DNA of 55,829 bases from an uncultured Candidatus Saccharibacteria bacterium (GTDB lineage: Bacteria; Patescibacteriota; Saccharimonadia; Saccharimonadales; Saccharimonadaceae). Positions within the stretch are counted from its first letter, which is position 1. Each line of letters begins with the position of its first letter. Positions 1 to 55,829 of the stretch are shown here, piece after piece. The position numbers and the translations under genes were made by a program. The notes below the pieces were generated by a model, which searched no databases, was not told the origin of the DNA, and saw only the letters and a list, made by a program, of their open reading frames with translations. The stretch is from the NCBI GenBank assembly GCA_947166405.1, contig CAMVEA010000003.1, forward strand, positions 1 to 55,829, given 5' to 3'.

Positions 1-212
1 TATAACTATTATAAACGAGGCAAATTGTTCACGATCTATTTGAGTTTAGACATATTATTTGACAGCAAAAGCGTGAATATCTAGTCCGTTAATGGCAAGG
101 GTAATATAAACTATGATTTCCCACCAAGTATTCTAATAGTAGCATGATAATATGCTGTACTGAAGAGGTACACCAAGTATGCAAAGAATTGTATGGCATA
201 ATTACAATGAGC

Positions 213-1442
213 CTAGAAGTTGCCAAACAATTCCTCGATGTTTATTTTCCGGACTTCTCCAGACTCCCTGTAGAGTAATTCAGCATTATCAGATTCCAAC
301 GTCTTGTCGGAAATCACAATCCTGACCGGCATCCCCATAAGCTCTGCATCGGCAAACTTTTCTCCAGGACGCTTGTCGCGATCATCATAGAGCACCACCT
401 CTTCTCGTCCCCGATAGAACCTCTCTGCTTCTGCTATTCCCTTTTCACCAATTCCAATCAGATGATACTCATAAGGCGCTACGGCTTCAGGCCACACTAA
501 GCCTTTATCGTCAGCAAACTTCTCTGCAATCACGCCCATCACTCGCGACACGCCAATTCCATAGCATCCCATATATACAACTTTTTGATTATTTTCCTCA
601 TCACTATACTTTAACCCCAATGGCTCAGAGTATTTGAATTTCAACTTAAAGATATTCCCTACTTCCGCAGCAGTAGTTTCTTCGAACTTTTCATCGGTCG
701 CTCCTAGGTCTGCCAATACTTCATCATTGTATACTTCTTTATTAAGTACTACAGATTTGTCTGAATTGTAGTAAATTGTATCTTCGCCCACTGGCAAAAG
801 GGTCTGGAATTCGTGTGAATACTTTGAGAATATTCCTCCACTCGCAAATGTCTCATAGGTACAATTTCCAATCCCCAACCTCTCAAATATTTGTCGGTAA
901 GCATTCTCGACTTCGGCATAGAACCTATCTAAATCTTCCTCGGTGGCATGAAAGCTATATAGGTCTTTCATCAAGAATTCCCTTCCACGCAGAATGCCTG
1001 ATTTCGCCCTCAATTCGTTCCTGAATTTATTCTGAAATTGATAAACATATAACGGTAAATCCTTATAGCTCGAAATATATGATTTAAGCATGTTCACTAC
1101 AGGCTCTTCGTGCGTAGGTGCGAGCCCTAATTGCCCACCAGCCGACAGCTCAGTCTTGAACCAAATATCGATTTTTTCGCTCAGCCACCGTTCAGATTTC
1201 TCCCATGGCTCAGGATTCTGAAGCGCCGACATCAATACTTCTTCGCACCCAAGCTTATTTAGCTCTTCACGAACAATGTCCTTGATGTTCTCTAGCACCC
1301 TAAGTCCCAGCGGTAGATAATCGTAAATCCCCGCCATTTCTTTGTGTATATATCCAGCGCGTACCAGATAAGCGCCGTTTCTCGCCGTCTCATCTTTTGG
1401 AGCCGCGCGCAGAGTCTTGATAAAAGTTTTCGATAATCTCAT
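213..1442 (-). CDS. proS: Prolyl-tRNA synthetase, short form without editing domain
   Basis: Class II aminoacyl-tRNA synthetase that charges tRNA-Pro in the cytoplasm. Motif 2 is visible as FRNELRAKSGILRGREF followed by MKDLYSF, and motif 3 as GCYGIGVSRVMGVIAE. The open frame runs 77 codons further upstream, but that extension covers the divergent promoter region; I start at ATG 1442 (MRLSKTFIKTL), which follows GGAG and a TATAAT box. At 409 residues it is far shorter than the usual bacterial enzyme of about 570. The stretch between motifs 2 and 3 is too short for the INS editing domain, so it should lack cis-editing of mischarged alanine, as in the short alphaproteobacterial forms. Confidence 0.97.
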   Translation of the reverse strand: MRLSKTFIKTLRAAPKDETARNGAYLVRAGYIHKEMAGIYDYLPLGLRVLENIKDIVREELNKLGCEEVLMSALQNPEPWEKSERWLSEKIDIWFKTELSAGGQLGLAPTHEEPVVNMLKSYISSYKDLPLYVYQFQNKFRNELRAKSGILRGREFLMKDLYSFHATEEDLDRFYAEVENAYRQIFERLGIGNCTYETFASGGIFSKYSHEFQTLLPVGEDTIYYNSDKSVVLNKEVYNDEVLADLGATDEKFEETTAAEVGNIFKLKFKYSEPLGLKYSDEENNQKVVYMGCYGIGVSRVMGVIAEKFADDKGLVWPEAVAPYEYHLIGIGEKGIAEAERFYRGREEVVLYDDRDKRPGEKFADAELMGMPVRIVISDKTLESDNAELLYRESGEVRKINIEELFGNF

Positions 1443-1451
1443 AATAACTCC

Positions 1452-1460
1452 ATTATACCA
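1452..1460 (-). promoter_or_regulatory. Extended -10 promoter of proS
   Basis: On the minus strand the sequence reads TGG-TATAAT and ends nine bases before the proS ATG. The predicted transcript would have a 5' leader of only about two or three bases. A divergent extended -10 for the GH13 gene lies about 40 bases away. Confidence 0.6.
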
Positions 1461-1500
1461 CACCTTCGAACAGCGTAAACTAGACAAAATCGTTAAAGTA

Positions 1501-1509
1501 TGATATAAT
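1501..1509 (+). promoter_or_regulatory. Extended -10 promoter of the GH13-like gene
   Basis: TGA-TATAAT lies about 60 bases upstream of the start codon at 1569. Unlike many genes in this window, the transcript should have a real leader, ending in a strong Shine-Dalgarno site (GAAGGAGGTG). Confidence 0.55.
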
Positions 1510-1568
1510 AATAAGACACCTAGCACTTTTTGAAATTTTTTTGTCAGAGAAGAAGGAGGTGCTATACC

Positions 1569-2732
1569 ATGGCAAAAAAAGTTGTAGTGTACGAAATGTG
1601 GGCGCCTAGTTGGCCAAATCTCGCCGAAATGACCAAACATCTGAGCCGAATAGCTAGTTTGGGTATAACTCATGTTTGGTTGAGCGGCGACCTGGAGTAT
1701 CCTTGGTATGATCAGGATCAGGACATTCCTAATCGCAAAAAATACCTAAAAGAGCTCAACGGCTTTGTGCACAGGGCTCATCACCTGGGGATGAAGGTCA
1801 TCATAGATCTCGTTCTTAATCACACTAGCACTAGTCATAGCTGGTTTCGCCAGCATCCAGAGCGATATTGCTGGAGCGACCGTCCAGGCTGGACAAATAT
1901 CCTCAACGGACGTTCTGCGTGGAAGTATGATGCGAAACGCAAGAAGTATTATCTAAGCCTACTTCGCGACGACCAGGCGGACTTATGTTGGTTCCTTGAG
2001 GGCAATCTTAATCAAGATCTTGTCTCCGCTTTCCAGAAGATAATTCATTTCTGGATCAAACGTAAAGTCGATGGGTTTTGTATTGATTTCCCCCAGGGGC
2101 TTAATAAAGACCTTGATAGTCCCAGCCTAAAGATGAACGATCTGGTTTTTGGTGACAGGGATGACCAAGTAATCAATGCACTTTTTCCCGATAAGGATCA
2201 AGCGCCATTTCTTATGATGGAATGTTTTGACCCCACCAATGGAGAGCTAGTCAATCATTATGTCGACGAAACTCCAATTCAATATGTCATGAACGCATAT
2301 GTCAGATCCTCTGCCGATATGGGTGAGTATAGTTTTCTCAAATCAGCTCACCAAAATGAGGAAGTCTACGGATTCATGCTGAATACTGAAGGCCACAACG
2401 CCCCACGGTTTACTCAGCGTTGCAGGCTTACTACGACAGAGGCTCTGTGGCATCTCTTCAATACTCAAGCCCGCGCCGTCTGTCTCTATCAAGGGCAAGA
2501 GCTGGGCTTGACTAGCTCCAGATATCTGGATTCCATTACTCATGAGTTACGCACGCCAAATACGCAGGTCTCACTCAGTACTGCGTTCTTTAGTGATGGA
2601 ATGATTCGCGCCACCTCATGCGCCAATGCTCGGGAATCAATCCCACTCGGTGAGTATCATGAACAGATGCTCGCGACAAATTCAAGCTACAAATACACCC
2701 GCGAGCTCATCGCTCGCTACTACAGGCTATAA
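1569..2732 (+). CDS. GH13 alpha-amylase-like protein with altered active site
   Basis: A 387-residue TIM-barrel protein of the alpha-amylase (GH13) superfamily. Region I is intact (IIDLVLNHTSTSH), region III has a Glu (LMMECFD), and the YQGQELGL stretch matches oligo-1,6-glucosidase-like enzymes. Two otherwise nearly invariant residues are changed: region II reads VDGFCIDF, where the Arg two before the nucleophile Asp is Cys, and region IV reads TEGHNAPR where NHDxPR is expected, so the transition-state Asp is Asn. It may be a sugar-binding pseudoenzyme or have altered chemistry. No signal peptide is seen. The start at 1569 follows GAAGGAGGTG; an in-frame upstream ATG at 1530 has no such site. 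Confidence 0.85.
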   Translation: MAKKVVVYEMWAPSWPNLAEMTKHLSRIASLGITHVWLSGDLEYPWYDQDQDIPNRKKYLKELNGFVHRAHHLGMKVIIDLVLNHTSTSHSWFRQHPERYCWSDRPGWTNILNGRSAWKYDAKRKKYYLSLLRDDQADLCWFLEGNLNQDLVSAFQKIIHFWIKRKVDGFCIDFPQGLNKDLDSPSLKMNDLVFGDRDDQVINALFPDKDQAPFLMMECFDPTNGELVNHYVDETPIQYVMNAYVRSSADMGEYSFLKSAHQNEEVYGFMLNTEGHNAPRFTQRCRLTTTEALWHLFNTQARAVCLYQGQELGLTSSRYLDSITHELRTPNTQVSLSTAFFSDGMIRATSCANARESIPLGEYHEQMLATNSSYKYTRELIARYYRL

Positions 2733-2736
2733 GCCA

Positions 2737-2767
2737 AAACCCACGCAATTCTTATGCGTGGGTTTTT
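2737..2767 (+). terminator. Rho-independent terminator after the GH13-like gene
   Basis: An eight-base-pair perfect stem (CCCACGCA with TGCGTGGG) is followed by TTTTT. It lies five bases after the stop codon, and an A-run on the other side may let it also serve the convergent CPBP gene. Confidence 0.9.
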
Positions 2768-2776
2768 CTTGTGAAC

Positions 2777-3703
2777 TTACGCTATACTGTGTAATACGAA
2801 AAGATAATAGAAAGCTACTCCATTTTTAAGCATATGGGTCAATATTCCAGCATAGGTTGTCCCAGTAATCTCACGCATTGCACAGAGGATTATCGACAAT
2901 ACAAATACGGTAACGCCCACATTCCACTGAAAATGCACGACACCAAATAATACCGATGTAAGTATCGAGGAAACAATCATCGAAGCATTATCAGTCATTA
3001 TTTTCGATGACTTCATCCTCAAATTGCCATATAGCCACCCTCGGAAGATTAGCTCCTCCGCTATTGGCGCTACGACTACCAAAGTTATAAAGGCCACTAT
3101 CTTGTCGCCACCACTTACACCTAAATCGAACAATAGGCTTTGATTCTGAGAGACGTCGAACCAAGGAAATGCACTCAATACTGACAAAAATATAGCCGCA
3201 ATAAACGAAGATACAATAAAACCTATAGGCGCTAACCCAATATCGGTCCAAGTTGGTAGCCCATGAATTCCTAACACTTTACGGCTAAGTACAGGATGCT
3301 TCTCGTGATGCTTTTTGCTTGAGCTACCTTCACCCCATTCTTTCCATTTTATCTTAATCTTTGCTGGAGCCCACGCAATCATTATGAATGCCAGCACATA
3401 GCTCAATGCCGAATAGACAGCCTGGGTTACTGGTTGCATAAAAAACTCGGTTCCCGTGATCAATAGCATTATCCAGCCGACAATTAATTGTGAAATCACT
3501 ATCGAAACACCAGTCCATAGCAACAATACAAATACCCCAATCGCAATTCTTTTTCTATCCTTCCCTGATAAAGTTTTGTGGGGCTTTCGACTAACCTTGT
3601 TGTTGACGGAGGAGGATTTGCTCTTACTGGACTTTGAGTCACTTTCCGAGGAGGACTTCTTGTCAACAGGCGTTTTTGTATGTTGCTGGGATTGTTTTTT
3701 CAT
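2777..3703 (-). CDS. CPBP-family (CAAX-like) intramembrane metalloprotease
   Basis: A 308-residue polytopic membrane protein of the CPBP/type II CAAX protease family. The glutamate motif is seen as EELIFRGWLYGNL (around residue 215) and the second zinc or catalytic motif as HFQWN. The N-terminal 45 residues are a Ser/Lys-rich cytoplasmic stretch, followed by several hydrophobic segments. Its start codon overlaps the stop of the upstream rseP (ATGA), so the two membrane proteases are translationally coupled. The substrate is unknown; members act in peptide maturation or immunity. Confidence 0.88.
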   Translation of the reverse strand: MKKQSQQHTKTPVDKKSSSESDSKSSKSKSSSVNNKVSRKPHKTLSGKDRKRIAIGVFVLLLWTGVSIVISQLIVGWIMLLITGTEFFMQPVTQAVYSALSYVLAFIMIAWAPAKIKIKWKEWGEGSSSKKHHEKHPVLSRKVLGIHGLPTWTDIGLAPIGFIVSSFIAAIFLSVLSAFPWFDVSQNQSLLFDLGVSGGDKIVAFITLVVVAPIAEELIFRGWLYGNLRMKSSKIMTDNASMIVSSILTSVLFGVVHFQWNVGVTVFVLSIILCAMREITGTTYAGILTHMLKNGVAFYYLFVLHSIA

Positions 3704-5052
3704 TTTGTTAGCCTTATGATATCAAGAATAGTCACGATAAATATTAACGCCAACAACACCATAAAAGCTCTAGAAACAATCTTCTCCTCAGTCTCTTTAG
3801 TCAATCTTTTACCCCGAGCTTTATAGATAGCTATTAGCAACCACCTACCACCATCCAGGGCCGGTATTGGTAACACATTCATACAAGCTAGCGATACGGA
3901 TATTAACGCTGCCAAGAAAGCTAAATTGGTCGGACCTGCGGCGGTAAATGCCGGAAACAGTGTGCCAATGATACCGACTGGTCCGGATACTGAATCACCA
4001 ACTGACGAAATCGCCTCTTGTCCACTTTGCCGCGTTGCTTCATCGGAGCTAAACTGTGAGCCAACACCAGTCACGAGATTCCAAAGCATAATCCCCACTC
4101 CCTTAAAGGTTTCTCCAGTAAGCTGCACGGTAAGCCCTGCGCCGACAATTGGTGCCGACCAAGTCGAATATGACAATGATTGTTCAGAAGACATCGTGAC
4201 ACCTAATTGATATTCGGCATCTTCCGGATTAAGTTTAATTTTGAATTCATCTCGTACTTCTATTGTCGGAGCACTATTGTCCTCTTGCGGGCCGACCGTC
4301 GCACAGTGGCTCTCTTCTGGCTGAGCATTGCAGTCAACCGTACGTTCGATAGTGTACACTACTTCTTTGCCGGCATGCTCGGTATTGTAATCGATTATCT
4401 CGCTAACATACAAGAATTCATTACCATCCACTGCCAATATCTTATCACCTTCCATGAGATTAGCTTTATCTGCGGGTGAATCACTGGCTACTGATGTGAT
4501 TTTTACCGGAATTGCAGTAACCTTTGTGTCGCCCTCGACTGCAAACTGTCCATCCAGGAACTGTGGCATCCCAGTCCACGCTAGCACTGTAAATATTATA
4601 AACGCCACGAGCCAGTTCATCGCTACGCCTGCAAACAGAATCTTGGTCTTTGACCAGAAGCTTGCCGCGCCAAACGTCCCCTTACGCCTATCTTCGGCCG
4701 ATTCTCCATCCATCTGACAAAACCCACCAATAGGCAACCAGTTCAAGCTAAAAATCATACCTTTCTGAACAAGCTTCTTCGAGTCGTCTTCCACGCTAGA
4801 CGACGAACTCTTACTACTAGAGACGACGACTTTTGTAGATTTCTCTTTACTCCATTCCTGTCGCTTCAATCGCCGCCACTTGCCCGTCTTCGGGTCTTTT
4901 ATCCAAGCGATTGCACGAGGAGGAAAACCAATCCCGAATTCTGGAACACGCACTCCATTGCGCCTTGCCGCCAAGAAGTGACCAAATTCGTGCACCGTGA
5001 CTAGCGTCATTAATACCAATAATCCTACTATTACCCCTATAAAAATATCCAT
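3700..5052 (-). CDS. rseP: RseP-like site-2 zinc metalloprotease
   Basis: A 450-residue M50-family intramembrane protease that cleaves transmembrane segments of its substrates. The zinc motif HEFGHF lies in the first membrane segment (residues 21-26), a PDZ-like domain is in the middle (VTSVASDSPADKANLMEGDKI), and the second zinc motif LDGGRW is near residue 395, as in RseP/RasP. Inserts rich in Ser/Lys (about residues 68-92) and in acidic or Gln residues (235-260) are lineage-specific. It is first in a two-gene operon with the CPBP protease and appears leaderless: TGATATAAT ends six bases before the ATG. Confidence 0.95.
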   Translation of the reverse strand: MDIFIGVIVGLLVLMTLVTVHEFGHFLAARRNGVRVPEFGIGFPPRAIAWIKDPKTGKWRRLKRQEWSKEKSTKVVVSSSKSSSSSVEDDSKKLVQKGMIFSLNWLPIGGFCQMDGESAEDRRKGTFGAASFWSKTKILFAGVAMNWLVAFIIFTVLAWTGMPQFLDGQFAVEGDTKVTAIPVKITSVASDSPADKANLMEGDKILAVDGNEFLYVSEIIDYNTEHAGKEVVYTIERTVDCNAQPEESHCATVGPQEDNSAPTIEVRDEFKIKLNPEDAEYQLGVTMSSEQSLSYSTWSAPIVGAGLTVQLTGETFKGVGIMLWNLVTGVGSQFSSDEATRQSGQEAISSVGDSVSGPVGIIGTLFPAFTAAGPTNLAFLAALISVSLACMNVLPIPALDGGRWLLIAIYKARGKRLTKETEEKIVSRAFMVLLALIFIVTILDIIRLTK

Positions 5053-5058
5053 ATAATA

Positions 5059-5067
5059 ATTATATCA
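5059..5067 (-). promoter_or_regulatory. Leaderless extended -10 promoter of rseP
   Basis: On the minus strand TGA-TATAAT is followed by exactly six bases and then the rseP ATG. With a standard -10 to +1 distance, transcription would begin on the A of the start codon. Confidence 0.65.
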
Positions 5068-5086
5068 TAAATACATAATCGCATAG

Positions 5087-5122
5087 CAAAAATTAGACCA
5101 GAATTGTTATTCGGGTCTAATT
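5087..5122 (-). terminator. Rho-independent terminator after frr
   Basis: The arms TTAGACC and GGTCTAA enclose a 14-base loop, and on the minus strand the stem is followed by a T-run. It lies about 50 bases past the frr stop and separates frr from rseP. Confidence 0.8.
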
Positions 5123-5170
5123 TCTTCTTGCTAATTATGCTTTTTAGCAACCATTCTTATTATTACGGAG

Positions 5171-5716
5171 CTATATTTTCATAATCTCTTCAGATTTTGA
5201 CTTGAATTCTGCGTCAATTTTGTCAGTAAACTCTTTGGTCAAATCATCAATCTCTTTTTCGGCGCGTTTTTTCATATCTTCGCTCAAATCCTCTGCTACT
5301 TTAATTGCCTTGCGCGCATCTTCGCGAACGTTGCGTATTGCAATCTTTGCTTCCTCGACTTTTGAGGACGCAGCCTTAACTATTTCTTTACGTCGTTCTT
5401 CAGTGAGTGGCGGAATCGGAACCCTAATCACACGACCATCATCCGCAGGGTTTAATCCAAGTGATTGGTCGGCACGAATTGCATTCGAAATCGCCGCAAT
5501 GTTTCCAGGGTCAAAAGGCGTCACAACTAGTAAAGTTGCATCCGAAGCGGTAATATTTGCCGCTTGATTTAGTGGCATATACTGACCGTATACCTCGACT
5601 TTTATACTAGATAACATATCGGGGTGCGCCCTTCCGGTGCGTATTTTTTTCATGGTTTCTTTGAAGCGTTCAACCGCCTCCTCCATTTTTTTGCGGTCTT
5701 CTTTTGTGTCGAACAT
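5171..5716 (-). CDS. frr: Ribosome recycling factor
   Basis: A 181-residue RRF that, with EF-G, splits post-termination ribosomes. The family signature is clear (VERFKETMKKIRTGRAHPDML; later VRIPIPPLTEERRKEIVK-type sequence; C-terminal helical DDLTKEFTDKIDAEF). Length is standard (about 185). It has its own promoter (TATAAT about 30 bases upstream) and a Shine-Dalgarno site (AAGGAG), and sits between its own terminator and the terminator of rpmE, so it is probably monocistronic. Confidence 0.97.
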   Translation of the reverse strand: MFDTKEDRKKMEEAVERFKETMKKIRTGRAHPDMLSSIKVEVYGQYMPLNQAANITASDATLLVVTPFDPGNIAAISNAIRADQSLGLNPADDGRVIRVPIPPLTEERRKEIVKAASSKVEEAKIAIRNVREDARKAIKVAEDLSEDMKKRAEKEIDDLTKEFTDKIDAEFKSKSEEIMKI

Positions 5717-5747
5717 ATTAACTCCTTGTTTATATAATTAATTATAC

Positions 5748-5777
5748 CAAAAAATCTGGCCCAAAAGACCAGATTCT
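5748..5777 (-). terminator. Rho-independent terminator after rpmE
   Basis: The arms AATCTGG and CCAGATT form a seven-base-pair stem; on the minus strand it is followed by TTTTTT. It sits directly downstream of the L31 gene. Confidence 0.8.
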
Positions 5778-5793
5778 GTAGATTTTGAAGGCT

Positions 5794-6144
5794 TTATACC
5801 TTTGCTTCAATTGCCTCTTCAGCTGCCTTAGCCTTCTTTTCGGCTTCACGAGCTGCCTTCTTGGCTTTGTTCTCAAGGGCATCCTTCATCTTAGCTGCTC
5901 TTGCTGCGCGCGCCTTGAATCTATCCACACGACCTTCAGTATCGATAATCTTCTCTTCTCCTGTAAAGAACGGATGCGAAGCCGAAGAAATCTGAACCTT
6001 AACCAAAGGGTATTCCTTACCATCTTCCCACTTAATGGTCTCGCTGCTCTTCGCCGTGGATTTGGTTAAAAACGAAAAGCCAGCCGCTTCATCGGAAAAC
6101 ACGACGTCGCGATAATCTTTTGGGTGTAACTCTTTTTTACTCAT
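5794..6144 (-). CDS. rpmE: 50S ribosomal protein L31, type B, with extended basic tail
   Basis: A 116-residue L31. The type B pattern is clear: [21 protein letters not shown], then [21 protein letters not shown] and [22 protein letters not shown]. The zinc-binding Cys residues of type A L31 are absent. About 35 extra residues form a Lys/Ala/Glu-rich helical C-terminal tail beyond the usual end. I start at ATG 6144 (MSKKELHP); an upstream in-frame TTG would add four residues but lies within the ribosome-binding region. It is transcribed away from rpsB. Confidence 0.93.
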
Positions 6145-6168
6145 AACTGACACCAATTATATCAAATG

Positions 6169-6197
6169 TTTACAAAAATGTAAAGATGTGATATCAT
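6169..6197 (+). promoter_or_regulatory. Promoter of rpsB-tsf
   Basis: TTTACA and TATCAT are separated by 17 bases, with a TGA extended -10 element. This is one of the few promoters in the window with both boxes, as expected for a highly expressed ribosomal operon. About 95 bases of leader follow. Confidence 0.65.
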
Positions 6198-6226
6198 AAT
6201 AATGATAATAATATTTAATGAAACAA

Positions 6227-6278
6227 TCTCTGGGAGGTTTCCTAACGCAAATTTGACGTTTGCGTCAAAACCAAGAGA
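6227..6278 (+). promoter_or_regulatory. Structured leader of rpsB, candidate autoregulatory element
   Basis: Three nested helices can be drawn: an outer TCTCT/AGAGA, a middle GGTTT/AAACC, and an apical ACGCAAA/TTTGCGT with a seven-base loop, ending 20 bases before the rpsB start. Bacterial rpsB mRNAs often carry leaders bound by S2. This one is proposed from pairing alone; I did not match it to a known family. Confidence 0.5.
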
Positions 6279-6297
6279 TAAAGTGAAAGGAAATCAT

Positions 6298-6984
6298 ATG
6301 ACAGTAGCTGTTGATATGAAAGCACTGCTTGAATCCGGCGCTCATTTTGGTCACAAGACCAGTCGTTGGCACCCCAAAATGGCACCATATATTCATAGCA
6401 AGCGCAATGATGCGCATATTATTAACCTAGATAAGACCGTAGAAGCACTCGAAGTCGCTCTTCCGAAGCTCACTGCGGTTGTGAAGAACGGCAAAAAGGT
6501 CCTCTTCGTTGGCACCAAGAAACAACACAAAGACATCGTCAAAGCTTCTGCTGAGTCCGTCAACATGCCATACGTTACAGTTCGTTGGATTGGTGGTACG
6601 CTTACTAACGTCGAGACGATCAATCGCCAGATTAAAAAACTCAAAGACCTTGAGCGTCGCATGGCATCGGGCGAGCTCGAGAGCCGCTATTCTAAGCTTG
6701 AAGTTCAGCGCCTCCAAGAAGAAATTAATCTTCTCAACGAACGCTACGGTGGTATCAAGGACATGACAGAGCAGCCAGCTGCTATAATTGTCACTGATGC
6801 AATCGAGAACAAGAATGCTATCAAGGAAGCAAACGTACTCGGAATTCCAGTTTTTGCCATCACTGATACCAATGTCGACCCTACTCCCATCACTTATGCT
6901 ATACCAGGTAACGACGATTCTATTAAGGCCACTCAACTATTTCTGGACTATTTTGTTGAAGCCATTAAAGAAGGTAAAAAATAA
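6298..6984 (+). CDS. rpsB: 30S ribosomal protein S2
   Basis: A 228-residue S2 with the family signatures GAHFGHKTSRWHPKMAPYI, VLFVGTKKQ, and the C-terminal TDTNVDP followed by ITYAIPGNDDS. The open frame extends 32 codons upstream through the structured leader; I choose ATG 6298, which follows AAAGGAAATCAT. It is first in an operon with tsf, 33 bases apart. Confidence 0.97.
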   Translation: MTVAVDMKALLESGAHFGHKTSRWHPKMAPYIHSKRNDAHIINLDKTVEALEVALPKLTAVVKNGKKVLFVGTKKQHKDIVKASAESVNMPYVTVRWIGGTLTNVETINRQIKKLKDLERRMASGELESRYSKLEVQRLQEEINLLNERYGGIKDMTEQPAAIIVTDAIENKNAIKEANVLGIPVFAITDTNVDPTPITYAIPGNDDSIKATQLFLDYFVEAIKEGKK

Positions 6985-7017
6985 TTTGCGTAAACTAAAT
7001 TTAAGGAGGAAAAAACT

Positions 7018-7608
7018 ATGGCTGAAATATCAGTTGAACAAATCAAGAAACTAAAAGAGCTATCCGGCGCTGGACTCACTGACGCCAAGAAGGCATTGGT
7101 CGAAGCTAAGGGTGATTTTGACAAAGCCCTCGAAGCCATGCGCAAAAAAGGTCTTACCAAGGCCGAAAAACGCGGCGACCGCGAGACACGTGAAGGGCTC
7201 ATCGAAGCTTATGTTCATGATGGCCGCCTCGGTGCAATCGTAGAAGTTAACTGTGAGACTTCATTTGTCGCCAAGACTGATGAATTCAAGACCTTAGCTC
7301 ACCAGATCGCCATGCAGGTTGCTTCAATGAACCCACTATATGTCAGCGAAGACAATATTCCTGAAGAAGTTAAGTCAGCAAAAGTCAAAGAGCTTGAAGC
7401 TAATTTCAAAGGGCCTGCCAATATGAAAGATAAGATTCTCGAAGGCCAAGTCAAAAAAGCTTTTGCCGACAAGGTTCTAATGAACCAGCCGTATATTTTC
7501 GACGATTCCAAGACTGTAGAGCAGTTCATCAAAGAAGCCATTGCCAAAACTGGCGAAAATATCACCATTCGTCAGTTTAAGCGCATTGAGTTGGGCGTGA
7601 CTGAATAG
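7018..7608 (+). CDS. tsf: Elongation factor Ts, short form
   Basis: A 196-residue EF-Ts, the nucleotide exchange factor for EF-Tu. The N-terminal UBA-like region (QIKKLKELSGAGLTDAKKAL) and the motif GRLGAIVEVNCETSFVAKTDEF are clear. It is shorter than the E. coli protein (283 residues), with one reduced dimerisation subdomain, as in other short EF-Ts. The start follows AAGGAGGAAAAAACT. An intrinsic terminator closes the operon; pyrH, the usual next gene, is absent. Confidence 0.97.
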   Translation: MAEISVEQIKKLKELSGAGLTDAKKALVEAKGDFDKALEAMRKKGLTKAEKRGDRETREGLIEAYVHDGRLGAIVEVNCETSFVAKTDEFKTLAHQIAMQVASMNPLYVSEDNIPEEVKSAKVKELEANFKGPANMKDKILEGQVKKAFADKVLMNQPYIFDDSKTVEQFIKEAIAKTGENITIRQFKRIELGVTE

Positions 7609-7618
7609 TCATCAATAT

Positions 7619-7652
7619 AAAACGAGCCAGAAATAATCTGGTTCGTTTTTTT
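7619..7652 (+). terminator. Rho-independent terminator of rpsB-tsf
   Basis: The arms AACGAGCCAGA and TCTGGTTCGTT (with a G-T pair) form a stem of about 11 base pairs around a five-base loop, followed by a run of eight T. Confidence 0.92.
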
Positions 7653-7724
7653 GTCAAAGTAATCGAGCGCCCTCGCAGTTTAGAGCGCTCGACATCTGAT
7701 CACAGAGTATATGCTACCACGTCG

Positions 7725-8747
7725 TTATCGTCGTCCCTTGCTGTTTCCTCTTCTCATCACAAATGTAAATCCAGCGACTCCAACTAACCCAAATATAATC
7801 AACCCAGTAATGAGATAATCACTTTTAGAAATATTCAATTCACCAAGGATGCCACCTGTATTTGGAACAGCCATAGAGGCAGCCTTGTATGTAACGGTGC
7901 GTGTATAATATACATAATATGTATTACCATTGTAAGTGTATCCAATGCGTACTGTGATGGTATAAGTCCCACTCGGCAAGCCATAGTTCGCGAATATTAT
8001 GCGATATGTATCAGTTGGGAAAGGCTCTACAGGAAACTCCTTAACTACTTTGCCACTATTTGTATCACTAATAGAGACAGTGGCATCGGTAGTTACGCCC
8101 AATCCTGATTCGTTATCGTAATCGAACTTGACGGTATAATCTCCACCTACGGCGCCACTACCACCGCTTTGACCACTACCACCACTTTGTCCACTACCAT
8201 CTCCCTGTCCACTACCATCTCCCTGTCCACTGCCATCACTTGAACCTCCACTCGTCCCCGGAGTATCGATAATCTCCACGCTCGCTGGATAATAACTAAA
8301 GTTGATAGAATCTACGCCAGGTACGCCATCAGTTCCACTTCCTTCAATCGTAATTATATAATCACCATACCCAAATTCTTCTCCTGATAAGTCAATTGTA
8401 TCGCTGAAGCTTCCAGGAACATAATCAGCATGTATTGGAGAACCATATGTCGATGTATGAGTCACTCCGTCAAGATCGGTATAAGTAATTGTTATTACAA
8501 TGTCGTTTACACCTTCATATGTAAAACTCAATTCTTGAAAAGGAGACACTACTGTAGAATCAGGTGTCGGCTTTGATATGATAATATTAGGTTTCTCGCC
8601 TACTACACGCACATTAAGCGTATCAGTAAAGCTAGAATTTGTCGCTGCAGATACATCTGGTCCAGGCAACGTTGCTGCAACAACAGTTGTCGCAACAACA
8701 GCCGCAAGTCCACAGAAGCCTGCAATTCTTTTTTGTGTTTTTTTCAT
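7725..8747 (-). CDS. VPNTG-anchored surface protein with Gly/Ser/Gln repeat linker
   Basis: A 340-residue secreted protein. It has an N-terminal signal peptide (KKTQKRIAGFCGLAAVVATT, cleavage after VSAA), an Ig-like beta-rich region, a linker of DGSGQG/GGSGQS repeats, a second beta-rich region, then VPNTGG, a hydrophobic segment and the tail MRRGNSKGRR. This is the layout of a sortase substrate with Val in place of Leu of LPxTG. The start is uncertain: I use ATG 8747, but GTG 8756 in the same frame is possible. It follows the DUF916-like gene by about 70 bases and may share its operon. Confidence 0.75.
   Translation of the reverse strand: MKKTQKRIAGFCGLAAVVATTVVAATLPGPDVSAATNSSFTDTLNVRVVGEKPNIIISKPTPDSTVVSPFQELSFTYEGVNDIVITITYTDLDGVTHTSTYGSPIHADYVPGSFSDTIDLSGEEFGYGDYIITIEGSGTDGVPGVDSINFSYYPASVEIIDTPGTSGGSSDGSGQGDGSGQGDGSGQSGGSGQSGGSGAVGGDYTVKFDYDNESGLGVTTDATVSISDTNSGKVVKEFPVEPFPTDTYRIIFANYGLPSGTYTITVRIGYTYNGNTYYVYYTRTVTYKAASMAVPNTGGILGELNISKSDYLITGLIIFGLVGVAGFTFVMRRGNSKGRR
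8150..8240 (-). repeat. Tandem 18-base repeats encoding (D/G)GSGQ(G/S)
   Basis: An imperfect tandem repeat inside the surface-protein gene encodes the flexible linker. The unit CCACTACCATCTCCCTGT on the plus strand occurs twice exactly, with degenerate copies on both sides. Such arrays commonly vary in copy number between strains. Confidence 0.75.
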
Positions 8748-8819
8748 ACTCTGCACTCACTATTTATGTTTAATATTTGTTTTGACTCGCAAGCTCATCC
8801 ACTCGCAATGGATAGCCGT

Positions 8820-9851
8820 CTAAATGGCCAGTCTAGAACGGCGTGCTTTGCGCTTCTTAATCACCATTATAACGCATACGATTATTAATGTCAATACCAT
8901 AATTACAATAATTATAAACAAAAATGGATTAATGAATATCATTTGTTCAATAGTGTTTACGTCTTCTCCAATCGTTACAGTCCAAGTTGCCTTGTACAGG
9001 CCAAAACCAGGCGCATCCTTCCACTCATCCGATACGGTCAATTCTGATTCGGGAATCACTGAAATAACACTTCCCGATGACGGCGTCTCGTACGATGAAA
9101 AACCAATAATTGGATCTATCTTTAGTTTTCCATTAGCATTAAAATCGATATTGCCACTGTTCTTGACCTTCGCAGAAGCATAAATACTAGTAGATGACTT
9201 GTTGCTGTCGCTATCACTAGGACCGTGCACGATTTTCATATCCGACACATCGGCCTTAATGATCGCTTCTCCTTCCGTAGAGCGCCCATACACGACGATG
9301 CCGGGGCTCGCTTCTGTCTTGATACCGTTCGCAGATATGGTACCAGTCAGCGTATGTGCAAAAATCACAGCATATTGTCCACCCGACGGTATATTATCAG
9401 GAGTAGAAATCTTATAATCAACATTTAATGAGTCGTGAGGATTGATAGAATAATTAGTTTTCTTCTCGAAGACTCCGCCAGTATTCTTAAAAGTAATCCA
9501 ACGAGACATTTGAGTGAAGTTGGTGTTATTATTGAACCCTAGCTGATATGAATCATTCTCGCTGGAATAAACGTATGAATATGGTGCGGAATAGACCTCA
9601 ATTTCCATCAAGGCATCACCATCATTTGTTACAGTAAAACTATCCTCATAAACTGAATTAGAAGAGATTTGCAATATCTTACTTACAGGCGTCAAACTGA
9701 TATTTGTACCAGGAACTGAGCTCTTCTCGGAAGAATTCTCTGACGATTCTGGCTTATTGTCTTCCGCATAGACACCAATAGGCATAGCGACCCCAAGCCC
9801 AACAATAAAAGCCAACAAAGCAATTACCATTCCTATAATTCTTTTATTCAT
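8820..9851 (-). CDS. Membrane-anchored DUF916-like surface protein
   Basis: A 343-residue protein with a signal peptide (IIGMVIALLAFIVGLGVAM to VYAE), a Ser-rich linker, and an N-terminal beta-sandwich of the type in WxL-interacting (DUF916) proteins (SLTPVSKILQISSNSVYEDSFTV then TNDGDALMEIEVYS). A C-terminal transmembrane helix (INPFLFIIIVIMVLTLIIV) and the Arg/Lys-rich tail KKRKARRSRLAI follow. The family binds peptidoglycan and partner surface proteins in Gram-positive bacteria; that role here is an inference. Start 9851 follows AAAGGAGGTAA. Confidence 0.7.
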   Translation of the reverse strand: MNKRIIGMVIALLAFIVGLGVAMPIGVYAEDNKPESSENSSEKSSVPGTNISLTPVSKILQISSNSVYEDSFTVTNDGDALMEIEVYSAPYSYVYSSENDSYQLGFNNNTNFTQMSRWITFKNTGGVFEKKTNYSINPHDSLNVDYKISTPDNIPSGGQYAVIFAHTLTGTISANGIKTEASPGIVVYGRSTEGEAIIKADVSDMKIVHGPSDSDSNKSSTSIYASAKVKNSGNIDFNANGKLKIDPIIGFSSYETPSSGSVISVIPESELTVSDEWKDAPGFGLYKATWTVTIGEDVNTIEQMIFINPFLFIIIVIMVLTLIIVCVIMVIKKRKARRSRLAI

Positions 9852-9900
9852 TTACCTCCTTTATTATCATCATTCATTATATCACAAATCTTAAAACATT

Positions 9901-9991
9901 TGGTGCGCCTGACTAGACTCGAACTAGCACAGCCGTAAATGTGGCCACTACCACCTCAAGGTAGCGTGTCTACCAATTCCACCACAGGCGC
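9901..9991 (-). tRNA. tRNA-Leu (anticodon GAG)
   Basis: Class II tRNA with acceptor stem GCGCCTG/CAGGCGC, anticodon arm CTACC-TTGAGGT-GGTAG (anticodon GAG), a long variable arm, T arm GCTAG-TTCGAGT-CTAGT, and an encoded CCA end. It lies between surface-protein genes on the same strand. Confidence 0.95.
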
Positions 9992-9999
9992 ATAGTGTT

Positions 10000-10008
10000 A
10001 TTATATCA
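10000..10008 (-). promoter_or_regulatory. Extended -10 promoter of tRNA-Leu
   Basis: TGA-TATAAT on the minus strand ends eight bases before the mature 5' end of the tRNA. The primary transcript would carry only one or two extra 5' bases. It supports the reading of this promoter type across the window. Confidence 0.6.
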
Positions 10009-10070
10009 CATTTTCTGCTATATGGAGATTTTTCATGCAGTATTACCATTCCATTTTAGGATGATTAAAT

Positions 10071-13000
10071 CTATTTTGCCTCAAAATCAATTTTTGGACG
10101 GCGTTTTCTAATCAAAATTGTTACAGTAAACACACTAATAATACCAATAAAACCTATAAATGTCACGCCACTGCCAATAGCAGAATTATCTTTTGAAGAT
10201 GTAGCATGTCCAGTATTTGGTACCTCCGTGTTTGGTGCATCCTCAATGATGTTCGGTACCATCGTAGCCGTACTATCGGCAGAAAAGCTGTTCTTATCAG
10301 AAAGCGCAATAAGACCTTCCGCAGTAACCAACAGGCTTCTGCCCGGAATTGCGTTGGTAAACACGGCCTCTAGATCATGCGTATCAATAATATCACCCCC
10401 ATCTGTATAAGTACTAATATCATAGTGTTTATTCCAAGTAATAGTTTTATTTTCTTCATCGTAGATGCCACCATCAAGCCTAGAAGTAGCCTGGTCAATA
10501 GAGTACGGTAATTTACAAACAAGCGTGACGATAGCTTCCCCAGAATAATCTTCAATGTGAGCAGAGTAATTGATCGTATAGTGAGTGACAGAATTTGTGT
10601 TTTCGAGCGACTCTGGTCCAGAGATGGAAATTGAGGAACGAAGCGATGGATCCTTCAGCTGATAATAGTATGTCACTTCGATGATGGGAGCCTCAACGAT
10701 ACCAGTATAGCCGGCCGGCTCATCTGACACTAGTTCGTAGTAGGCATATTCTTCTGGGATGATCTCGAGTGGCGATGTGACATAAGTCTCCGTATATTCA
10801 TATTCTACAGACGCGTCCGGAGAGATGCTGGTGTCAGTACCTAAGAGATAGTAATGAGTAACCACTGTGCCATGCTTCAGCTTATAATAATAAATAATGG
10901 TTGTGTCTCCGGAAATAATGCCAGAAGGATCGTGATCGTCTGATACAGAACTATATTCATAATTTGCTGTCTCAACTTGCTCGGTCGAATAAGGCTGCCC
11001 CCAGTACATATTAGTTACCTCGCTGTCAGCAACTTCAGTATTGGTTCCCTCTATATAATGATGAACCGTCAAAACAGCCGTTTTCTGGGTATAAGTGGCA
11101 TTGTAGATATGGCTAGACTCGTTGTAGCTTTCCGTCTTCGTATAGTTTGTTAACTCAGGAGTATTGAAAGAATAATTAATTTTATTCATATTACTATCAT
11201 ATTTTGGCAAGACTTCTTCCCATGAGCCAGAGCCATTAGCTGGAATTTCGATAATTGTACCTTCACCTGTGTTTGGAGTTATTTGAACAAGAACAGACTC
11301 AGGGCGAGTATTGAATTGATTCTCGTTATCTTCGAAGACCACGCGGCCAGAGTACGTAACAGTTGGCGTGTACTCGATAAGGCCAATGTTGTAGGTTGCT
11401 TTACCAATAGCATTATCTGGCGCAATGGGGTTAATATAGGCCGTAGCGTCGACTGGATTAGAAGTCCTGTTCCCCTCTGCTTGGTTGTCGGCATTATAGT
11501 TGCCGGTTGTGCTAATTGTTCCCTTCGGAGAGAAAAGATAAGTTGTTCCAGCATTACCGATGGGGTGCTTGTTGGTGACAATCATATAATAATTATTTTC
11601 ACTTTTGTCCAGCTCAATAAAGCTGTATGTGCCACTAGCATCGGTCTCCGTAGAGCGAACAATTCGACTAGAACTTCGGTCGTAGAGTTCGACCTTCCAT
11701 CCAGCTTCCGACAAGGGTAGTTCATCGGAATCAAATTTACCGTCTTCGTTTTTGTCGACAAATAACTTTCCTGAAATTTTACCATCCGACAATTTGACGG
11801 CCAAATAACTTCCTTTATACCAACCAGCGAATACATCCCCAGTGGAATTAACTAATTGTTGGAAATAAATCGGCCTCCAAGTATTGATTGTATTCTCATC
11901 AGTATTTGAAGCGTTATCGACTTTTAGATTATACGTGAAATCATAAACGTCGGCTGCACTTGGAGCATTAGCGGGGATGTTCATGGCGATGACTCTAATA
12001 CAATTAACGCTTGCCCAATCAGAAGCCCTCCATCCAGACACATTTGTACTGAACTTGGAGTCCTGCGCTTCCAGTTCAGAGCCGTTATCGGAAGGAGTGA
12101 CATCCCTACCATAAGCAATAGTGAAATGGTTGCTGTTAGGGTTTGATATAGCACCAGTCAGTGTGGTTGAGAAATTGAAATCCTGACTATTATAGCTAAG
12201 AGAGCCCCAGTTTTGACCTTTTTTCGGAATTGGTAAATACACCATGGTCGGGCCAGGGACATCGACCCCAGAGTTATTAAGAATAGAAGTTTTCATGTTA
12301 ACTATAGAAACGTCCGATGTTCCGATAGTAATTGGACTACTACCTTCTGACCACGTAATCCAGCCATCAGAGGTGGGGTATTTGCCAGCATTTTCTACAC
12401 CTATGGACTGATGACTGCGAATCTGGTAGTAATTATTTGTAGCTGCGCGAATGGTATTACTTGTTCCTGTGCCAAGATGATACAGGTTACCTCTGATGGA
12501 CCTAGAGGCGACAGAAGATACAGTTGGATCCTGTACGAAAATCATATCCGAAATACTATGAGTTTGGTCCGGTGTGCTAAGTCCTGTTTCAATCGAGAAT
12601 GAAACCACCAGACTGCCTTGAGCTACGGCTCCAGTAGTCGAAAGAGTCTGATTGTTTATACTAGCAGAGCCATCCGTAATCGTTCTACTATCAATCTTGT
12701 ATACCCTTGCAGTCTCAGTATCCTCATAAGTTATTTGTCCGAACTTTGCAGTGATATCCTCATTGCCACGTGCTGAGCCATTGGTTATTTTAATGTTCGA
12801 CACGGGAAGAAAATTACCAGCAGCATCGCGCGCTTCTGAGCGAATGTAAATTATCGGGTTCTTGACGCCATATATATATCCAACTGACGATGTGTTGGAA
12901 TAGTTGGATATAGTAGTGGAAAAATTTAAGACCTCCCCAGCATTTACTACCTTAGTACTGTTGGCGGTAAGAAATAAACCAGAGTTCTTGGAGACTGAGC

Positions 13001-14642
13001 TTGTAATAGTGGCCACACCAGTTGTGTTTGCTGGATTTGATGTATCATATATTTCAATAGTGGCAATTCCAGCCCTAGAAGCGTCAAGTCGCCGTCCGAT
13101 AATCATAAGTCCTCTGCTGCCATCATTTCGCTGTGACTGACGTAGCTGCGTAGATTTCGGAATAATACCAAGTTCATAAGTAAGCTCTGCTATATAATCA
13201 TCACTATTAATGCCTAGATGAGAATAAGATACGACACCTGAAAGACCATAGGCGTTGCAAGATCGGTTAATTGCGACATCCTTCTCAACATTATGAGCCG
13301 TTTTGACATGTACTGTGTCAATTGTTCGAGTCGGCGAGCAAGGCAACATAAGGCCCATAACTCCTAATACGCTAGTGTCAAAAGTTAAATGAACAGACTT
13401 TGTATTGCTATCCGAACTACCACGGTTATTAATATATCCATATCCGAGTACGCCGACTGAGTTAATTCCTTCCTCTATGGCGCTATTTACATTGATATTG
13501 TTTGCAGTACCAGTATTTTCTGGGTTTAGACTGCTCCACCCAACCGTGACATCTTCCCCATCTGGCAAAACTGAGTACGTTATAGCTTGTTGATTGCCAA
13601 ACGGAATTGCCGATGACCCGTTGCCAGGCTGCCAATACGTCGTTTCCGCTGTCGCATTGATGGTGATAGTATCTCCAGGAGATAAGCTATCTGGAAAGAT
13701 TACTTTGTATAAGAGTGGTGATATATTCCCTGTTGAAATTGAGGAAAAATTAACATATAAAGTATAATTCCCATTGTTTTTATCCGAGTCGTCAAGCGAA
13801 TATGTCGAGCTCGCAGTCCCTAATTCAATCACTACACTAGGGTTAGAAACATGGAAATTGACTTTAACCTGCTTAATCAAGCGTTGAGTATCGTATTGAT
13901 CGGCAACAAAGCTACTGCGTAGAACTTTTATATAGTCTTCATCTCTTGAAAAAGTTTCACCTGGTGTGACATATTTTGTCCTTGTTGTTACGGCAAAGCG
14001 TCCTGGCTGCGCCAATCCAGTAGGGACGTTCACGTCAACTTTTCCACTCTCCGAAAAACCATCATAAGATAGTTGAACGGTAATCGCATTCGTTATATAA
14101 CCCAAATCAACGCTTTTATCTGCTTTAACTTTTATATTTAATGTGAGAGATAAAGCATCGTCCATAATATGATAAATACGTTTACCAGAATTCGGAAAAT
14201 TGTAGTCTAATGCAGTTTGTCCGATGCTAACGGTTTCTACTCCACCATGGTTATTAATATCTAATTGAGACAAAACGTTCTCGTCACCAGAGGCGTCATC
14301 CACCCAAGCCATACCTATCGGAAGCATAATAGAAAGTTCCTTATTGGCTTTATTGACTGGCATGTCTCTAATCACAATTTTTGCGTCATAAGTCTTGGAA
14401 TCTGAAGCGTATGAGCCAGATTTCACATATTTAAAATCCACAACAGCATTATTGACACCAGGAGAGAAGTTGACGCTACCATTCTCGCCACTGATAGTAG
14501 CGGTTAAATGTCGAGAGTCTGCATAGAGGAACACAGAATTAAATATCCTTACACAAATCAAGGACAGAACCACTAGTCCAATAGCAAGACCAAAAGCAAT
14601 GGTTTGTGGCATAAACAAGAATCTTCGTTGAATAATCTTCAT
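10071..14642 (-). CDS. Giant VPNTG-anchored adhesin with SdrD-like and MucBP-like domains
   Basis: A 1523-residue surface protein. After a signal peptide or anchor (residues about 10-40) come roughly 900 residues of beta-rich sequence. An SdrD-like B domain with a calcium-type loop follows at about 950-1020 (SGKLFVDKNEDGKFDSDELP). Two or more MucBP-like repeats lie at about 1185-1330 (VLTVHHYIEGTNTEV; TVVTHYYLLGTDTSI). The end carries VPNTGH (near 1475), a membrane segment and the tail RKRRPKIDFEAK. MucBP domains bind mucus in lactobacilli and listeriae, suggesting attachment to a host or partner cell. Start 14642 follows AGGAGG at short spacing. Confidence 0.88.
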   Translation of the reverse strand: MKIIQRRFLFMPQTIAFGLAIGLVVLSLICVRIFNSVFLYADSRHLTATISGENGSVNFSPGVNNAVVDFKYVKSGSYASDSKTYDAKIVIRDMPVNKANKELSIMLPIGMAWVDDASGDENVLSQLDINNHGGVETVSIGQTALDYNFPNSGKRIYHIMDDALSLTLNIKVKADKSVDLGYITNAITVQLSYDGFSESGKVDVNVPTGLAQPGRFAVTTRTKYVTPGETFSRDEDYIKVLRSSFVADQYDTQRLIKQVKVNFHVSNPSVVIELGTASSTYSLDDSDKNNGNYTLYVNFSSISTGNISPLLYKVIFPDSLSPGDTITINATAETTYWQPGNGSSAIPFGNQQAITYSVLPDGEDVTVGWSSLNPENTGTANNINVNSAIEEGINSVGVLGYGYINNRGSSDSNTKSVHLTFDTSVLGVMGLMLPCSPTRTIDTVHVKTAHNVEKDVAINRSCNAYGLSGVVSYSHLGINSDDYIAELTYELGIIPKSTQLRQSQRNDGSRGLMIIGRRLDASRAGIATIEIYDTSNPANTTGVATITSSVSKNSGLFLTANSTKVVNAGEVLNFSTTISNYSNTSSVGYIYGVKNPIIYIRSEARDAAGNFLPVSNIKITNGSARGNEDITAKFGQITYEDTETARVYKIDSRTITDGSASINNQTLSTTGAVAQGSLVVSFSIETGLSTPDQTHSISDMIFVQDPTVSSVASRSIRGNLYHLGTGTSNTIRAATNNYYQIRSHQSIGVENAGKYPTSDGWITWSEGSSPITIGTSDVSIVNMKTSILNNSGVDVPGPTMVYLPIPKKGQNWGSLSYNSQDFNFSTTLTGAISNPNSNHFTIAYGRDVTPSDNGSELEAQDSKFSTNVSGWRASDWASVNCIRVIAMNIPANAPSAADVYDFTYNLKVDNASNTDENTINTWRPIYFQQLVNSTGDVFAGWYKGSYLAVKLSDGKISGKLFVDKNEDGKFDSDELPLSEAGWKVELYDRSSSRIVRSTETDASGTYSFIELDKSENNYYMIVTNKHPIGNAGTTYLFSPKGTISTTGNYNADNQAEGNRTSNPVDATAYINPIAPDNAIGKATYNIGLIEYTPTVTYSGRVVFEDNENQFNTRPESVLVQITPNTGEGTIIEIPANGSGSWEEVLPKYDSNMNKINYSFNTPELTNYTKTESYNESSHIYNATYTQKTAVLTVHHYIEGTNTEVADSEVTNMYWGQPYSTEQVETANYEYSSVSDDHDPSGIISGDTTIIYYYKLKHGTVVTHYYLLGTDTSISPDASVEYEYTETYVTSPLEIIPEEYAYYELVSDEPAGYTGIVEAPIIEVTYYYQLKDPSLRSSISISGPESLENTNSVTHYTINYSAHIEDYSGEAIVTLVCKLPYSIDQATSRLDGGIYDEENKTITWNKHYDISTYTDGGDIIDTHDLEAVFTNAIPGRSLLVTAEGLIALSDKNSFSADSTATMVPNIIEDAPNTEVPNTGHATSSKDNSAIGSGVTFIGFIGIISVFTVTILIRKRRPKIDFEAK

Positions 14643-14838
14643 TGACCTCCTAGCAGTATAATTTATATCAGATACGATTTAATATTTTTGTTTTAACCAC
14701 AAACTACTAACAACATTTTAACATAATCCTTATAAAAAGTGAAGAGACGCTTGTAGAAAATCAATATATGGCACATAGGACTAATTATTGGTGCTATAAT
14801 ATAAAGTATCATATTAAATATAACTAGAGAAACCAAAC

Positions 14839-17800
14839 ATGAAGAATATTTCAATAAGAGTGCCATGGCATGAAGAAGGTTGGTCAATCTATGACGAAGA
14901 ATGCCCATACTGTAGTTCAAAAGAAGAATGTATTCGAGAATCTGGTCGGTTTATGTGCGGCAAGCTACAATCTATCAACGTAAAACATCCATACGTAGGT
15001 AGGCCACTATTCAAAAAACTAGACGAGCAGACAGGTATACAGATAGCACCATTCTCATTCCTTGCGCGGCCTTTTCGTTGGATGCTCACAGAGAACAAAA
15101 ACGCAGAGGCAATTGCTAATTACTATCCGACAATGTATGATAAAACGCTTGAAGAACAAATCTGCAAAGAAATAGACTACGAAAGTATTTGGGTTACGCA
15201 TGGCAAAAACCAAAAAACCATCTTCGAGTATTTTTATAAAAACATTCAACCAGGCGAATCACTCATATTTCCGTATTCTAAGCGTTGCTCACTTACGGAG
15301 ACATACGGACGTATTCTGATCGGTATCGGACATGTTTCCAGCATTGGTGAGCTCAATAAATACGATGGCGAAAGCGAAGTTGAACCTCTAATTTGGGAGC
15401 GTTGTATTGGTCACAGTATCAGGCATTCTGGTGAAGACGGTTTTCTGTTCCCTTTTTCCGAAATCAAGCAATTTCTAGCTACTCACCCAGATCGCAATCC
15501 AGACGATTTTCTAGTTATCGTACCCCAAGAATACCAACTTGATTATTCTTATGCCACAGATTATGTCTCCACAGATGCGACCATATGGACATTAAATAGG
15601 GCAAGAGAAGTTCTAAGAACTTGCGAACTTAATAATATCGGCGACAACATTCAACAAAAGATTAACTGGATAGACCAAGAAATCGAAAAGGCATGGAGTA
15701 ATCGCCCTACTTACCCAGGTCTAGGCGCTTTTTTATCGACAAGAATAAAATATGGTTTTGATTTGGCGGACTCCATCGAGAGGATTGCTAAGGACAATAA
15801 TGCTGATGCAGTAGAAATGGTTTTAGATGTCATAGAACATAGAGAAAAGTATTCCGACGAAGAAAACAGTATTATTCTTAATTCTATATCAGATTCTCAG
15901 ATTATGGGATGGAGAGCTTTCATCAATTCAATAGGAATTGATTTTGCCAAGAACCTATGTCAGTTCGAACTAGATGCGCATCAAATGAAAAACATTATTG
16001 AACTAGCTAGTAATAAGGATTTCAGAATGGCATTTATCGATAACCCATACATATTATACGAAAAAACTCTTGGAACATCCGAAGAAAAAGCGATACGTCT
16101 GCAACAGATTGATTATGCCGTCTTGCCAAAGGATAAGCGCCTCACTGTTTTTAGAATTGAGCCAGATGATAAGAGAAGACTACGCGCTTTGTTGTTACGA
16201 TTATTACAAGAGGAAGCGACACTTGGCAATACAATATGTCTTCGCGAAAAATTTATAGATTATGTACAAAATTATAGGACGGATCTTGAATTTATGCCAC
16301 TAGACAGATTCACTTTAGATGGCATGGATGAATTCTTTAAAGAATATGTTGTTTCGGTAGAGACGCCAATTCGCATCATAAATGACAATGATGCATCCGA
16401 AGATCACACTACTTACTATAAGACGGTTGCAATGCAAGAATTTGACGATGTCATTGTCAGCTGCATCAATAGTAGGCTTAATCAACGCTGTAATCAAGTT
16501 ATAAACTGGAAAGATTCATTCAAAGAAAAAGAATTTAGAATTATAGAAGAGCGCCCCCGAATAATTGATGCTTTGAATAAGCTTACCGACAATTCATTCT
16601 CGATTTTGACTGGTGGCGCAGGTACCGCTAAGACGTCTGTAGTTGTTAAGTTTTGCAAAGAGCCCAGAATCCATATGGGGCGGGTACTATTCTTGGCTCC
16701 AACCGGTAAAGCGGCTCAAGTTTTTGCAAAAGAATTTGAGGGATCTCATCTAATCACTATCCAAACAATAGCACAATTTCTACTCAGTTGTGGTAGGTGG
16801 GACAGCGAAAGCAAGCAATATTCGCTGCGAGGCAAAACAACCTCGGAATATACTACCGTTATAATAGACGAATGCTCCATGATAACTGAGCCAGAATTTG
16901 CGACTCTACTTGATGTTATAAAAAGCGCAAAACGCGTCATTTTGGTCGGTGATTCCAATCAGCTACCCCCAATTGGTGCGGGGAGACCATTTCTTGATAC
17001 TATAAACTATGTGAAAGCACATCGACCCGATTGCTTTATTGAGCTTAAGTATAACTGGCGTCAAAAAAACAATCGTAGTTTTGACGTGGATTTTGCTAAA
17101 TTGTTTACAAGCAATCCACCCCAGATAGACGATATCCTCGAAACAGATAACAATCTGGGCAATATTGAACTAATTCGGTATGAGTCTCTCGATGAAATCC
17201 CCAATAAAGCATTTGAAACTGTAGCCAGAATAACCGGAATGGACGGGATTGACGACCAACTTAAATTTGACGAATCTATAGGCGGTAGCATCAATGATGT
17301 ATGGATGAACTTCGATAGGAGATTCATGGAAAAAGATAACGAATGGTGCTGGCAGGTTATTTCCCCTTATAAGAATAAAGAACATCTAGGAACCAGGGCG
17401 CTCAACAAATTGTTTCACGAAAAATACAGGCAAAACACCGGAACAGATGCTTTTAAGTACGCTAGGACTCGTTATCCATATGGTGAAGAAAGGATTGTCT
17501 TAGGTGACAAAGTAATTAATACCGTAAATACAGAAAAAGACGCCTATGAATATAGTACGCAAACCTACAACAAATACTATCTTCCAAATGGAGCCACTGG
17601 CTTGGTCTGTGGCATCAAAAACAATCAACGTAGTAGTATACTGAATATAGTCTTTTCCAATAATCCAAAAATATCATTCGGCTACAAAGCTAGCGCAAGT
17701 AGTGCTCGCATAACCGATAATGATAGACCAATAGAATTAGCTTATGCATTGACAGCGCATAAAGTGCAAGGCTCCACTTATCATAATACCATAATCGTTT

Positions 17801-18408
17801 TGTACGATGCCCCAAATAGCAAAAACGCCAGCCAATTCATCAGTCGTGAATTGATCTATACAGCATTAACGCGCCATAAGGATAAAATCTATCTTATATA
17901 TAATAAAGAATTAAAAGATCTACTTGATTACATGGATAAATCCGATGTTGAGGCTCGCCTTACTGACTTATTCAAGTTTGTTCCAGATTCTGAAGACGGT
18001 TTACCTCCGATTATTAAATATGATAATAGCTTTTACAATAATGACTTAAAACATATTGCCATTGATGGGACCAAAGTTAGATCCAAATCAGAATTGATTA
18101 TCGCCAACCAGCTTCATTTTAGCGGCTTAGAATACCAATATGAAAGTCACTTGCTCTTAAACGGTGGTAGATACAGAAGACCAGATTTTAGAATCATAGC
18201 ACCAAGTGGTAAAACGGTTTACTGGGAACATCTAGGTATGTTAGGTAATGCTCAATATAAGGAAGCCTGGGAGAAAAAAAGAAAAGAATATGAACAGAAT
18301 GGTATTACGGAGAAAAATGGAAATTTGATAATAACCGAAGATGATTTAGATGGTGGACTCGACTCTCGGACCGTAGAAGAGAAGATTGACGAGATTAAAA
18401 AGAAATAA
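14839..18408 (+). CDS. Superfamily 1 RecD-like helicase with N-terminal Cys4 motif and C-terminal PD-(D/E)xK-like nuclease
   Basis: A 1189-residue protein. The N-terminus has C22-x2-C25-x5-C31-x8-C40, able to hold an Fe-S cluster or zinc, after the motif IRVPWHEEGW. A long unassigned middle follows. The SF1 core has Walker A TGGAGTAKTSVV (about 590, with Ala where the P-loop Gly before Lys is expected), LAPTGKAAQVF, Walker B VIIDECSM, GDSNQLPPIG, and ALTAHKVQGSTYHN. The C-terminus (about 1080-1140) reads VRSKSELIIANQL, RRPDFRII, WEHLGM: a plausible E-D-ExH nuclease site. It stands alone, upstream of an unrelated secreted lipase. Roles in repair or phage defence are both possible. Confidence 0.8.
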   Translation: MKNISIRVPWHEEGWSIYDEECPYCSSKEECIRESGRFMCGKLQSINVKHPYVGRPLFKKLDEQTGIQIAPFSFLARPFRWMLTENKNAEAIANYYPTMYDKTLEEQICKEIDYESIWVTHGKNQKTIFEYFYKNIQPGESLIFPYSKRCSLTETYGRILIGIGHVSSIGELNKYDGESEVEPLIWERCIGHSIRHSGEDGFLFPFSEIKQFLATHPDRNPDDFLVIVPQEYQLDYSYATDYVSTDATIWTLNRAREVLRTCELNNIGDNIQQKINWIDQEIEKAWSNRPTYPGLGAFLSTRIKYGFDLADSIERIAKDNNADAVEMVLDVIEHREKYSDEENSIILNSISDSQIMGWRAFINSIGIDFAKNLCQFELDAHQMKNIIELASNKDFRMAFIDNPYILYEKTLGTSEEKAIRLQQIDYAVLPKDKRLTVFRIEPDDKRRLRALLLRLLQEEATLGNTICLREKFIDYVQNYRTDLEFMPLDRFTLDGMDEFFKEYVVSVETPIRIINDNDASEDHTTYYKTVAMQEFDDVIVSCINSRLNQRCNQVINWKDSFKEKEFRIIEERPRIIDALNKLTDNSFSILTGGAGTAKTSVVVKFCKEPRIHMGRVLFLAPTGKAAQVFAKEFEGSHLITIQTIAQFLLSCGRWDSESKQYSLRGKTTSEYTTVIIDECSMITEPEFATLLDVIKSAKRVILVGDSNQLPPIGAGRPFLDTINYVKAHRPDCFIELKYNWRQKNNRSFDVDFAKLFTSNPPQIDDILETDNNLGNIELIRYESLDEIPNKAFETVARITGMDGIDDQLKFDESIGGSINDVWMNFDRRFMEKDNEWCWQVISPYKNKEHLGTRALNKLFHEKYRQNTGTDAFKYARTRYPYGEERIVLGDKVINTVNTEKDAYEYSTQTYNKYYLPNGATGLVCGIKNNQRSSILNIVFSNNPKISFGYKASASSARITDNDRPIELAYALTAHKVQGSTYHNTIIVLYDAPNSKNASQFISRELIYTALTRHKDKIYLIYNKELKDLLDYMDKSDVEARLTDLFKFVPDSEDGLPPIIKYDNSFYNNDLKHIAIDGTKVRSKSELIIANQLHFSGLEYQYESHLLLNGGRYRRPDFRIIAPSGKTVYWEHLGMLGNAQYKEAWEKKRKEYEQNGITEKNGNLIITEDDLDGGLDSRTVEEKIDEIKKK

Positions 18409-18480
18409 CCATATTAATCTGAGACGCATTGATGTAATACATCTCAGAGTTAGACATATGACACTCTAATGGTTGCCCAT
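18409..18480. other. Intergenic inverted repeat after the helicase gene
   Basis: The arms CTGAGA and TCTCAG flank an inner GATGT-AAT-ACATC dyad (about 18419-18447). There is no T-run, so it is at best a weak terminator or a protein site. Confidence 0.3.
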
Positions 18481-18501
18481 GTTGTAAAAAACACAAAAAT
18501 C

Positions 18502-18530
18502 TTACAAATTTATATTGTTTATGTTAAAAT
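18502..18530 (+). promoter_or_regulatory. Promoter of the lipase-like gene
   Basis: TTACAA and TAAAAT are 17 bases apart with a TG extended -10 element. The leader of about 45 bases ends in AAAGGAG, seven or so bases before the ATG at 18584. Confidence 0.5.
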
Positions 18531-18583
18531 AGTATTAAGACAATGAGTGTATTCTCAAGTGGAGTTATAAAAAAGGAGTTTTT

Positions 18584-20434
18584 ATGCGAGGTTCTATCAA
18601 AAACACCAGTTTTTATAAGAAAAACTTATGTATACTTTTTGCTGGATTAATTGCACTTAGCGTGACCAGTCAATTTACCAGCAAAGCTTTTGCAAACAGC
18701 CCAAACGAAATCACTATCACTTACCCCTACTATGGTTTCGTGGAAGATCCAGATCATCCGTGGGCAACAGCTTACGACGCCCTGGACGAAACCGATACTA
18801 TTAATTATAGCGACGGCTATTTCTCCGAACCTTCTCCAGGCGATCACCCAAAACTTCGCGCTGTTTCGTATGCTCTTGCACTCGCCGGCTACGAGAACCA
18901 AGCCGACGGCTACCCCGCCGACCCATCTAGCCCCAATCCAAAACTCTACGATTTACTAAGCCAGCTCGGTTTTTCCGATTATCAGAGTTGGGATATCTCT
19001 TCGGAAGAAGATGGTCACTCGATGGGTACCACTATTGCTCATAAAAAACTTGCGAGTGGTCAAGAGCTGGTTGTTGTCGCTCCACGCAACTACAATTACC
19101 TTACTGAATGGCTATCCAATTTCAATGTCGGCACCTCTGGCGACCATGCTGGTTTTTCTGAATCTGCTAGTTTTATCGTGGATCGTTTTAACCAATACGT
19201 TGCTAGTCATAATTTGTCTAATTACAAAACCTGGGCAGTCGGCTACTCACGAGGCGGCGCTGTTATCGACCTCTTCGCCAAGACCATTAATAACAATCTC
19301 GTGAGTTATCAAATGTCTGCCGACGATTTCTACGTCTATACTTTCGGAGCACCAAAAGCCAGCACCACCGCCACTGGTTACACCAACATCCACGACGTCA
19401 AAGACGGCAATGACCTCCTTCTCGGTTATGTCTTCCCTGAGCTCTGGGGCTTTCATAACACTGGCACCTACGAAGAAATCCATCCCGCAGACCTTAACAT
19501 CACCACTGCCATGGTCAATATCGCCGAGCTTGCCAACCCAGCAACCGCTCTCAATATCCTCTCAGACAACGAAGGTCTCACTAAAAACGTTACCACCGTC
19601 AACGGCCGCGATTTCATGGATTCCTGGATCAAGTTTGTCAACGACAACGGCCTCACTCGCGAATACTTCGATTCTAAGGTCAAAGCTCCCCTTTCTGCCA
19701 TCATGAAGCTCTATCAATCACGCACTCTTGACCACCAATCCGAGTTTACTGATTTCCTGATAGATTCCGACAAAGGTCTACCTTACATGATAGCAATTAA
19801 TGCATTCAGGGATCTTTTGGCCGGTGGTTATGGTTCGAACCTAGAAGAAGCACTCGCCAATTTTCCGACCTATCAAGAACTTGTTGCCATCATTAAAGGC
19901 ACCGCTACCGATGCCGATGTAGACGATCTAGCCACTCGTCTTGCTAACTATGTTGGCCAATACAGTGATTACAAAACAGTATATGATGGAGCTCCACCTA
20001 TCGAGGAGGAAGAACTCGACATTATCAAAGCTAATCTACCACTCCTAGTCAAAGCCTTAGCCCCAATTATTATCGCAGACGCTCAGTATACTCAAGCCAC
20101 CTACGGCGAAAACTATTCCCTATACTACACCTATAGCCTAGTCAGCAATGCTAAGAACCTCGTCATCGGCCACATCCCCGAAAGCATCATGCCTATTCTA
20201 AAAGACCTCATCCCCGAAGAAGAAGAGGAAGAGGAAGAAAACATCCCCATCAAGGTTCCAGATTCTGGTGCAAACACGCAAATCCAATCAACTGATGCAT
20301 CAGCTCACCACATAAGTTCTTCCCCTATCAGTACCTTCGGCCAAATCGTCATCGCTTCGCTCTTCGGCTCAATCCTCTTCATCGTTCGACTCGGATGTAT
20401 CAGAGACGAACAAAAATCCGAATCAAGCCATTAA
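18584..20434 (+). CDS. Secreted, sortase-anchored lipase-like alpha/beta hydrolase
   Basis: A 616-residue protein with a signal peptide (LCILFAGLIALSVTSQ, cleavage after KAFA). The nucleophile elbow is AVGYSRGGAV (Ser near residue 222), as in class 3 lipases and Mbeg1-like proteins. Downstream Asp and His candidates are in YTNIHDVKDGNDLL and WGFHNTG. The C-terminus has an acidic run, VPDSG, a hydrophobic stretch and a short charged tail, a variant of the VPNTG sorting signal seen in the two surface proteins upstream. A substrate such as host or epibiont-host lipid is an inference. The start follows AAAAGGAGTTTTT. Confidence 0.78.
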   Translation: MRGSIKNTSFYKKNLCILFAGLIALSVTSQFTSKAFANSPNEITITYPYYGFVEDPDHPWATAYDALDETDTINYSDGYFSEPSPGDHPKLRAVSYALALAGYENQADGYPADPSSPNPKLYDLLSQLGFSDYQSWDISSEEDGHSMGTTIAHKKLASGQELVVVAPRNYNYLTEWLSNFNVGTSGDHAGFSESASFIVDRFNQYVASHNLSNYKTWAVGYSRGGAVIDLFAKTINNNLVSYQMSADDFYVYTFGAPKASTTATGYTNIHDVKDGNDLLLGYVFPELWGFHNTGTYEEIHPADLNITTAMVNIAELANPATALNILSDNEGLTKNVTTVNGRDFMDSWIKFVNDNGLTREYFDSKVKAPLSAIMKLYQSRTLDHQSEFTDFLIDSDKGLPYMIAINAFRDLLAGGYGSNLEEALANFPTYQELVAIIKGTATDADVDDLATRLANYVGQYSDYKTVYDGAPPIEEEELDIIKANLPLLVKALAPIIIADAQYTQATYGENYSLYYTYSLVSNAKNLVIGHIPESIMPILKDLIPEEEEEEEENIPIKVPDSGANTQIQSTDASAHHISSSPISTFGQIVIASLFGSILFIVRLGCIRDEQKSESSH

Positions 20435-20442
20435 TATACAAC

Positions 20443-20545
20443 ATAGCCTCGCAAATCACATTTATCTCTTACTTCTATAGCCTATTTTGGCAACAATAAT
20501 TATCTCTTGCCCTTATGGCATAGCCTCGCAACAATCATCTCTTGC
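20443..20545 (+). repeat. Three degenerate direct repeats of about 27-35 bases
   Basis: Copies begin ATAGCCTCGCAA (20443), ATAGCC (about 20477) and ATAGCCTCGCAA (20520), each ending in a TATCTCTT-like sequence. They fill the gap between the lipase gene and the convergent DUF1653 gene, and the last copy runs into that gene's stop. They are too few and too unequal for a CRISPR array. Confidence 0.45.
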
Positions 20546-20780
20546 TTTTTATTTCCTGCAGCTCAAAACGATACTTTTGCTTTACATCGGGATATTTATC
20601 CCTATCCACCGGGCTCAAAAACATTTCAAGTGGCCTCACATACAACTGATTGTTGCCATAAAGCGCACGGTAGATAACCATGATCTCATTAGTCTCAGAG
20701 TGTCTCGCCAAATCTTCGACAATATACATATCACCCTTAAAATGTTTATATATTCCGTGAACTACTATTTCTTGACTCAT
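20535..20780 (-). CDS. DUF1653 protein
   Basis: An 81-residue protein of the DUF1653 family. It reads [27 protein letters not shown], then [21 protein letters not shown], matching the family's pattern of a short beta-rich fold. The function of the family is unknown. The upstream open frame adds five residues (MYNNS), but MSQEIVVHG is the typical beginning, so I start at 20780. It stands alone, convergent with the lipase gene. Confidence 0.85.
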
Positions 20781-20919
20781 GCTATTATTATACATTAATA
20801 TTTGCTCTCGTGGCTTCTTAATATTATCTTTCGTGCTAACGGGATTATATAGGATTATTTAAGGGTGTGCTAGATTGGGCTATTATTAATTATTATCAAT
20901 GCATTATAACAAAAAATTT

Positions 20920-20928
20920 TGCTATAAT
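20920..20928 (+). promoter_or_regulatory. Leaderless extended -10 promoter of a small Cys4 protein
   Basis: TGC-TATAAT is followed by six bases and then the ATG at 20935. The RNA would start at the start codon. Confidence 0.6.
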
Positions 20929-20934
20929 AGCCTT

Positions 20935-21030
20935 ATGAGTAAATGTGATAGCTGTGGTCCTCCACTTGACCCCGAAGATGAGTCTATTCATCTCTGCAAA
21001 ATCTGCCAAGGAATCGAGCTAAATCATTAG
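20935..21030 (+). CDS. 31-residue CxxC-CxxC mini zinc-ribbon protein
   Basis: The frame encodes MSKCDSCGPPLDPEDESIHL then CKICQGIELNH. The two pairs, C4-x2-C7 and C21-x2-C24, form a minimal zinc-ribbon knuckle set. The gene is short, but the cysteine spacing and a matching leaderless promoter directly upstream support it. It may be a small regulator or adaptor; function is unknown. The next gene starts about 70 bases downstream with its own promoter. Confidence 0.6.
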   Translation: MSKCDSCGPPLDPEDESIHLCKICQGIELNH

Positions 21031-21085
21031 TGGTTGGGCGGACATCGGTCTGTCGAACTGATTTTTTTGTGTTTTTCAGTAAGGA

Positions 21086-21094
21086 TGGTATAAT
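21086..21094 (+). promoter_or_regulatory. Leaderless extended -10 promoter of the acidic protein gene
   Basis: TGG-TATAAT is followed by the six bases GACGTC and then the ATG at 21101. Confidence 0.65.
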
Positions 21095-21100
21095 GACGTC

Positions 21101-21436
21101 ATGGACGACTATGATGAATATGATGACGATTTCGGAATCGACGATGAAGAAGATTCCGGACTATACGATGATGATTATGATGATGGTTTTGACGATGAAG
21201 ATGATGACGAAGCCAGTGATGATAACCTCTCAGAAAAAGACGACTACTACGATACTTCATACTACGAGAATCTCGGTATGGAAGATGGCCGATTCGACAA
21301 GGATCACCACATGCTTCCCCACTCCGGATTCGGCTCATCTGTCAATTTAGACGAGCTAAGCGACGACGAACGCGAAGCCTACGAAATGGGCTATAGTCTA
21401 GGCGCCGAAGATTATGATCTTAGTGACGACGAGTAA
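21101..21436 (+). CDS. Highly acidic small protein
   Basis: A 111-residue protein with an Asp/Glu-dominated first half (MDDYDEYDDDFGIDDEEDSG) and a more ordered C-terminal part (SVNLDELSDDEREAYEMGYS then LGAEDYDLSDDE). The calculated charge is strongly negative. It lacks a signal peptide, membrane segment or cysteine pairs. It could mimic nucleic acid or bind a basic partner, but I do not recognise a family. The gene has its own leaderless promoter. Coding is supported by that promoter and by the well-formed C-terminal half. Confidence 0.7.
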   Translation: MDDYDEYDDDFGIDDEEDSGLYDDDYDDGFDDEDDDEASDDNLSEKDDYYDTSYYENLGMEDGRFDKDHHMLPHSGFGSSVNLDELSDDEREAYEMGYSLGAEDYDLSDDE

Positions 21437-21528
21437 GACGCCTTTTTATATAATTCATTTTTACATCTTGTATAAGGTGGCCTACACGAGCTACCTAGGA
21501 TTTTATCTAATTCAGAATCGAATTATTC

Positions 21529-21567
21529 TTGACTGGACCCTGCTACCATTGCTATAATGGTAGCAGG
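21529..21567 (+). promoter_or_regulatory. Strong promoter with a perfect 12-bp dyad around its -10 box
   Basis: TTGACT (21529) and TATAAT (21553) are 18 bases apart, with TGC just before the -10. The -10 lies at the centre of a perfect inverted repeat, CCTGCTACCATT-gctat-AATGGTAGCAGG (21539-21567). The dyad could be an operator for a repressor. Confidence 0.55.
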
Positions 21568-21641
21568 AGGCATGAGAGTCTAGAATCATGCCTGGGTTTG
21601 TGAATGTTACTGTTCGTCTACGACGACAGTAACTTTTTTTG
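21565..21641 (+). ncRNA. Candidate small RNA of about 76 bases
   Basis: A transcript from the promoter above would run about 76 bases to a strong intrinsic terminator. It would contain an eight-base-pair hairpin (AGGCATGA/TCATGCCT), a single-stranded AGGAGG near its 5' end, and the terminator stem. Its 3' third is antisense to the end of a small ORF on the minus strand (21607-21690). No protein longer than three residues fits inside it. Confidence 0.5.
21606..21640 (+). terminator. Rho-independent terminator of the candidate small RNA
   Basis: GTTACTGT/ACAGTAAC plus CGTC/GACG form a 12-base-pair stem with one bulged T and a three-base loop, followed by seven T. Confidence 0.85.
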
Positions 21642-21690
21642 TTTTTGGCTTGCGCCGTAGTTTGAAGTAGAACATGCATTCTATTTCCAT
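21607..21690 (-). CDS. 27-residue small ORF with strong ribosome-binding site
   Basis: ATG 21690 is preceded by AAAGGAGGTGCGCT. The peptide begins MEIECMFYFKLRRKPK and ends TKKVTVVVDEQ: basic in the middle, with a short hydrophobic start. It is read from a structured leader of about 220 bases and overlaps the terminator arm of an opposite-strand small RNA. No homology is recognised. The layout is reminiscent of type I toxin loci or leader-peptide regulation, but the peptide is not a typical hydrophobic toxin. Confidence 0.4.
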   Translation of the reverse strand: MEIECMFYFKLRRKPKTKKVTVVVDEQ

Positions 21691-21912
21691 AGCGCACCTC
21701 CTTTCTGTTTTTGTTTTCGCAAAACTTGGGAGGACGGCAACCAAGGTTATCTAGAAACCAACGTATAAATCCCCCCTTTATGGAACGGACGCACCGCACC
21801 GCGCTGTAGCCTCTAATTTCTAGCTCACATTCGCCATTTGTCGCCCGTTCCCTTGTAGGGGAATCTATATTACTCGCAAACAAAACTTCTCCAACCCACC
21901 TACTTTCTAGCA
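21691..21912 (-). promoter_or_regulatory. Structured 5' leader of the 27-residue ORF
   Basis: About 220 noncoding bases lie between a TATA-type -10 (around 21921-21929) and the small ORF. A CCTCC (about 21730-21735 on the minus strand) can pair with the ORF's GGAGG, enclosing a GTTTT-GCG-AAAAC hairpin, which would hide the ribosome-binding site. Another hairpin is TTCCC/GGGAA (around 21848-21863). A 133-codon open frame crosses the region but has no family features, so I treat it as RNA. Confidence 0.4.
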
Positions 21913-22021
21913 TACTCCAATATATAATACAACCCCCAACCTACCCAGATCTCGAGCATAACTGTTTTCACCTCAGTATTTTTCACTAGTTTCGCTTCCG
22001 CTAAAACCCCATTCCGCTCTG
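21913..22021. other. Intergenic region without a recognised gene
   Basis: This stretch is C-rich and holds the probable promoter of the minus-strand leader. I see no coding frame here. Confidence 0.4.
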
Positions 22022-22444
22022 CTAATCTTTAAAACGTTTCAAAAACTCCAGCGCTTTCTTCGCCATCTCTGGCTCCCGCGGATCCATTCTAAAGAACCCG
22101 TCTAGCACATAATTCTGCTCCAACACAGCCTTTTCCGCTTCAAACAAATTATCATCAAACCACACAAAATCCGAATCCATGTCAATCGCATCGGTTTTCA
22201 GCACCCCCCAATCCGTCGGCAAGACTTTAGCGCATAGCTCATCCACAAACTCATCCGGAAACTCACCTCTAAGCGCATAATCCGTATGATTCTCCCCGCC
22301 CCGACAATGCGTGGTCAGCCAATAAACCGCCCCCGGATAATTATTCAAGCAATACCGAAGCAAAGCCATCACATCTTCCTTTGGCGACACCACGCCTCGA
22401 ATCACCCCATCAATGTCGAAATATATTTTGTCAATCTTCTGCAT
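22022..22444 (-). CDS. HAD-superfamily phosphatase-like protein
   Basis: A 140-residue haloacid-dehalogenase fold protein. Motif I is YFDIDGVIRG with both aspartates, motif II is WLTTHCRGG, a candidate motif III Lys lies in LKTDAI, and motif IV is VWFDDNLF. There is no obvious cap domain, so it belongs with small class C0 or polynucleotide-type HADs; the substrate is not predictable. A TATAAA seven bases before the ATG suggests a leaderless or near-leaderless transcript. Downstream on the same strand is noncoding. Confidence 0.8.
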   Translation of the reverse strand: MQKIDKIYFDIDGVIRGVVSPKEDVMALLRYCLNNYPGAVYWLTTHCRGGENHTDYALRGEFPDEFVDELCAKVLPTDWGVLKTDAIDMDSDFVWFDDNLFEAEKAVLEQNYVLDGFFRMDPREPEMAKKALEFLKRFKD

Positions 22445-22475
22445 GATTACCTTTATACTCTAACATAAACAAAAT

Positions 22476-23993
22476 TCAAAGTCTCAGCCACCTTTCAAAT
22501 TTCCCCAACTCATCAAGTAGCGCTCTCCGATTTTTATACTCACCTCTCCATTTTTCAACTAATTCTAGCGCGACCCTTTCACCACTCTCAACCTCGCATA
22601 GCGATTTTAAATATTTCACTATTTTCTGATAGTCCATCCTTCCCATACTTCTAAGCATCTCGTATTCCAACAGCTCCTTATACAATTCCGTTATTCTTTC
22701 CGAATACTTTTCGTCAAGTTTTTTGGCATATTTCTTCAACAAATCCAAACTTTTCGCCTCTTTAAACAACCCAAACAGTTCCTCATCCATTTTTTCCAAC
22801 GCATAATAATATGCCTTGTCAAAATGTCGCGACATCCCACGAATCACTTCACCCCTCACATCGTCCCATTCACTTTTCTCGTACAGCCCTTTTAGTTCTT
22901 TATATAAATCCCTATCGTCATCTAGGCTTTCATTAATCATTTTCAGCAAGATTTTCTTTTTCGCCTCCGTATCCCCAGTCATCTCATAAATTACGTTTAA
23001 TTTCCGTCCACAAGTATCAATATAGTAACACAAATCGCTTTTCTTTATTATTTCTTCCAAAATATCTCTCGCCTCCTCATACTCTCCGTTTTCCACCAAC
23101 CAATCCGCTAACGATATCCGCACCTCAGTTTCACCAGACCATTCATCGTAAAACTCTCTAATCTCCGCGTCCGGAAGCCCTAGTTGTTTCATAATCTTCA
23201 CCTTATATAACACCCATCGTATCCCACCAGTTTCTATTTCACCAGTATTGTACTTTTCTATCATTTTTTCACAGTATGCCATCTTTTTAAGCAGTTCAGA
23301 CTTCCCATCAAACTCCGCCATTACAAACTCTTTCACTGCCTGCACCACAAACTCATTCTTACCTGCGTCCATTTTTTTCATCATCCAATCAAACATCTTC
23401 TTTCTCATCTCGCCATCTGCTTTCTCATAAATCTCATGCCACACCAAGCTAACAGAATCCATTGTGTCCATTATCCCCCCATCGTCATCCATCGGCGTTT
23501 TGCACATAGTTTCCAAAATAAAACTCGAAAGCTCGAATGCGTCCTCCTGCTCCCCTTGCCCAATCAAAATATGAGCTTCTCTATCCAAATACCCCAACAC
23601 TTCAGCCGCAAATTTCATCGCCTTCCAATATTCGATATACCCATATCTACCTAAGTATCTTCTCCTTAAATGCCGTATCTCGTCCTTCACATTTTTTATA
23701 TCTATCCTAGTATCAAGATTTACTTTCTCTTTATCATGCCTCTTATCGTATTCAAATAATACCGCCACCATATGTTTACAATTCCACCCAGAGTCGGCAT
23801 AAGGACAATCACAAGCTGTCTTTCTTATCTCGCCACGCTCACCAATTTTTATCAAAACCTCATACTCATGAGCCCCAGAAACAACAGCAGAGACATACCC
23901 ACCATCTTCATGATAATCTTTCACCAAACCCGCACGAAAATACTTCCGCCCCCGCTCAACAACTTCCGCTTCAAACAGTCTCCGCCATTCCAT
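22476..23993 (-). CDS. SWIM zinc-finger protein with long helical repeat region
   Basis: A 505-residue protein. The SWIM motif CDCPYADSGWNCKH (C-x-C-xn-C-x-H, about residues 60-75) follows an N-terminal part typical of SWIM proteins (GRKYFRAGLVKDYHEDGGYVS). The remaining 400 residues are charged and helical, resembling tetratricopeptide-like repeats. SWIM domains bind DNA or proteins and often accompany SNF2 helicases, but none is adjacent. The open frame begins with GTG 24011; I choose ATG 23993 because TATAAT lies six bases before it and would overlap the longer start. Confidence 0.82.
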   Translation of the reverse strand: MEWRRLFEAEVVERGRKYFRAGLVKDYHEDGGYVSAVVSGAHEYEVLIKIGERGEIRKTACDCPYADSGWNCKHMVAVLFEYDKRHDKEKVNLDTRIDIKNVKDEIRHLRRRYLGRYGYIEYWKAMKFAAEVLGYLDREAHILIGQGEQEDAFELSSFILETMCKTPMDDDGGIMDTMDSVSLVWHEIYEKADGEMRKKMFDWMMKKMDAGKNEFVVQAVKEFVMAEFDGKSELLKKMAYCEKMIEKYNTGEIETGGIRWVLYKVKIMKQLGLPDAEIREFYDEWSGETEVRISLADWLVENGEYEEARDILEEIIKKSDLCYYIDTCGRKLNVIYEMTGDTEAKKKILLKMINESLDDDRDLYKELKGLYEKSEWDDVRGEVIRGMSRHFDKAYYYALEKMDEELFGLFKEAKSLDLLKKYAKKLDEKYSERITELYKELLEYEMLRSMGRMDYQKIVKYLKSLCEVESGERVALELVEKWRGEYKNRRALLDELGKFERWLRL

Positions 23994-23999
23994 ACCTAC

Positions 24000-24005
24000 A
24001 TTATA
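24000..24005 (-). promoter_or_regulatory. Leaderless -10 box of the SWIM gene
   Basis: TATAAT on the minus strand ends six bases before ATG 23993. It decides between the two possible starts of the gene. Confidence 0.5.
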
Positions 24006-24090
24006 CTTCACCTCTACATAATTACAAAATGCTCATGTTCAAAAGGATAATACTAACATATCCACCGTAAATCCTGTCCCTAACACCAAT

Positions 24091-24248
24091 ATCGTATCAT
24101 GCTAAACCGCAATGGTCTTGAGCTCTAGCGTTTCCAGAAGCCCCGCCACCACCAACGGATGCAAAATATACGCCACCCCATTTTTATCCACCTGCCCCTT
24201 ATGCGCCCTCACGGCAATTTCTAATGCTGTTTCGAATACTTCATTCAT
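24091..24248 (-). pseudogene. Truncated copy of the HD-domain (RelA/SpoT-like hydrolase) gene
   Basis: The frame from ATG 24248 reads MNEVFETALEIAVRAHKGQV and continues to LELKTIAV before a TAG. It is almost identical to the first third of the intact gene at 28539-28952. Homology continues past the stop for about eight bases (CATGATACGAT) and then ends, so the copy is broken by a nonsense change plus loss of the 3' part. The catalytic HD pair of the full gene (LHDTIEDTD) is missing. Confidence 0.8.
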
Positions 24249-24264
24249 GCTATATCTTTTATTT

Positions 24265-24714
24265 TTAATCCCATAGAATAAACGAATCCTCGACTTTGTA
24301 TTTTTCTCCACATTTCGGGCAACTCTTTTTCTCCAGGTCTGCCGAATCAATCTTTCTCATTACTTTTCCGCATTTTGGACAAACATGTTTATACTCTTTA
24401 AGTAGCTGATAATCCGCATCTGGCACAGTAAAATATGACAAATCTCCAACCTCTTCCACGCTTTGCTTATTATTCTTATCGCCAGCCGACCAACGATTAA
24501 CGACTCTTTTCCTTACTTTTTCGACATCTTTCGGCTCATACAAATCGAGCGCCATCAAATTATCTATCCATCCACAGCCATCACACCAATAAGCATACAT
24601 CTCAACATCGGCCGCAATAAATCTACGGCTTTTAACCAAATCCTGCATCTCTGAACCATATTTTCCAGACCGTATTTTATTCATAGTTTCTTGATAAACC
24701 ATAGGATGCATCAT
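24265..24714 (-). CDS. Zinc-ribbon protein with three CxxC knuckles
   Basis: A 149-residue protein. CDGCGWIDN (about 44), CPKCGKVMRK (about 112) and CPKCGEKYKVE (about 132) are Cys pairs; the last two form a rubredoxin-like zinc ribbon. The N-terminal part (MVYQETMNKIRSGKYGSEMQDL) is helical. It may be a regulator or an RNA-binding protein, but the family is not recognised. The start is either of two adjacent ATGs (24714 or 24711). The truncated HD gene begins just 16 bases after its stop. Confidence 0.75.
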   Translation of the reverse strand: MMHPMVYQETMNKIRSGKYGSEMQDLVKSRRFIAADVEMYAYWCDGCGWIDNLMALDLYEPKDVEKVRKRVVNRWSAGDKNNKQSVEEVGDLSYFTVPDADYQLLKEYKHVCPKCGKVMRKIDSADLEKKSCPKCGEKYKVEDSFILWD

Positions 24715-24778
24715 CCCTACCCCAGCATCAATTCCTTTCTACGGCATTTACAACCTATTTCAATTCCTCGTCCCATTT

Positions 24779-25288
24779 CTATTTCTCCTTTTTCTTCCTA
24801 AACAATTTCCCAAGATGCGCCGCATAGCTAGCCTTCTTAGCGATGTCAATCGCATCGTCAAGCCCCGACACACCCCGCGCCGCGTCATAAGCCTTCTGAT
24901 GTACCGCCGCCCGCGTCGTCGGCACGGCGTTTTGGAGCGCCTGCTCCGCTGCGCTTTGCGCTACGCCTGCTGCCGTACCTTTTACTACGCTTGCGGTAGC
25001 ATCCTTCTTCGCATCTACCGCCAAATCTTCCGCAGATCCCGCACCCTTTGCGGTATCCTTGACCACTCCCTTCGTCGCAATTTCGGTGAATAAATCCAGA
25101 TATCGCAGATTGAGCGGACTCTTCGCAAACTCCGCTTCAAACTCTCCCACATCTTTACATTTCGCACCCAGCTTTTCAATCTCCGCAAACAGCGCGTCAA
25201 TCTTCCCCTGCGCTTCCGCATCAATCTCAAAATTCGCCCCAAAAGCCTCCCTCCGCGCAGTGATTGATTGGTTTATGTACTTGTCCAT
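24779..25288 (-). CDS. Uncharacterised Ala-rich helical protein
   Basis: A 169-residue protein without signal peptide or membrane segment. The first half is a probable coiled coil or helical bundle (AQGKIDALFAEIEKLGAKCK). The second half is very rich in Ala and Val with an amphipathic pattern (KGTAAGVAQSAAEQALQNAV), ending in the basic tail GKLFRKKKEK. Codon use is more GC-rich than its neighbours. It has a leaderless promoter. The function is unknown; binding to membrane or nucleic acid through the basic tail is possible. Confidence 0.7.
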   Translation of the reverse strand: MDKYINQSITARREAFGANFEIDAEAQGKIDALFAEIEKLGAKCKDVGEFEAEFAKSPLNLRYLDLFTEIATKGVVKDTAKGAGSAEDLAVDAKKDATASVVKGTAAGVAQSAAEQALQNAVPTTRAAVHQKAYDAARGVSGLDDAIDIAKKASYAAHLGKLFRKKKEK

Positions 25289-25295
25289 AAGTCAT

Positions 25296-25304
25296 ATTAT
25301 ACCA
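25296..25304 (-). promoter_or_regulatory. Leaderless extended -10 promoter of the Ala-rich protein gene
   Basis: TGG-TATAAT on the minus strand is followed by seven bases and then ATG 25288. Confidence 0.62.
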
Positions 25305-25452
25305 TCGACAACAAAAAAAGAGGGCGGTGTCCCACATATATCCACTGCAGGTCCTTCTCTCGATGTCAATAGTATACATGCTTTTATCCACAATTCAAAC
25401 AAAAAATATACCATTTTTACACATAAAATATATGGTATATTCATCACGTTTA

Positions 25453-25461
25453 TGATAAAAT
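25453..25461 (+). promoter_or_regulatory. Leaderless extended -10 promoter of the FISUMP protein gene
   Basis: TGA-TAAAAT is followed by seven bases and then ATG 25469. No Shine-Dalgarno site precedes the ATG. Confidence 0.6.
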
Positions 25462-25468
25462 AGAATGT

Positions 25469-28351
25469 ATGAGAGTGTGGAGGAAAAATGTTATTTTGAA
25501 AAGAATTTTTCTGTTCGGTATCATTTTCGGGTTGAGCCTCATTGGGCAGTCAGCTTTTGCTGAATCGGACCCCTCTATTTCGATTTCCGTCGATACTGTC
25601 AATATGACTTTGCAGCCTGGTGAATTTGGGACCGCCAATCAAACCATCACGGCATCCACCACTAGCTCCTCAGGCTACACGATTAAACTAGCAAACAACA
25701 ACAATTCAACCGATCTTATTAATACGACAGACAACACAAAGGTAATACCGACTTTCACAATGCCAAGTGGGTCAACAAGTATTCCAGTTAGTCAACTCGG
25801 TAATGGTTATGGATTTAGTACAGACAATGGCGCAAATTATTCAGCCATCCCAGATCCGAACACTGCTGTAAAACTGTTCAAAACTTCATCCAGTGGCGCC
25901 AACCAACACACACTCACTTTTGGCGTCAAAGTACCAACCAATCTCACAGCCGGTACTTATACCAATTCGTTTGATATTATCATTGTGGCGAACTTCGAAC
26001 CCTGCCTCGCCGAAAAAATTTGCTACTATGGTAATAACGACGACGGTACCGGAACAATGTCTGACCAACCTGCCAGTTCGAATACCGACACTACCCTCAT
26101 GGCATCTAACTATTCTCGCGCTGGCTATGGCTTTGCTGGTTGGAATACTAGCGCCGACGGGACCGGCACTAATTATGGACCTGCTCAAACTATCACAACC
26201 GGAGATTTATCGCAAGAAGGGTTGTCACTTTATGCTAATTGGGTACAATCAGCCGGTAACTTACAAGATTGGCAAGGCTGCGACAGTATGAGTATTGGTG
26301 ATATCACAGCACTTACGGATACTCGCGATGGTAGTACCTATGCCATTACTAAATATGCTGACAACAAATGTTGGATGATGGAAAATCTACGCCTAGATCT
26401 ATCAAGCCAAGACCTCCAGATCACCAGCAGTAATACCAATAAACCAACAGCGTCATTTATAACCGCAATCAATAATCACCCAGCATCTAGCAATTCCTTC
26501 TGCGAAAACACCGATTCAGCCTGCATCGACCAAGTAAAATTTAATACTAACAACATCAATCGAGAGTTGACGGCCGCAGATAATACCGCTGACACTGCAA
26601 GCTCATGGTATTCCTATGGAGTATACTATAACTGGTTTGCCGCCACAGCAGGCAATGGCACGTATGCACTTACAAATGCAGGCATAATCGTCGAAGGTGA
26701 CCTCTGCCCAGCCGGCTGGCACTTACCTACCGGATATGGCATCGACGGTGAATTAGCCGTCCTTGATAAGGCCTACAATGGTTCAGGCAACAACCAAGAA
26801 TCAGGAAATACCGGGCTCAACGGTTCAAAGCGTTGGCGAAACTTCCCATTAAACTATATCTATAGTGGCGAATGGCGCGCTAATAGTAGTCTTAACCGAG
26901 GTGTTTCGGGTGGATATTTTTCTGCCAGCAATTACACCGCAATACGTTCCTACAATCTCTGGCTTCGTCCAACTGCAATCAATATGAATTCAAATTCCAA
27001 CCCCAAATACCGTGGTCAAGCCATCCGCTGCATTGCCACTAATAATAGTTCAATCACCGGCAACATCCACTATGACTCCAATGGTGGTACTGGCACTATG
27101 ACAGATCGAACAGGCGTAGATTTTACCACCGCCACAGCTGACAGTAATACATTTACAAAACAAAACGCTACCTTCCTTTATTGGAATACTAAAGCTGATG
27201 GTACCGGCACTATCGTCCTAGAAGGCGGGTCAGTAAGTAACGCCGCAAGTACCATGGGTCTAGTAAGTGGCGACACGTTAACCCTATACGCCATTTGGCA
27301 ACCCATCTTCTCAGTTACCTATAATGGCAACGGAGCCGACGCAGGCACTATGCCAACTTCCCAAATATCTATCAATGCATCTCTAACTCTCTTAGCAAGT
27401 AACTATTCCCGTGCCGGCTATGGTTTTGTTGGTTGGAGCCATGATGATGATGCTGCCACCAAGCTAATTAACGGCCAAACCGTCGAAATCTTTGGACCAA
27501 ACCAAGTCGTTTCAACCGGCAGTAGCTTCACGAGCCATGCAGATAGTAACAACCTCATTACTCTATACGCCGTTTGGCTCCCAGCCGACATCAATGACAC
27601 ACTTCAAACCTTCGACAACGTCAAATGTAACGCCATGTCCACTGGGGACATTCTAGCCCTCACCGACAATCGCGATAACAACACATACGCAGTCGCCAAG
27701 CTCGCAGACGGTAATTGCTGGATGATTGAAAACCTCCGCCTCGATCCTTCAACCACAACCTTCTCGAGTAGTAACACCAATAACCCAACCGCCGCCTTCA
27801 TTTCCGCCGCCCCATCGTCTAGCACATCCAATACCATGTGCGGTGGCAATACTGGTAATAATAGCGCCTGTATCGACCAAGTCGCCTTTAACAGCAATAA
27901 TCTCAACCGCAGTCTTTCCGCCTCAGCAACAGCAAGTTCGCCTGTCCAATGGTACAGTTATGGCATGATGTACAACTGGTACACTGCTTCAGCCGGCAAT
28001 GGCACCTACGACATGTCGAGCGGCCATGTGGCAGGTGATATCTGCCCTGCAGGCTGGCGTTTACCAACCGCTGGTACGGGAGGCGAATTAGCCGTGCTTA
28101 ATAGCAGTGTCAACGGTGGAGCTACCAACAACGACAGCGGCCTAGTATCCTTCCCAAATAACTTCATCTATTCTGGCGACTTTAACCAAACTCAATCCGG
28201 CGGTCGCGGTAACTACGGACGTCTCTGGAGTGCAACCGCATCGAACAATAGCAACGCCTTCCGCCTCGGCTATCGCAATAACGAAGTCACGCCAGTCAAA
28301 GCCTACAACAAATGGGATGCCTTCGCACTAAGATGCATTGTAAAGCCATAA
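25469..28351 (+). CDS. Secreted protein with two FISUMP domains and InlB-type repeats
   Basis: A 960-residue protein with a signal peptide (LKRIFLFGIIFGLSLIGQSA, cleavage after AFA). An N-terminal beta domain is followed by an InlB-like B-repeat (GYGFAGWNTSADGTGTNYGP, about 210-260). Then comes a FISUMP domain (DTRDGSTYAITKYADNKCWM to RCIA, about 275-525), two more B-repeats (about 530-705), and a second FISUMP domain (about 715-960) with paired cysteines. No sorting signal or membrane anchor is seen, so it should be released or held noncovalently. FISUMP domains are known from Fibrobacter and Bacteroidetes surface proteins; the role is probably binding. Confidence 0.83.
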   Translation: MRVWRKNVILKRIFLFGIIFGLSLIGQSAFAESDPSISISVDTVNMTLQPGEFGTANQTITASTTSSSGYTIKLANNNNSTDLINTTDNTKVIPTFTMPSGSTSIPVSQLGNGYGFSTDNGANYSAIPDPNTAVKLFKTSSSGANQHTLTFGVKVPTNLTAGTYTNSFDIIIVANFEPCLAEKICYYGNNDDGTGTMSDQPASSNTDTTLMASNYSRAGYGFAGWNTSADGTGTNYGPAQTITTGDLSQEGLSLYANWVQSAGNLQDWQGCDSMSIGDITALTDTRDGSTYAITKYADNKCWMMENLRLDLSSQDLQITSSNTNKPTASFITAINNHPASSNSFCENTDSACIDQVKFNTNNINRELTAADNTADTASSWYSYGVYYNWFAATAGNGTYALTNAGIIVEGDLCPAGWHLPTGYGIDGELAVLDKAYNGSGNNQESGNTGLNGSKRWRNFPLNYIYSGEWRANSSLNRGVSGGYFSASNYTAIRSYNLWLRPTAINMNSNSNPKYRGQAIRCIATNNSSITGNIHYDSNGGTGTMTDRTGVDFTTATADSNTFTKQNATFLYWNTKADGTGTIVLEGGSVSNAASTMGLVSGDTLTLYAIWQPIFSVTYNGNGADAGTMPTSQISINASLTLLASNYSRAGYGFVGWSHDDDAATKLINGQTVEIFGPNQVVSTGSSFTSHADSNNLITLYAVWLPADINDTLQTFDNVKCNAMSTGDILALTDNRDNNTYAVAKLADGNCWMIENLRLDPSTTTFSSSNTNNPTAAFISAAPSSSTSNTMCGGNTGNNSACIDQVAFNSNNLNRSLSASATASSPVQWYSYGMMYNWYTASAGNGTYDMSSGHVAGDICPAGWRLPTAGTGGELAVLNSSVNGGATNNDSGLVSFPNNFIYSGDFNQTQSGGRGNYGRLWSATASNNSNAFRLGYRNNEVTPVKAYNKWDAFALRCIVKP

Positions 28352-28538
28352 AATAGCGTTTTTATCGCCGAGCGAAGCTCGGAGCAAAGGCGATAATAGG
28401 TTCAACCCAATTATTTTGACTCGCATCTTCCGAAGACAAATAATCTAGTATCTCGCTTGGCGGGGCAAACTCTAACAAAAAATCTGACAACCGAGTATCC
28501 AAGAGTTCTTCTCTAATTATTTAACACGAGAATTATAA
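28352..28538 (-). pseudogene. Possible coding remnant plus hairpin downstream of the HD gene
   Basis: On the minus strand an open stretch without start codon (about 28528-28366) reads REELLDTRLSDFLLEFAPPS and then EILDYLSSEDASQNNW. It looks like real protein sequence from a lost gene's C-terminus; I cannot assign a family. Its end coincides with a hairpin with arms TTATCGCC/GGCGATAA and inner GAGC-GAA-GCTC (about 28364-28397). Confidence 0.3.
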
Positions 28539-28952
28539 CTATTCTCCCAACACCCTCTTGGCTAACTCGTATTTCTTCCTCCGCGCCTCATTCAACCCAC
28601 TCGCTCGCTTCGGATCGGTATTATTCGCAAGGTCAGCTAGCTTCACCTGCTTCGCTTTAAGATTCTCTTTCACGCGCCGCAGATACGATTCGTATTCCTC
28701 GTCCTCCGGCTTCGTCAAAAGTTGCACCGCTTCCACGATGTGTTTCGGAACTCCCTTTTCCAACAAATACTCCGCCGTCACATCCGTATCCTCAATCGTA
28801 TCATGTAAAATCGCAATGGTTTTGAGCTCCAACGAATTGAGAAGCCCCGCCACCGCCAACGGATGCAAAATATACGCCACCCCATTCTTATCCACCTGCC
28901 CCTTATGCGCCTTCACGGCAATTTCTAACGCTGTTTCGAAAACTGAGTTCAT
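28539..28952 (-). CDS. HD-domain phosphohydrolase (RelA/SpoT hydrolase-like)
   Basis: A 137-residue single-domain HD protein like small alarmone hydrolases (MESH1/SAH type). It shows ALEIAVKAHKGQVDKNGVAY with the metal-binding H, ILHPLAVAGLL, and the HD pair in ILHDTIEDTDV. It probably hydrolyses (p)ppGpp or a related nucleotide. The open frame extends eight codons upstream, but AAAGGAGGAAAAC precedes ATG 28952, so I start there. It begins shortly downstream of the toxin-antitoxin pair. A truncated copy lies at 24091-24248. Confidence 0.85.
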   Translation of the reverse strand: MNSVFETALEIAVKAHKGQVDKNGVAYILHPLAVAGLLNSLELKTIAILHDTIEDTDVTAEYLLEKGVPKHIVEAVQLLTKPEDEEYESYLRRVKENLKAKQVKLADLANNTDPKRASGLNEARRKKYELAKRVLGE

Positions 28953-28988
28953 GTTTTCCTCCTTTTTATAATTCATGTCACTCCTTTA

Positions 28989-29396
28989 TTATAGCCCAAA
29001 CCATCCCTTCACATCATCATACTCATTTCGTATCAATCTCTTCCATTCTTGCGTCTCATTCTTAGCAGGCAAATCTGTCTTTGCATACACCAACAGCACC
29101 CGTACCAGTCTTAGCCTATCATTTACACACAAAATGCACCGATTCCCTGACCGCTTCGGCGACATCTTAATTCCAAAAATCGCAAAATCCAACTTCACTA
29201 TTCTATAGTACCCATCCGACGACGTTACTATCAAATCCGCCCTTTGCGATTCCAACATATTATCAATACGACCACACATGAACCCAATATTATCTCGCGT
29301 CTTTGCCCAACTGGACTTGTATTTCTTTGCGAAAGACTTCATAAAATGCCTTTCCGCAAAAGCCTCAAACATGACATTATATTTGCACTGGTCCAT
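28989..29396 (-). CDS. Putative toxin of a Panacea-type toxin-antitoxin pair
   Basis: A 135-residue protein whose gene overlaps the 3' end of the Panacea-domain antitoxin gene by 20 bases, the usual order for PanAT modules. The sequence (FAERHFMKSFAKKYKSSWAK; YYRIVKLDFAIFGIKMSPKR; LVRVLLVYAKTDLPAKNETQ) looks RelE/ParE-like: a compact basic protein with a mixed alpha/beta pattern and conserved-looking Arg/Lys. RelE-like members cleave mRNA on ribosomes; this role is inferred. It is followed by the HD-domain hydrolase gene. Confidence 0.7.
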   Translation of the reverse strand: MDQCKYNVMFEAFAERHFMKSFAKKYKSSWAKTRDNIGFMCGRIDNMLESQRADLIVTSSDGYYRIVKLDFAIFGIKMSPKRSGNRCILCVNDRLRLVRVLLVYAKTDLPAKNETQEWKRLIRNEYDDVKGWFGL

Positions 29397-30096
29397 AAAT
29401 TTTTTCCGGCTCCTCTTGGAAGATTAAACCATACGGTATTATTTCGTCGTCTAAGCAAATCTGCCACGGCAATTGCTCATGTGTAAAATTCACTATATCA
29501 GCTGTCGGCTTACCCTTCCACGCTTCGCTCACTTTTTTTACCATTTCGATTTCTTTATCCGCCAATTTGCCCGTTGGCGCTTGCTTTTCTGTAAGCGACA
29601 GCATAATCGCCTGCCCTTTAGATTCGCGCAAAATCACACCGTCTTCTTCCAGTTCATCTAGCGCCCTAAAATATTCATATGGCACTGGGCCTTGCGGCAT
29701 CTTGCGATATTTCACACCCGTGAGTGGCTTAGAGTTTTCATAAAACCAAATAAAATCTGTAAGATACACCAACTTTGCCAGTTTAGTCTTCGTAATTTTC
29801 CCATCTTCATCTGCGCCATATTTCAGCGCATTCAAAAGTACCTGTTTAAACTTATTAAAAGCATCCGCCGAATCCGTAAATCCCGCTACACCGTCAGAAG
29901 TATCCAGCAAATCTTCGAGATTCAACCGAAAAACACCAGCCAGCACTTCCGCTTGACTCAAAGTAGGCTCCTTCTTTCCATTCTCGATATTGATATAAGT
30001 CGGGCGGCTCACGCAAAGAATATCCGCAACCTGTTCCTGTGTCAGCCCGCGTGCTTTCCTGGCATCAATAATTGCTTTTACATTAAACCTACTCAT
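29377..30096 (-). CDS. Panacea (SocA-like, DUF4065) antitoxin with N-terminal HTH
   Basis: A 239-residue protein. Residues 1-60 form an XRE-type helix-turn-helix (ARKARGLTQEQVADILCVSR then PTYINIENGKKEPTLSQ). Residues about 80-225 are a Panacea/SocA domain (KTKLAKLVYLTDFIWFYENS; YRKMPQGPVPYEYFRALDEL). Panacea domains neutralise many unrelated toxins by direct binding. The HTH suggests autoregulation. Transcription probably starts at TATAAT about 30 bases upstream; AAAGGAAAATACT precedes the ATG. Confidence 0.85.
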   Translation of the reverse strand: MSRFNVKAIIDARKARGLTQEQVADILCVSRPTYINIENGKKEPTLSQAEVLAGVFRLNLEDLLDTSDGVAGFTDSADAFNKFKQVLLNALKYGADEDGKITKTKLAKLVYLTDFIWFYENSKPLTGVKYRKMPQGPVPYEYFRALDELEEDGVILRESKGQAIMLSLTEKQAPTGKLADKEIEMVKKVSEAWKGKPTADIVNFTHEQLPWQICLDDEIIPYGLIFQEEPEKIYGPVQI

Positions 30097-30171
30097 AGTA
30101 TTTTCCTTTCACTTATCTATCCTCATTATACTACACAATGTCAAAAAATCAAACAACTTCTGTAAAGTATC

Positions 30172-30200
30172 TTGACTTTTATAGTGAAATCTGATAAGTT
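30172..30200 (+). promoter_or_regulatory. Promoter divergent from the antitoxin gene
   Basis: TTGACT and TAAGTT are 17 bases apart with a TGA extended -10 element. It would transcribe the region holding a 20-residue ORF and the frameshifted DUF2188 gene. Confidence 0.45.
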
Positions 30201-30210
30201 GGTAGAGAGG

Positions 30211-30273
30211 ATGGAGGTAAAAGCCGGCAACCATATTCTTATGCCAGTATACAATTTGATAAATCGCCAGTGA
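30211..30273 (+). CDS. Possible 20-residue leader ORF
   Basis: ATG 30211 begins MEVKAGNHILMPVYNLINRQ and stops with TGA. It starts ten bases after a -10 box. No homology is recognised and there is no separate evidence of translation, so this is tentative. The rest of the gap to 30372 shows only an AATCGC/GCGATT inverted repeat (about 30262-30285). Confidence 0.25.
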   Translation: MEVKAGNHILMPVYNLINRQ

Positions 30274-30372
30274 TAGCTAGCGATTCACCCATTACATTTT
30301 CCCCAAATGAATTCTTATTGTATGTTAACAACCTAAGCATGTCAATATGGGTAGGCATTCAGAAAAGAAGAA

Positions 30373-30620
30373 ATGATGAGCAAAGCAAACTATCATGTCT
30401 CGGATAACCGAAGGAACGGTTATTTAGTAAAACGCGAAGGGGCAAGTCGCGCAAGTGTTCATGTACCAACAATATTCAAGCAGAAAAACTCGCAAAACAG
30501 TTTTCTAGAAATCAAGGCGGTGGTGAAGTCCGCATACATAGACCAAACGGTCAAATCATGGATAGCGATACGGTTCCAAAAGGCAATGATCCGTGTCCAC
30601 CACGCGACAGAATTATGTAA
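30373..30620 (+). pseudogene. DUF2188 protein gene with a frameshift
   Basis: The first frame encodes SKANYHVSDNRRNGYLVKRE and then GASRASVHVP, a good DUF2188 N-terminus. From about 30472 the match continues in another frame: QAEKLAKQFSRNQGGGEVRI, HRPNGQIMDSDTVPKGNDPC, ending at TAA 30620. Together they make a full DUF2188 of about 82 residues. One missing base near CCAACAATATTC (30466-30476) explains the shift. No slippery heptamer is seen, so decay or a sequencing error is likelier than programmed shifting. Confidence 0.8.
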
Positions 30621-30651
30621 AAATAGCACCCAGCAATGGGTGCTATTTTTT
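30619..30651 (+). terminator. Rho-independent terminator after the DUF2188 gene
   Basis: AAAATAGCACCC and GGGTGCTATTTT pair over 12 bases around a six-base loop, followed by T residues. The A-run before the stem makes it potentially bidirectional. The TAA stop overlaps it. Confidence 0.88.
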
Positions 30652-30768
30652 GACCAATTAATTCCAAACATAAACCAAACTATTACCTAAAAAACCATAA
30701 GTAAGTGGTAGGGGGTTGAAATATGAAAGGAATCATGATAATAATCTTGCAAAACTAAAAGGAGAAAA

Positions 30769-30981
30769 ATGAGTATACTCCAAGAATACGAAGAACATAG
30801 TAAGTATCTCGGCCAAGAAACAATTGATGCTATTTCCGAATATATCTCTTTTCTAGAAACTAAAGGAATAATAATTTTATATTCGGATATCATATATAAA
30901 AAAGAGGAATGGCAAAAATTCGCAAACTGGCGCAAAAAGGTATATAATATAAAACATGGAAAAGGTTCAAAGGGAGATTGA
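30769..30981 (+). CDS. Small uncharacterised protein preceding mazG-like gene
   Basis: A 70-residue protein (MSILQEYEEHSKYLGQETID to HGKGSKGD) with a helical, charged composition; its start follows AAAAGGAGAAAA. Its last 26 bases overlap the start of the MazG-like gene in another frame, suggesting one operon of three genes. I do not recognise a family. No cysteine motif or membrane segment is present. Confidence 0.6.
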   Translation: MSILQEYEEHSKYLGQETIDAISEYISFLETKGIIILYSDIIYKKEEWQKFANWRKKVYNIKHGKGSKGD

Positions 30982-31273
30982 AATATTCAATCAAGAACGT
31001 GACTGGGATCAATTTCATAGTCCAGAAAATCTTGCTAAATCAATTGCCATAGAAGCAGGAGAACTCCTCGAATGTTTCCAGTGGGATAATAAATTCGATA
31101 AAGAAGAAGTTTGTGATGAGCTTGCCGATGTCTTTAATTACTGCTTTCAAATGGCTAGTAAACTGGAAGTCGACCCAGAAGAAATCATTCTAAACAAATT
31201 AGAAAAAACTCGTAAGAAATATCCTATCGAAAAAGCCAAAGGCGTCAGTACAAAATACAATAAACTAAAGTGA
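30956..31273 (+). CDS. MazG-like NTP pyrophosphohydrolase (RS21-C6/iMazG type)
   Basis: A 105-residue all-alpha NTP-PPase. It matches the dCTPase/iMazG pattern: RDWDQFHSPENLAKSIAIEA, GELLECFQW, then EVCDELADVFNYCFQMA, giving the metal-binding ExxE and ExxD sets. These enzymes hydrolyse (d)NTPs to monophosphates, for house-cleaning or nucleotide depletion. A TATAAT box seven bases before the ATG gives a possible leaderless internal start. It is six bases upstream of the nuclease-DUF2075 gene, which suggests joint function. Confidence 0.88.
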   Translation: MEKVQREIEIFNQERDWDQFHSPENLAKSIAIEAGELLECFQWDNKFDKEEVCDELADVFNYCFQMASKLEVDPEEIILNKLEKTRKKYPIEKAKGVSTKYNKLK

Positions 31274-31279
31274 GGTAAT

Positions 31280-33160
31280 ATGATTATTTATGATGGTATC
31301 AAGACAGATTTCATGAAAGATGTTCGTGACAACCTAATATGTAATAAAATCTACGAACAGTACCAAAAATACTTCGGACATACTACCGAGCCACAAATGC
31401 GAGCATGGCAAAATTCTATGCAGTATATGAGAAATGTTCTCGATTCAGAAAAAATCCCAGATAATTGCGGTGTAGCTATTGAATACAATATCCCTACAAC
31501 CTCAAAAAGAATTGATTTTATTTTAACCGGCATAGATACAAACGAAAAGAAAAACGTTGTCATTATCGAATTAAAACAATGGGATGATTGCTCTGCAGTT
31601 GATGCGGAAGATGCTGTAGTGGTTGAAACCTATGTAGGCGGTGGAATGCGACGTACACCACATCCATCCTATCAAGCTTGGAGTTATTCAGTATATATTA
31701 ATAACTATGTTGAATCAACCCAAGATGGCAAAATGAATCTTCTCCCCTGCGCCTTTCTCCACAATTACCATTTTAAGGAAAATGATCCAATCCTAAGTGA
31801 GCAATACAAAGACTACATTGAAGCCGCTCCAATGTTTGGCGCCGAAGATTTTCCGAAACTACGCGAATTTATCACGAAACATATCAAAAAAGGCGACAAT
31901 GGCAAAACGATTTACGAAATAGACCATGGGCGGTTCCGTCCAAGCAAAAGTCTCCAAGACTGCCTTGCCTCTATGCTAAATGGCAATGAAGAATTTGTGC
32001 TTATCGACGATCAAAAAGTCGCCTACGAAACCGCCATGAAAATGGCCGCTGAAGCCATCGCCTTTAACCGAAAGAAAGTATTGATTGTGGAAGGTGGCCC
32101 AGGCACCGGAAAATCTGTTCTTGCAATTAATCTACTCGTAAATCTTATTAAAAAAGATGCAACCACTTTTTATGTAACAAGAAACGGCACGCCTCGCGCA
32201 GTTTTTAGAAAAAAACTACAAGGTGATTTTAAAAAGGATTTTATCGAATCATGTTTTCAAAACTCTGGTAATTTCTATCAAGTCGAATCAAATAGTATTG
32301 ACGCGCTAGTTGTGGATGAGGCGCATAGGCTTACTGAAAAATCCGGCTTCATGAGTAATCTCGGTGAAAATCAAATCAAAGAAATCATCAACGCAGCCAA
32401 ATTCTCCGTATTCTTTATTGACGAAGATCAAAAAGTTACACTCAAAGATATTGGCACTATAGATTCGATTAAGAAATTCGCAAACGAATTGGGTGCCGAA
32501 TGTGAGACCATCGAGCTCGAAAGCCAATTCAGATGCAATGGTTCAGATGGTTACTTAGCATGGCTAGATAATCTATTAGATATAAGAAAAACTGCAAATT
32601 TTGATAATATGGACTTTAATTATGATTTCAAAGTTTTTGACGACCCTAACGAAATGCGCGAAGCAATTATAGAAAAGAATAAAACTAACAATAAATCTCG
32701 CATTGTAGCCGGCTATTGCTGGAATTGGATAAAAGAAGGTAAGAATGATACGAACTTCTACGACATCACTATTCCCAAATACCAATTTGGTATGAGCTGG
32801 AATCTAGGCGACAAATCTCAAACTTGGGCAATAGAGCCAGACTCCGTAAATGAAGCTGGATGCATTCATACTTGTCAAGGTTTAGAACTTGACTATGTTG
32901 GCGTTATTGTTGGCGATGATTTAATCTACCGCGATGGAAAAATCATGACCGATGTTACCAAGCGTGCTAGCACCGACCAATCTATCAAAGGCTATAAAAA
33001 AATGCTCGCGCAAGACCCCGAAGGCACTACGGCACTTCTCGACAAAATCATTAAAGACACCTACAAAGTCTTAATGACCCGCGGGATGAAGGGATGCTAT
33101 GTTTTCTGCACCGACGACGAACTCCGCGACCATATTAAAGAAGTAACCCAAAATCAATAG
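31280..33160 (+). CDS. Nuclease-like N-terminus fused to DUF2075 ATPase/helicase
   Basis: A 626-residue protein. Residues about 60-110 carry a PD-(D/E)xK-like core (RIDFILTG ... VVIIELKQW). Residues about 255-620 are a DUF2075 SF1-type ATPase: Walker A GGPGTGKS (about 271), Walker B LVVDEAHRL (about 343), FFIDEDQKV, ESQFRCNGSD, and HTCQGLELDYVGVIVG. A C-terminal arginine-finger-like motif follows (YKVLMTRGMKGCYVFC). It probably acts on DNA or RNA in defence. Start follows GTGAGGTAAT. The MazG-like gene precedes it. Confidence 0.85.
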   Translation: MIIYDGIKTDFMKDVRDNLICNKIYEQYQKYFGHTTEPQMRAWQNSMQYMRNVLDSEKIPDNCGVAIEYNIPTTSKRIDFILTGIDTNEKKNVVIIELKQWDDCSAVDAEDAVVVETYVGGGMRRTPHPSYQAWSYSVYINNYVESTQDGKMNLLPCAFLHNYHFKENDPILSEQYKDYIEAAPMFGAEDFPKLREFITKHIKKGDNGKTIYEIDHGRFRPSKSLQDCLASMLNGNEEFVLIDDQKVAYETAMKMAAEAIAFNRKKVLIVEGGPGTGKSVLAINLLVNLIKKDATTFYVTRNGTPRAVFRKKLQGDFKKDFIESCFQNSGNFYQVESNSIDALVVDEAHRLTEKSGFMSNLGENQIKEIINAAKFSVFFIDEDQKVTLKDIGTIDSIKKFANELGAECETIELESQFRCNGSDGYLAWLDNLLDIRKTANFDNMDFNYDFKVFDDPNEMREAIIEKNKTNNKSRIVAGYCWNWIKEGKNDTNFYDITIPKYQFGMSWNLGDKSQTWAIEPDSVNEAGCIHTCQGLELDYVGVIVGDDLIYRDGKIMTDVTKRASTDQSIKGYKKMLAQDPEGTTALLDKIIKDTYKVLMTRGMKGCYVFCTDDELRDHIKEVTQNQ

Positions 33161-33327
33161 CATATTATCAATTTAGTATAGCTCGTGCAAAAAAATCTCT
33201 TTAAAGAATTGCGATGATACGGATTTTTCCAGTTTAGTCTAACATAGTATACCTATAACCAGAATTAATTGAAATATAAGCTTATCCACTTATAAGGATA
33301 GTTACGTCATGAAAAGCTTATTGCTGA

Positions 33328-33885
33328 TTAATAGTTAGGACAACCATTGTAATAGCTAGCACCTCTTTGACTAGGATGGTAACTGGGATCAAGAGCGACG
33401 GCAGCACAATCGCCAACATACCGTTGTTCACCAGTACTACTAGTGCAAAGATTGTCATTACCTGAATAACCATCATATGATGTCGTGTCTTTACAATGCC
33501 AAACAATTTTTGTGCCATTTGCGATTACTTTTGTAACTGGCTGCTTAGTAATTTCTTCCCTTGCAAGCTCTCGAGATATTTCTTTTTCGCCCATGTAAGT
33601 AACATTATAGGTATAAGTCTTCTCACCATTGATACCTTCAGTCTTCACTATAGTTTTGCCGTACTCAACGGTATCATCATTTACCGTTTTGGTTTCAAAT
33701 GGAATAGTTTCTTTCTTCGTTTCGGTTACAGTATGCTCGGCTGCAACCTCTTCCTGCTCGGTGGGCTTTTCTGTATCAACTGTTTTCTTATTATATGTTG
33801 CACCCACTGCTACATTACCTATAACAAAAACAGCAATAATAATCATTCCAATCAAAAATGGTATTTTATCAGATTTCATCCTCAT
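33328..33885 (-). CDS. Membrane-anchored G5-domain protein with Cys-rich end
   Basis: A 185-residue protein with an N-terminal membrane segment (IPFLIGMIIIAVFVIGNVAV), an acidic linker, a G5 domain (KKETIPFETKTVNDDTVEYG; VKTEGINGEKTYTYNVTYMG), and a C-terminal stretch with four Cys (WHCKDTTSY, NLCTSS, GDCAAV, NGCPNY) suited to two disulfides. The end resembles secreted YHYD/thermonuclease-associated tails. G5 domains bind N-acetylglucosamine-containing polymers, so a cell-surface role is likely. The start follows AAGGAGTTATT. Confidence 0.78.
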   Translation of the reverse strand: MRMKSDKIPFLIGMIIIAVFVIGNVAVGATYNKKTVDTEKPTEQEEVAAEHTVTETKKETIPFETKTVNDDTVEYGKTIVKTEGINGEKTYTYNVTYMGEKEISRELAREEITKQPVTKVIANGTKIVWHCKDTTSYDGYSGNDNLCTSSTGEQRYVGDCAAVALDPSYHPSQRGASYYNGCPNY

Positions 33886-33960
33886 AATAACTCCTTATGT
33901 TATAATATATGCTATTATACACTAATTCTTCATTTTCGTCAAGTCATTTCCTACATTTAA

Positions 33961-35086
33961 GGTGTTGTTGAATAATTAACACCAAAACAAACCTATCAAC
34001 CAATCAAGTCATCTTGTTAATTCGCTAATTCGTATTTTGGTAAGCCAAGCTCAATAAATTTGTTTATAATCTTCGCCCTTAAGCATTGCTCCGTATATTG
34101 AGTTTCATCTTTTCTAGATTTAAGACGATCACCGAATATGGTTTTCCATCTGTAAAAAAAGCATTTTCCACGAGGCTTCTTCTATGGTAATCTACACTAT
34201 TTTTCCATTCCTCTAATCCCCCTATTCTTTGTATTGCTCTTATTACCTTATTTCTCTCCTCATAGCTAGGTATATCTATTAGTTTGTCATCTTTTAAATC
34301 ATAATGATAGATGGCGTTTTTATTAGGTGGAGCGATAATGGATGTATGGAAACTTGCAACTAATTTATAGTTTCCTTTAGATTCATATGCTCCATCGCCG
34401 ATGACAGTTTTTACTTTGCATTTGTTATCTTGAACCACCTGCTTTAAAAGTGACCTAAGTTGAGTATTATCGTGAGTATGAGCTGAAGTATTAGTAAAAC
34501 CTAGTATATCTCTTGTGTCATAATCTAGAGCAATATGAGTCTCTCGCCAAGTACGACGCTTGTCTTTCCCGTGTTTCCTTACCTTCCATTCACCCTCGCC
34601 AAATACTTTGAAACCAGAGCTATCTATTAACATTACTATGTCAGGCTCATTGTTAGTAATATGATTTATTTTTCTTCAGTAGCGAACTTTGATGCCGCCC
34701 ATTCTCTTAGAGACAGTTGTGTAATCTGGGGCTCCAGATATCTCCATCATCTTAAACAAGAACTCTACAAATCCAGTAGCTTGACGAAGTGGCATATGGA
34801 ATAATTCACGGATTGTTAAAACAAATTCAATAAGCTCATTAGTATATTCCATGGGGCGACCAGGTCTGCCAGTTTTGGCTGGTACGATAAGACTACCGTC
34901 TTTTACGAGTGTTTCCGATATAAGTATGGATAAATTACTACGATTTTTAAGTGTTTTATTATATTCTGACCGATTTTTAATCTTTTTAGTGTTATTATCG
35001 ATATGAGCAGTGTTTGTTTTTATTTTAGTTTTCATATTATAAGAATACCACTGCTCTTTTTGGTTGTCTAATTATTCAACAACGCC
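33961..35086 (-). mobile_element. IS5-family (IS903-like) insertion sequence
   Basis: Eighteen-base terminal inverted repeats with one mismatch (GGTGTTGTTGAATAATTA at 33961 and its complement ending at 35086) enclose one transposase frame on the minus strand. The element is about 1.13 kb. I could not find a clear target-site duplication. It has cut a small gene whose first eight codons remain on its right. Confidence 0.85.
34079..35035 (-). pseudogene. IS5-like DDE transposase with an in-frame TGA
   Basis: The N-terminal 119 codons (AKTGRPGRPMEYTNELIEFV; ISGAPDYTTVSKRMGGIKVR) and the C-terminal part (VMLIDSSGFKVFGEGEWKVR; KHGKDKRRTWRETHIALDYD; VKTVIGDGAYESKGNY) are in the same frame, separated by one TGA at 34676-34678. 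DDE residues are Asp in LIDSSG, Asp in IGDGAY, and Glu in SLVENAFF. With that codon read through, it would be a complete transposase of about 318 residues. A point nonsense mutation is simplest; origin in a lineage where TGA is sense is possible. Confidence 0.85.
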
Positions 35087-35110
35087 TACCTTTGCTTCTT
35101 TCTTTGACAT
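35087..35110 (-). pseudogene. First eight codons of a gene cut by the insertion sequence
   Basis: ATG 35110 begins MSKKEAKV and runs into the IS end. It is preceded by AAGGATAAAGT and by an extended -10 (TGG-TAAAAT at 35128-35136), so a real gene started here. The left flank of the IS (33922-33960) reads on to a TAG within 13 codons in one frame, so the original gene was short or the rest has been lost. Confidence 0.5.
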
Positions 35111-35277
35111 ACTTTATCCTTTATTCTATTTTACCACAATAAAACTAAACGAGCCAAAGTCACTTCGGCATTACGAGCCAGTCTCCATATTAATTTCACA
35201 TTTCATAGTTTTCTATAATTCTATACCAATAAAACCAACATCGTTTTGTTTGGCGAAGAATTATTTATTATTTTGCA

Positions 35278-35286
35278 TGCTATAAT
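35278..35286 (+). promoter_or_regulatory. Extended -10 promoter of the DUF4268 gene
   Basis: TGC-TATAAT lies about 45 bases before ATG 35332. The leader ends with CGGAGAAAATATA, a moderate ribosome-binding site. Confidence 0.5.
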
Positions 35287-35331
35287 AATACTTAGACAAA
35301 AAACCTATAAATACTAAACGGAGAAAATATA

Positions 35332-36258
35332 ATGTCAACAATCGGGAAACTAAAAGAAATCGATGTGCGCAATCTTTGGCAACACGAACAATATGATTTT
35401 TCAAAATGGCTCGCCAAAGAAAATAATCTAGAATACCTGAATGATATTCTTGGTCTAACATTAACCGATGTTAATACTGAAGAATACGTTGGCCCATTTA
35501 GATGCGATATTGTCGCCAAAGATGAGACAACCAACGATGTAATCATTATAGAAAATCAACTTGAGCCCACTAATCACGAGCATCTTGGCAAAACAATTAC
35601 ATACGCAGCCGGGCTAAATGCAAAATACATCGTCTGGATTGCTAAGAAAGCCAAAGAAGAACATCGCGCCGCCGTTGAATGGCTCAATAACAACTCTTCG
35701 CAGAATATAAACTTCTTTCTTATCGAGATCCACGCTTATCAAATCGGCGACTCTGAACCAGCCCCATTGTTTAAAATCATCGAGCAACCAAATGATTTCA
35801 TTAAGGCCGACAAGACAAATTCAAAAAATGATGAGTTGAACAAAAGTCAAGCTGAACGCTTAACTTTTTGGGATCAATTCAACCAAGCCGTAATTGAACA
35901 CAACAGACCATTTAATGTTCGGAAAGCCACTACTGATCACTGGTACGATGTGGCGCTTGGTACTAGTAACGCACATCTTGCTATTACGTTAGTCAATAAA
36001 GAAGGTAGAGTAGGTATAGAATTATATATTAATGATGACAAAGAATTATTTGATAAACTATACACCGATAGAGAAATTATTGAATCCGAACTTGACTCCA
36101 AGCTAAATTGGCAACGTCTTGATAATCGCAAAGCATCGCGAATCATCTGTTATATAGATGGCCTAAATTTTGACGACCACTCCAACTATCCAGAGCTCAA
36201 CGAGAGAATCATTTCGACCGTAATAAAAATGCGCAAAGTGTTTAAAAAATACTTATAA
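35332..36258 (+). CDS. DUF4268 protein with PD-(D/E)xK-like N-terminus
   Basis: A 308-residue protein. Residues about 40-110 look like a nuclease core: FRCDIVAKDETTNDVIIIEN, then QLEPTNHEHLGKTITYAAGL (Asp, Glu and Gln/Lys positions). Residues about 170-300 match DUF4268 (TFWDQFNQAVIEHNRPFNVR; HLAITLVNKEGRVGIELYIN). Such proteins are found near restriction-modification and other defence genes. It is single here, next to the insertion sequence and the nuclease-DUF2075 gene, in what looks like a small defence region. Confidence 0.8.
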   Translation: MSTIGKLKEIDVRNLWQHEQYDFSKWLAKENNLEYLNDILGLTLTDVNTEEYVGPFRCDIVAKDETTNDVIIIENQLEPTNHEHLGKTITYAAGLNAKYIVWIAKKAKEEHRAAVEWLNNNSSQNINFFLIEIHAYQIGDSEPAPLFKIIEQPNDFIKADKTNSKNDELNKSQAERLTFWDQFNQAVIEHNRPFNVRKATTDHWYDVALGTSNAHLAITLVNKEGRVGIELYINDDKELFDKLYTDREIIESELDSKLNWQRLDNRKASRIICYIDGLNFDDHSNYPELNERIISTVIKMRKVFKKYL

Positions 36259-36277
36259 ACCGCTCAAAAAACACACT

Positions 36278-36409
36278 CTAAAATCCTAATTCTTTCATAT
36301 GTTCAATAAAACCCTCCCTTCTAGGCTTAATCTTAACAGGCATCATATCACGCAAATACCTGACAGCTTCATCGTATATTGCTTTAAGCTTTACTTCATT
36401 ACCGTCCAT
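36278..36409 (-). CDS. 43-residue uncharacterised protein
   Basis: ATG 36409 begins MDGNEVKLKAIYDEAVRYLR and continues DMMPVKIKPRREGFIEHMKE with the end LGF. The composition is that of a stable, basic helical protein. TATAAT lies about 25 bases upstream with a weak AGAAG before the start. It fills the gap between two plus-strand genes. Function is unknown. Confidence 0.5.
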   Translation of the reverse strand: MDGNEVKLKAIYDEAVRYLRDMMPVKIKPRREGFIEHMKELGF

Positions 36410-36465
36410 TTTTCATCTTCTTTTCCCATTATAACTCAAAAAGTAATATAATATTATTTACAAAT

Positions 36466-37590
36466 ATGGCATCACGCAAAAATTCACTAATGAAGACCAA
36501 CTACCAATCCCGCTCCCGCGGCATGTTCCTCGGCCTCGCCATCGGCGATGCACTTGGTGCTCCCGTCGAATTCCTGCCCGGCCCCGGCAGCCTATATATC
36601 GAAGAAATGGGCGACAAAATCGCCCACTTCCACGATAATTATCGTAATCCCAAAGGTGTTTGGACCGACGACACCGAAATGGCACTTTGCATTGCCGACA
36701 GCCTATTCGTCAATAATGGCTACGACTCTTATGACATCATGCGACGCTTCCGAGCCTGGGCCGAAGAAGGTTACCGCACCTACGACGACAAGCCCGCCGC
36801 GGACGTCGGCCGACAAACCGCTCGCGCCATCGAAGATTTCACAAGCCACCCCATAGTCCCACGAAACAACCCCAAAACCGATTCCGCCGGCAACGGCGCC
36901 ATCATGCGCCTCGCTCCCATCATCATCGCCACGACTTTTCCCGACAAAAACTATCCCACTCTAGGACAAGCCTACGAAAAGGGCACCCTAGCAACCAAAC
37001 CCGAAGACCCGCATGCCGAGTTTATCGACCAAAAAGACATCGAGCCAACCCTCAAAATGGCAGCCCTATCTTGCCGCGAGACTCACGATTCCATCGCCGC
37101 CATCACCACCACGGTCCTCTTCGCCACCACATTATACTGCGCCCTTCACGGTCTCAACAAAAACCACATAGCCGCCTACTACTCCAGATGGATGAATCTC
37201 GGTGAAGAATATGATCAATTCTGGATCGAAAACATAGATGCTCTTGTTGGCCGTGCCCTCGACAAAAGCCCCACCGAACTCAAAGATCTCGGCGGCTATA
37301 TCGTCGACGCCTTCGCCATTTCCCTTTGGGGACTTATTAATTACGACAATTTCAAAGATGGCATGCTAGCAGTGATTCGCCTCGGCGGTGACACTGACAC
37401 CAACGCCGCCTGCTACGGCCAACTCGCCGGCGCCTACTACGGCTACGAGAATATCCCCGAAGAATGGCGTAAAGGCGTTTTTAAATCGGACGAAATCGTC
37501 GAAATCGCCGACACCCTCCTCAAAATGCCAAAATGCCCAATCTTACGCACTCGTTTCGAAGACGACGAAAACTTCAAAACACCAGATTAA
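36466..37590 (+). CDS. ADP-ribosylglycohydrolase (DraG-like)
   Basis: A 374-residue all-alpha ADP-ribosyl hydrolase. Metal-binding motifs are AIGDALGAPVEF, WTDDTEMAL (about 66), and GGDTDTNAACYGQLAGAYYG (about 308), with NGAIMRLAPI between. It removes ADP-ribose from proteins or nucleic acids using two Mg ions. Codons favour C in the third position, unlike the AT-rich genes before it. The start is not fixed: ATG 36466 is used; MKTNYQSRSRG from 36490 is another candidate. No ADP-ribosyltransferase is adjacent. Confidence 0.9.
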   Translation: MASRKNSLMKTNYQSRSRGMFLGLAIGDALGAPVEFLPGPGSLYIEEMGDKIAHFHDNYRNPKGVWTDDTEMALCIADSLFVNNGYDSYDIMRRFRAWAEEGYRTYDDKPAADVGRQTARAIEDFTSHPIVPRNNPKTDSAGNGAIMRLAPIIIATTFPDKNYPTLGQAYEKGTLATKPEDPHAEFIDQKDIEPTLKMAALSCRETHDSIAAITTTVLFATTLYCALHGLNKNHIAAYYSRWMNLGEEYDQFWIENIDALVGRALDKSPTELKDLGGYIVDAFAISLWGLINYDNFKDGMLAVIRLGGDTDTNAACYGQLAGAYYGYENIPEEWRKGVFKSDEIVEIADTLLKMPKCPILRTRFEDDENFKTPD

Positions 37591-37650
37591 GCATATCGGC
37601 TTCATACAGTTAGTAGAACACTCCTAACACACGCGACCCACACCCCGTAC

Positions 37651-37679
37651 TTGACACCACCCCAAAACAATGTTACAAT
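37651..37679 (+). promoter_or_regulatory. Canonical -35/-10 promoter of the 409-residue protein gene
   Basis: TTGACA and TACAAT are exactly 17 bases apart, with TG one base before the -10. It is the best consensus promoter in the window. A leader of about 65 bases ends with AAAGGAGGCACC. Confidence 0.7.
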
Positions 37680-37750
37680 ATAATTGACCACAATATGTAA
37701 CAACCCGCCGAAAAGGCGACAAATCATATTATTATCTTAAAGGAGGCACC

Positions 37751-38980
37751 ATGCAAAACCATCAAAACGCATCAAACCCACAATCAACCTCACGCTCATT
37801 TCTTTCAAACCAATTCGACTATCTTTTTGACGACGGCGAAGACAAGGCCCTTGTAGACTGTCTCGCTCGCTACATCATCACCGGCGACCATCTCATTACT
37901 ACCCCGGCACTCTGGCAAGATGTCGCCATCTTTATCCGCTATAAAAAGCGCGACGTCTGGTCCCTCAGCGACGAACAGCTCGACAATGCCAAACGCGCCA
38001 TCTTTATCTACCGCGTCAAATACATCACCGAACACCTCTCCAAACAAGACATCGTCAAATGCCTCAACAAATTCTACTCCCAAAGAAACGACCCCCACTA
38101 CGACCCAGATTACAGAAACCCGGCCAGCCGCTACTTTGACCAAAAGCTCCACGCTCCTGTCGATTCCCTTTTTCTCACCCAAGAAAAACTCATTATCGAC
38201 AAACCAGACCTCAAAAACTTCAACAAACTCTTCGCCTACCCCTGCTGGCTTGAGTTTACCGATGCAGCCATCGATCAGATTACGGATCTAATCCTCGCAA
38301 ACAAACTCACCGACGAGCAAATCGATTATTTCCTCGGCGCCACCGACGACTTCAAAAACTACGACCAGTGGTTCAAAATCACAAAACACATCCTAAAAAC
38401 CACTAACGACCCACATGTTTTCTACACCGCTGGCGACACCCTCGCCATCATCCGAAGAGCCGTTCCAGCCGACGCAAAATCCCAAAAATGGTTCAACGAC
38501 CAGCTTTTCGAAATCTTCTGGCCTCGCGTCGGCAGTATCTGGCCACTCCAGCACGAAGAATTAATCAACGAAGGGGCAGCTGAAATTCTCACCGACTCCA
38601 TCGGTTGGCTCCACACCATTAGCGATATTAAAGACCGCCTCGAAGGGCTCGGCGACGACTTCGTCATAATCGACTTCAACACCGACGACGCCGACTTCAA
38701 AGCCCAAAAATCCACTCTTCATAAAATCATCCAAAACAAAGGCTGCAACCCCACAGGGGCTCTCAACCTCTTTTTCGATCTTGCCGACATAGCAACTGGC
38801 CCAGAGACCACCAAAGCACTCCGCGAATTCGCCGAAACCGAATTTACACCATACATCAAAACCACCGGAATAAACACCAAAGCAACCACGGATCTAATCA
38901 ACAAAGCCGTCAAACACGCCGAATCCTACCAACAAACCCTCACCCGCGAACGCCAAAACCTCGCCAAACTCATCAAATAA
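37751..38980 (+). CDS. Uncharacterised 409-residue soluble protein
   Basis: The start follows a strong AAAGGAGGCACC. The protein is mostly helical and charged with no signal peptide or membrane segment (LDNAKRAIFIYRVKYITEHL; YPCWLEFTDAAIDQITDLIL; IIQNKGCNPTGALNLFFDLA). No catalytic motif is recognised. Codon use is C-ending and similar to the ADP-ribosylglycohydrolase gene upstream, hinting at shared origin or high expression. The strong promoter and ribosome-binding site suggest an abundant protein. Confidence 0.75.
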   Translation: MQNHQNASNPQSTSRSFLSNQFDYLFDDGEDKALVDCLARYIITGDHLITTPALWQDVAIFIRYKKRDVWSLSDEQLDNAKRAIFIYRVKYITEHLSKQDIVKCLNKFYSQRNDPHYDPDYRNPASRYFDQKLHAPVDSLFLTQEKLIIDKPDLKNFNKLFAYPCWLEFTDAAIDQITDLILANKLTDEQIDYFLGATDDFKNYDQWFKITKHILKTTNDPHVFYTAGDTLAIIRRAVPADAKSQKWFNDQLFEIFWPRVGSIWPLQHEELINEGAAEILTDSIGWLHTISDIKDRLEGLGDDFVIIDFNTDDADFKAQKSTLHKIIQNKGCNPTGALNLFFDLADIATGPETTKALREFAETEFTPYIKTTGINTKATTDLINKAVKHAESYQQTLTRERQNLAKLIK

Positions 38981-39031
38981 CGCCACCAAAAGCCAAAATC
39001 CCAAGTGATTCATCAAATAACTTAATCTGTC

Positions 39032-41005
39032 TTAGATATTTTTCGCATAATCAGCAATTATCTTCGCTGTCGCTTCATTGCCTATTGAACTATCCACGCA
39101 TAGATCGTAATTCTCACGCCGACCCCATTCGAACCCAGATATCGCTTTATAATAAGAAGCACGATTCGCATCCGAACGTTTAATAGACTTCCTTGCCTCG
39201 TTCGGTTTATCGCCATACATTTCTTTTAGCTTCTTTATACGATATTCATCGGGCGCAGAAATAAACACGCGTAGCACTTTTTTGTTATCCCGCAAAACAT
39301 AATCCGCTGCGCGTCCAACAATCACGCATGAGCCATGTTTAGCTATCTCTTCGATTGTTTGACGTTGCGCTTTGATGGCATATTCAGCCGGAGCAGAGCT
39401 AAGATACAAATCGCGCATTATACCTTCATCATCGCGCGTATTCAACTCATTCAAATATCCTTCCGAAAGGCCAGACTCCTTTGCCGTCACAGCCAATAAT
39501 TCCTTGTAATAATACGGGATCTTCAACTGCTCGGCCACAAGTTTACCAATCTCTTTGCCAGCAGAACCATGTTGGCGAGAAATCGCAACAATTACACCAG
39601 GACGAGACTTTTTAATTGCCGCATCTTCGATGACGTCAACAGTTTTTGTCTTTCCAAGATTTACGTAAAACCTAACCGCCAAAGTGCCAGCAATCACAAT
39701 ACCAATTGCATCCGCAACTGGTGCAGCGTACAGAACGCCCTCCACGCCGAAGAAGTTTGGCAGAATAAAACAAAGCGGCACAAAGCAAACGATGTCTCGC
39801 GTCAATGAGACAACGGTTGCTCTCTTCGGTTCACCCACAGCTTGAAAGAAAATAGAGATTGCCTTAATCAAAAGTGTAAACGTAACCAACATCAAGAAAA
39901 TTCGGAACATCTTACGCGCAAACTCCATATAGAGTTCATTTTGCGTACCAAAAATCCCAATCACAAGATCTGGGAAGAATTCAAAAATAATTGTCGCAAT
40001 AATACCAACAGTAACCGTACAAATTACAGCAATACGAAAAGTCTCTTTAACGCGATCGTATTTTTCCGCGCCATAATTGAAACCAAGAATCGGCTGTGCA
40101 CCCACTAATAAACCAACCACAATATTTATAACGATTGTAAAAACCTTCATAGCAATGCCCATAACCGCAATCGGAATATCTGCGCCATAAATTGACTGTG
40201 CGCCCCACTTTGCAAGCATCATGTTACCAACAAGCGAAGTCGCTACGATAGACATTTGTGTAATGAAAGTAGAAATTCCAAGTTTAGTAAATTGCAAAAT
40301 AGTTCCTAGTTCTAGTTTAAAATCTGCCAGTTTCAACTTAAAAGTACGTGCGCGAAAAAATATATAATAAATTCCTAACGCAAACGATGCAATTTGACCA
40401 ATAATTGTCGCGATAGCAGCACCTTCAATCCCCCAGTCGAGACCAAAAATGAAAACTGGGTCAAGAATAATGTTAATTACAGCACCAAGTACGGTCACAA
40501 TCATTGAAAAAGCTGGCGAGCCATCGGCTCGAATAATATTAGAAAGCACGCCACCCATCATTGCAGCAGTAGATGCATACAAAATAATCCTAAAATAACT
40601 CTGCGCTAGTGGCAGTGATGCGTCGGATGCGCCAAAAAGACGCAAAAGTGGATTCATAAAGATGAAGCCGAATGCGATGAATAAGATACTGACGATAACA
40701 TTAACCGCCAAAGCATTGCCGATAATCTTTGCGACGCCTTTGTCATCTTTCTGTCCTTGACGAATACTCATAAGCGCAACAGCGCCATCTCCAAAACACC
40801 ACGCAAACGCAAACGAAATAATCGTAATCGGAAATACGATTGACGTTGCAGCATTGCCGAGAAAACCCAACTTCGAGTTACCAATAAATATTTGGTCGAC
40901 AATATTGTAAAGTGCACTAATTAACAGTGAAATAATACACGGAACCGCAAACCTCCGCACTAGTTTACTAATTCTTTCTGAGCCTAACGCCATATTGTTT
41001 TCCAC
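39032..41005 (-). CDS. MATE transporter fused to a cytidylate-kinase-like domain
   Basis: A 657-residue fusion. Residues 1-450 are a MATE-family transporter with about 12 membrane segments (LVRRFAVPCIISLLISALYN; NIVDQIFIGNSKLGFLGNAA; ISFAFAWCFGDGAVALMSIR). Residues about 465-657 are a cytidylate-kinase-like domain with the P-loop SRQHGSAGKEIGKLVAEQL, then VIVGRAADYVLRD and VFISAPDEYRIKKLKEMYG. MATE proteins export drugs by ion antiport; the nucleotide-binding domain may sense or modify a nucleotide. The GTG at 41005 follows AGAAGG at good spacing; ATG 40993 is the alternative. Confidence 0.88.
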   Translation of the reverse strand: MENNMALGSERISKLVRRFAVPCIISLLISALYNIVDQIFIGNSKLGFLGNAATSIVFPITIISFAFAWCFGDGAVALMSIRQGQKDDKGVAKIIGNALAVNVIVSILFIAFGFIFMNPLLRLFGASDASLPLAQSYFRIILYASTAAMMGGVLSNIIRADGSPAFSMIVTVLGAVINIILDPVFIFGLDWGIEGAAIATIIGQIASFALGIYYIFFRARTFKLKLADFKLELGTILQFTKLGISTFITQMSIVATSLVGNMMLAKWGAQSIYGADIPIAVMGIAMKVFTIVINIVVGLLVGAQPILGFNYGAEKYDRVKETFRIAVICTVTVGIIATIIFEFFPDLVIGIFGTQNELYMEFARKMFRIFLMLVTFTLLIKAISIFFQAVGEPKRATVVSLTRDIVCFVPLCFILPNFFGVEGVLYAAPVADAIGIVIAGTLAVRFYVNLGKTKTVDVIEDAAIKKSRPGVIVAISRQHGSAGKEIGKLVAEQLKIPYYYKELLAVTAKESGLSEGYLNELNTRDDEGIMRDLYLSSAPAEYAIKAQRQTIEEIAKHGSCVIVGRAADYVLRDNKKVLRVFISAPDEYRIKKLKEMYGDKPNEARKSIKRSDANRASYYKAISGFEWGRRENYDLCVDSSIGNEATAKIIADYAKNI

Positions 41006-41121
41006 AAAAAACCTTCTTTCTTTGATTAATTATTAATACTCTTGCCGTATGTTTACGTCGTTTTTATCTCAAAAGACTGTTTCAAGCTTTACTAATTATA
41101 TCATAAATCTCATCAACCTGA

Positions 41122-41190
41122 TCACAGACATTTGCAGAATGCGTCACTTTGCTCAAATACGTAATCGCGATATTCTCTACTACTTGCCAT
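41122..41190 (-). pseudogene. Remnant of a TfoX-like N-terminal domain gene
   Basis: ATG 41190 begins MASSREYRDYVFEQ, which matches the start of TfoX_N proteins, then derails to TGA after 22 codons. Another frame in the same stretch reads WQVVENIAITYLSKVTHSAN and ends at 41095, so a longer gene was scrambled here. A 13-codon ORF (MEKLKAHKKNCEK, 41199-41240 region) sits just upstream. Confidence 0.4.
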
Positions 41191-41237
41191 TTATTTCTCA
41201 CAGTTCTTTTTATGCGCCTTAAGTTTCTCCATCGCCT

Positions 41238-41879
41238 TTAATTCTCCAGCCTAATCTCCTCCCCATCCTTCACCACCATCTTATTCTTCCCTGTAAACCT
41301 CTCCGCAATCTCAGCATCAAACAACTTCTCCGGATTCATATGGTACGGAATACTATGCCGCGCCTGAATCATATCCGCCACCTGCGACGCCTCCTCCGCC
41401 GTCATCGTATAAGTTCCATCCGTCGGAATAAAAGCATAGTCAAAATGCCGCTCAAAAAACTCCTTCATCTGCGGCGTAATATAAGTATCCCCCGCCACAT
41501 AAATCTTCACCCCGCTCCTAAGCGTCAAAATATACCCCACGCACTCACGCACATCATGATACGAATTATACCCCGCTTCAACCGTTTCAATCATAACATA
41601 ACCCAGATCAAAACTATTATGCTTCCCGCCCGCCAAGGCTTCTCGCCAAGTAATCACCTGTACGCCATCATTCCGATTCGCAACCTTCTCCACCGCATTA
41701 TGATCATAATGCCCATGCGTCACCAAAATTAAATCTGCCGGCACCTCATAATCTTCCCCCGCATACGGGTCTACATAAATCACCTTACCATCCGCCGTCG
41801 TAATCCTGAGGCTCGCATGCCCAAGATAAAGCAATCGGTCTTTCTTATCATTATTCATCATATCCAACCTTTCGCTCAT
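41238..41879 (-). CDS. Metallo-beta-lactamase-fold hydrolase
   Basis: A 213-residue UPF0173-like MBL protein. The metal site is VTHGHYDHN (HxHxDH), with later ligands in YVAGDTYITP and IPYHMNPEKLF. These enzymes hydrolyse varied esters or lactones; the substrate is unknown. It is the second gene after mmcQ-like 41885-42292, with a five-base gap. A mini-copy with the middle deleted lies at 42832-42999. Confidence 0.85.
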   Translation of the reverse strand: MSERLDMMNNDKKDRLLYLGHASLRITTADGKVIYVDPYAGEDYEVPADLILVTHGHYDHNAVEKVANRNDGVQVITWREALAGGKHNSFDLGYVMIETVEAGYNSYHDVRECVGYILTLRSGVKIYVAGDTYITPQMKEFFERHFDYAFIPTDGTYTMTAEEASQVADMIQARHSIPYHMNPEKLFDAEIAERFTGKNKMVVKDGEEIRLEN

Positions 41880-41884
41880 ATTTA

Positions 41885-42292
41885 CTATCGCTTTTCTAAA
41901 GGAATATTCATATTCCCTGGCTCATTCACCGTCGCTTCGTAGCTCTCATCCACCCATCGACGCAAATCTTCAAACGGCACCGTCCCATCCAGCAGAGCCG
42001 ACACCCAACCCCAACCCGAGCTAGGATAGCCCCTCAAATATCCAGCCTGCCGGTATAAATCCTCCGCCAATTCTTTGTCGCGAATCTTAAAACTCACCAC
42101 ATCCACCAAACTATCTCCGCCCAACCCAAACTCGCTATATGGTTTCACAAAAAACACCGCGAACCACTTCCCGCTCACCTGTCTAAATACTGCATAATCT
42201 TCATGATTAAACGGCAACTGCTCCTCACGAATCTTATATTTCTTTTCGATATAATCTTCTAGTTGTTCTCGAATTGGTTTGTCGCTAGGCAT
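41885..42292 (-). CDS. MmcQ/YjbR-family protein
   Basis: A 135-residue protein of the YjbR fold: LEDYIEKKYKIREEQLPFNH, YAVFRQVSGKWFAVFFVK, and the family's end GYPSSGWGWVSALLDGTVPF. The fold is related to DNA-binding proteins, but its function is not settled. The open frame starts with TTG 42298; I choose ATG 42292, which follows AAAGGA at seven bases. Its promoter-leader (42298-42331) is almost identical to that of the zinc-ribbon gene at 43277-43310. Confidence 0.85.
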   Translation of the reverse strand: MPSDKPIREQLEDYIEKKYKIREEQLPFNHEDYAVFRQVSGKWFAVFFVKPYSEFGLGGDSLVDVVSFKIRDKELAEDLYRQAGYLRGYPSSGWGWVSALLDGTVPFEDLRRWVDESYEATVNEPGNMNIPLEKR

Positions 42293-42297
42293 AAGCA

Positions 42298-42331
42298 AAT
42301 CCTTTGTTAACTTATTACCATTATACCACTA
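42298..42331 (-). repeat. Duplicated promoter-leader block (copy 1; copy 2 at 43277-43310)
   Basis: The two 34-base blocks differ at one position and each contains TGG-TATAAT, a short leader with GTTAAC, and AAAGGAT. Copy 1 serves the MmcQ/YjbR gene and copy 2 the zinc-ribbon gene, which are unrelated in sequence. Confidence 0.85.
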
Positions 42332-42349
42332 CAAAAAATCATTCGCTGT

Positions 42350-42727
42350 TTATATTTTTAACTCATCCGCGCCAAACAACATACAAACATCTCCCGTACT
42401 TGCTTTCGTCCAATAATGATTATCATCTATATAACCATCTGCTTTCTTTTTTGCTTTATCAACATAGGAAAACACTCTAACGGCACGAAAAGAGATTTTA
42501 TCATACGGAAATCCATAATCAAACTTAAAATCATGTGGCATATCCAAATCTTCATATCCACCAAGATAATCAGCGACATATAAGACGTAGTTTGCGCCTT
42601 TTTTATCCGCAAAAACATAAACCATGGAGTCCGGCGTAACCCGTTTTGATGCTAAAAAAGACGCGTCACTAACGCCGTAAGATTTAAGAACCTCTATCAA
42701 CTCTTTTCCAGAAATTTCTTCCATCAT
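42350..42727 (-). CDS. Uncharacterised 125-residue protein
   Basis: The likely start is the ATG pair at 42727/42724 (MMEEISGKELIEVLKSYG). The upstream open frame of 36 codons is hydrophobic noise crossing the promoter TGA-TATAAT (42738-42746). The protein looks like a small soluble alpha/beta fold (SMVYVFADKKGANYVLYVAD; YDKISFRAVRVFSYVDKAKK). No family is recognised. Confidence 0.65.
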   Translation of the reverse strand: MMEEISGKELIEVLKSYGVSDASFLASKRVTPDSMVYVFADKKGANYVLYVADYLGGYEDLDMPHDFKFDYGFPYDKISFRAVRVFSYVDKAKKKADGYIDDNHYWTKASTGDVCMLFGADELKI

Positions 42728-42831
42728 GATTAGTATTATTATATCATTTTTACAGTGAAAAGGCTGGCAAAGACCTACATTCAACCCTCCAGCGCACCAA
42801 ATCAGAGAAATAAAAAAGCATAATTGGTAGC

Positions 42832-42999
42832 TCATGTTAAAATGAATCTATCACAAAACAACTTCTCCGGATTCATATGGTACGGAATACTATGTCGTGC
42901 CTGAATCTCATCCGCCACCTGCGACGCCTCCTCCGCCGTCGTAATCATCGGACTCGCATGCCCAAGATAAAGCAATCGGTCTTTATTATCACCACTCAT
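42832..42999 (-). pseudogene. In-frame mini-copy of the MBL hydrolase gene
   Basis: The frame reads MSGDNKDRLLYLGHASPMIT then TAEEASQVADEIQARHSIPY and HMNPEKLF. It joins the first 18 and a late 28-residue piece of the intact 41238-41879 gene, with the metal-binding core deleted. The join lies in a nine-base sequence, GACGGCGGA, present at both places in the intact gene, as expected from deletion at a short repeat. Seven unrelated codons end the frame. Confidence 0.8.
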
Positions 43000-43015
43000 T
43001 TCTATACGATAGCCA

Positions 43016-43273
43016 CTATGCTTTCTTCCATCTCTTCAATGTCGGAAACACTTTCGTACAATACTCGCGCATCTGCTCATTCGTCATCCCAGCCTGCTCA
43101 CCAAATTGTGAACACTTTTCAATATATTCTTCCATCGTGCATTCATCCAAAAACTTCCCCTCGTTATAGCACCATTTACAATAATCTTTATTTACGCTTC
43201 CGTCCGCATTCGTACCAAACATCTCATCCGATGTTAGCGGCATTGCACAACTTTGACAAATAGTTTGTTCCAT
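43016..43273 (-). CDS. Putative zinc-ribbon protein
   Basis: An 85-residue protein of the putative zinc-ribbon family (PF12674 type): ICQSCAMPLTSDEMFGTNAD, GSVNKDYCKWCYNEGKF, and GMTNEQMREYCTKVFPTLKR. Two CxxC pairs bind zinc. The family is often next to transcriptional regulators and small redox genes. Its 5' block is a near-exact copy of that of the MmcQ/YjbR gene, and the MBL mini-copy follows directly, so this is a partial duplication of the 41.2-42.3 kb segment. Confidence 0.85.
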   Translation of the reverse strand: MEQTICQSCAMPLTSDEMFGTNADGSVNKDYCKWCYNEGKFLDECTMEEYIEKCSQFGEQAGMTNEQMREYCTKVFPTLKRWKKA

Positions 43274-43313
43274 AATAATCCTTTGTTAACTTATTACTAT
43301 TATACCACTAAAC

Positions 43314-43619
43314 CTAAACCCCCAACCTCTCCAGCCACTCATCCAACTTCCGAATGCCATCTTCTGTACGCGCGGTGGAGCCAGACATATTAAAGCCGTC
43401 ACCTTTTAAAGTAGCGCCAGGCATTAGCTCAGCAAGTTTCTCGTAAGTCCCAGCATTTCCTGAGCCCTCATGTGTATTAAATGGAATCACCGTCTTCCCA
43501 TCAGTCATTTCTTGATTCTCCTTTTCTTTAGTTTGTTTGCTATCCAATAAAACCAAACCAACACCAGCCGCACAAAGTACGGCAACGATGCTAGCTGTAA
43601 TGATTATAGTCCTTTTCAT
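43314..43619 (-). CDS. Membrane-anchored half flavodoxin
   Basis: A 101-residue protein: an N-terminal anchor (TIIITASIVAVLCAAGVGLV) joined to the C-terminal half of a flavodoxin-like domain (GKTVIPFNTHEGSGNAGTYE then DGIRKLDEWLERLGV). The N-terminal flavodoxin half, which binds the FMN phosphate, is missing, so it should not bind FMN as a normal flavodoxin. It follows the aldo/keto reductase gene by five bases in the same operon. It may be a decaying gene or a complementing half. Confidence 0.7.
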   Translation of the reverse strand: MKRTIIITASIVAVLCAAGVGLVLLDSKQTKEKENQEMTDGKTVIPFNTHEGSGNAGTYEKLAELMPGATLKGDGFNMSGSTARTEDGIRKLDEWLERLGV

Positions 43620-43624
43620 GTAGA

Positions 43625-44500
43625 TTACTTTTGGTTATTAAAATCCGGTGCATAATTCGCAAACTGCGCTTCTTGTTGTTCCTCACTCATCGTAAAGAAC
43701 CGCATCTTGCCATCAAGCTCCGCAATCCGCGCCATCTCATCTTCGGTTAACTCAAAATCGAATATCTCAATATTTTCCGCAATCTCCGACTCATCAGCCG
43801 ACCCAGGGATAGCAATATTACCAACCTGATAATGCCAGCGCAAAACCGTTTGTGCTGGAGTCTTGCCGTGTGCCTCCGCGATTTCGCGAATCGTCGCATC
43901 GCCAAAAACATCTTTAGTATTGTCACGGCCACCCAGCGGGAACCAGGCCTCAAGAATTGTACCAAATGGCTTCATAAACTCCTTCATATCGTTCCCCTGC
44001 CAGAACGGATGCGTCTCATTTTGAAGTACAGCCGGCTTAATCTTAGCCACGTCTAGTACCTTCTGGAACTTCACCTCATAGAAGTTTGACAGCCCAATCG
44101 ATTTTACCTTGCCAGCTTCTACAGCGCGCTCCATGCCTTGATATCCAGCGATATAATTCCCCACCGATTGATGAAGTAGTAGCAAATCAATATATTCAGT
44201 ATCCAGCCGTTCCAAAGTATCTTCAACTGCCGCCTCCACGTCTTCATATTCACTCGGCCAGAGTTTAGTTGTGAGGAAAATCTCCTCACGCGTGCAAATG
44301 CCCTCATCAATTGCACGCTTCATTCCTCGCCCTACTCCACGTTCATTCATATAGACATTGGCAGTATCAATCAAACGATACCCGTCTTTCAACGCATGAT
44401 AAACCGAGTTCTCGGCCTCATCCGGCGTCAATATATAACAGCCAATCCCTAGCACTGGCATTTCGTATCCGCTATTTATTTTCACTGTTGGTGTAGTCAT
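43625..44500 (-). CDS. Aldo/keto reductase
   Basis: A 291-residue NADPH-dependent reductase. The catalytic tetrad is present: Asp in YRLIDTANVY, Tyr in the same motif, Lys in FLTTKLWPSEYED, and His in LLLLHQSVGN; the cofactor region has SIGLSNFYEV and IAIPGSADESEI. It reduces aldehydes or ketones, probably for detoxification. Start follows AAGGAGAAAAT. A divergent remnant of a TetR-like regulator with a dyad near its promoter lies upstream. Confidence 0.93.
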   Translation of the reverse strand: MTTPTVKINSGYEMPVLGIGCYILTPDEAENSVYHALKDGYRLIDTANVYMNERGVGRGMKRAIDEGICTREEIFLTTKLWPSEYEDVEAAVEDTLERLDTEYIDLLLLHQSVGNYIAGYQGMERAVEAGKVKSIGLSNFYEVKFQKVLDVAKIKPAVLQNETHPFWQGNDMKEFMKPFGTILEAWFPLGGRDNTKDVFGDATIREIAEAHGKTPAQTVLRWHYQVGNIAIPGSADESEIAENIEIFDFELTEDEMARIAELDGKMRFFTMSEEQQEAQFANYAPDFNNQK

Positions 44501-44579
44501 ATTTTCTCCTTAGTTTTACTTCTTATCTACTATTATATAAGATTATCCGTCCCAAACAATGGTCAATTATTCACAAACC

Positions 44580-44607
44580 GTTACTTATGTAACTAATGTA
44601 GTATAAT
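44580..44607 (+). promoter_or_regulatory. Dyad GTTAC-ttat-GTAAC and TATAAT box between divergent genes
   Basis: The 14-base dyad (44580-44593) overlaps the -35 position of a TATAAT box (44602-44607) that reads towards the TetR-like remnant. Such an arrangement is typical of a TetR operator controlling itself and the divergent reductase gene. Confidence 0.4.
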
Positions 44608-44616
44608 TGTAACAAT

Positions 44617-44758
44617 ATGATTATTAATGGCAATGAAGATTTGCGCGAGTACGTATAGAGAGTGGGTAGAAAATGGTAAGATGATACCGCTCGATGAAAT
44701 TGTTGAAACTTCCAACAAGTTACTTAAGAGTGGACTTGATGGAATCTTTGTGTTATAA
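44617..44758 (+). pseudogene. Remnant of a TetR-like regulator
   Basis: ATG 44617 opens a frame of 13 codons ending in TAG. A shifted frame then reads REWVENGKMIPLDEIVETSN and KLLKSGLDGIFVL, which resembles the C-terminal end of TetR-family proteins. The DNA-binding domain is gone. The divergent aldo/keto reductase gene fits as its former target. Confidence 0.35.
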
Positions 44759-44780
44759 CTAAGTCAAAGGAGTACTTAAT

Positions 44781-45491
44781 ATGAAACAAATCAAACCAAT
44801 CGTATGGGGCATCGCTATTATCGCCCTCGGTGTCATCTTCGGCGGTAACGCTCTCGGACTATTTAATCTTGACATTTTCTTTGACGGCTGGTGGACGCTA
44901 TTTATCATTATTCCGAGTGTTGTCAGCTTGTTTACAGATCAAGACAAAATCATGAGTCTCGGTTTCGTCGCCGTGGGCGTCATTTTGCTTCTGGCCGCCC
45001 AAGATGTCTTTTCCTACGATGTGGCTTGGAAAGTGATTCTCGCAGTCTTTCTTGTTGCAGTTGGCCTTTCCATCATTATAAAAAGTATTTTTCATAACAA
45101 AAATAACCAAGAAGTTGCGAAGAAGGTTGCCGAAGCCACCAAAGACAGTAAAGCTATGGACTCTCAGTTTGCTGCTTTCTCCGGTACAGACCGCGTTTAT
45201 AAGGACGAAGTTTTTACTGGCTCCAATATCGCCGCCATCTTTGGCGGTGTCAGCCTAGATCTCAGGAGTGCCAAATTCGAAAAAGATACCGTCATTAAAG
45301 CCTTTGCCCTCTTCGGAGGAATTGACATTATGGTTCCAGAAGACGTCAAAGTTAAATTAAAATCCAGTTTCATATTCGGTGGTATTTCTGATGATCGCAA
45401 ATCCGCTTCCGAGAAAGGCAAATATACTATTTATATCGACGCAGCCGGTGGATTCGGTGGTGTTACTATTACTGATAAAACCAAGAAATGA
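44781..45491 (+). CDS. LiaF-like membrane protein
   Basis: A 236-residue protein with four N-terminal membrane segments (IVWGIAIIALGVIFGGNALG; WWTLFIIIPSVVSLF; MSLGFVAVGVILLLAAQDVF; WKVILAVFLVAVGLSIIIKS) and a C-terminal beta domain (GSNIAAIFGGVSLDLRSAKF; ALFGGIDIMVPEDVKVKLKS). This matches LiaF/VraT-type proteins that respond to cell-envelope stress in Firmicutes. No LiaRS two-component genes are adjacent. Start follows AAAGGAGTACTTAAT. Confidence 0.85.
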   Translation: MKQIKPIVWGIAIIALGVIFGGNALGLFNLDIFFDGWWTLFIIIPSVVSLFTDQDKIMSLGFVAVGVILLLAAQDVFSYDVAWKVILAVFLVAVGLSIIIKSIFHNKNNQEVAKKVAEATKDSKAMDSQFAAFSGTDRVYKDEVFTGSNIAAIFGGVSLDLRSAKFEKDTVIKAFALFGGIDIMVPEDVKVKLKSSFIFGGISDDRKSASEKGKYTIYIDAAGGFGGVTITDKTKK

Positions 45492-45615
45492 TTCAGTTTT
45501 TACAAAAAATATAACAAAAACCAAGTATTTATCAATCCCCCATTACGAACATTATGGTTCACCAAACTCATTAAACAACTTTGCTTTTAAGTGTCAGAAC
45601 TTCAATATCAACTTA

Positions 45616-47811
45616 TTAGCGTTTCTTATCTCCACGAGCAATAATTAGGATGACCACAGCGATGATACCTAGCCCCATTAGTGCTGGCCAGACGAACGAA
45701 AGTTTTCTTGTAAACCACAATACCGCTAAAGCCAAGGCTACAGCTCCCGTTATCCATAGCCGCCGTTGTTTGATTGCTAATCCGTATATTAATATAGCAA
45801 CAGCTTCAACCATGAATAGAATCATAGTCCAATCGACACCACCTAGAGCTATCGCTCCCAAGATTGATAACAGTCCAATAGAACCCACAACCTGTCGTGA
45901 CTTCAATTCGTCGTCCCACATTAAGCTAGTGATTAGTAAACTAATAAATACTATATGCGCCGAAAACACTCCAACCCAAACGCCTGGATTATGACTCGCA
46001 ATCGCCATAACAAAAGATATTACCGAGAATGCAATTAGATAAATCGATGGTTCCGCCATAGAGCGATTATTTTTAATCCATCCCCTTAAGCCAATCGCTA
46101 TTGCCGCCACCAAGGATATTATTCCTATAGACCAGGAAGTCATCTTGACGACAAAAGCAGCTATGCCAAGCAGTATAATACTTACGATAGTTAAGGCATC
46201 ACCTCTCGAACTGTCTATTTGCTTCCCTGTGATTGCTTTGTCTTCTGTCGTCCAGCTCAATGCAGACATCACCACTATTTCCACTAAATAAAAGCAGTAG
46301 CATAATGTAGATATGCCATCCCAGGGCAGGCCAAGCATATTAGCTATTGTGACTGGTAGCGCTATTCCAATAGGTATTAGCGCATAATACCACTTAAATG
46401 ATCGGTGTAGGAACCTAGCAGACAATGCAACTGCAATGTCTACTAGTAAGGCACACGACAATGCAATCCAGATGTTTGGAGCCAGAAAACCTCCAATCAG
46501 AAAACCTGCCACAACAAAGCTTAGCATTACGGCAATTAGCCAAGGAGTCTCTATCCTACGACGATTCTCTATTGCTTTCTTATCCAGGTGAAGCATGAAA
46601 AAGCTGAGGATTAGTTCCATAGTAGTTACGGTAGCAAGAGCGATACCAGTAGCAAACGCTGTAGGTATCATTAAGTTTACTGCCATTACTATCCATATAG
46701 GAATTGTGAGCCTCAGCAAAGATTCTCGAATAACACCATTATTGCGCCAGTAGTTTATCGCAAGCTGGATGATGATAATGGTAAGCATTAATAGATATTG
46801 GAGTTCACTGATGTACGGGGATGCCAGTAAACTGGAAACCAAAGTTGCTAGTGGCAGCCACTCCCCTGTGATCTTTACGGTATCAAACATTATTCCAAGT
46901 TTACTAGAGCTGCTAACTAAACTTAATAAATCACAAACAATACCGATTGCCATCACGAGCATAAAATATGCCGTCGCGCTGAGCCCCATAACAGATGACA
47001 TCGAGCAGCTCAACGATACGAAGCCAGCAATTGCGAAATACGAGAAGATTCTGTTGTTCATGATATAAGTGGCAAGTATTAAGACTGGAATGCTAATTAT
47101 ACTAAAGACTAGCCAAATGATGCGCGGATCAATGAGAGTAAGATTGTAGAATAAAACGCCAACAAACGGGATAATTGCCATTCCAGTACCAACAAAAACA
47201 TGGCAGATTGACCTAAATTTTTTGTTGTGACGCATTGCGATGCCGCCACCATAAAATGCAATAGCGAGCAGAATCAATAAAGGCAGACCAATCATACCTT
47301 GTCCCGATCCGACAAGTCCACCTACACCTGCCAGCAAAAGCAAACTTCCTGCGTACAAAGCAACCACGATTCCATTACTTGTTGTATCCGTATTGTCAGA
47401 CGCAATAAGGCTGGCGTTTTTTGGCAAGGTTTCTAGCACGTCGTTTTTTTCATTTACGGCAGTGGGCGCGTTTTTTGCTGTATTTTCTGTGTTGCCTGAA
47501 GATGTAATGGTCTTTGTTGTATCTGCAGTGTTATCCGAAGAAGCAACGGTCTTTGCGATGTCTGGTTGATCGGCTATATCGTCTCTCAGGAATTTCATTC
47601 TTTTTCGCAAATCTTTTAAACGAGATAGATTGGGATTTTGCTTATCTAACTCTGCCAGTATCATGTGGATGATATAATCAGTTTCATCGTCATAATCACT
47701 TGGACTATCACTTTCAAACGAAGTCCCCCCAGATTTAGAGCTATTGTCTCTATTGTTCAGCAGTATTAGTGGTATTATTATAATAACTAGAATAAGAATA
47801 ACCGTAGGCAT
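45616..47811 (-). CDS. Large polytopic membrane protein of unknown function
   Basis: A 731-residue protein with an N-terminal membrane segment (TVILILVIIIIPLILL), a soluble linker with TADTTKTITSSGNTENT-like Ser/Thr repeats, and about 18 hydrophobic segments in the rest. It resembles the DUF2157/DUF2339 type of multi-spanning proteins in general layout, but I cannot assign a family. TATAAT ends six bases before the ATG, so it is likely leaderless. It is convergent with the LiaF-like gene. Confidence 0.7.
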   Translation of the reverse strand: MPTVILILVIIIIPLILLNNRDNSSKSGGTSFESDSPSDYDDETDYIIHMILAELDKQNPNLSRLKDLRKRMKFLRDDIADQPDIAKTVASSDNTADTTKTITSSGNTENTAKNAPTAVNEKNDVLETLPKNASLIASDNTDTTSNGIVVALYAGSLLLLAGVGGLVGSGQGMIGLPLLILLAIAFYGGGIAMRHNKKFRSICHVFVGTGMAIIPFVGVLFYNLTLIDPRIIWLVFSIISIPVLILATYIMNNRIFSYFAIAGFVSLSCSMSSVMGLSATAYFMLVMAIGIVCDLLSLVSSSSKLGIMFDTVKITGEWLPLATLVSSLLASPYISELQYLLMLTIIIIQLAINYWRNNGVIRESLLRLTIPIWIVMAVNLMIPTAFATGIALATVTTMELILSFFMLHLDKKAIENRRRIETPWLIAVMLSFVVAGFLIGGFLAPNIWIALSCALLVDIAVALSARFLHRSFKWYYALIPIGIALPVTIANMLGLPWDGISTLCYCFYLVEIVVMSALSWTTEDKAITGKQIDSSRGDALTIVSIILLGIAAFVVKMTSWSIGIISLVAAIAIGLRGWIKNNRSMAEPSIYLIAFSVISFVMAIASHNPGVWVGVFSAHIVFISLLITSLMWDDELKSRQVVGSIGLLSILGAIALGGVDWTMILFMVEAVAILIYGLAIKQRRLWITGAVALALAVLWFTRKLSFVWPALMGLGIIAVVILIIARGDKKR

Positions 47812-47817
47812 ATTTAT

Positions 47818-47826
47818 ATTATACTA
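47818..47826 (-). promoter_or_regulatory. Leaderless -10 box of the 731-residue membrane protein gene
   Basis: TATAAT on the minus strand is followed by six bases and then ATG 47811. The three bases before it read TAG rather than TGn. Confidence 0.5.
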
Positions 47827-47878
47827 TAATTCAATTAATTTGCGAAAAAAAGTTGGCTTAGGAATGTGTCATTCACCT

Positions 47879-48002
47879 TTACGGGCCAGCTTCAAACGAG
47901 TTATACAATAACTCCTTCAAGGCATCTTTCAACTCGCCTTCAAGCGCAACTGGCTGACCAGTATAAGTTGCATCCTGTTTTTTCACGCCACGAATCAAAC
48001 CC
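47879..48002 (-). pseudogene. C-terminal remnant of an unidentified gene
   Basis: A 40-codon frame reads GLIRGVKKQDATYTGQPVAL then EGELKDALKELLYNSFEAGP before TAA. It begins just after a TAG and has no start, but the sequence looks like folded protein. It follows the MmcQ/YjbR gene at 48015. I cannot name the family. Confidence 0.35.
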
Positions 48003-48014
48003 TAAATAACCCCA

Positions 48015-48422
48015 CTATTTATCCGTCAACAAATAACTCTTAGAAATCAGCTCAAACACCATCTCATCCGACAGCCCACCATCCAATACTACTGTAATCC
48101 AATTATTCTTATTCATATGATAGGCCGGAAAAATATGATCACTCGTCTCCGCAAAATCATAAGTCTGATTCCTATCAAACTTCAAATTAATTATCTCAAC
48201 AGTATCATTATGCTCTTTATCTTCGTCGTCTTTAGGTTTCGCCTTTTCTGCTCCTAGACTCCTAGAAGATATTGTCGCCACGAGTGCAAACCATTTCCGA
48301 TTATCCCCATGCCGAAACACGCAGTAACTCGGATATTTTTCCGGCCACAAAAACTCTGGCTCCGCCTCATATTCAGTTTTAATATGCTTTACCACCCTAT
48401 TAGTCTGTTGACTTTTAGACAT
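48015..48422 (-). CDS. MmcQ/YjbR-family protein, second paralogue
   Basis: A 135-residue protein of the YjbR fold (FLWPEKYPSYCVFRHGDNRK, WFALVATISS, then HIFPAYHMNKNNWITVVLDG). It is diverged from the copy at 41885-42292 and has a charged insert (GAEKAKPKDDEDKEHND). I choose ATG 48422 because GGAGA lies seven bases before it; the open frame extends five codons upstream. It follows the cyclophilin-like gene by about 30 bases in the same direction. Confidence 0.8.
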   Translation of the reverse strand: MSKSQQTNRVVKHIKTEYEAEPEFLWPEKYPSYCVFRHGDNRKWFALVATISSRSLGAEKAKPKDDEDKEHNDTVEIINLKFDRNQTYDFAETSDHIFPAYHMNKNNWITVVLDGGLSDEMVFELISKSYLLTDK

Positions 48423-48451
48423 TTTTATCTCCATCAAATCTAAAACCTGAA

Positions 48452-48964
48452 TTACTCAGCGCCAAACTCAACCACAACATCACCATCCCCCAACTCCGGT
48501 AGCCCATCGATGTGCCCAATCTTCGTATAGCTATACTCCGTATCAAACGATTCGTAGAAAATCACCAAGCAATCATCACCATAAAGCATCACATCCCCAG
48601 CTTCAACTCGCCCAGGCTCATACGAATTTACTGGTAAAGGCCCGTCCAAATTCACATATTTCTCATTACTATTCAAATCACTCATGGTAAGTTCAAGCGG
48701 GAGCATTTTAGCCAAAGCCACAGCTGTCGCATTATCTTCTAGTTGAATCTCCAATTTCTCGCCATTAATAGTTGCATACATTTTATTCTCCTCCATTTCA
48801 CTATTTTCGATTTCACCAGAGCTATCAGCTTCCGCCGAACTGTCCGCACTATCCAAATTCGGATCAACATTTGTCCGATTCTGATTCATCATTACCATAG
48901 TTACTATTACTGTTATAATTACCACAACTAAAACAATAATCGGCATTTCTAGCTTTTTCTTCAT
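48452..48964 (-). CDS. Membrane-anchored cyclophilin-like fold protein
   Basis: A 170-residue protein with an N-terminal anchor (MPIIVLVVVIITVIVTMVMM), an acidic Ser-rich linker, and a cyclophilin-like beta-barrel (MYATINGEKLEIQLEDNATA; YVNLDGPLPVNSYEPGRVEA; GDVMLYGDDCLVIFYESFDT). In Firmicutes this domain is usually found beside flavodoxin, alpha/beta hydrolase and aldo/keto reductase genes, as here. It lacks the catalytic Arg of true prolyl isomerases. It is six bases downstream of the hydrolase gene. Confidence 0.8.
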   Translation of the reverse strand: MKKKLEMPIIVLVVVIITVIVTMVMMNQNRTNVDPNLDSADSSAEADSSGEIENSEMEENKMYATINGEKLEIQLEDNATAVALAKMLPLELTMSDLNSNEKYVNLDGPLPVNSYEPGRVEAGDVMLYGDDCLVIFYESFDTEYSYTKIGHIDGLPELGDGDVVVEFGAE

Positions 48965-48970
48965 TTTCGA

Positions 48971-50011
48971 TTATTCTCCTATATTATTTCTGACAAACTC
49001 CTCAATTGCGTCAAACGGAATTTTCTCGAAATTATCATACAAATCACAGTGCGTTGCCCCTTCTACAATCAAAAGTTCCTTATTCCCCACCTTCGTTACG
49101 CCAAGTGCAGCATTACCGGTATACGGCGCTGGCGCATTATCTGTCTCATATTTAAATCCAGTCATCTGCGCAAAAGCATCCTCACCCATGTACCGCGAGT
49201 GCGCTTTTTCACCGTGAATAATCAATACCGCTCCCGAAATTTCATTCACATTCGTAAACGCCGTCGTATTCATCAGCGAAATATTTCCCGTCATCGCCCA
49301 ACCGTCGTTAGAATTCAAACTTCGCGCATGATAACCACGCGGTGTTTTATAATATGCGTGATAATCTTTCACAAATTGAGGAGCATCTTCCGGCAATGGA
49401 TCCACCACTCCACCCGCGAGCTTCATTTTGCCATTTCTATAATCTTCTATCCTTTGCCGATTTGCAGCTTCCTTAGCTTGGAGTCTCGCCTCCACTGAAT
49501 CAGCTTCGTCAAAATACCCATTTCGCGCCACCCGAGGCATATCATACATCGTCGCGCAAACCGTCGCCTTAATCCGCGTGTCAAGGCAGGCCGTCTGCAG
49601 CGCCACTCCGCCCCAACCACATACGCCAATAATCGAAATTTTCTCCGCATCGACATTTTCAAGCGAACAAAGATAATCTACTGCCGCCTGAAAATCCTCT
49701 ACATTGAGGTCCCAGCTCGTCACATACCGTGGTTCCCCGCCAGACTCTCCAGTATAAGAAGGGTCAAATGCCAGAGTCACGAACCCCCGCTCTGCCATCT
49801 CCTGCGCATAAAGCCCAGACGATTGCTCTTTCACTGCTCCATACGGCCCCGCCACCGCAATCGCCGGCAGCCGCCCAACAGCACCCTTCGGCTCATACAA
49901 ATCCGCCGCAAGTTCAATCCCAAAATGGTTTTTGAAACTCACCTTCCGGTGGTTTACTTTTTCGCTTTTTGGGAATACCTTATCCCATTCTTCAGTCATT
50001 TTTAATACCAT
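48971..50011 (-). CDS. Alpha/beta hydrolase with Cys at the nucleophile position
   Basis: A 346-residue dienelactone-hydrolase-like protein. The nucleophile elbow reads GVCGWGG, with Cys in place of Ser as in related COG1073 members; Asp candidates are in LIIHGEKAHSRY and the His is in VEGATHCDLYDN. It is first of an apparent operon with the cyclophilin-like and YjbR genes. The start is ATG 50011 after TAGGAGGATT; ATG 49999 is an alternative. Confidence 0.85.
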   Translation of the reverse strand: MVLKMTEEWDKVFPKSEKVNHRKVSFKNHFGIELAADLYEPKGAVGRLPAIAVAGPYGAVKEQSSGLYAQEMAERGFVTLAFDPSYTGESGGEPRYVTSWDLNVEDFQAAVDYLCSLENVDAEKISIIGVCGWGGVALQTACLDTRIKATVCATMYDMPRVARNGYFDEADSVEARLQAKEAANRQRIEDYRNGKMKLAGGVVDPLPEDAPQFVKDYHAYYKTPRGYHARSLNSNDGWAMTGNISLMNTTAFTNVNEISGAVLIIHGEKAHSRYMGEDAFAQMTGFKYETDNAPAPYTGNAALGVTKVGNKELLIVEGATHCDLYDNFEKIPFDAIEEFVRNNIGE

Positions 50012-50197
50012 AATCCTCCTAAATATATTATGTTAACATTATAGCATCTAACTCACACCAACTCAAACACCTCCAAAGAAAAATGTTTCATTTTTCTCGC
50101 TCCTACTCTCATGAGTACTTTACGATAATTACTTATCGCCCCTCAAACGCATATTTTCTTCAACACATAATACTTCACAATATATTATATCTTACGA
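50012..50197. other. Intergenic gap with AT-rich hairpin
   Basis: AGAAAAATG-TTT-CATTTTTCT (50081-50101) is a perfect nine-base-pair hairpin, but it has no clean T-run in either direction. The gap otherwise shows no gene. It marks the change to the AT-rich ABC exporter operon. Confidence 0.3.
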
Positions 50198-50929
50198 CTA
50201 TTTATTATCGCTAACCATTCTTTTCTTGAATACAACAATTGATAATAACAAAACTGCTATAAAATAAATTAAGAATACTATTATATGGATAAGAGTTAAA
50301 TTGCTAAAATCATTATGCAATGTTCCCTGAATTATGTTTAGGCATGCTTCAAATGGTAATATTTCACATATAACTTCAAATACTCCACCCATTACTTCTT
50401 TAGGGAAATACATGCCACTCGTAAAGCATACTAATTGAACAATGATACTTCCGAGTCCACCAGTTCCTTTTTCACTAACTAGGCTACCAATTAATATTCC
50501 AAGTGATATAAAGAATACAGAAATAATCATAGATACCAACATAGTTGGTATTATACTTATACTGAATTCTAATCCCATAATAATAGCAGTAGAAAAGAAT
50601 AAAACATTCTGAATTAATACTATCGGTAGAAGCGATATTATATATCCTAAAATAAAATCACTTGATTTCATTGGAGAGGCGCCAAGTCTAATTAAAAACG
50701 ATGATGTTCTATCCTTTGCAATTAATGTAGCAGTAAACAATGTGATAAATGAAAATCCAAATAGAATAATTGATGGAGTGAAGTTTTCTAACCTGTAATT
50801 CTCTGCTGGAATATCAAATTGTTGAAATATAAATAACAAGAATAATGGCAAAGCGATTTCGAATACTAAACCTAAAGGATCTCTAATTAATTCCTTAAAG
50901 TTTCTCTTAGCAAAATTAATCATTCGCAT
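50198..50929 (-). CDS. ABC-2 type exporter permease
   Basis: A 243-residue membrane protein with six hydrophobic segments (GLVFEIALPLFLLFIFQQFD; LENFTPSIILFGFSFITLFT; LVSMIISVFFISLGILIGSL). It pairs with the ATPase upstream: the ATPase stop and the permease start share TAATG, with GGAGGTGAG as ribosome-binding site. The operon is much more AT-rich than its neighbours. Substrate is unknown; lantibiotic or drug export is typical. Confidence 0.88.
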   Translation of the reverse strand: MRMINFAKRNFKELIRDPLGLVFEIALPLFLLFIFQQFDIPAENYRLENFTPSIILFGFSFITLFTATLIAKDRTSSFLIRLGASPMKSSDFILGYIISLLPIVLIQNVLFFSTAIIMGLEFSISIIPTMLVSMIISVFFISLGILIGSLVSEKGTGGLGSIIVQLVCFTSGMYFPKEVMGGVFEVICEILPFEACLNIIQGTLHNDFSNLTLIHIIVFLIYFIAVLLLSIVVFKKRMVSDNK

Positions 50930-51651
50930 TATAACTCACCTCCAGTTACAATTGATACAAAAGCATCCTCAAAGTTTTTAGCTTTAGTTTTTTTGATTAA
51001 TTCTTTAGAAGTTCCAACTTCAGCAATACTACCATTTGCCATTATACCAATTCTATCTGATAAGCTTTCTGCTTCCTCCATATAATGAGTTGTTAAAATA
51101 ATTGTTATTTTACCTTTTAATGAATTAATAACTTTCCATAACTCTTTTCTTGCAATAACATCTAAACCAAGTGTAGGTTCATCTAAAAATAATATTTTAG
51201 GATCATTAATTAAGCTTATTGCAATAGATACTTTTCTTTGCCATCCACCAGATAAAGTTTTTGATCTTTTGTTTAATACTTCATCTAATTTAAACATTTT
51301 AATTAATTCATTAATCTTTTTATCTTTATCTTTTATCTGATAAACTCCAGCCATAAATTCTAAGTTTTCTTTTACGGTTAGATTTGGAGCAATAGCAGTT
51401 TCTTGTGGTGAAATATTTAATATCTCTTTTATTTTAAATACATCTTTTTTCATATCCATATCAAGGATTTTAATGCTTCCAGAAGTTGGTAATATTAATC
51501 CTGATAACATTTTTATTGTTGTAGTTTTTCCAGCACCATTAGTTCCTAAAAGTGCAAATAATTCACCTTGTTTAATATTTAAATCTATTCCATTTACTGC
51601 AATTTTATCTTTAAACTTTTTAGTTAATTTCTTTGTTTCAATAGAATACAT
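50929..51651 (-). CDS. ABC exporter ATPase
   Basis: A 240-residue ABC ATPase. Walker A GTNGAGKTT, the Q-loop, the signature LSGGWQRKVS, Walker B ILFLDEPTLGLD, and the switch His ILTTHYMEEAE are all present. It powers the ABC-2 permease encoded next. One base separates it from the AbrB-like gene. Its codons are strikingly A/T-ending, as in low-GC Firmicutes. Confidence 0.94.
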   Translation of the reverse strand: MYSIETKKLTKKFKDKIAVNGIDLNIKQGELFALLGTNGAGKTTTIKMLSGLILPTSGSIKILDMDMKKDVFKIKEILNISPQETAIAPNLTVKENLEFMAGVYQIKDKDKKINELIKMFKLDEVLNKRSKTLSGGWQRKVSIAISLINDPKILFLDEPTLGLDVIARKELWKVINSLKGKITIILTTHYMEEAESLSDRIGIMANGSIAEVGTSKELIKKTKAKNFEDAFVSIVTGGEL

Positions 51652-51652
51652 A

Positions 51653-51850
51653 TTATTTATTATCTGGCATTATTTTATCCATAGTATCTTCTAATACTTC
51701 AGATTTGACAATAGCCATTCCCTTCTTTTTATCACATAAAACTACGACAGCATCACCAGGTCTGATATCAAACATATCTCTTGCTTCTTTTGGTATTACT
51801 ATTTGCCCTTTCTCACCAACTTTGGCAATGCCTACATATTTATCTTTCAT
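51653..51850 (-). CDS. AbrB/SpoVT-type transcriptional regulator
   Basis: A 65-residue swapped-hairpin DNA-binding protein (YVGIAKVGEKGQIVIPKEAR; DMFDIRPGDAVVVLCDKKKG). It leads the ABC exporter operon and probably represses or activates it. The start follows AGAAGGAAGAATAT. A perfect 18-base palindrome just upstream (51865-51882) is a good candidate for its operator. Confidence 0.93.
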   Translation of the reverse strand: MKDKYVGIAKVGEKGQIVIPKEARDMFDIRPGDAVVVLCDKKKGMAIVKSEVLEDTMDKIMPDNK

Positions 51851-51864
51851 ATATTCTTCCTTCT

Positions 51865-51899
51865 AGTATAACTAGTTATACTTTTCATACTCCATTATA
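51865..51899 (-). promoter_or_regulatory. Operator palindrome and -10 box of the AbrB-ABC operon
   Basis: AGTATAACTAGTTATACT (51865-51882) is a perfect 18-base palindrome, placed between a TATAAT box (51894-51899, minus strand) and the start codon. A protein bound there would block the start of transcription or elongation. Confidence 0.55.
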
Positions 51900-52024
51900 T
51901 ACCAAATCCTCTCAAAAGTACACATATAAATTTGGGTTTGTTGCGTAATTCGTATAATACGGCAAGAAAATACTGGAACAAATTAATACCCACCCTATTA
52001 GGTGCAATTCATGAAGACCAGAAT

Positions 52025-52840
52025 CTATCGCCTCAACATCCTCTGCGCCCCCACGACCACTCCAAACACCACCAAATTCACCATCACCACCGTCGCGCCA
52101 GTCGGCGAAGATAGCAAATACGACAATACTAGTCCTACTATAAAATTCACCACCGAAACTACCACCGCCATTAACACTACCCTGCCAAACGATTTTGCAA
52201 GTTGCATAGAAATCAAAGTCGGGAAAATAATCAAACTCGAAATCAAAAGCGCCCCAAGCAACCTCATCCCAAATACCACAACAAGCGAGCAAATCACCGC
52301 AAAAATCGCATCATACAACTCCGTCTTCACGCCTATCGCTTTCGCAAAATCCTCATCAAACGTAATCGCAAAAATCCGATTATGCGAAAACACATAAAGC
52401 AGAACCACAACCACCGCAAGCCCCAAACTTAACCACACATCACTCCACGCAATCGACAGCACACTTCCGAACAGATAGCTATTCAAATCAATATTCACCC
52501 CCGGAGTCAGCGAAATCGCCATCGTCCCAATCGCGAGACTCGCCGCCGAAAGCACCGCAATCGCCGCATCCCCGTTTACCTTCTTGCTTCCGCTTAGTTT
52601 TAACACCAAAAACGACACCGCAATCACCACTGGCACTGCAAACCAAATCGGCGCAAAGTTCAGCACTGTCGCCACCGCAAAAGCCCCAAACGCCGTATGC
52701 GATAGCCCATCCCCAATCATCGAATTCTTGCGCAGCACCAACGGTACCCCAATCAGCGCCGCCGTGAGCGAGATCAACACCCCCGCAACGAGCGCCCGTT
52801 GCATGAAGCCATACGAAAACATCTCAACAAACCAATTCAT
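52025..52840 (-). CDS. znuB: Zinc/manganese ABC transporter permease
   Basis: A 271-residue ABC-3 permease with about eight membrane segments (MFSYGFMQRALVAGVLISLT; VLRKNSMIGDGLSHTAFGAF; FDEDFAKAIGV; LLGALLISSLIIFPTLISMQ). I start at ATG 52840, after GGGAGGCTTGG; the open frame extends ten codons upstream. It is the third gene of a substrate-binding, ATPase, permease operon. Zinc is the most likely substrate given the His-rich binding protein. Confidence 0.9.
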   Translation of the reverse strand: MNWFVEMFSYGFMQRALVAGVLISLTAALIGVPLVLRKNSMIGDGLSHTAFGAFAVATVLNFAPIWFAVPVVIAVSFLVLKLSGSKKVNGDAAIAVLSAASLAIGTMAISLTPGVNIDLNSYLFGSVLSIAWSDVWLSLGLAVVVVLLYVFSHNRIFAITFDEDFAKAIGVKTELYDAIFAVICSLVVVFGMRLLGALLISSLIIFPTLISMQLAKSFGRVVLMAVVVSVVNFIVGLVLSYLLSSPTGATVVMVNLVVFGVVVGAQRMLRR

Positions 52841-52883
52841 CCAAGCCTCCCGGAACACTCCACAACACATAAACCACCAATAC

Positions 52884-53561
52884 TCATCTAAACCTCCTCA
52901 GATATTCATTCGTCGGCAAGCACTCAACTTTGCCCTCCCGGATACTCACAATCTTATTCCCAATCAAATCCTCCGCATCCAAATCATGCGTAATCATTAT
53001 AATCGTCAACCCCGCCGCGTTCAGCTCCTTCAAAGTCTTATAAAACTCCTTCCGCGATTTATGATCTAAATTATTTGAAGGCTCGTCAAGAATCAAAATT
53101 TCCGAAGTCGCAGCAAGCGCCCTCGCGAGTAGTACCTTTTGTTTCTGCCCACCCGACAAACTCGCAAAACTCTCTTCCTTTAATTTCATAATCCCAAGTC
53201 GCTTCAATGCTTTCATCGCCCGCCCTTTATCCTCCTTCCGATACAACATCCTAGCGCCCAGCCGACCCAATGTCCCCGACAAAACAATCTCATAAACCGT
53301 AGCCGGAAAATTCAAATCCGTCTTCGTTTCCTGCGGCAAAAACCCAATCGACTCCCGCCGAATCCCATCCCCCAATAACACCTTCCCCTCACTCGGCTTC
53401 AATAGTCCCAGTATCGCCTTCACTAGTGTACTCTTTCCCGATCCATTCGCCCCCACAATGCAGACAAAATCCCCCAGTTTCACCTCGAAACTAGCAAGTT
53501 TAATCACCTTCACCGCCCCATAACACAGCGTCAACTTCTCTACTGCAACAGCATATCCCAT
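52884..53561 (-). CDS. znuC: Zinc/manganese ABC transporter ATPase
   Basis: A 225-residue ABC ATPase with Walker A GANGSGKST, the signature LSGGQKQKVLLAR, Walker B ILILDEPSNNLD, and the switch His MITHDLDAED. It couples ATP hydrolysis to metal uptake through the permease downstream. Its start is one base after the stop of the binding-protein gene. Confidence 0.93.
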   Translation of the reverse strand: MGYAVAVEKLTLCYGAVKVIKLASFEVKLGDFVCIVGANGSGKSTLVKAILGLLKPSEGKVLLGDGIRRESIGFLPQETKTDLNFPATVYEIVLSGTLGRLGARMLYRKEDKGRAMKALKRLGIMKLKEESFASLSGGQKQKVLLARALAATSEILILDEPSNNLDHKSRKEFYKTLKELNAAGLTIIMITHDLDAEDLIGNKIVSIREGKVECLPTNEYLRRFR

Positions 53562-53562
53562 A

Positions 53563-54549
53563 TTATTTAAGCGCCTCCCTCAGCACCTCAATATTCCTCT
53601 CCATTATATCAGCATAAGTCGCCCCACGTTCGAAATCTTCCTGCGAAATATTATGCGCCGCATTTAGTGTCATGACTTTCGCGCCGGCCTCATCTGCAAT
53701 CGTCTGTGCCAATTTATCCGAAGTTAACTCGATTTTCAGTATCACTTTCACCCCCTCCGCCTTGGCCTTATCAATTAAATATGCAATCGTCTGGCTACTC
53801 GCCTCAGTTTGCTCAGAGCAACCTGGAAACGCTGCATAATAATCCAATCCATACTCATCCACAAAATACCGAAATGGGAACCTGTCCCCAAAAATCAATT
53901 CCTTTCTCGCACCTTCAGCCACTACTTCCCGGATCTTCCTATCAATATCCATAAGACGCGCATTATATTCTTCCGCATTCCTTCCAAAAGCTTCCGCTTT
54001 CTCTGGATAAATCGTCGCCAGTTTTTCTCGTACCCCATCTACCATCTTCATCGCGTTCACCGGACTTGTCCAAATATGCTCATCATATTCAACTTCTCCA
54101 TTCGTATGTTCATGCTCTTCTTCATCTTCATGCCCTTCCTCCATCCCCTCCACCAGTTCTTCTTCCTTCACGTACACCAAATCCATCAACTTCAACACCT
54201 TCTCCTCCGGTATCTCATTATCAGAGAGCATTTCCTTCACCCACTCGTCCGATTCACCCCCAACATAAATAAACAAATCCGCCTCCCGAATCTTAATAAT
54301 ATCTTCCGGCGTCGGCTCAAAATCATGCATTTCCGCCCCAGGCTTTAGTAGCATCGACACCTCTACTCCAGTATCGCCCACCACTGCTCGCGCCAAGTCA
54401 TATCCAATAAAATTCGTTGCCAGCACATCCACTTCACCCCCACTTTTCCGATTCTCCGCCAATTTCCAAAGACCAACAGCAAAAGCACCAACAATCAGCC
54501 CAACTACCAGAATCACATAAACTGCTCTGAGGTTATTATTATTTCTCAT
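53563..54549 (-). CDS. znuA: ZnuA-like metal-binding protein
   Basis: A 328-residue cluster A-I substrate-binding protein with an N-terminal membrane anchor (AVYVILVVGLIVGAFAVGLW). Zinc ligands are likely in KPGAEMHDFEPTP, DEHIWTSPVNA and NAAHNISQEDF. An acidic His-rich loop (GHEDEEEHEHTNGEVEYDEH) before the second ligand is the mark of zinc rather than manganese proteins. The anchor is not a lipobox. TATAAT ends eight bases before the ATG, so the operon transcript is nearly leaderless. Confidence 0.93.
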   Translation of the reverse strand: MRNNNNLRAVYVILVVGLIVGAFAVGLWKLAENRKSGGEVDVLATNFIGYDLARAVVGDTGVEVSMLLKPGAEMHDFEPTPEDIIKIREADLFIYVGGESDEWVKEMLSDNEIPEEKVLKLMDLVYVKEEELVEGMEEGHEDEEEHEHTNGEVEYDEHIWTSPVNAMKMVDGVREKLATIYPEKAEAFGRNAEEYNARLMDIDRKIREVVAEGARKELIFGDRFPFRYFVDEYGLDYYAAFPGCSEQTEASSQTIAYLIDKAKAEGVKVILKIELTSDKLAQTIADEAGAKVMTLNAAHNISQEDFERGATYADIMERNIEVLREALK

Positions 54550-54616
54550 ACCTTACTATTATATACTAATATATAGTTTTTTCCACATTTTTTCCACAAT
54601 CGCACAATTAATCACG

Positions 54617-55375
54617 TCAATCTTTTACTAATTTAGCATGGAGCACGACTCTCTTCTCGCCATTCCCTAAACAGCTAGAAAGTGTCAGTATTCTATCCTC
54701 CGTAAAAACATCCATATTAAAATCGTATATCGACCTCTCTTGCATAGTTTTCACAAAAGTCCGAAACTCGCCCTCATCTGCAAAATCAGTACTAATATAA
54801 TAATCTTCTGGCACAATCGAATAAACCGAAAAAACTCGATATTTATATTTACCATCCTCTGTAGCCAGTAATACTTCGTAATTATCTTGATCCTCATACC
54901 ATTCCGTACTTAAAACCTTTTCAAGTGAACCAAACATTGATCCATCACTTGTATTATGACCATAAATAATAATGTTTTTATCACTGCCATCAAACTTATT
55001 TCGAAAATCCGCAAAAACCCATCCAGCTAAATTCCAATCTTTCTCGAAATTATGATTTAAATAATAATCATTATCTTCACCCTGTACTACTACATAATCA
55101 ATATTTGTATTATTAACTTTCACATATCCAACAACATCTTTATTAATCTTTTTAAGTGTTTCGAAATCAATACTAACTTTCGGCATATCTTGTTCTTGCG
55201 AATCATCTACAACTTCAATGCTCTCGCTAAGTTCAGCCTTAATAGAATTATTTTCGTCTGAATGATTTTTCCGAAGCAATAAATCAATAGTATAAAACAC
55301 TATTCCACTAAAGCAAACAACAATTAATAGAACGATTAAAGTTTTTCTAATATAAGTTTTTTTATACTCAATCAT
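54617..55375 (-). CDS. srtB: Class B sortase
   Basis: A 252-residue membrane-anchored transpeptidase. After an N-terminal membrane segment (TLIVLLIVVCFSGIVFYTID) the catalytic His is in IIIYGHNTSDGSMFGSL, the Cys in LTLSSCLGNGE, and the Arg in KRVVLHAKL. The NTNIDYVVVQGEDNDYYLNH region is typical of class B enzymes. It overlaps the Cna-B protein gene by eight bases, so substrate and enzyme are translationally coupled. It probably recognises the NPHTA signal of that protein. Confidence 0.95.
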   Translation of the reverse strand: MIEYKKTYIRKTLIVLLIVVCFSGIVFYTIDLLLRKNHSDENNSIKAELSESIEVVDDSQEQDMPKVSIDFETLKKINKDVVGYVKVNNTNIDYVVVQGEDNDYYLNHNFEKDWNLAGWVFADFRNKFDGSDKNIIIYGHNTSDGSMFGSLEKVLSTEWYEDQDNYEVLLATEDGKYKYRVFSVYSIVPEDYYISTDFADEGEFRTFVKTMQERSIYDFNMDVFTEDRILTLSSCLGNGEKRVVLHAKLVKD

Positions 55376-55829
55376 TATGTTGATTCTTCTTGAGCAACGC
55401 TATTCCACAAACAAACCCAAAACTAAATACAGAAATCATCGCTATGCTCAAACTACTTTGATCAGCAGTATGAGGATTATAAATATAACTTTGTTTCTTT
55501 GCTGGAGTAATATTAGGAGTCGTAGTTCTATCAGGTATTACAGGATTTTCAGGAGTTTCTGGTGTATGGTGGTTAGTAATAGTAGTGAGTCTGCCTTCGG
55601 TAGTATTTCCAGAAATGGTGTAGCCGGTTGGGAGGGTTGGTTCATTCCAAGTGTAGGTAATTCTTTGTCCTGCATTAAAGGCTGGTAGATTCTCAATCGT
55701 AGCAGTCCAGTTATTGCCAGCATTAAGTGTAACAACGTCACCATTACTTAGTCTCACTTCGATACTACTAGGACGAAGTCCATCTTGGTTCTCTGCATCA
55801 TCCCAAACTTTGAGGATAGAAGCACTGGT
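55368..55829 (-). CDS. Cna-B surface protein, C-terminal part, with NPHTA sorting signal (cut by window edge)
   Basis: The frame is open to the window edge, so only the last 153 residues are seen. They include a Cna-B (collagen-binding B-type) domain (SILKVWDDAENQDGLRPSSI; YTWNEPTLPTGYTISGNTTE), a Pro/Thr-rich linker, the motif NPHTAD, a hydrophobic segment (LSIAMISVFSFGFVCGIALL) and the tail KKNQHND. NPxTx is the motif of class B sortase substrates. The stop overlaps the sortase start. Confidence 0.9.
   Translation of the reverse strand, partial: TSASILKVWDDAENQDGLRPSSIEVRLSNGDVVTLNAGNNWTATIENLPAFNAGQRITYTWNEPTLPTGYTISGNTTEGRLTTITNHHTPETPENPVIPDRTTTPNITPAKKQSYIYNPHTADQSSLSIAMISVFSFGFVCGIALLKKNQHND

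Follow-up and report, generated by a model that had tools for sequence, protein, structure and literature searches.

A candidate stand-alone type I toxin-antitoxin-like module in Candidatus Saccharibacteria and its putatively self-silencing mRNA

What is encoded where a promoter centred on an inverted repeat drives a short putative RNA towards a facing 27-residue ORF in the genome of an uncultured Candidatus Saccharibacteria bacterium? The locus was singled out by an original prediction made on the window (the whole stretch of DNA analysed, 55,829 nucleotides), and the readings offered for it were a type I toxin-like locus, leader-peptide regulation and an unknown riboregulator. All evidence on the module presented here is comparative. 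Judged by comparison with its relatives, the locus belongs to a family of convergent modules, ~380 bp long and extending from the sRNA promoter to the mRNA promoter. We consider it probable that this is a type I toxin-antitoxin-like module that stands alone and whose mRNA silences itself, with transcription and toxicity inferred.

The sRNA promoter on the + strand (21529..21558) reads TTGACT-N18-TATAAT, with the -35 box at 21529-21534, the -10 box at 21553-21558 and a spacer of 18 nt. It was present as originally described, with TG upstream, and matches the consensus at 11 of 12 positions. Similar sequence lies upstream of other sRNA copies, 65 of 83 of which have a promoter match of at least 9/12. 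The strong terminator placed ~76 bases downstream by the original prediction was also recovered (21606..21642, +): a GTTACTGT..ACAGTAAC stem followed by a T run sets the RNA end at ~21642, ~77 nt past the expected start. A simple terminator scan missed it because the stem is interrupted. The putative antitoxin is thus an antisense sRNA of ~77 nt (21565..21642, +), which also contains hairpin 1 (21568..21593, +) with the loop CUAG at 21580-21583, a YUNR motif.

The structure of this sRNA is well supported by comparison. A covariance search of relatives had been named as the check, with a lack of conserved structure or covariation as the refuting outcome, and strong covariation was found. Double changes occur in 6/6 hairpin 1 pairs and in 9/11 terminator-stem pairs. 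In the alignment of 80 distinct copies, 93.7% of cells are paired; this alignment was fitted to the covariance model, which inflates the percentage. The number of double-change cells in the stems is 247, compared with 65 in shuffles and 11-27 with slid partners, and two-sided stem changes are also visible by eye in MAFFT alignments. The sRNA strand folds better than all shuffles (z = -3.6). The G-U versus A-C asymmetry, which bears on the strand that carries hairpin 1, amounts to 7 versus 12 cells and does not distinguish the strands. No known RNA family had been apparent, and none emerged from an Rfam covariance search of the locus, which gave no family at curated cut-offs and only chance-level matches at relaxed thresholds.

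The 12-bp inverted repeat over the sRNA -10 box (21539..21567, no strand assigned) is perfect as proposed, its arms (21539-21550 and 21556-21567) being 100% complementary over 12 nt, with the -10 box sitting over the centre and the right arm. The repeat covaries over 13 copies and some subgroups do not keep it; compensated changes are seen between many copies. It could be an operator, or a hairpin near the mRNA 3' end.

At the DNA level, homologues were detected in 10 of the 60 nearest genomes, each of them belonging to the same genus. With the sRNA covariance model, 106 copies were found in 59 of 174 genomes of this one Candidatus Saccharibacteria genus (one copy in 31 genomes, two in 17 and three to six in eleven). 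Many copies lie near contig ends, which makes these numbers lower bounds. Samples taken across the order and the phylum added only two sRNA matches, of which one lay in a sister genus and the other was due to chance. When that sister genus was searched on its own, 8 of the 41 genomes gave matches (E up to 0.05), and several members have the same architecture with diverged peptides. A weak match outside the family, in genome G472, has no leader match and was taken as chance. Among named records, those that carry the terminator motif are assemblies of Candidatus Saccharibacteria, and almost all come from the ruminant gut. That a promoter, hairpins and a short ORF merely came to lie together is conceivable for any one locus, since random sequence often contains such features singly; a chance arrangement, to which we give practically no credence, is excluded by the conservation, covariation and coding selection seen over >80 copies.

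In pairwise comparisons, similarity between copies starts at the sRNA -35 box and stops at the mRNA -35 box, ~380 bp away; the comparison supports a unit that runs from promoter to promoter. The neighbours differ between copies and, judged from sequence, include lepA-like and smpB-like genes, tsf/frr and many others. The tsf-frr junction is occupied in genomes G161 and G182 and empty in G140, where the tsf and frr matches lie 14 bp apart. With neighbours this varied, leader-peptide control of an adjacent gene is disfavoured. The type I toxin-like reading is supported by covariation, coding selection, Shine-Dalgarno (SD) sequestration and one-sided loss. Phage and plasmid collections held no match to the module; two pattern matches in viral contigs fail the model, and a phage or plasmid origin was rejected.

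The opposing 27-residue ORF was confirmed on the - strand, read from 21690 to 21607. Its product, MEIECMFYFKLRRKPKTKKVTVVVDEQ, is the putative toxin. Related peptides of 24-28 aa are encoded opposite the sRNA in other copies; they comprise MEIEFYFRFKRKPKTKKVTVVVEDEQ and its variants as well as two further subgroups. The complement of the sRNA terminator stem encodes the C-terminal part of the ORF. As the terminator's complement makes up the ORF's 3' half, the selection test was limited to the codons before this region. Single-change codons in nearest-neighbour pairs comprise 104 synonymous and 56 nonsynonymous cases, where ~18% synonymous would be expected without selection. Third positions are the most variable and insertions are of whole codons. 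Purifying selection on the codons of the 24-28-codon ORF that lie outside the sRNA complement is well supported by these comparisons. The small protein-coding gene that a type I toxin requires is thereby available, its toxicity being putative.

The peptides are cationic and not hydrophobic (mean hydropathy -0.46, best 15-residue window 1.47). Structure prediction gave, with low confidence (mean pLDDT 68), a short cationic amphipathic β-hairpin rather than a membrane helix. Searches against Pfam and NCBIfam profiles returned no match to the peptide. Most type I toxins are hydrophobic membrane helices, which is usual and not required, as SymE and RalR lack one. The peptide does not qualify as a hydrophobic α-helical membrane toxin, which is a point against the toxin reading.

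The putative mRNA promoter (21904..21932, -) is TTGTAT-N17-TAGAAA with the extended -10 element TGC. Its assignment rests on sequence and on the end of copy-to-copy similarity at this point; relatives keep TTGNAA..TATAAT. The predicted leader of ~207 nt (21691..21897, -; 5' end GGGUUGGAG) was described by leader model R2, and the mRNA strand folds better than all shuffles (z = -4.9). Four strands of the leader, all on the - strand, can form three helices. The 5' strand UAUAGAUUCCCC (21858..21869) pairs with the G-tract strand GGGGGGAUUUAUA (21764..21776) in P1, the G-tract with the anti-SD CCTCCC (21728..21733) in P2, and the anti-SD with the SD AAAGGAGGT (21696..21704) in P3. P1 and P3 can coexist, and P2 excludes both. 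For each helix, cognate partners bind better than locus-shuffled ones (0/5000 each), and double changes are also seen in P1; three control pairings show nothing. The three exclusive helices are well supported by this comparison. An RNAalifold consensus of the leader gave only P1 or P2, the helices being mutually exclusive. Relatedness of the copies is not fully corrected for by the shuffle tests, and the main safeguards are the unmatched control pairings and the locus-specific loops within genomes described below.

The suggestion that CCTCC can hide GGAGG was borne out: CCTCCC at 21733-21728 and the SD at 21704-21696 are present and their pairing is matched locus by locus, so that conserved hiding of the SD by the anti-SD in the leader is well supported. 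The best fold of the window copy hides the SD. When the helices were enforced in this copy, P1 with P3 and P2 were nearly equal in energy. In silico removal of the 5' strand allowed P2 to form and did not clearly free the SD. Since other pairings still cover the SD once the 5' strand is deleted, the direction of the leader switch is inferred.

A mini-hairpin of the leader (21745..21759, -) carries a CUAG loop at 21754-21751. Kissing of this loop with the sRNA loop was the first idea and was refuted by the flanking bases. The two loops are identical at 55 of 62 flanking bases (25.8 when shuffled; 0/5000), and their complementarity is at chance level. Being identical to the sRNA loop, the leader loop would pair with the antisense of sRNA hairpin 1, that is with the mRNA's own 3' part. 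This inferred 3' region (21565..21606, -), assigned from the loop identity, is the antisense of the sRNA 5' half and would be a target of both the sRNA and the leader loop. The leader loop and mRNA 3' loop are predicted to form a duplex of -7.82 kcal/mol, compared with -5.29 kcal/mol for shuffled partners, and the loop match is well supported. It implies that the mRNA runs past the stop codon into the complement of the sRNA; such a transcript was not observed. No mRNA terminator was recognised and the mRNA 3' end is inferred solely from the loop match. The two RNAs had been expected to be complementary over ~34 bases. A complementary overlap stands, and its extent would be the whole ~77-nt sRNA if the mRNA continues past the stop codon. 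A GGUUGG-like sequence is found between the sRNA hairpins (21594-21605) and at the mRNA 5' end (21897-21889). The pair does not covary and may be a second 5'-3' contact.

The same loops could be explained by one protein that binds both leader and sRNA, the sRNA acting as a CsrB-like decoy: each RNA has a hairpin with a nearly invariant CUAG loop and GGUU nearby. The matching is locus-specific even within a genome, with full pairing in 24 of 27 cognate combinations versus 16 of 42 cross-locus ones. Loops that differ between copies of one genome argue against a shared protein ligand, which gives no reason for locus-specific changes. CCAG occurs in both leader and sRNA of L139, as does CUGG in those of L143, and the exceptions are mostly leader U versus sRNA C, a U.G pair if the mRNA pairs with itself. 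We regard a shared protein as improbable.

The leader model gave 81 matches in the genus, 77 of which have the sRNA adjoining; of the remaining four, one is cut off by a contig end and three are marginal. No confident case of the mRNA side without the sRNA was found among these 81. The sRNA occurs without the leader in 29 of 106 matches, ~19 of them confident. The deletions take the SD and the ORF start, while the sRNA promoter and terminator stay. The comparison thus supports a loss that is confined to the mRNA side, and a type I toxin-antitoxin pair is the best fit because of this one-sidedness. Decay of the toxin side with the antitoxin kept is expected of such a pair and is not proof of toxicity. 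In genome G012, the copies L075, L076 and L077 share one common deletion of the SD and ORF start, with both promoters kept, as if the peptide-less form had multiplied by itself.

Two other readings bear on this pattern. The module might be a non-toxic one in which an RNA switch controls a regulatory or structural small peptide; the peptide is soluble-looking, with a predicted β-hairpin and no toxin family match, and its toxicity is untested. A peptide with a cellular task would be unusual in being found in only a third of the genomes at variable copy number, without a fixed neighbour and with the ORF repeatedly lost while the sRNA is kept, and we consider a non-toxic role unlikely. Alternatively, the unit could be a mobile, MITE-like non-coding repeat with the ORF and sRNA as by-products, as dispersed copies, occupied and empty sites and the three ORF-less sites in G012 with their common deletion might suggest. 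Against this, the boundaries of similarity between copies are the two promoters and not terminal repeats, purifying selection acts on the ORF and the functional pairings of the RNAs have been maintained; such a repeat appears very improbable to us.

The preferred reading of a self-silencing toxin-antitoxin-like module can be put as a proposed cycle. The - strand gene would give the mRNA for the short cationic peptide and the + strand gene the small antisense RNA that acts as antitoxin. In the nascent mRNA the 5' strand would capture the G-tract (P1), so that the anti-SD stays available for pairing with the SD (P3), and in this proposal the mRNA is silent from the outset. Once the transcript is complete, the leader CUAG loop would pair with the matching loop in the mRNA's own 3' part and hold the closed form. 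Loss or rearrangement of the 5' or 3' end would let the G-tract take the anti-SD (P2), after which the SD could become accessible. With its perfect complementarity to the mRNA 3' part and to the ORF's 3' half, the sRNA would pair with the mRNA over ~77 nt, and RNase III, which is encoded in the genome, would destroy the duplex before peptide accumulates. The order of events and cleavage of the duplex are inferred. The arrangement has what a type I antitoxin needs as an antisense RNA, with convergent promoters on opposite strands and a common sequence conserved over the family, the transcripts themselves not having been observed.

By analogy, the best explanation combines a hok/AapA-like logic with a TxpA/BsrG-like geometry. 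In hok/Sok, the 5' and 3' ends of the mRNA interact and so hold it inactive by fold-back inhibition, and there are exclusive helices, as proposed for the module. Hok differs from the module peptide in its greater length, its membrane location and its coupling to mok, and Sok targets the leader. The aapA/IsoA systems of Helicobacter pylori resemble the module in a peptide of ~30 aa, an antisense sRNA of ~80 nt from the opposite strand, several chromosomal copies and an mRNA that anti-SD pairing and a long-distance contact between its 5' and 3' ends keep closed (PMC6733600); in the module this contact is inferred. For aapA3/IsoA3 an inert full-length mRNA, the 5'-3' interaction and activating 3' truncation have been shown (PMC6733600). 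In aapA/IsoA, the SD region lies under the antisense RNA and the SD is masked by the long-distance pairing (PMC6733600). The module sRNA instead lies opposite the mRNA 3' part and the ORF's 3' half, and the inferred 5'-3' contact is CUAG loop pairing. The module sRNA does not reach over the toxin SD and start as in aapA/IsoA, ending at 21642 with the start codon at 21690 and the SD at 21696-21704. The module peptide also lacks the transmembrane helix of the aapA/IsoA toxins, and no homology is claimed.

The txpA/RatA and bsrG/SR4 systems of Bacillus subtilis are likewise convergent genes with RNAs that overlap at their 3' ends, where the antitoxins bind (PMC6562991), and the convergent geometry of the module meets this arrangement. 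They share with the proposed module RNase III decay and YUNR loops, a motif described for antisense pairing that CUAG fits; bsrG/SR4 also involves a change around the SD (PMC6562991). Their toxins are membrane peptides of <60 aa and their overlaps 100-140 bp (PMC6562991), in contrast to the short cationic peptide and ~77-bp overlap of the module. In timP/TimR, exclusive mRNA conformations and a long-range loop contact decide translation, as envisaged here; its pseudoknot marks the active form without processing (PMC11228461), whereas the direction of the module's switch is only inferred.

Cultured Saccharibacteria are episymbionts. Full-text searches, which did not cover most subscription journals, gave no report of a type I toxin-antitoxin system in Saccharibacteria or Patescibacteria. 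A 2025 article states that no phyla other than Proteobacteria, Firmicutes and Tenericutes were known to have type I systems before the cyanobacterial one it proposes, and attributes the narrow range of phyla to search bias towards known toxin features (PMC12390103). Whether the module represents a new class of type I toxin-antitoxin system in Patescibacteria/CPR, with a cationic amphipathic β-hairpin toxin, a three-helix leader switch, a leader loop docked on the mRNA's own 3' part and solitary spread in reduced Saccharibacteria genomes, seems to us evenly balanced. If so, it would be a case from the candidate phyla radiation found through RNA architecture and not through likeness to toxins, with a peptide of a type that differs from the usual membrane helices, and multi-copy antisense-RNA toxin modules would be retained in genomes of ~1 Mb or less. 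In plain terms, the module would be a small gene pair that has been copied repeatedly in ultra-small gut bacteria, an mRNA for a tiny peptide faced by a complementary sRNA, with transcripts yet to be observed. Its >80 natural variants are on offer for testing self-silencing of mRNA, and the covariance model is a route to such loci in uncultured bacteria.

The flanks of the copies contain further features. A strongly acidic ORF (MDDYDEYDDD..., 21101-21436) without a Pfam match adjoins the module in the window, and related acidic ORFs lie beside it, on differing sides, in L088, L101 and L147. A role of the acidic neighbour as fixed partner was rejected as neighbours vary. The 17-bp motif AGGATAAGCCTAGGCGG, which is absent from the window, lies beside several copies (L010:1348-1364, L015:1256-1272 and L020:1373-1389), with variants near others, and is possibly a separate dispersed repeat. 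A dispersed inverted repeat, AATGGCACCGTAAGG...CCTTGCGGTGCCATTTTT, is found beside some copies, in the flanks of L070, L073 and L122 (e.g. L122:3514-3530).
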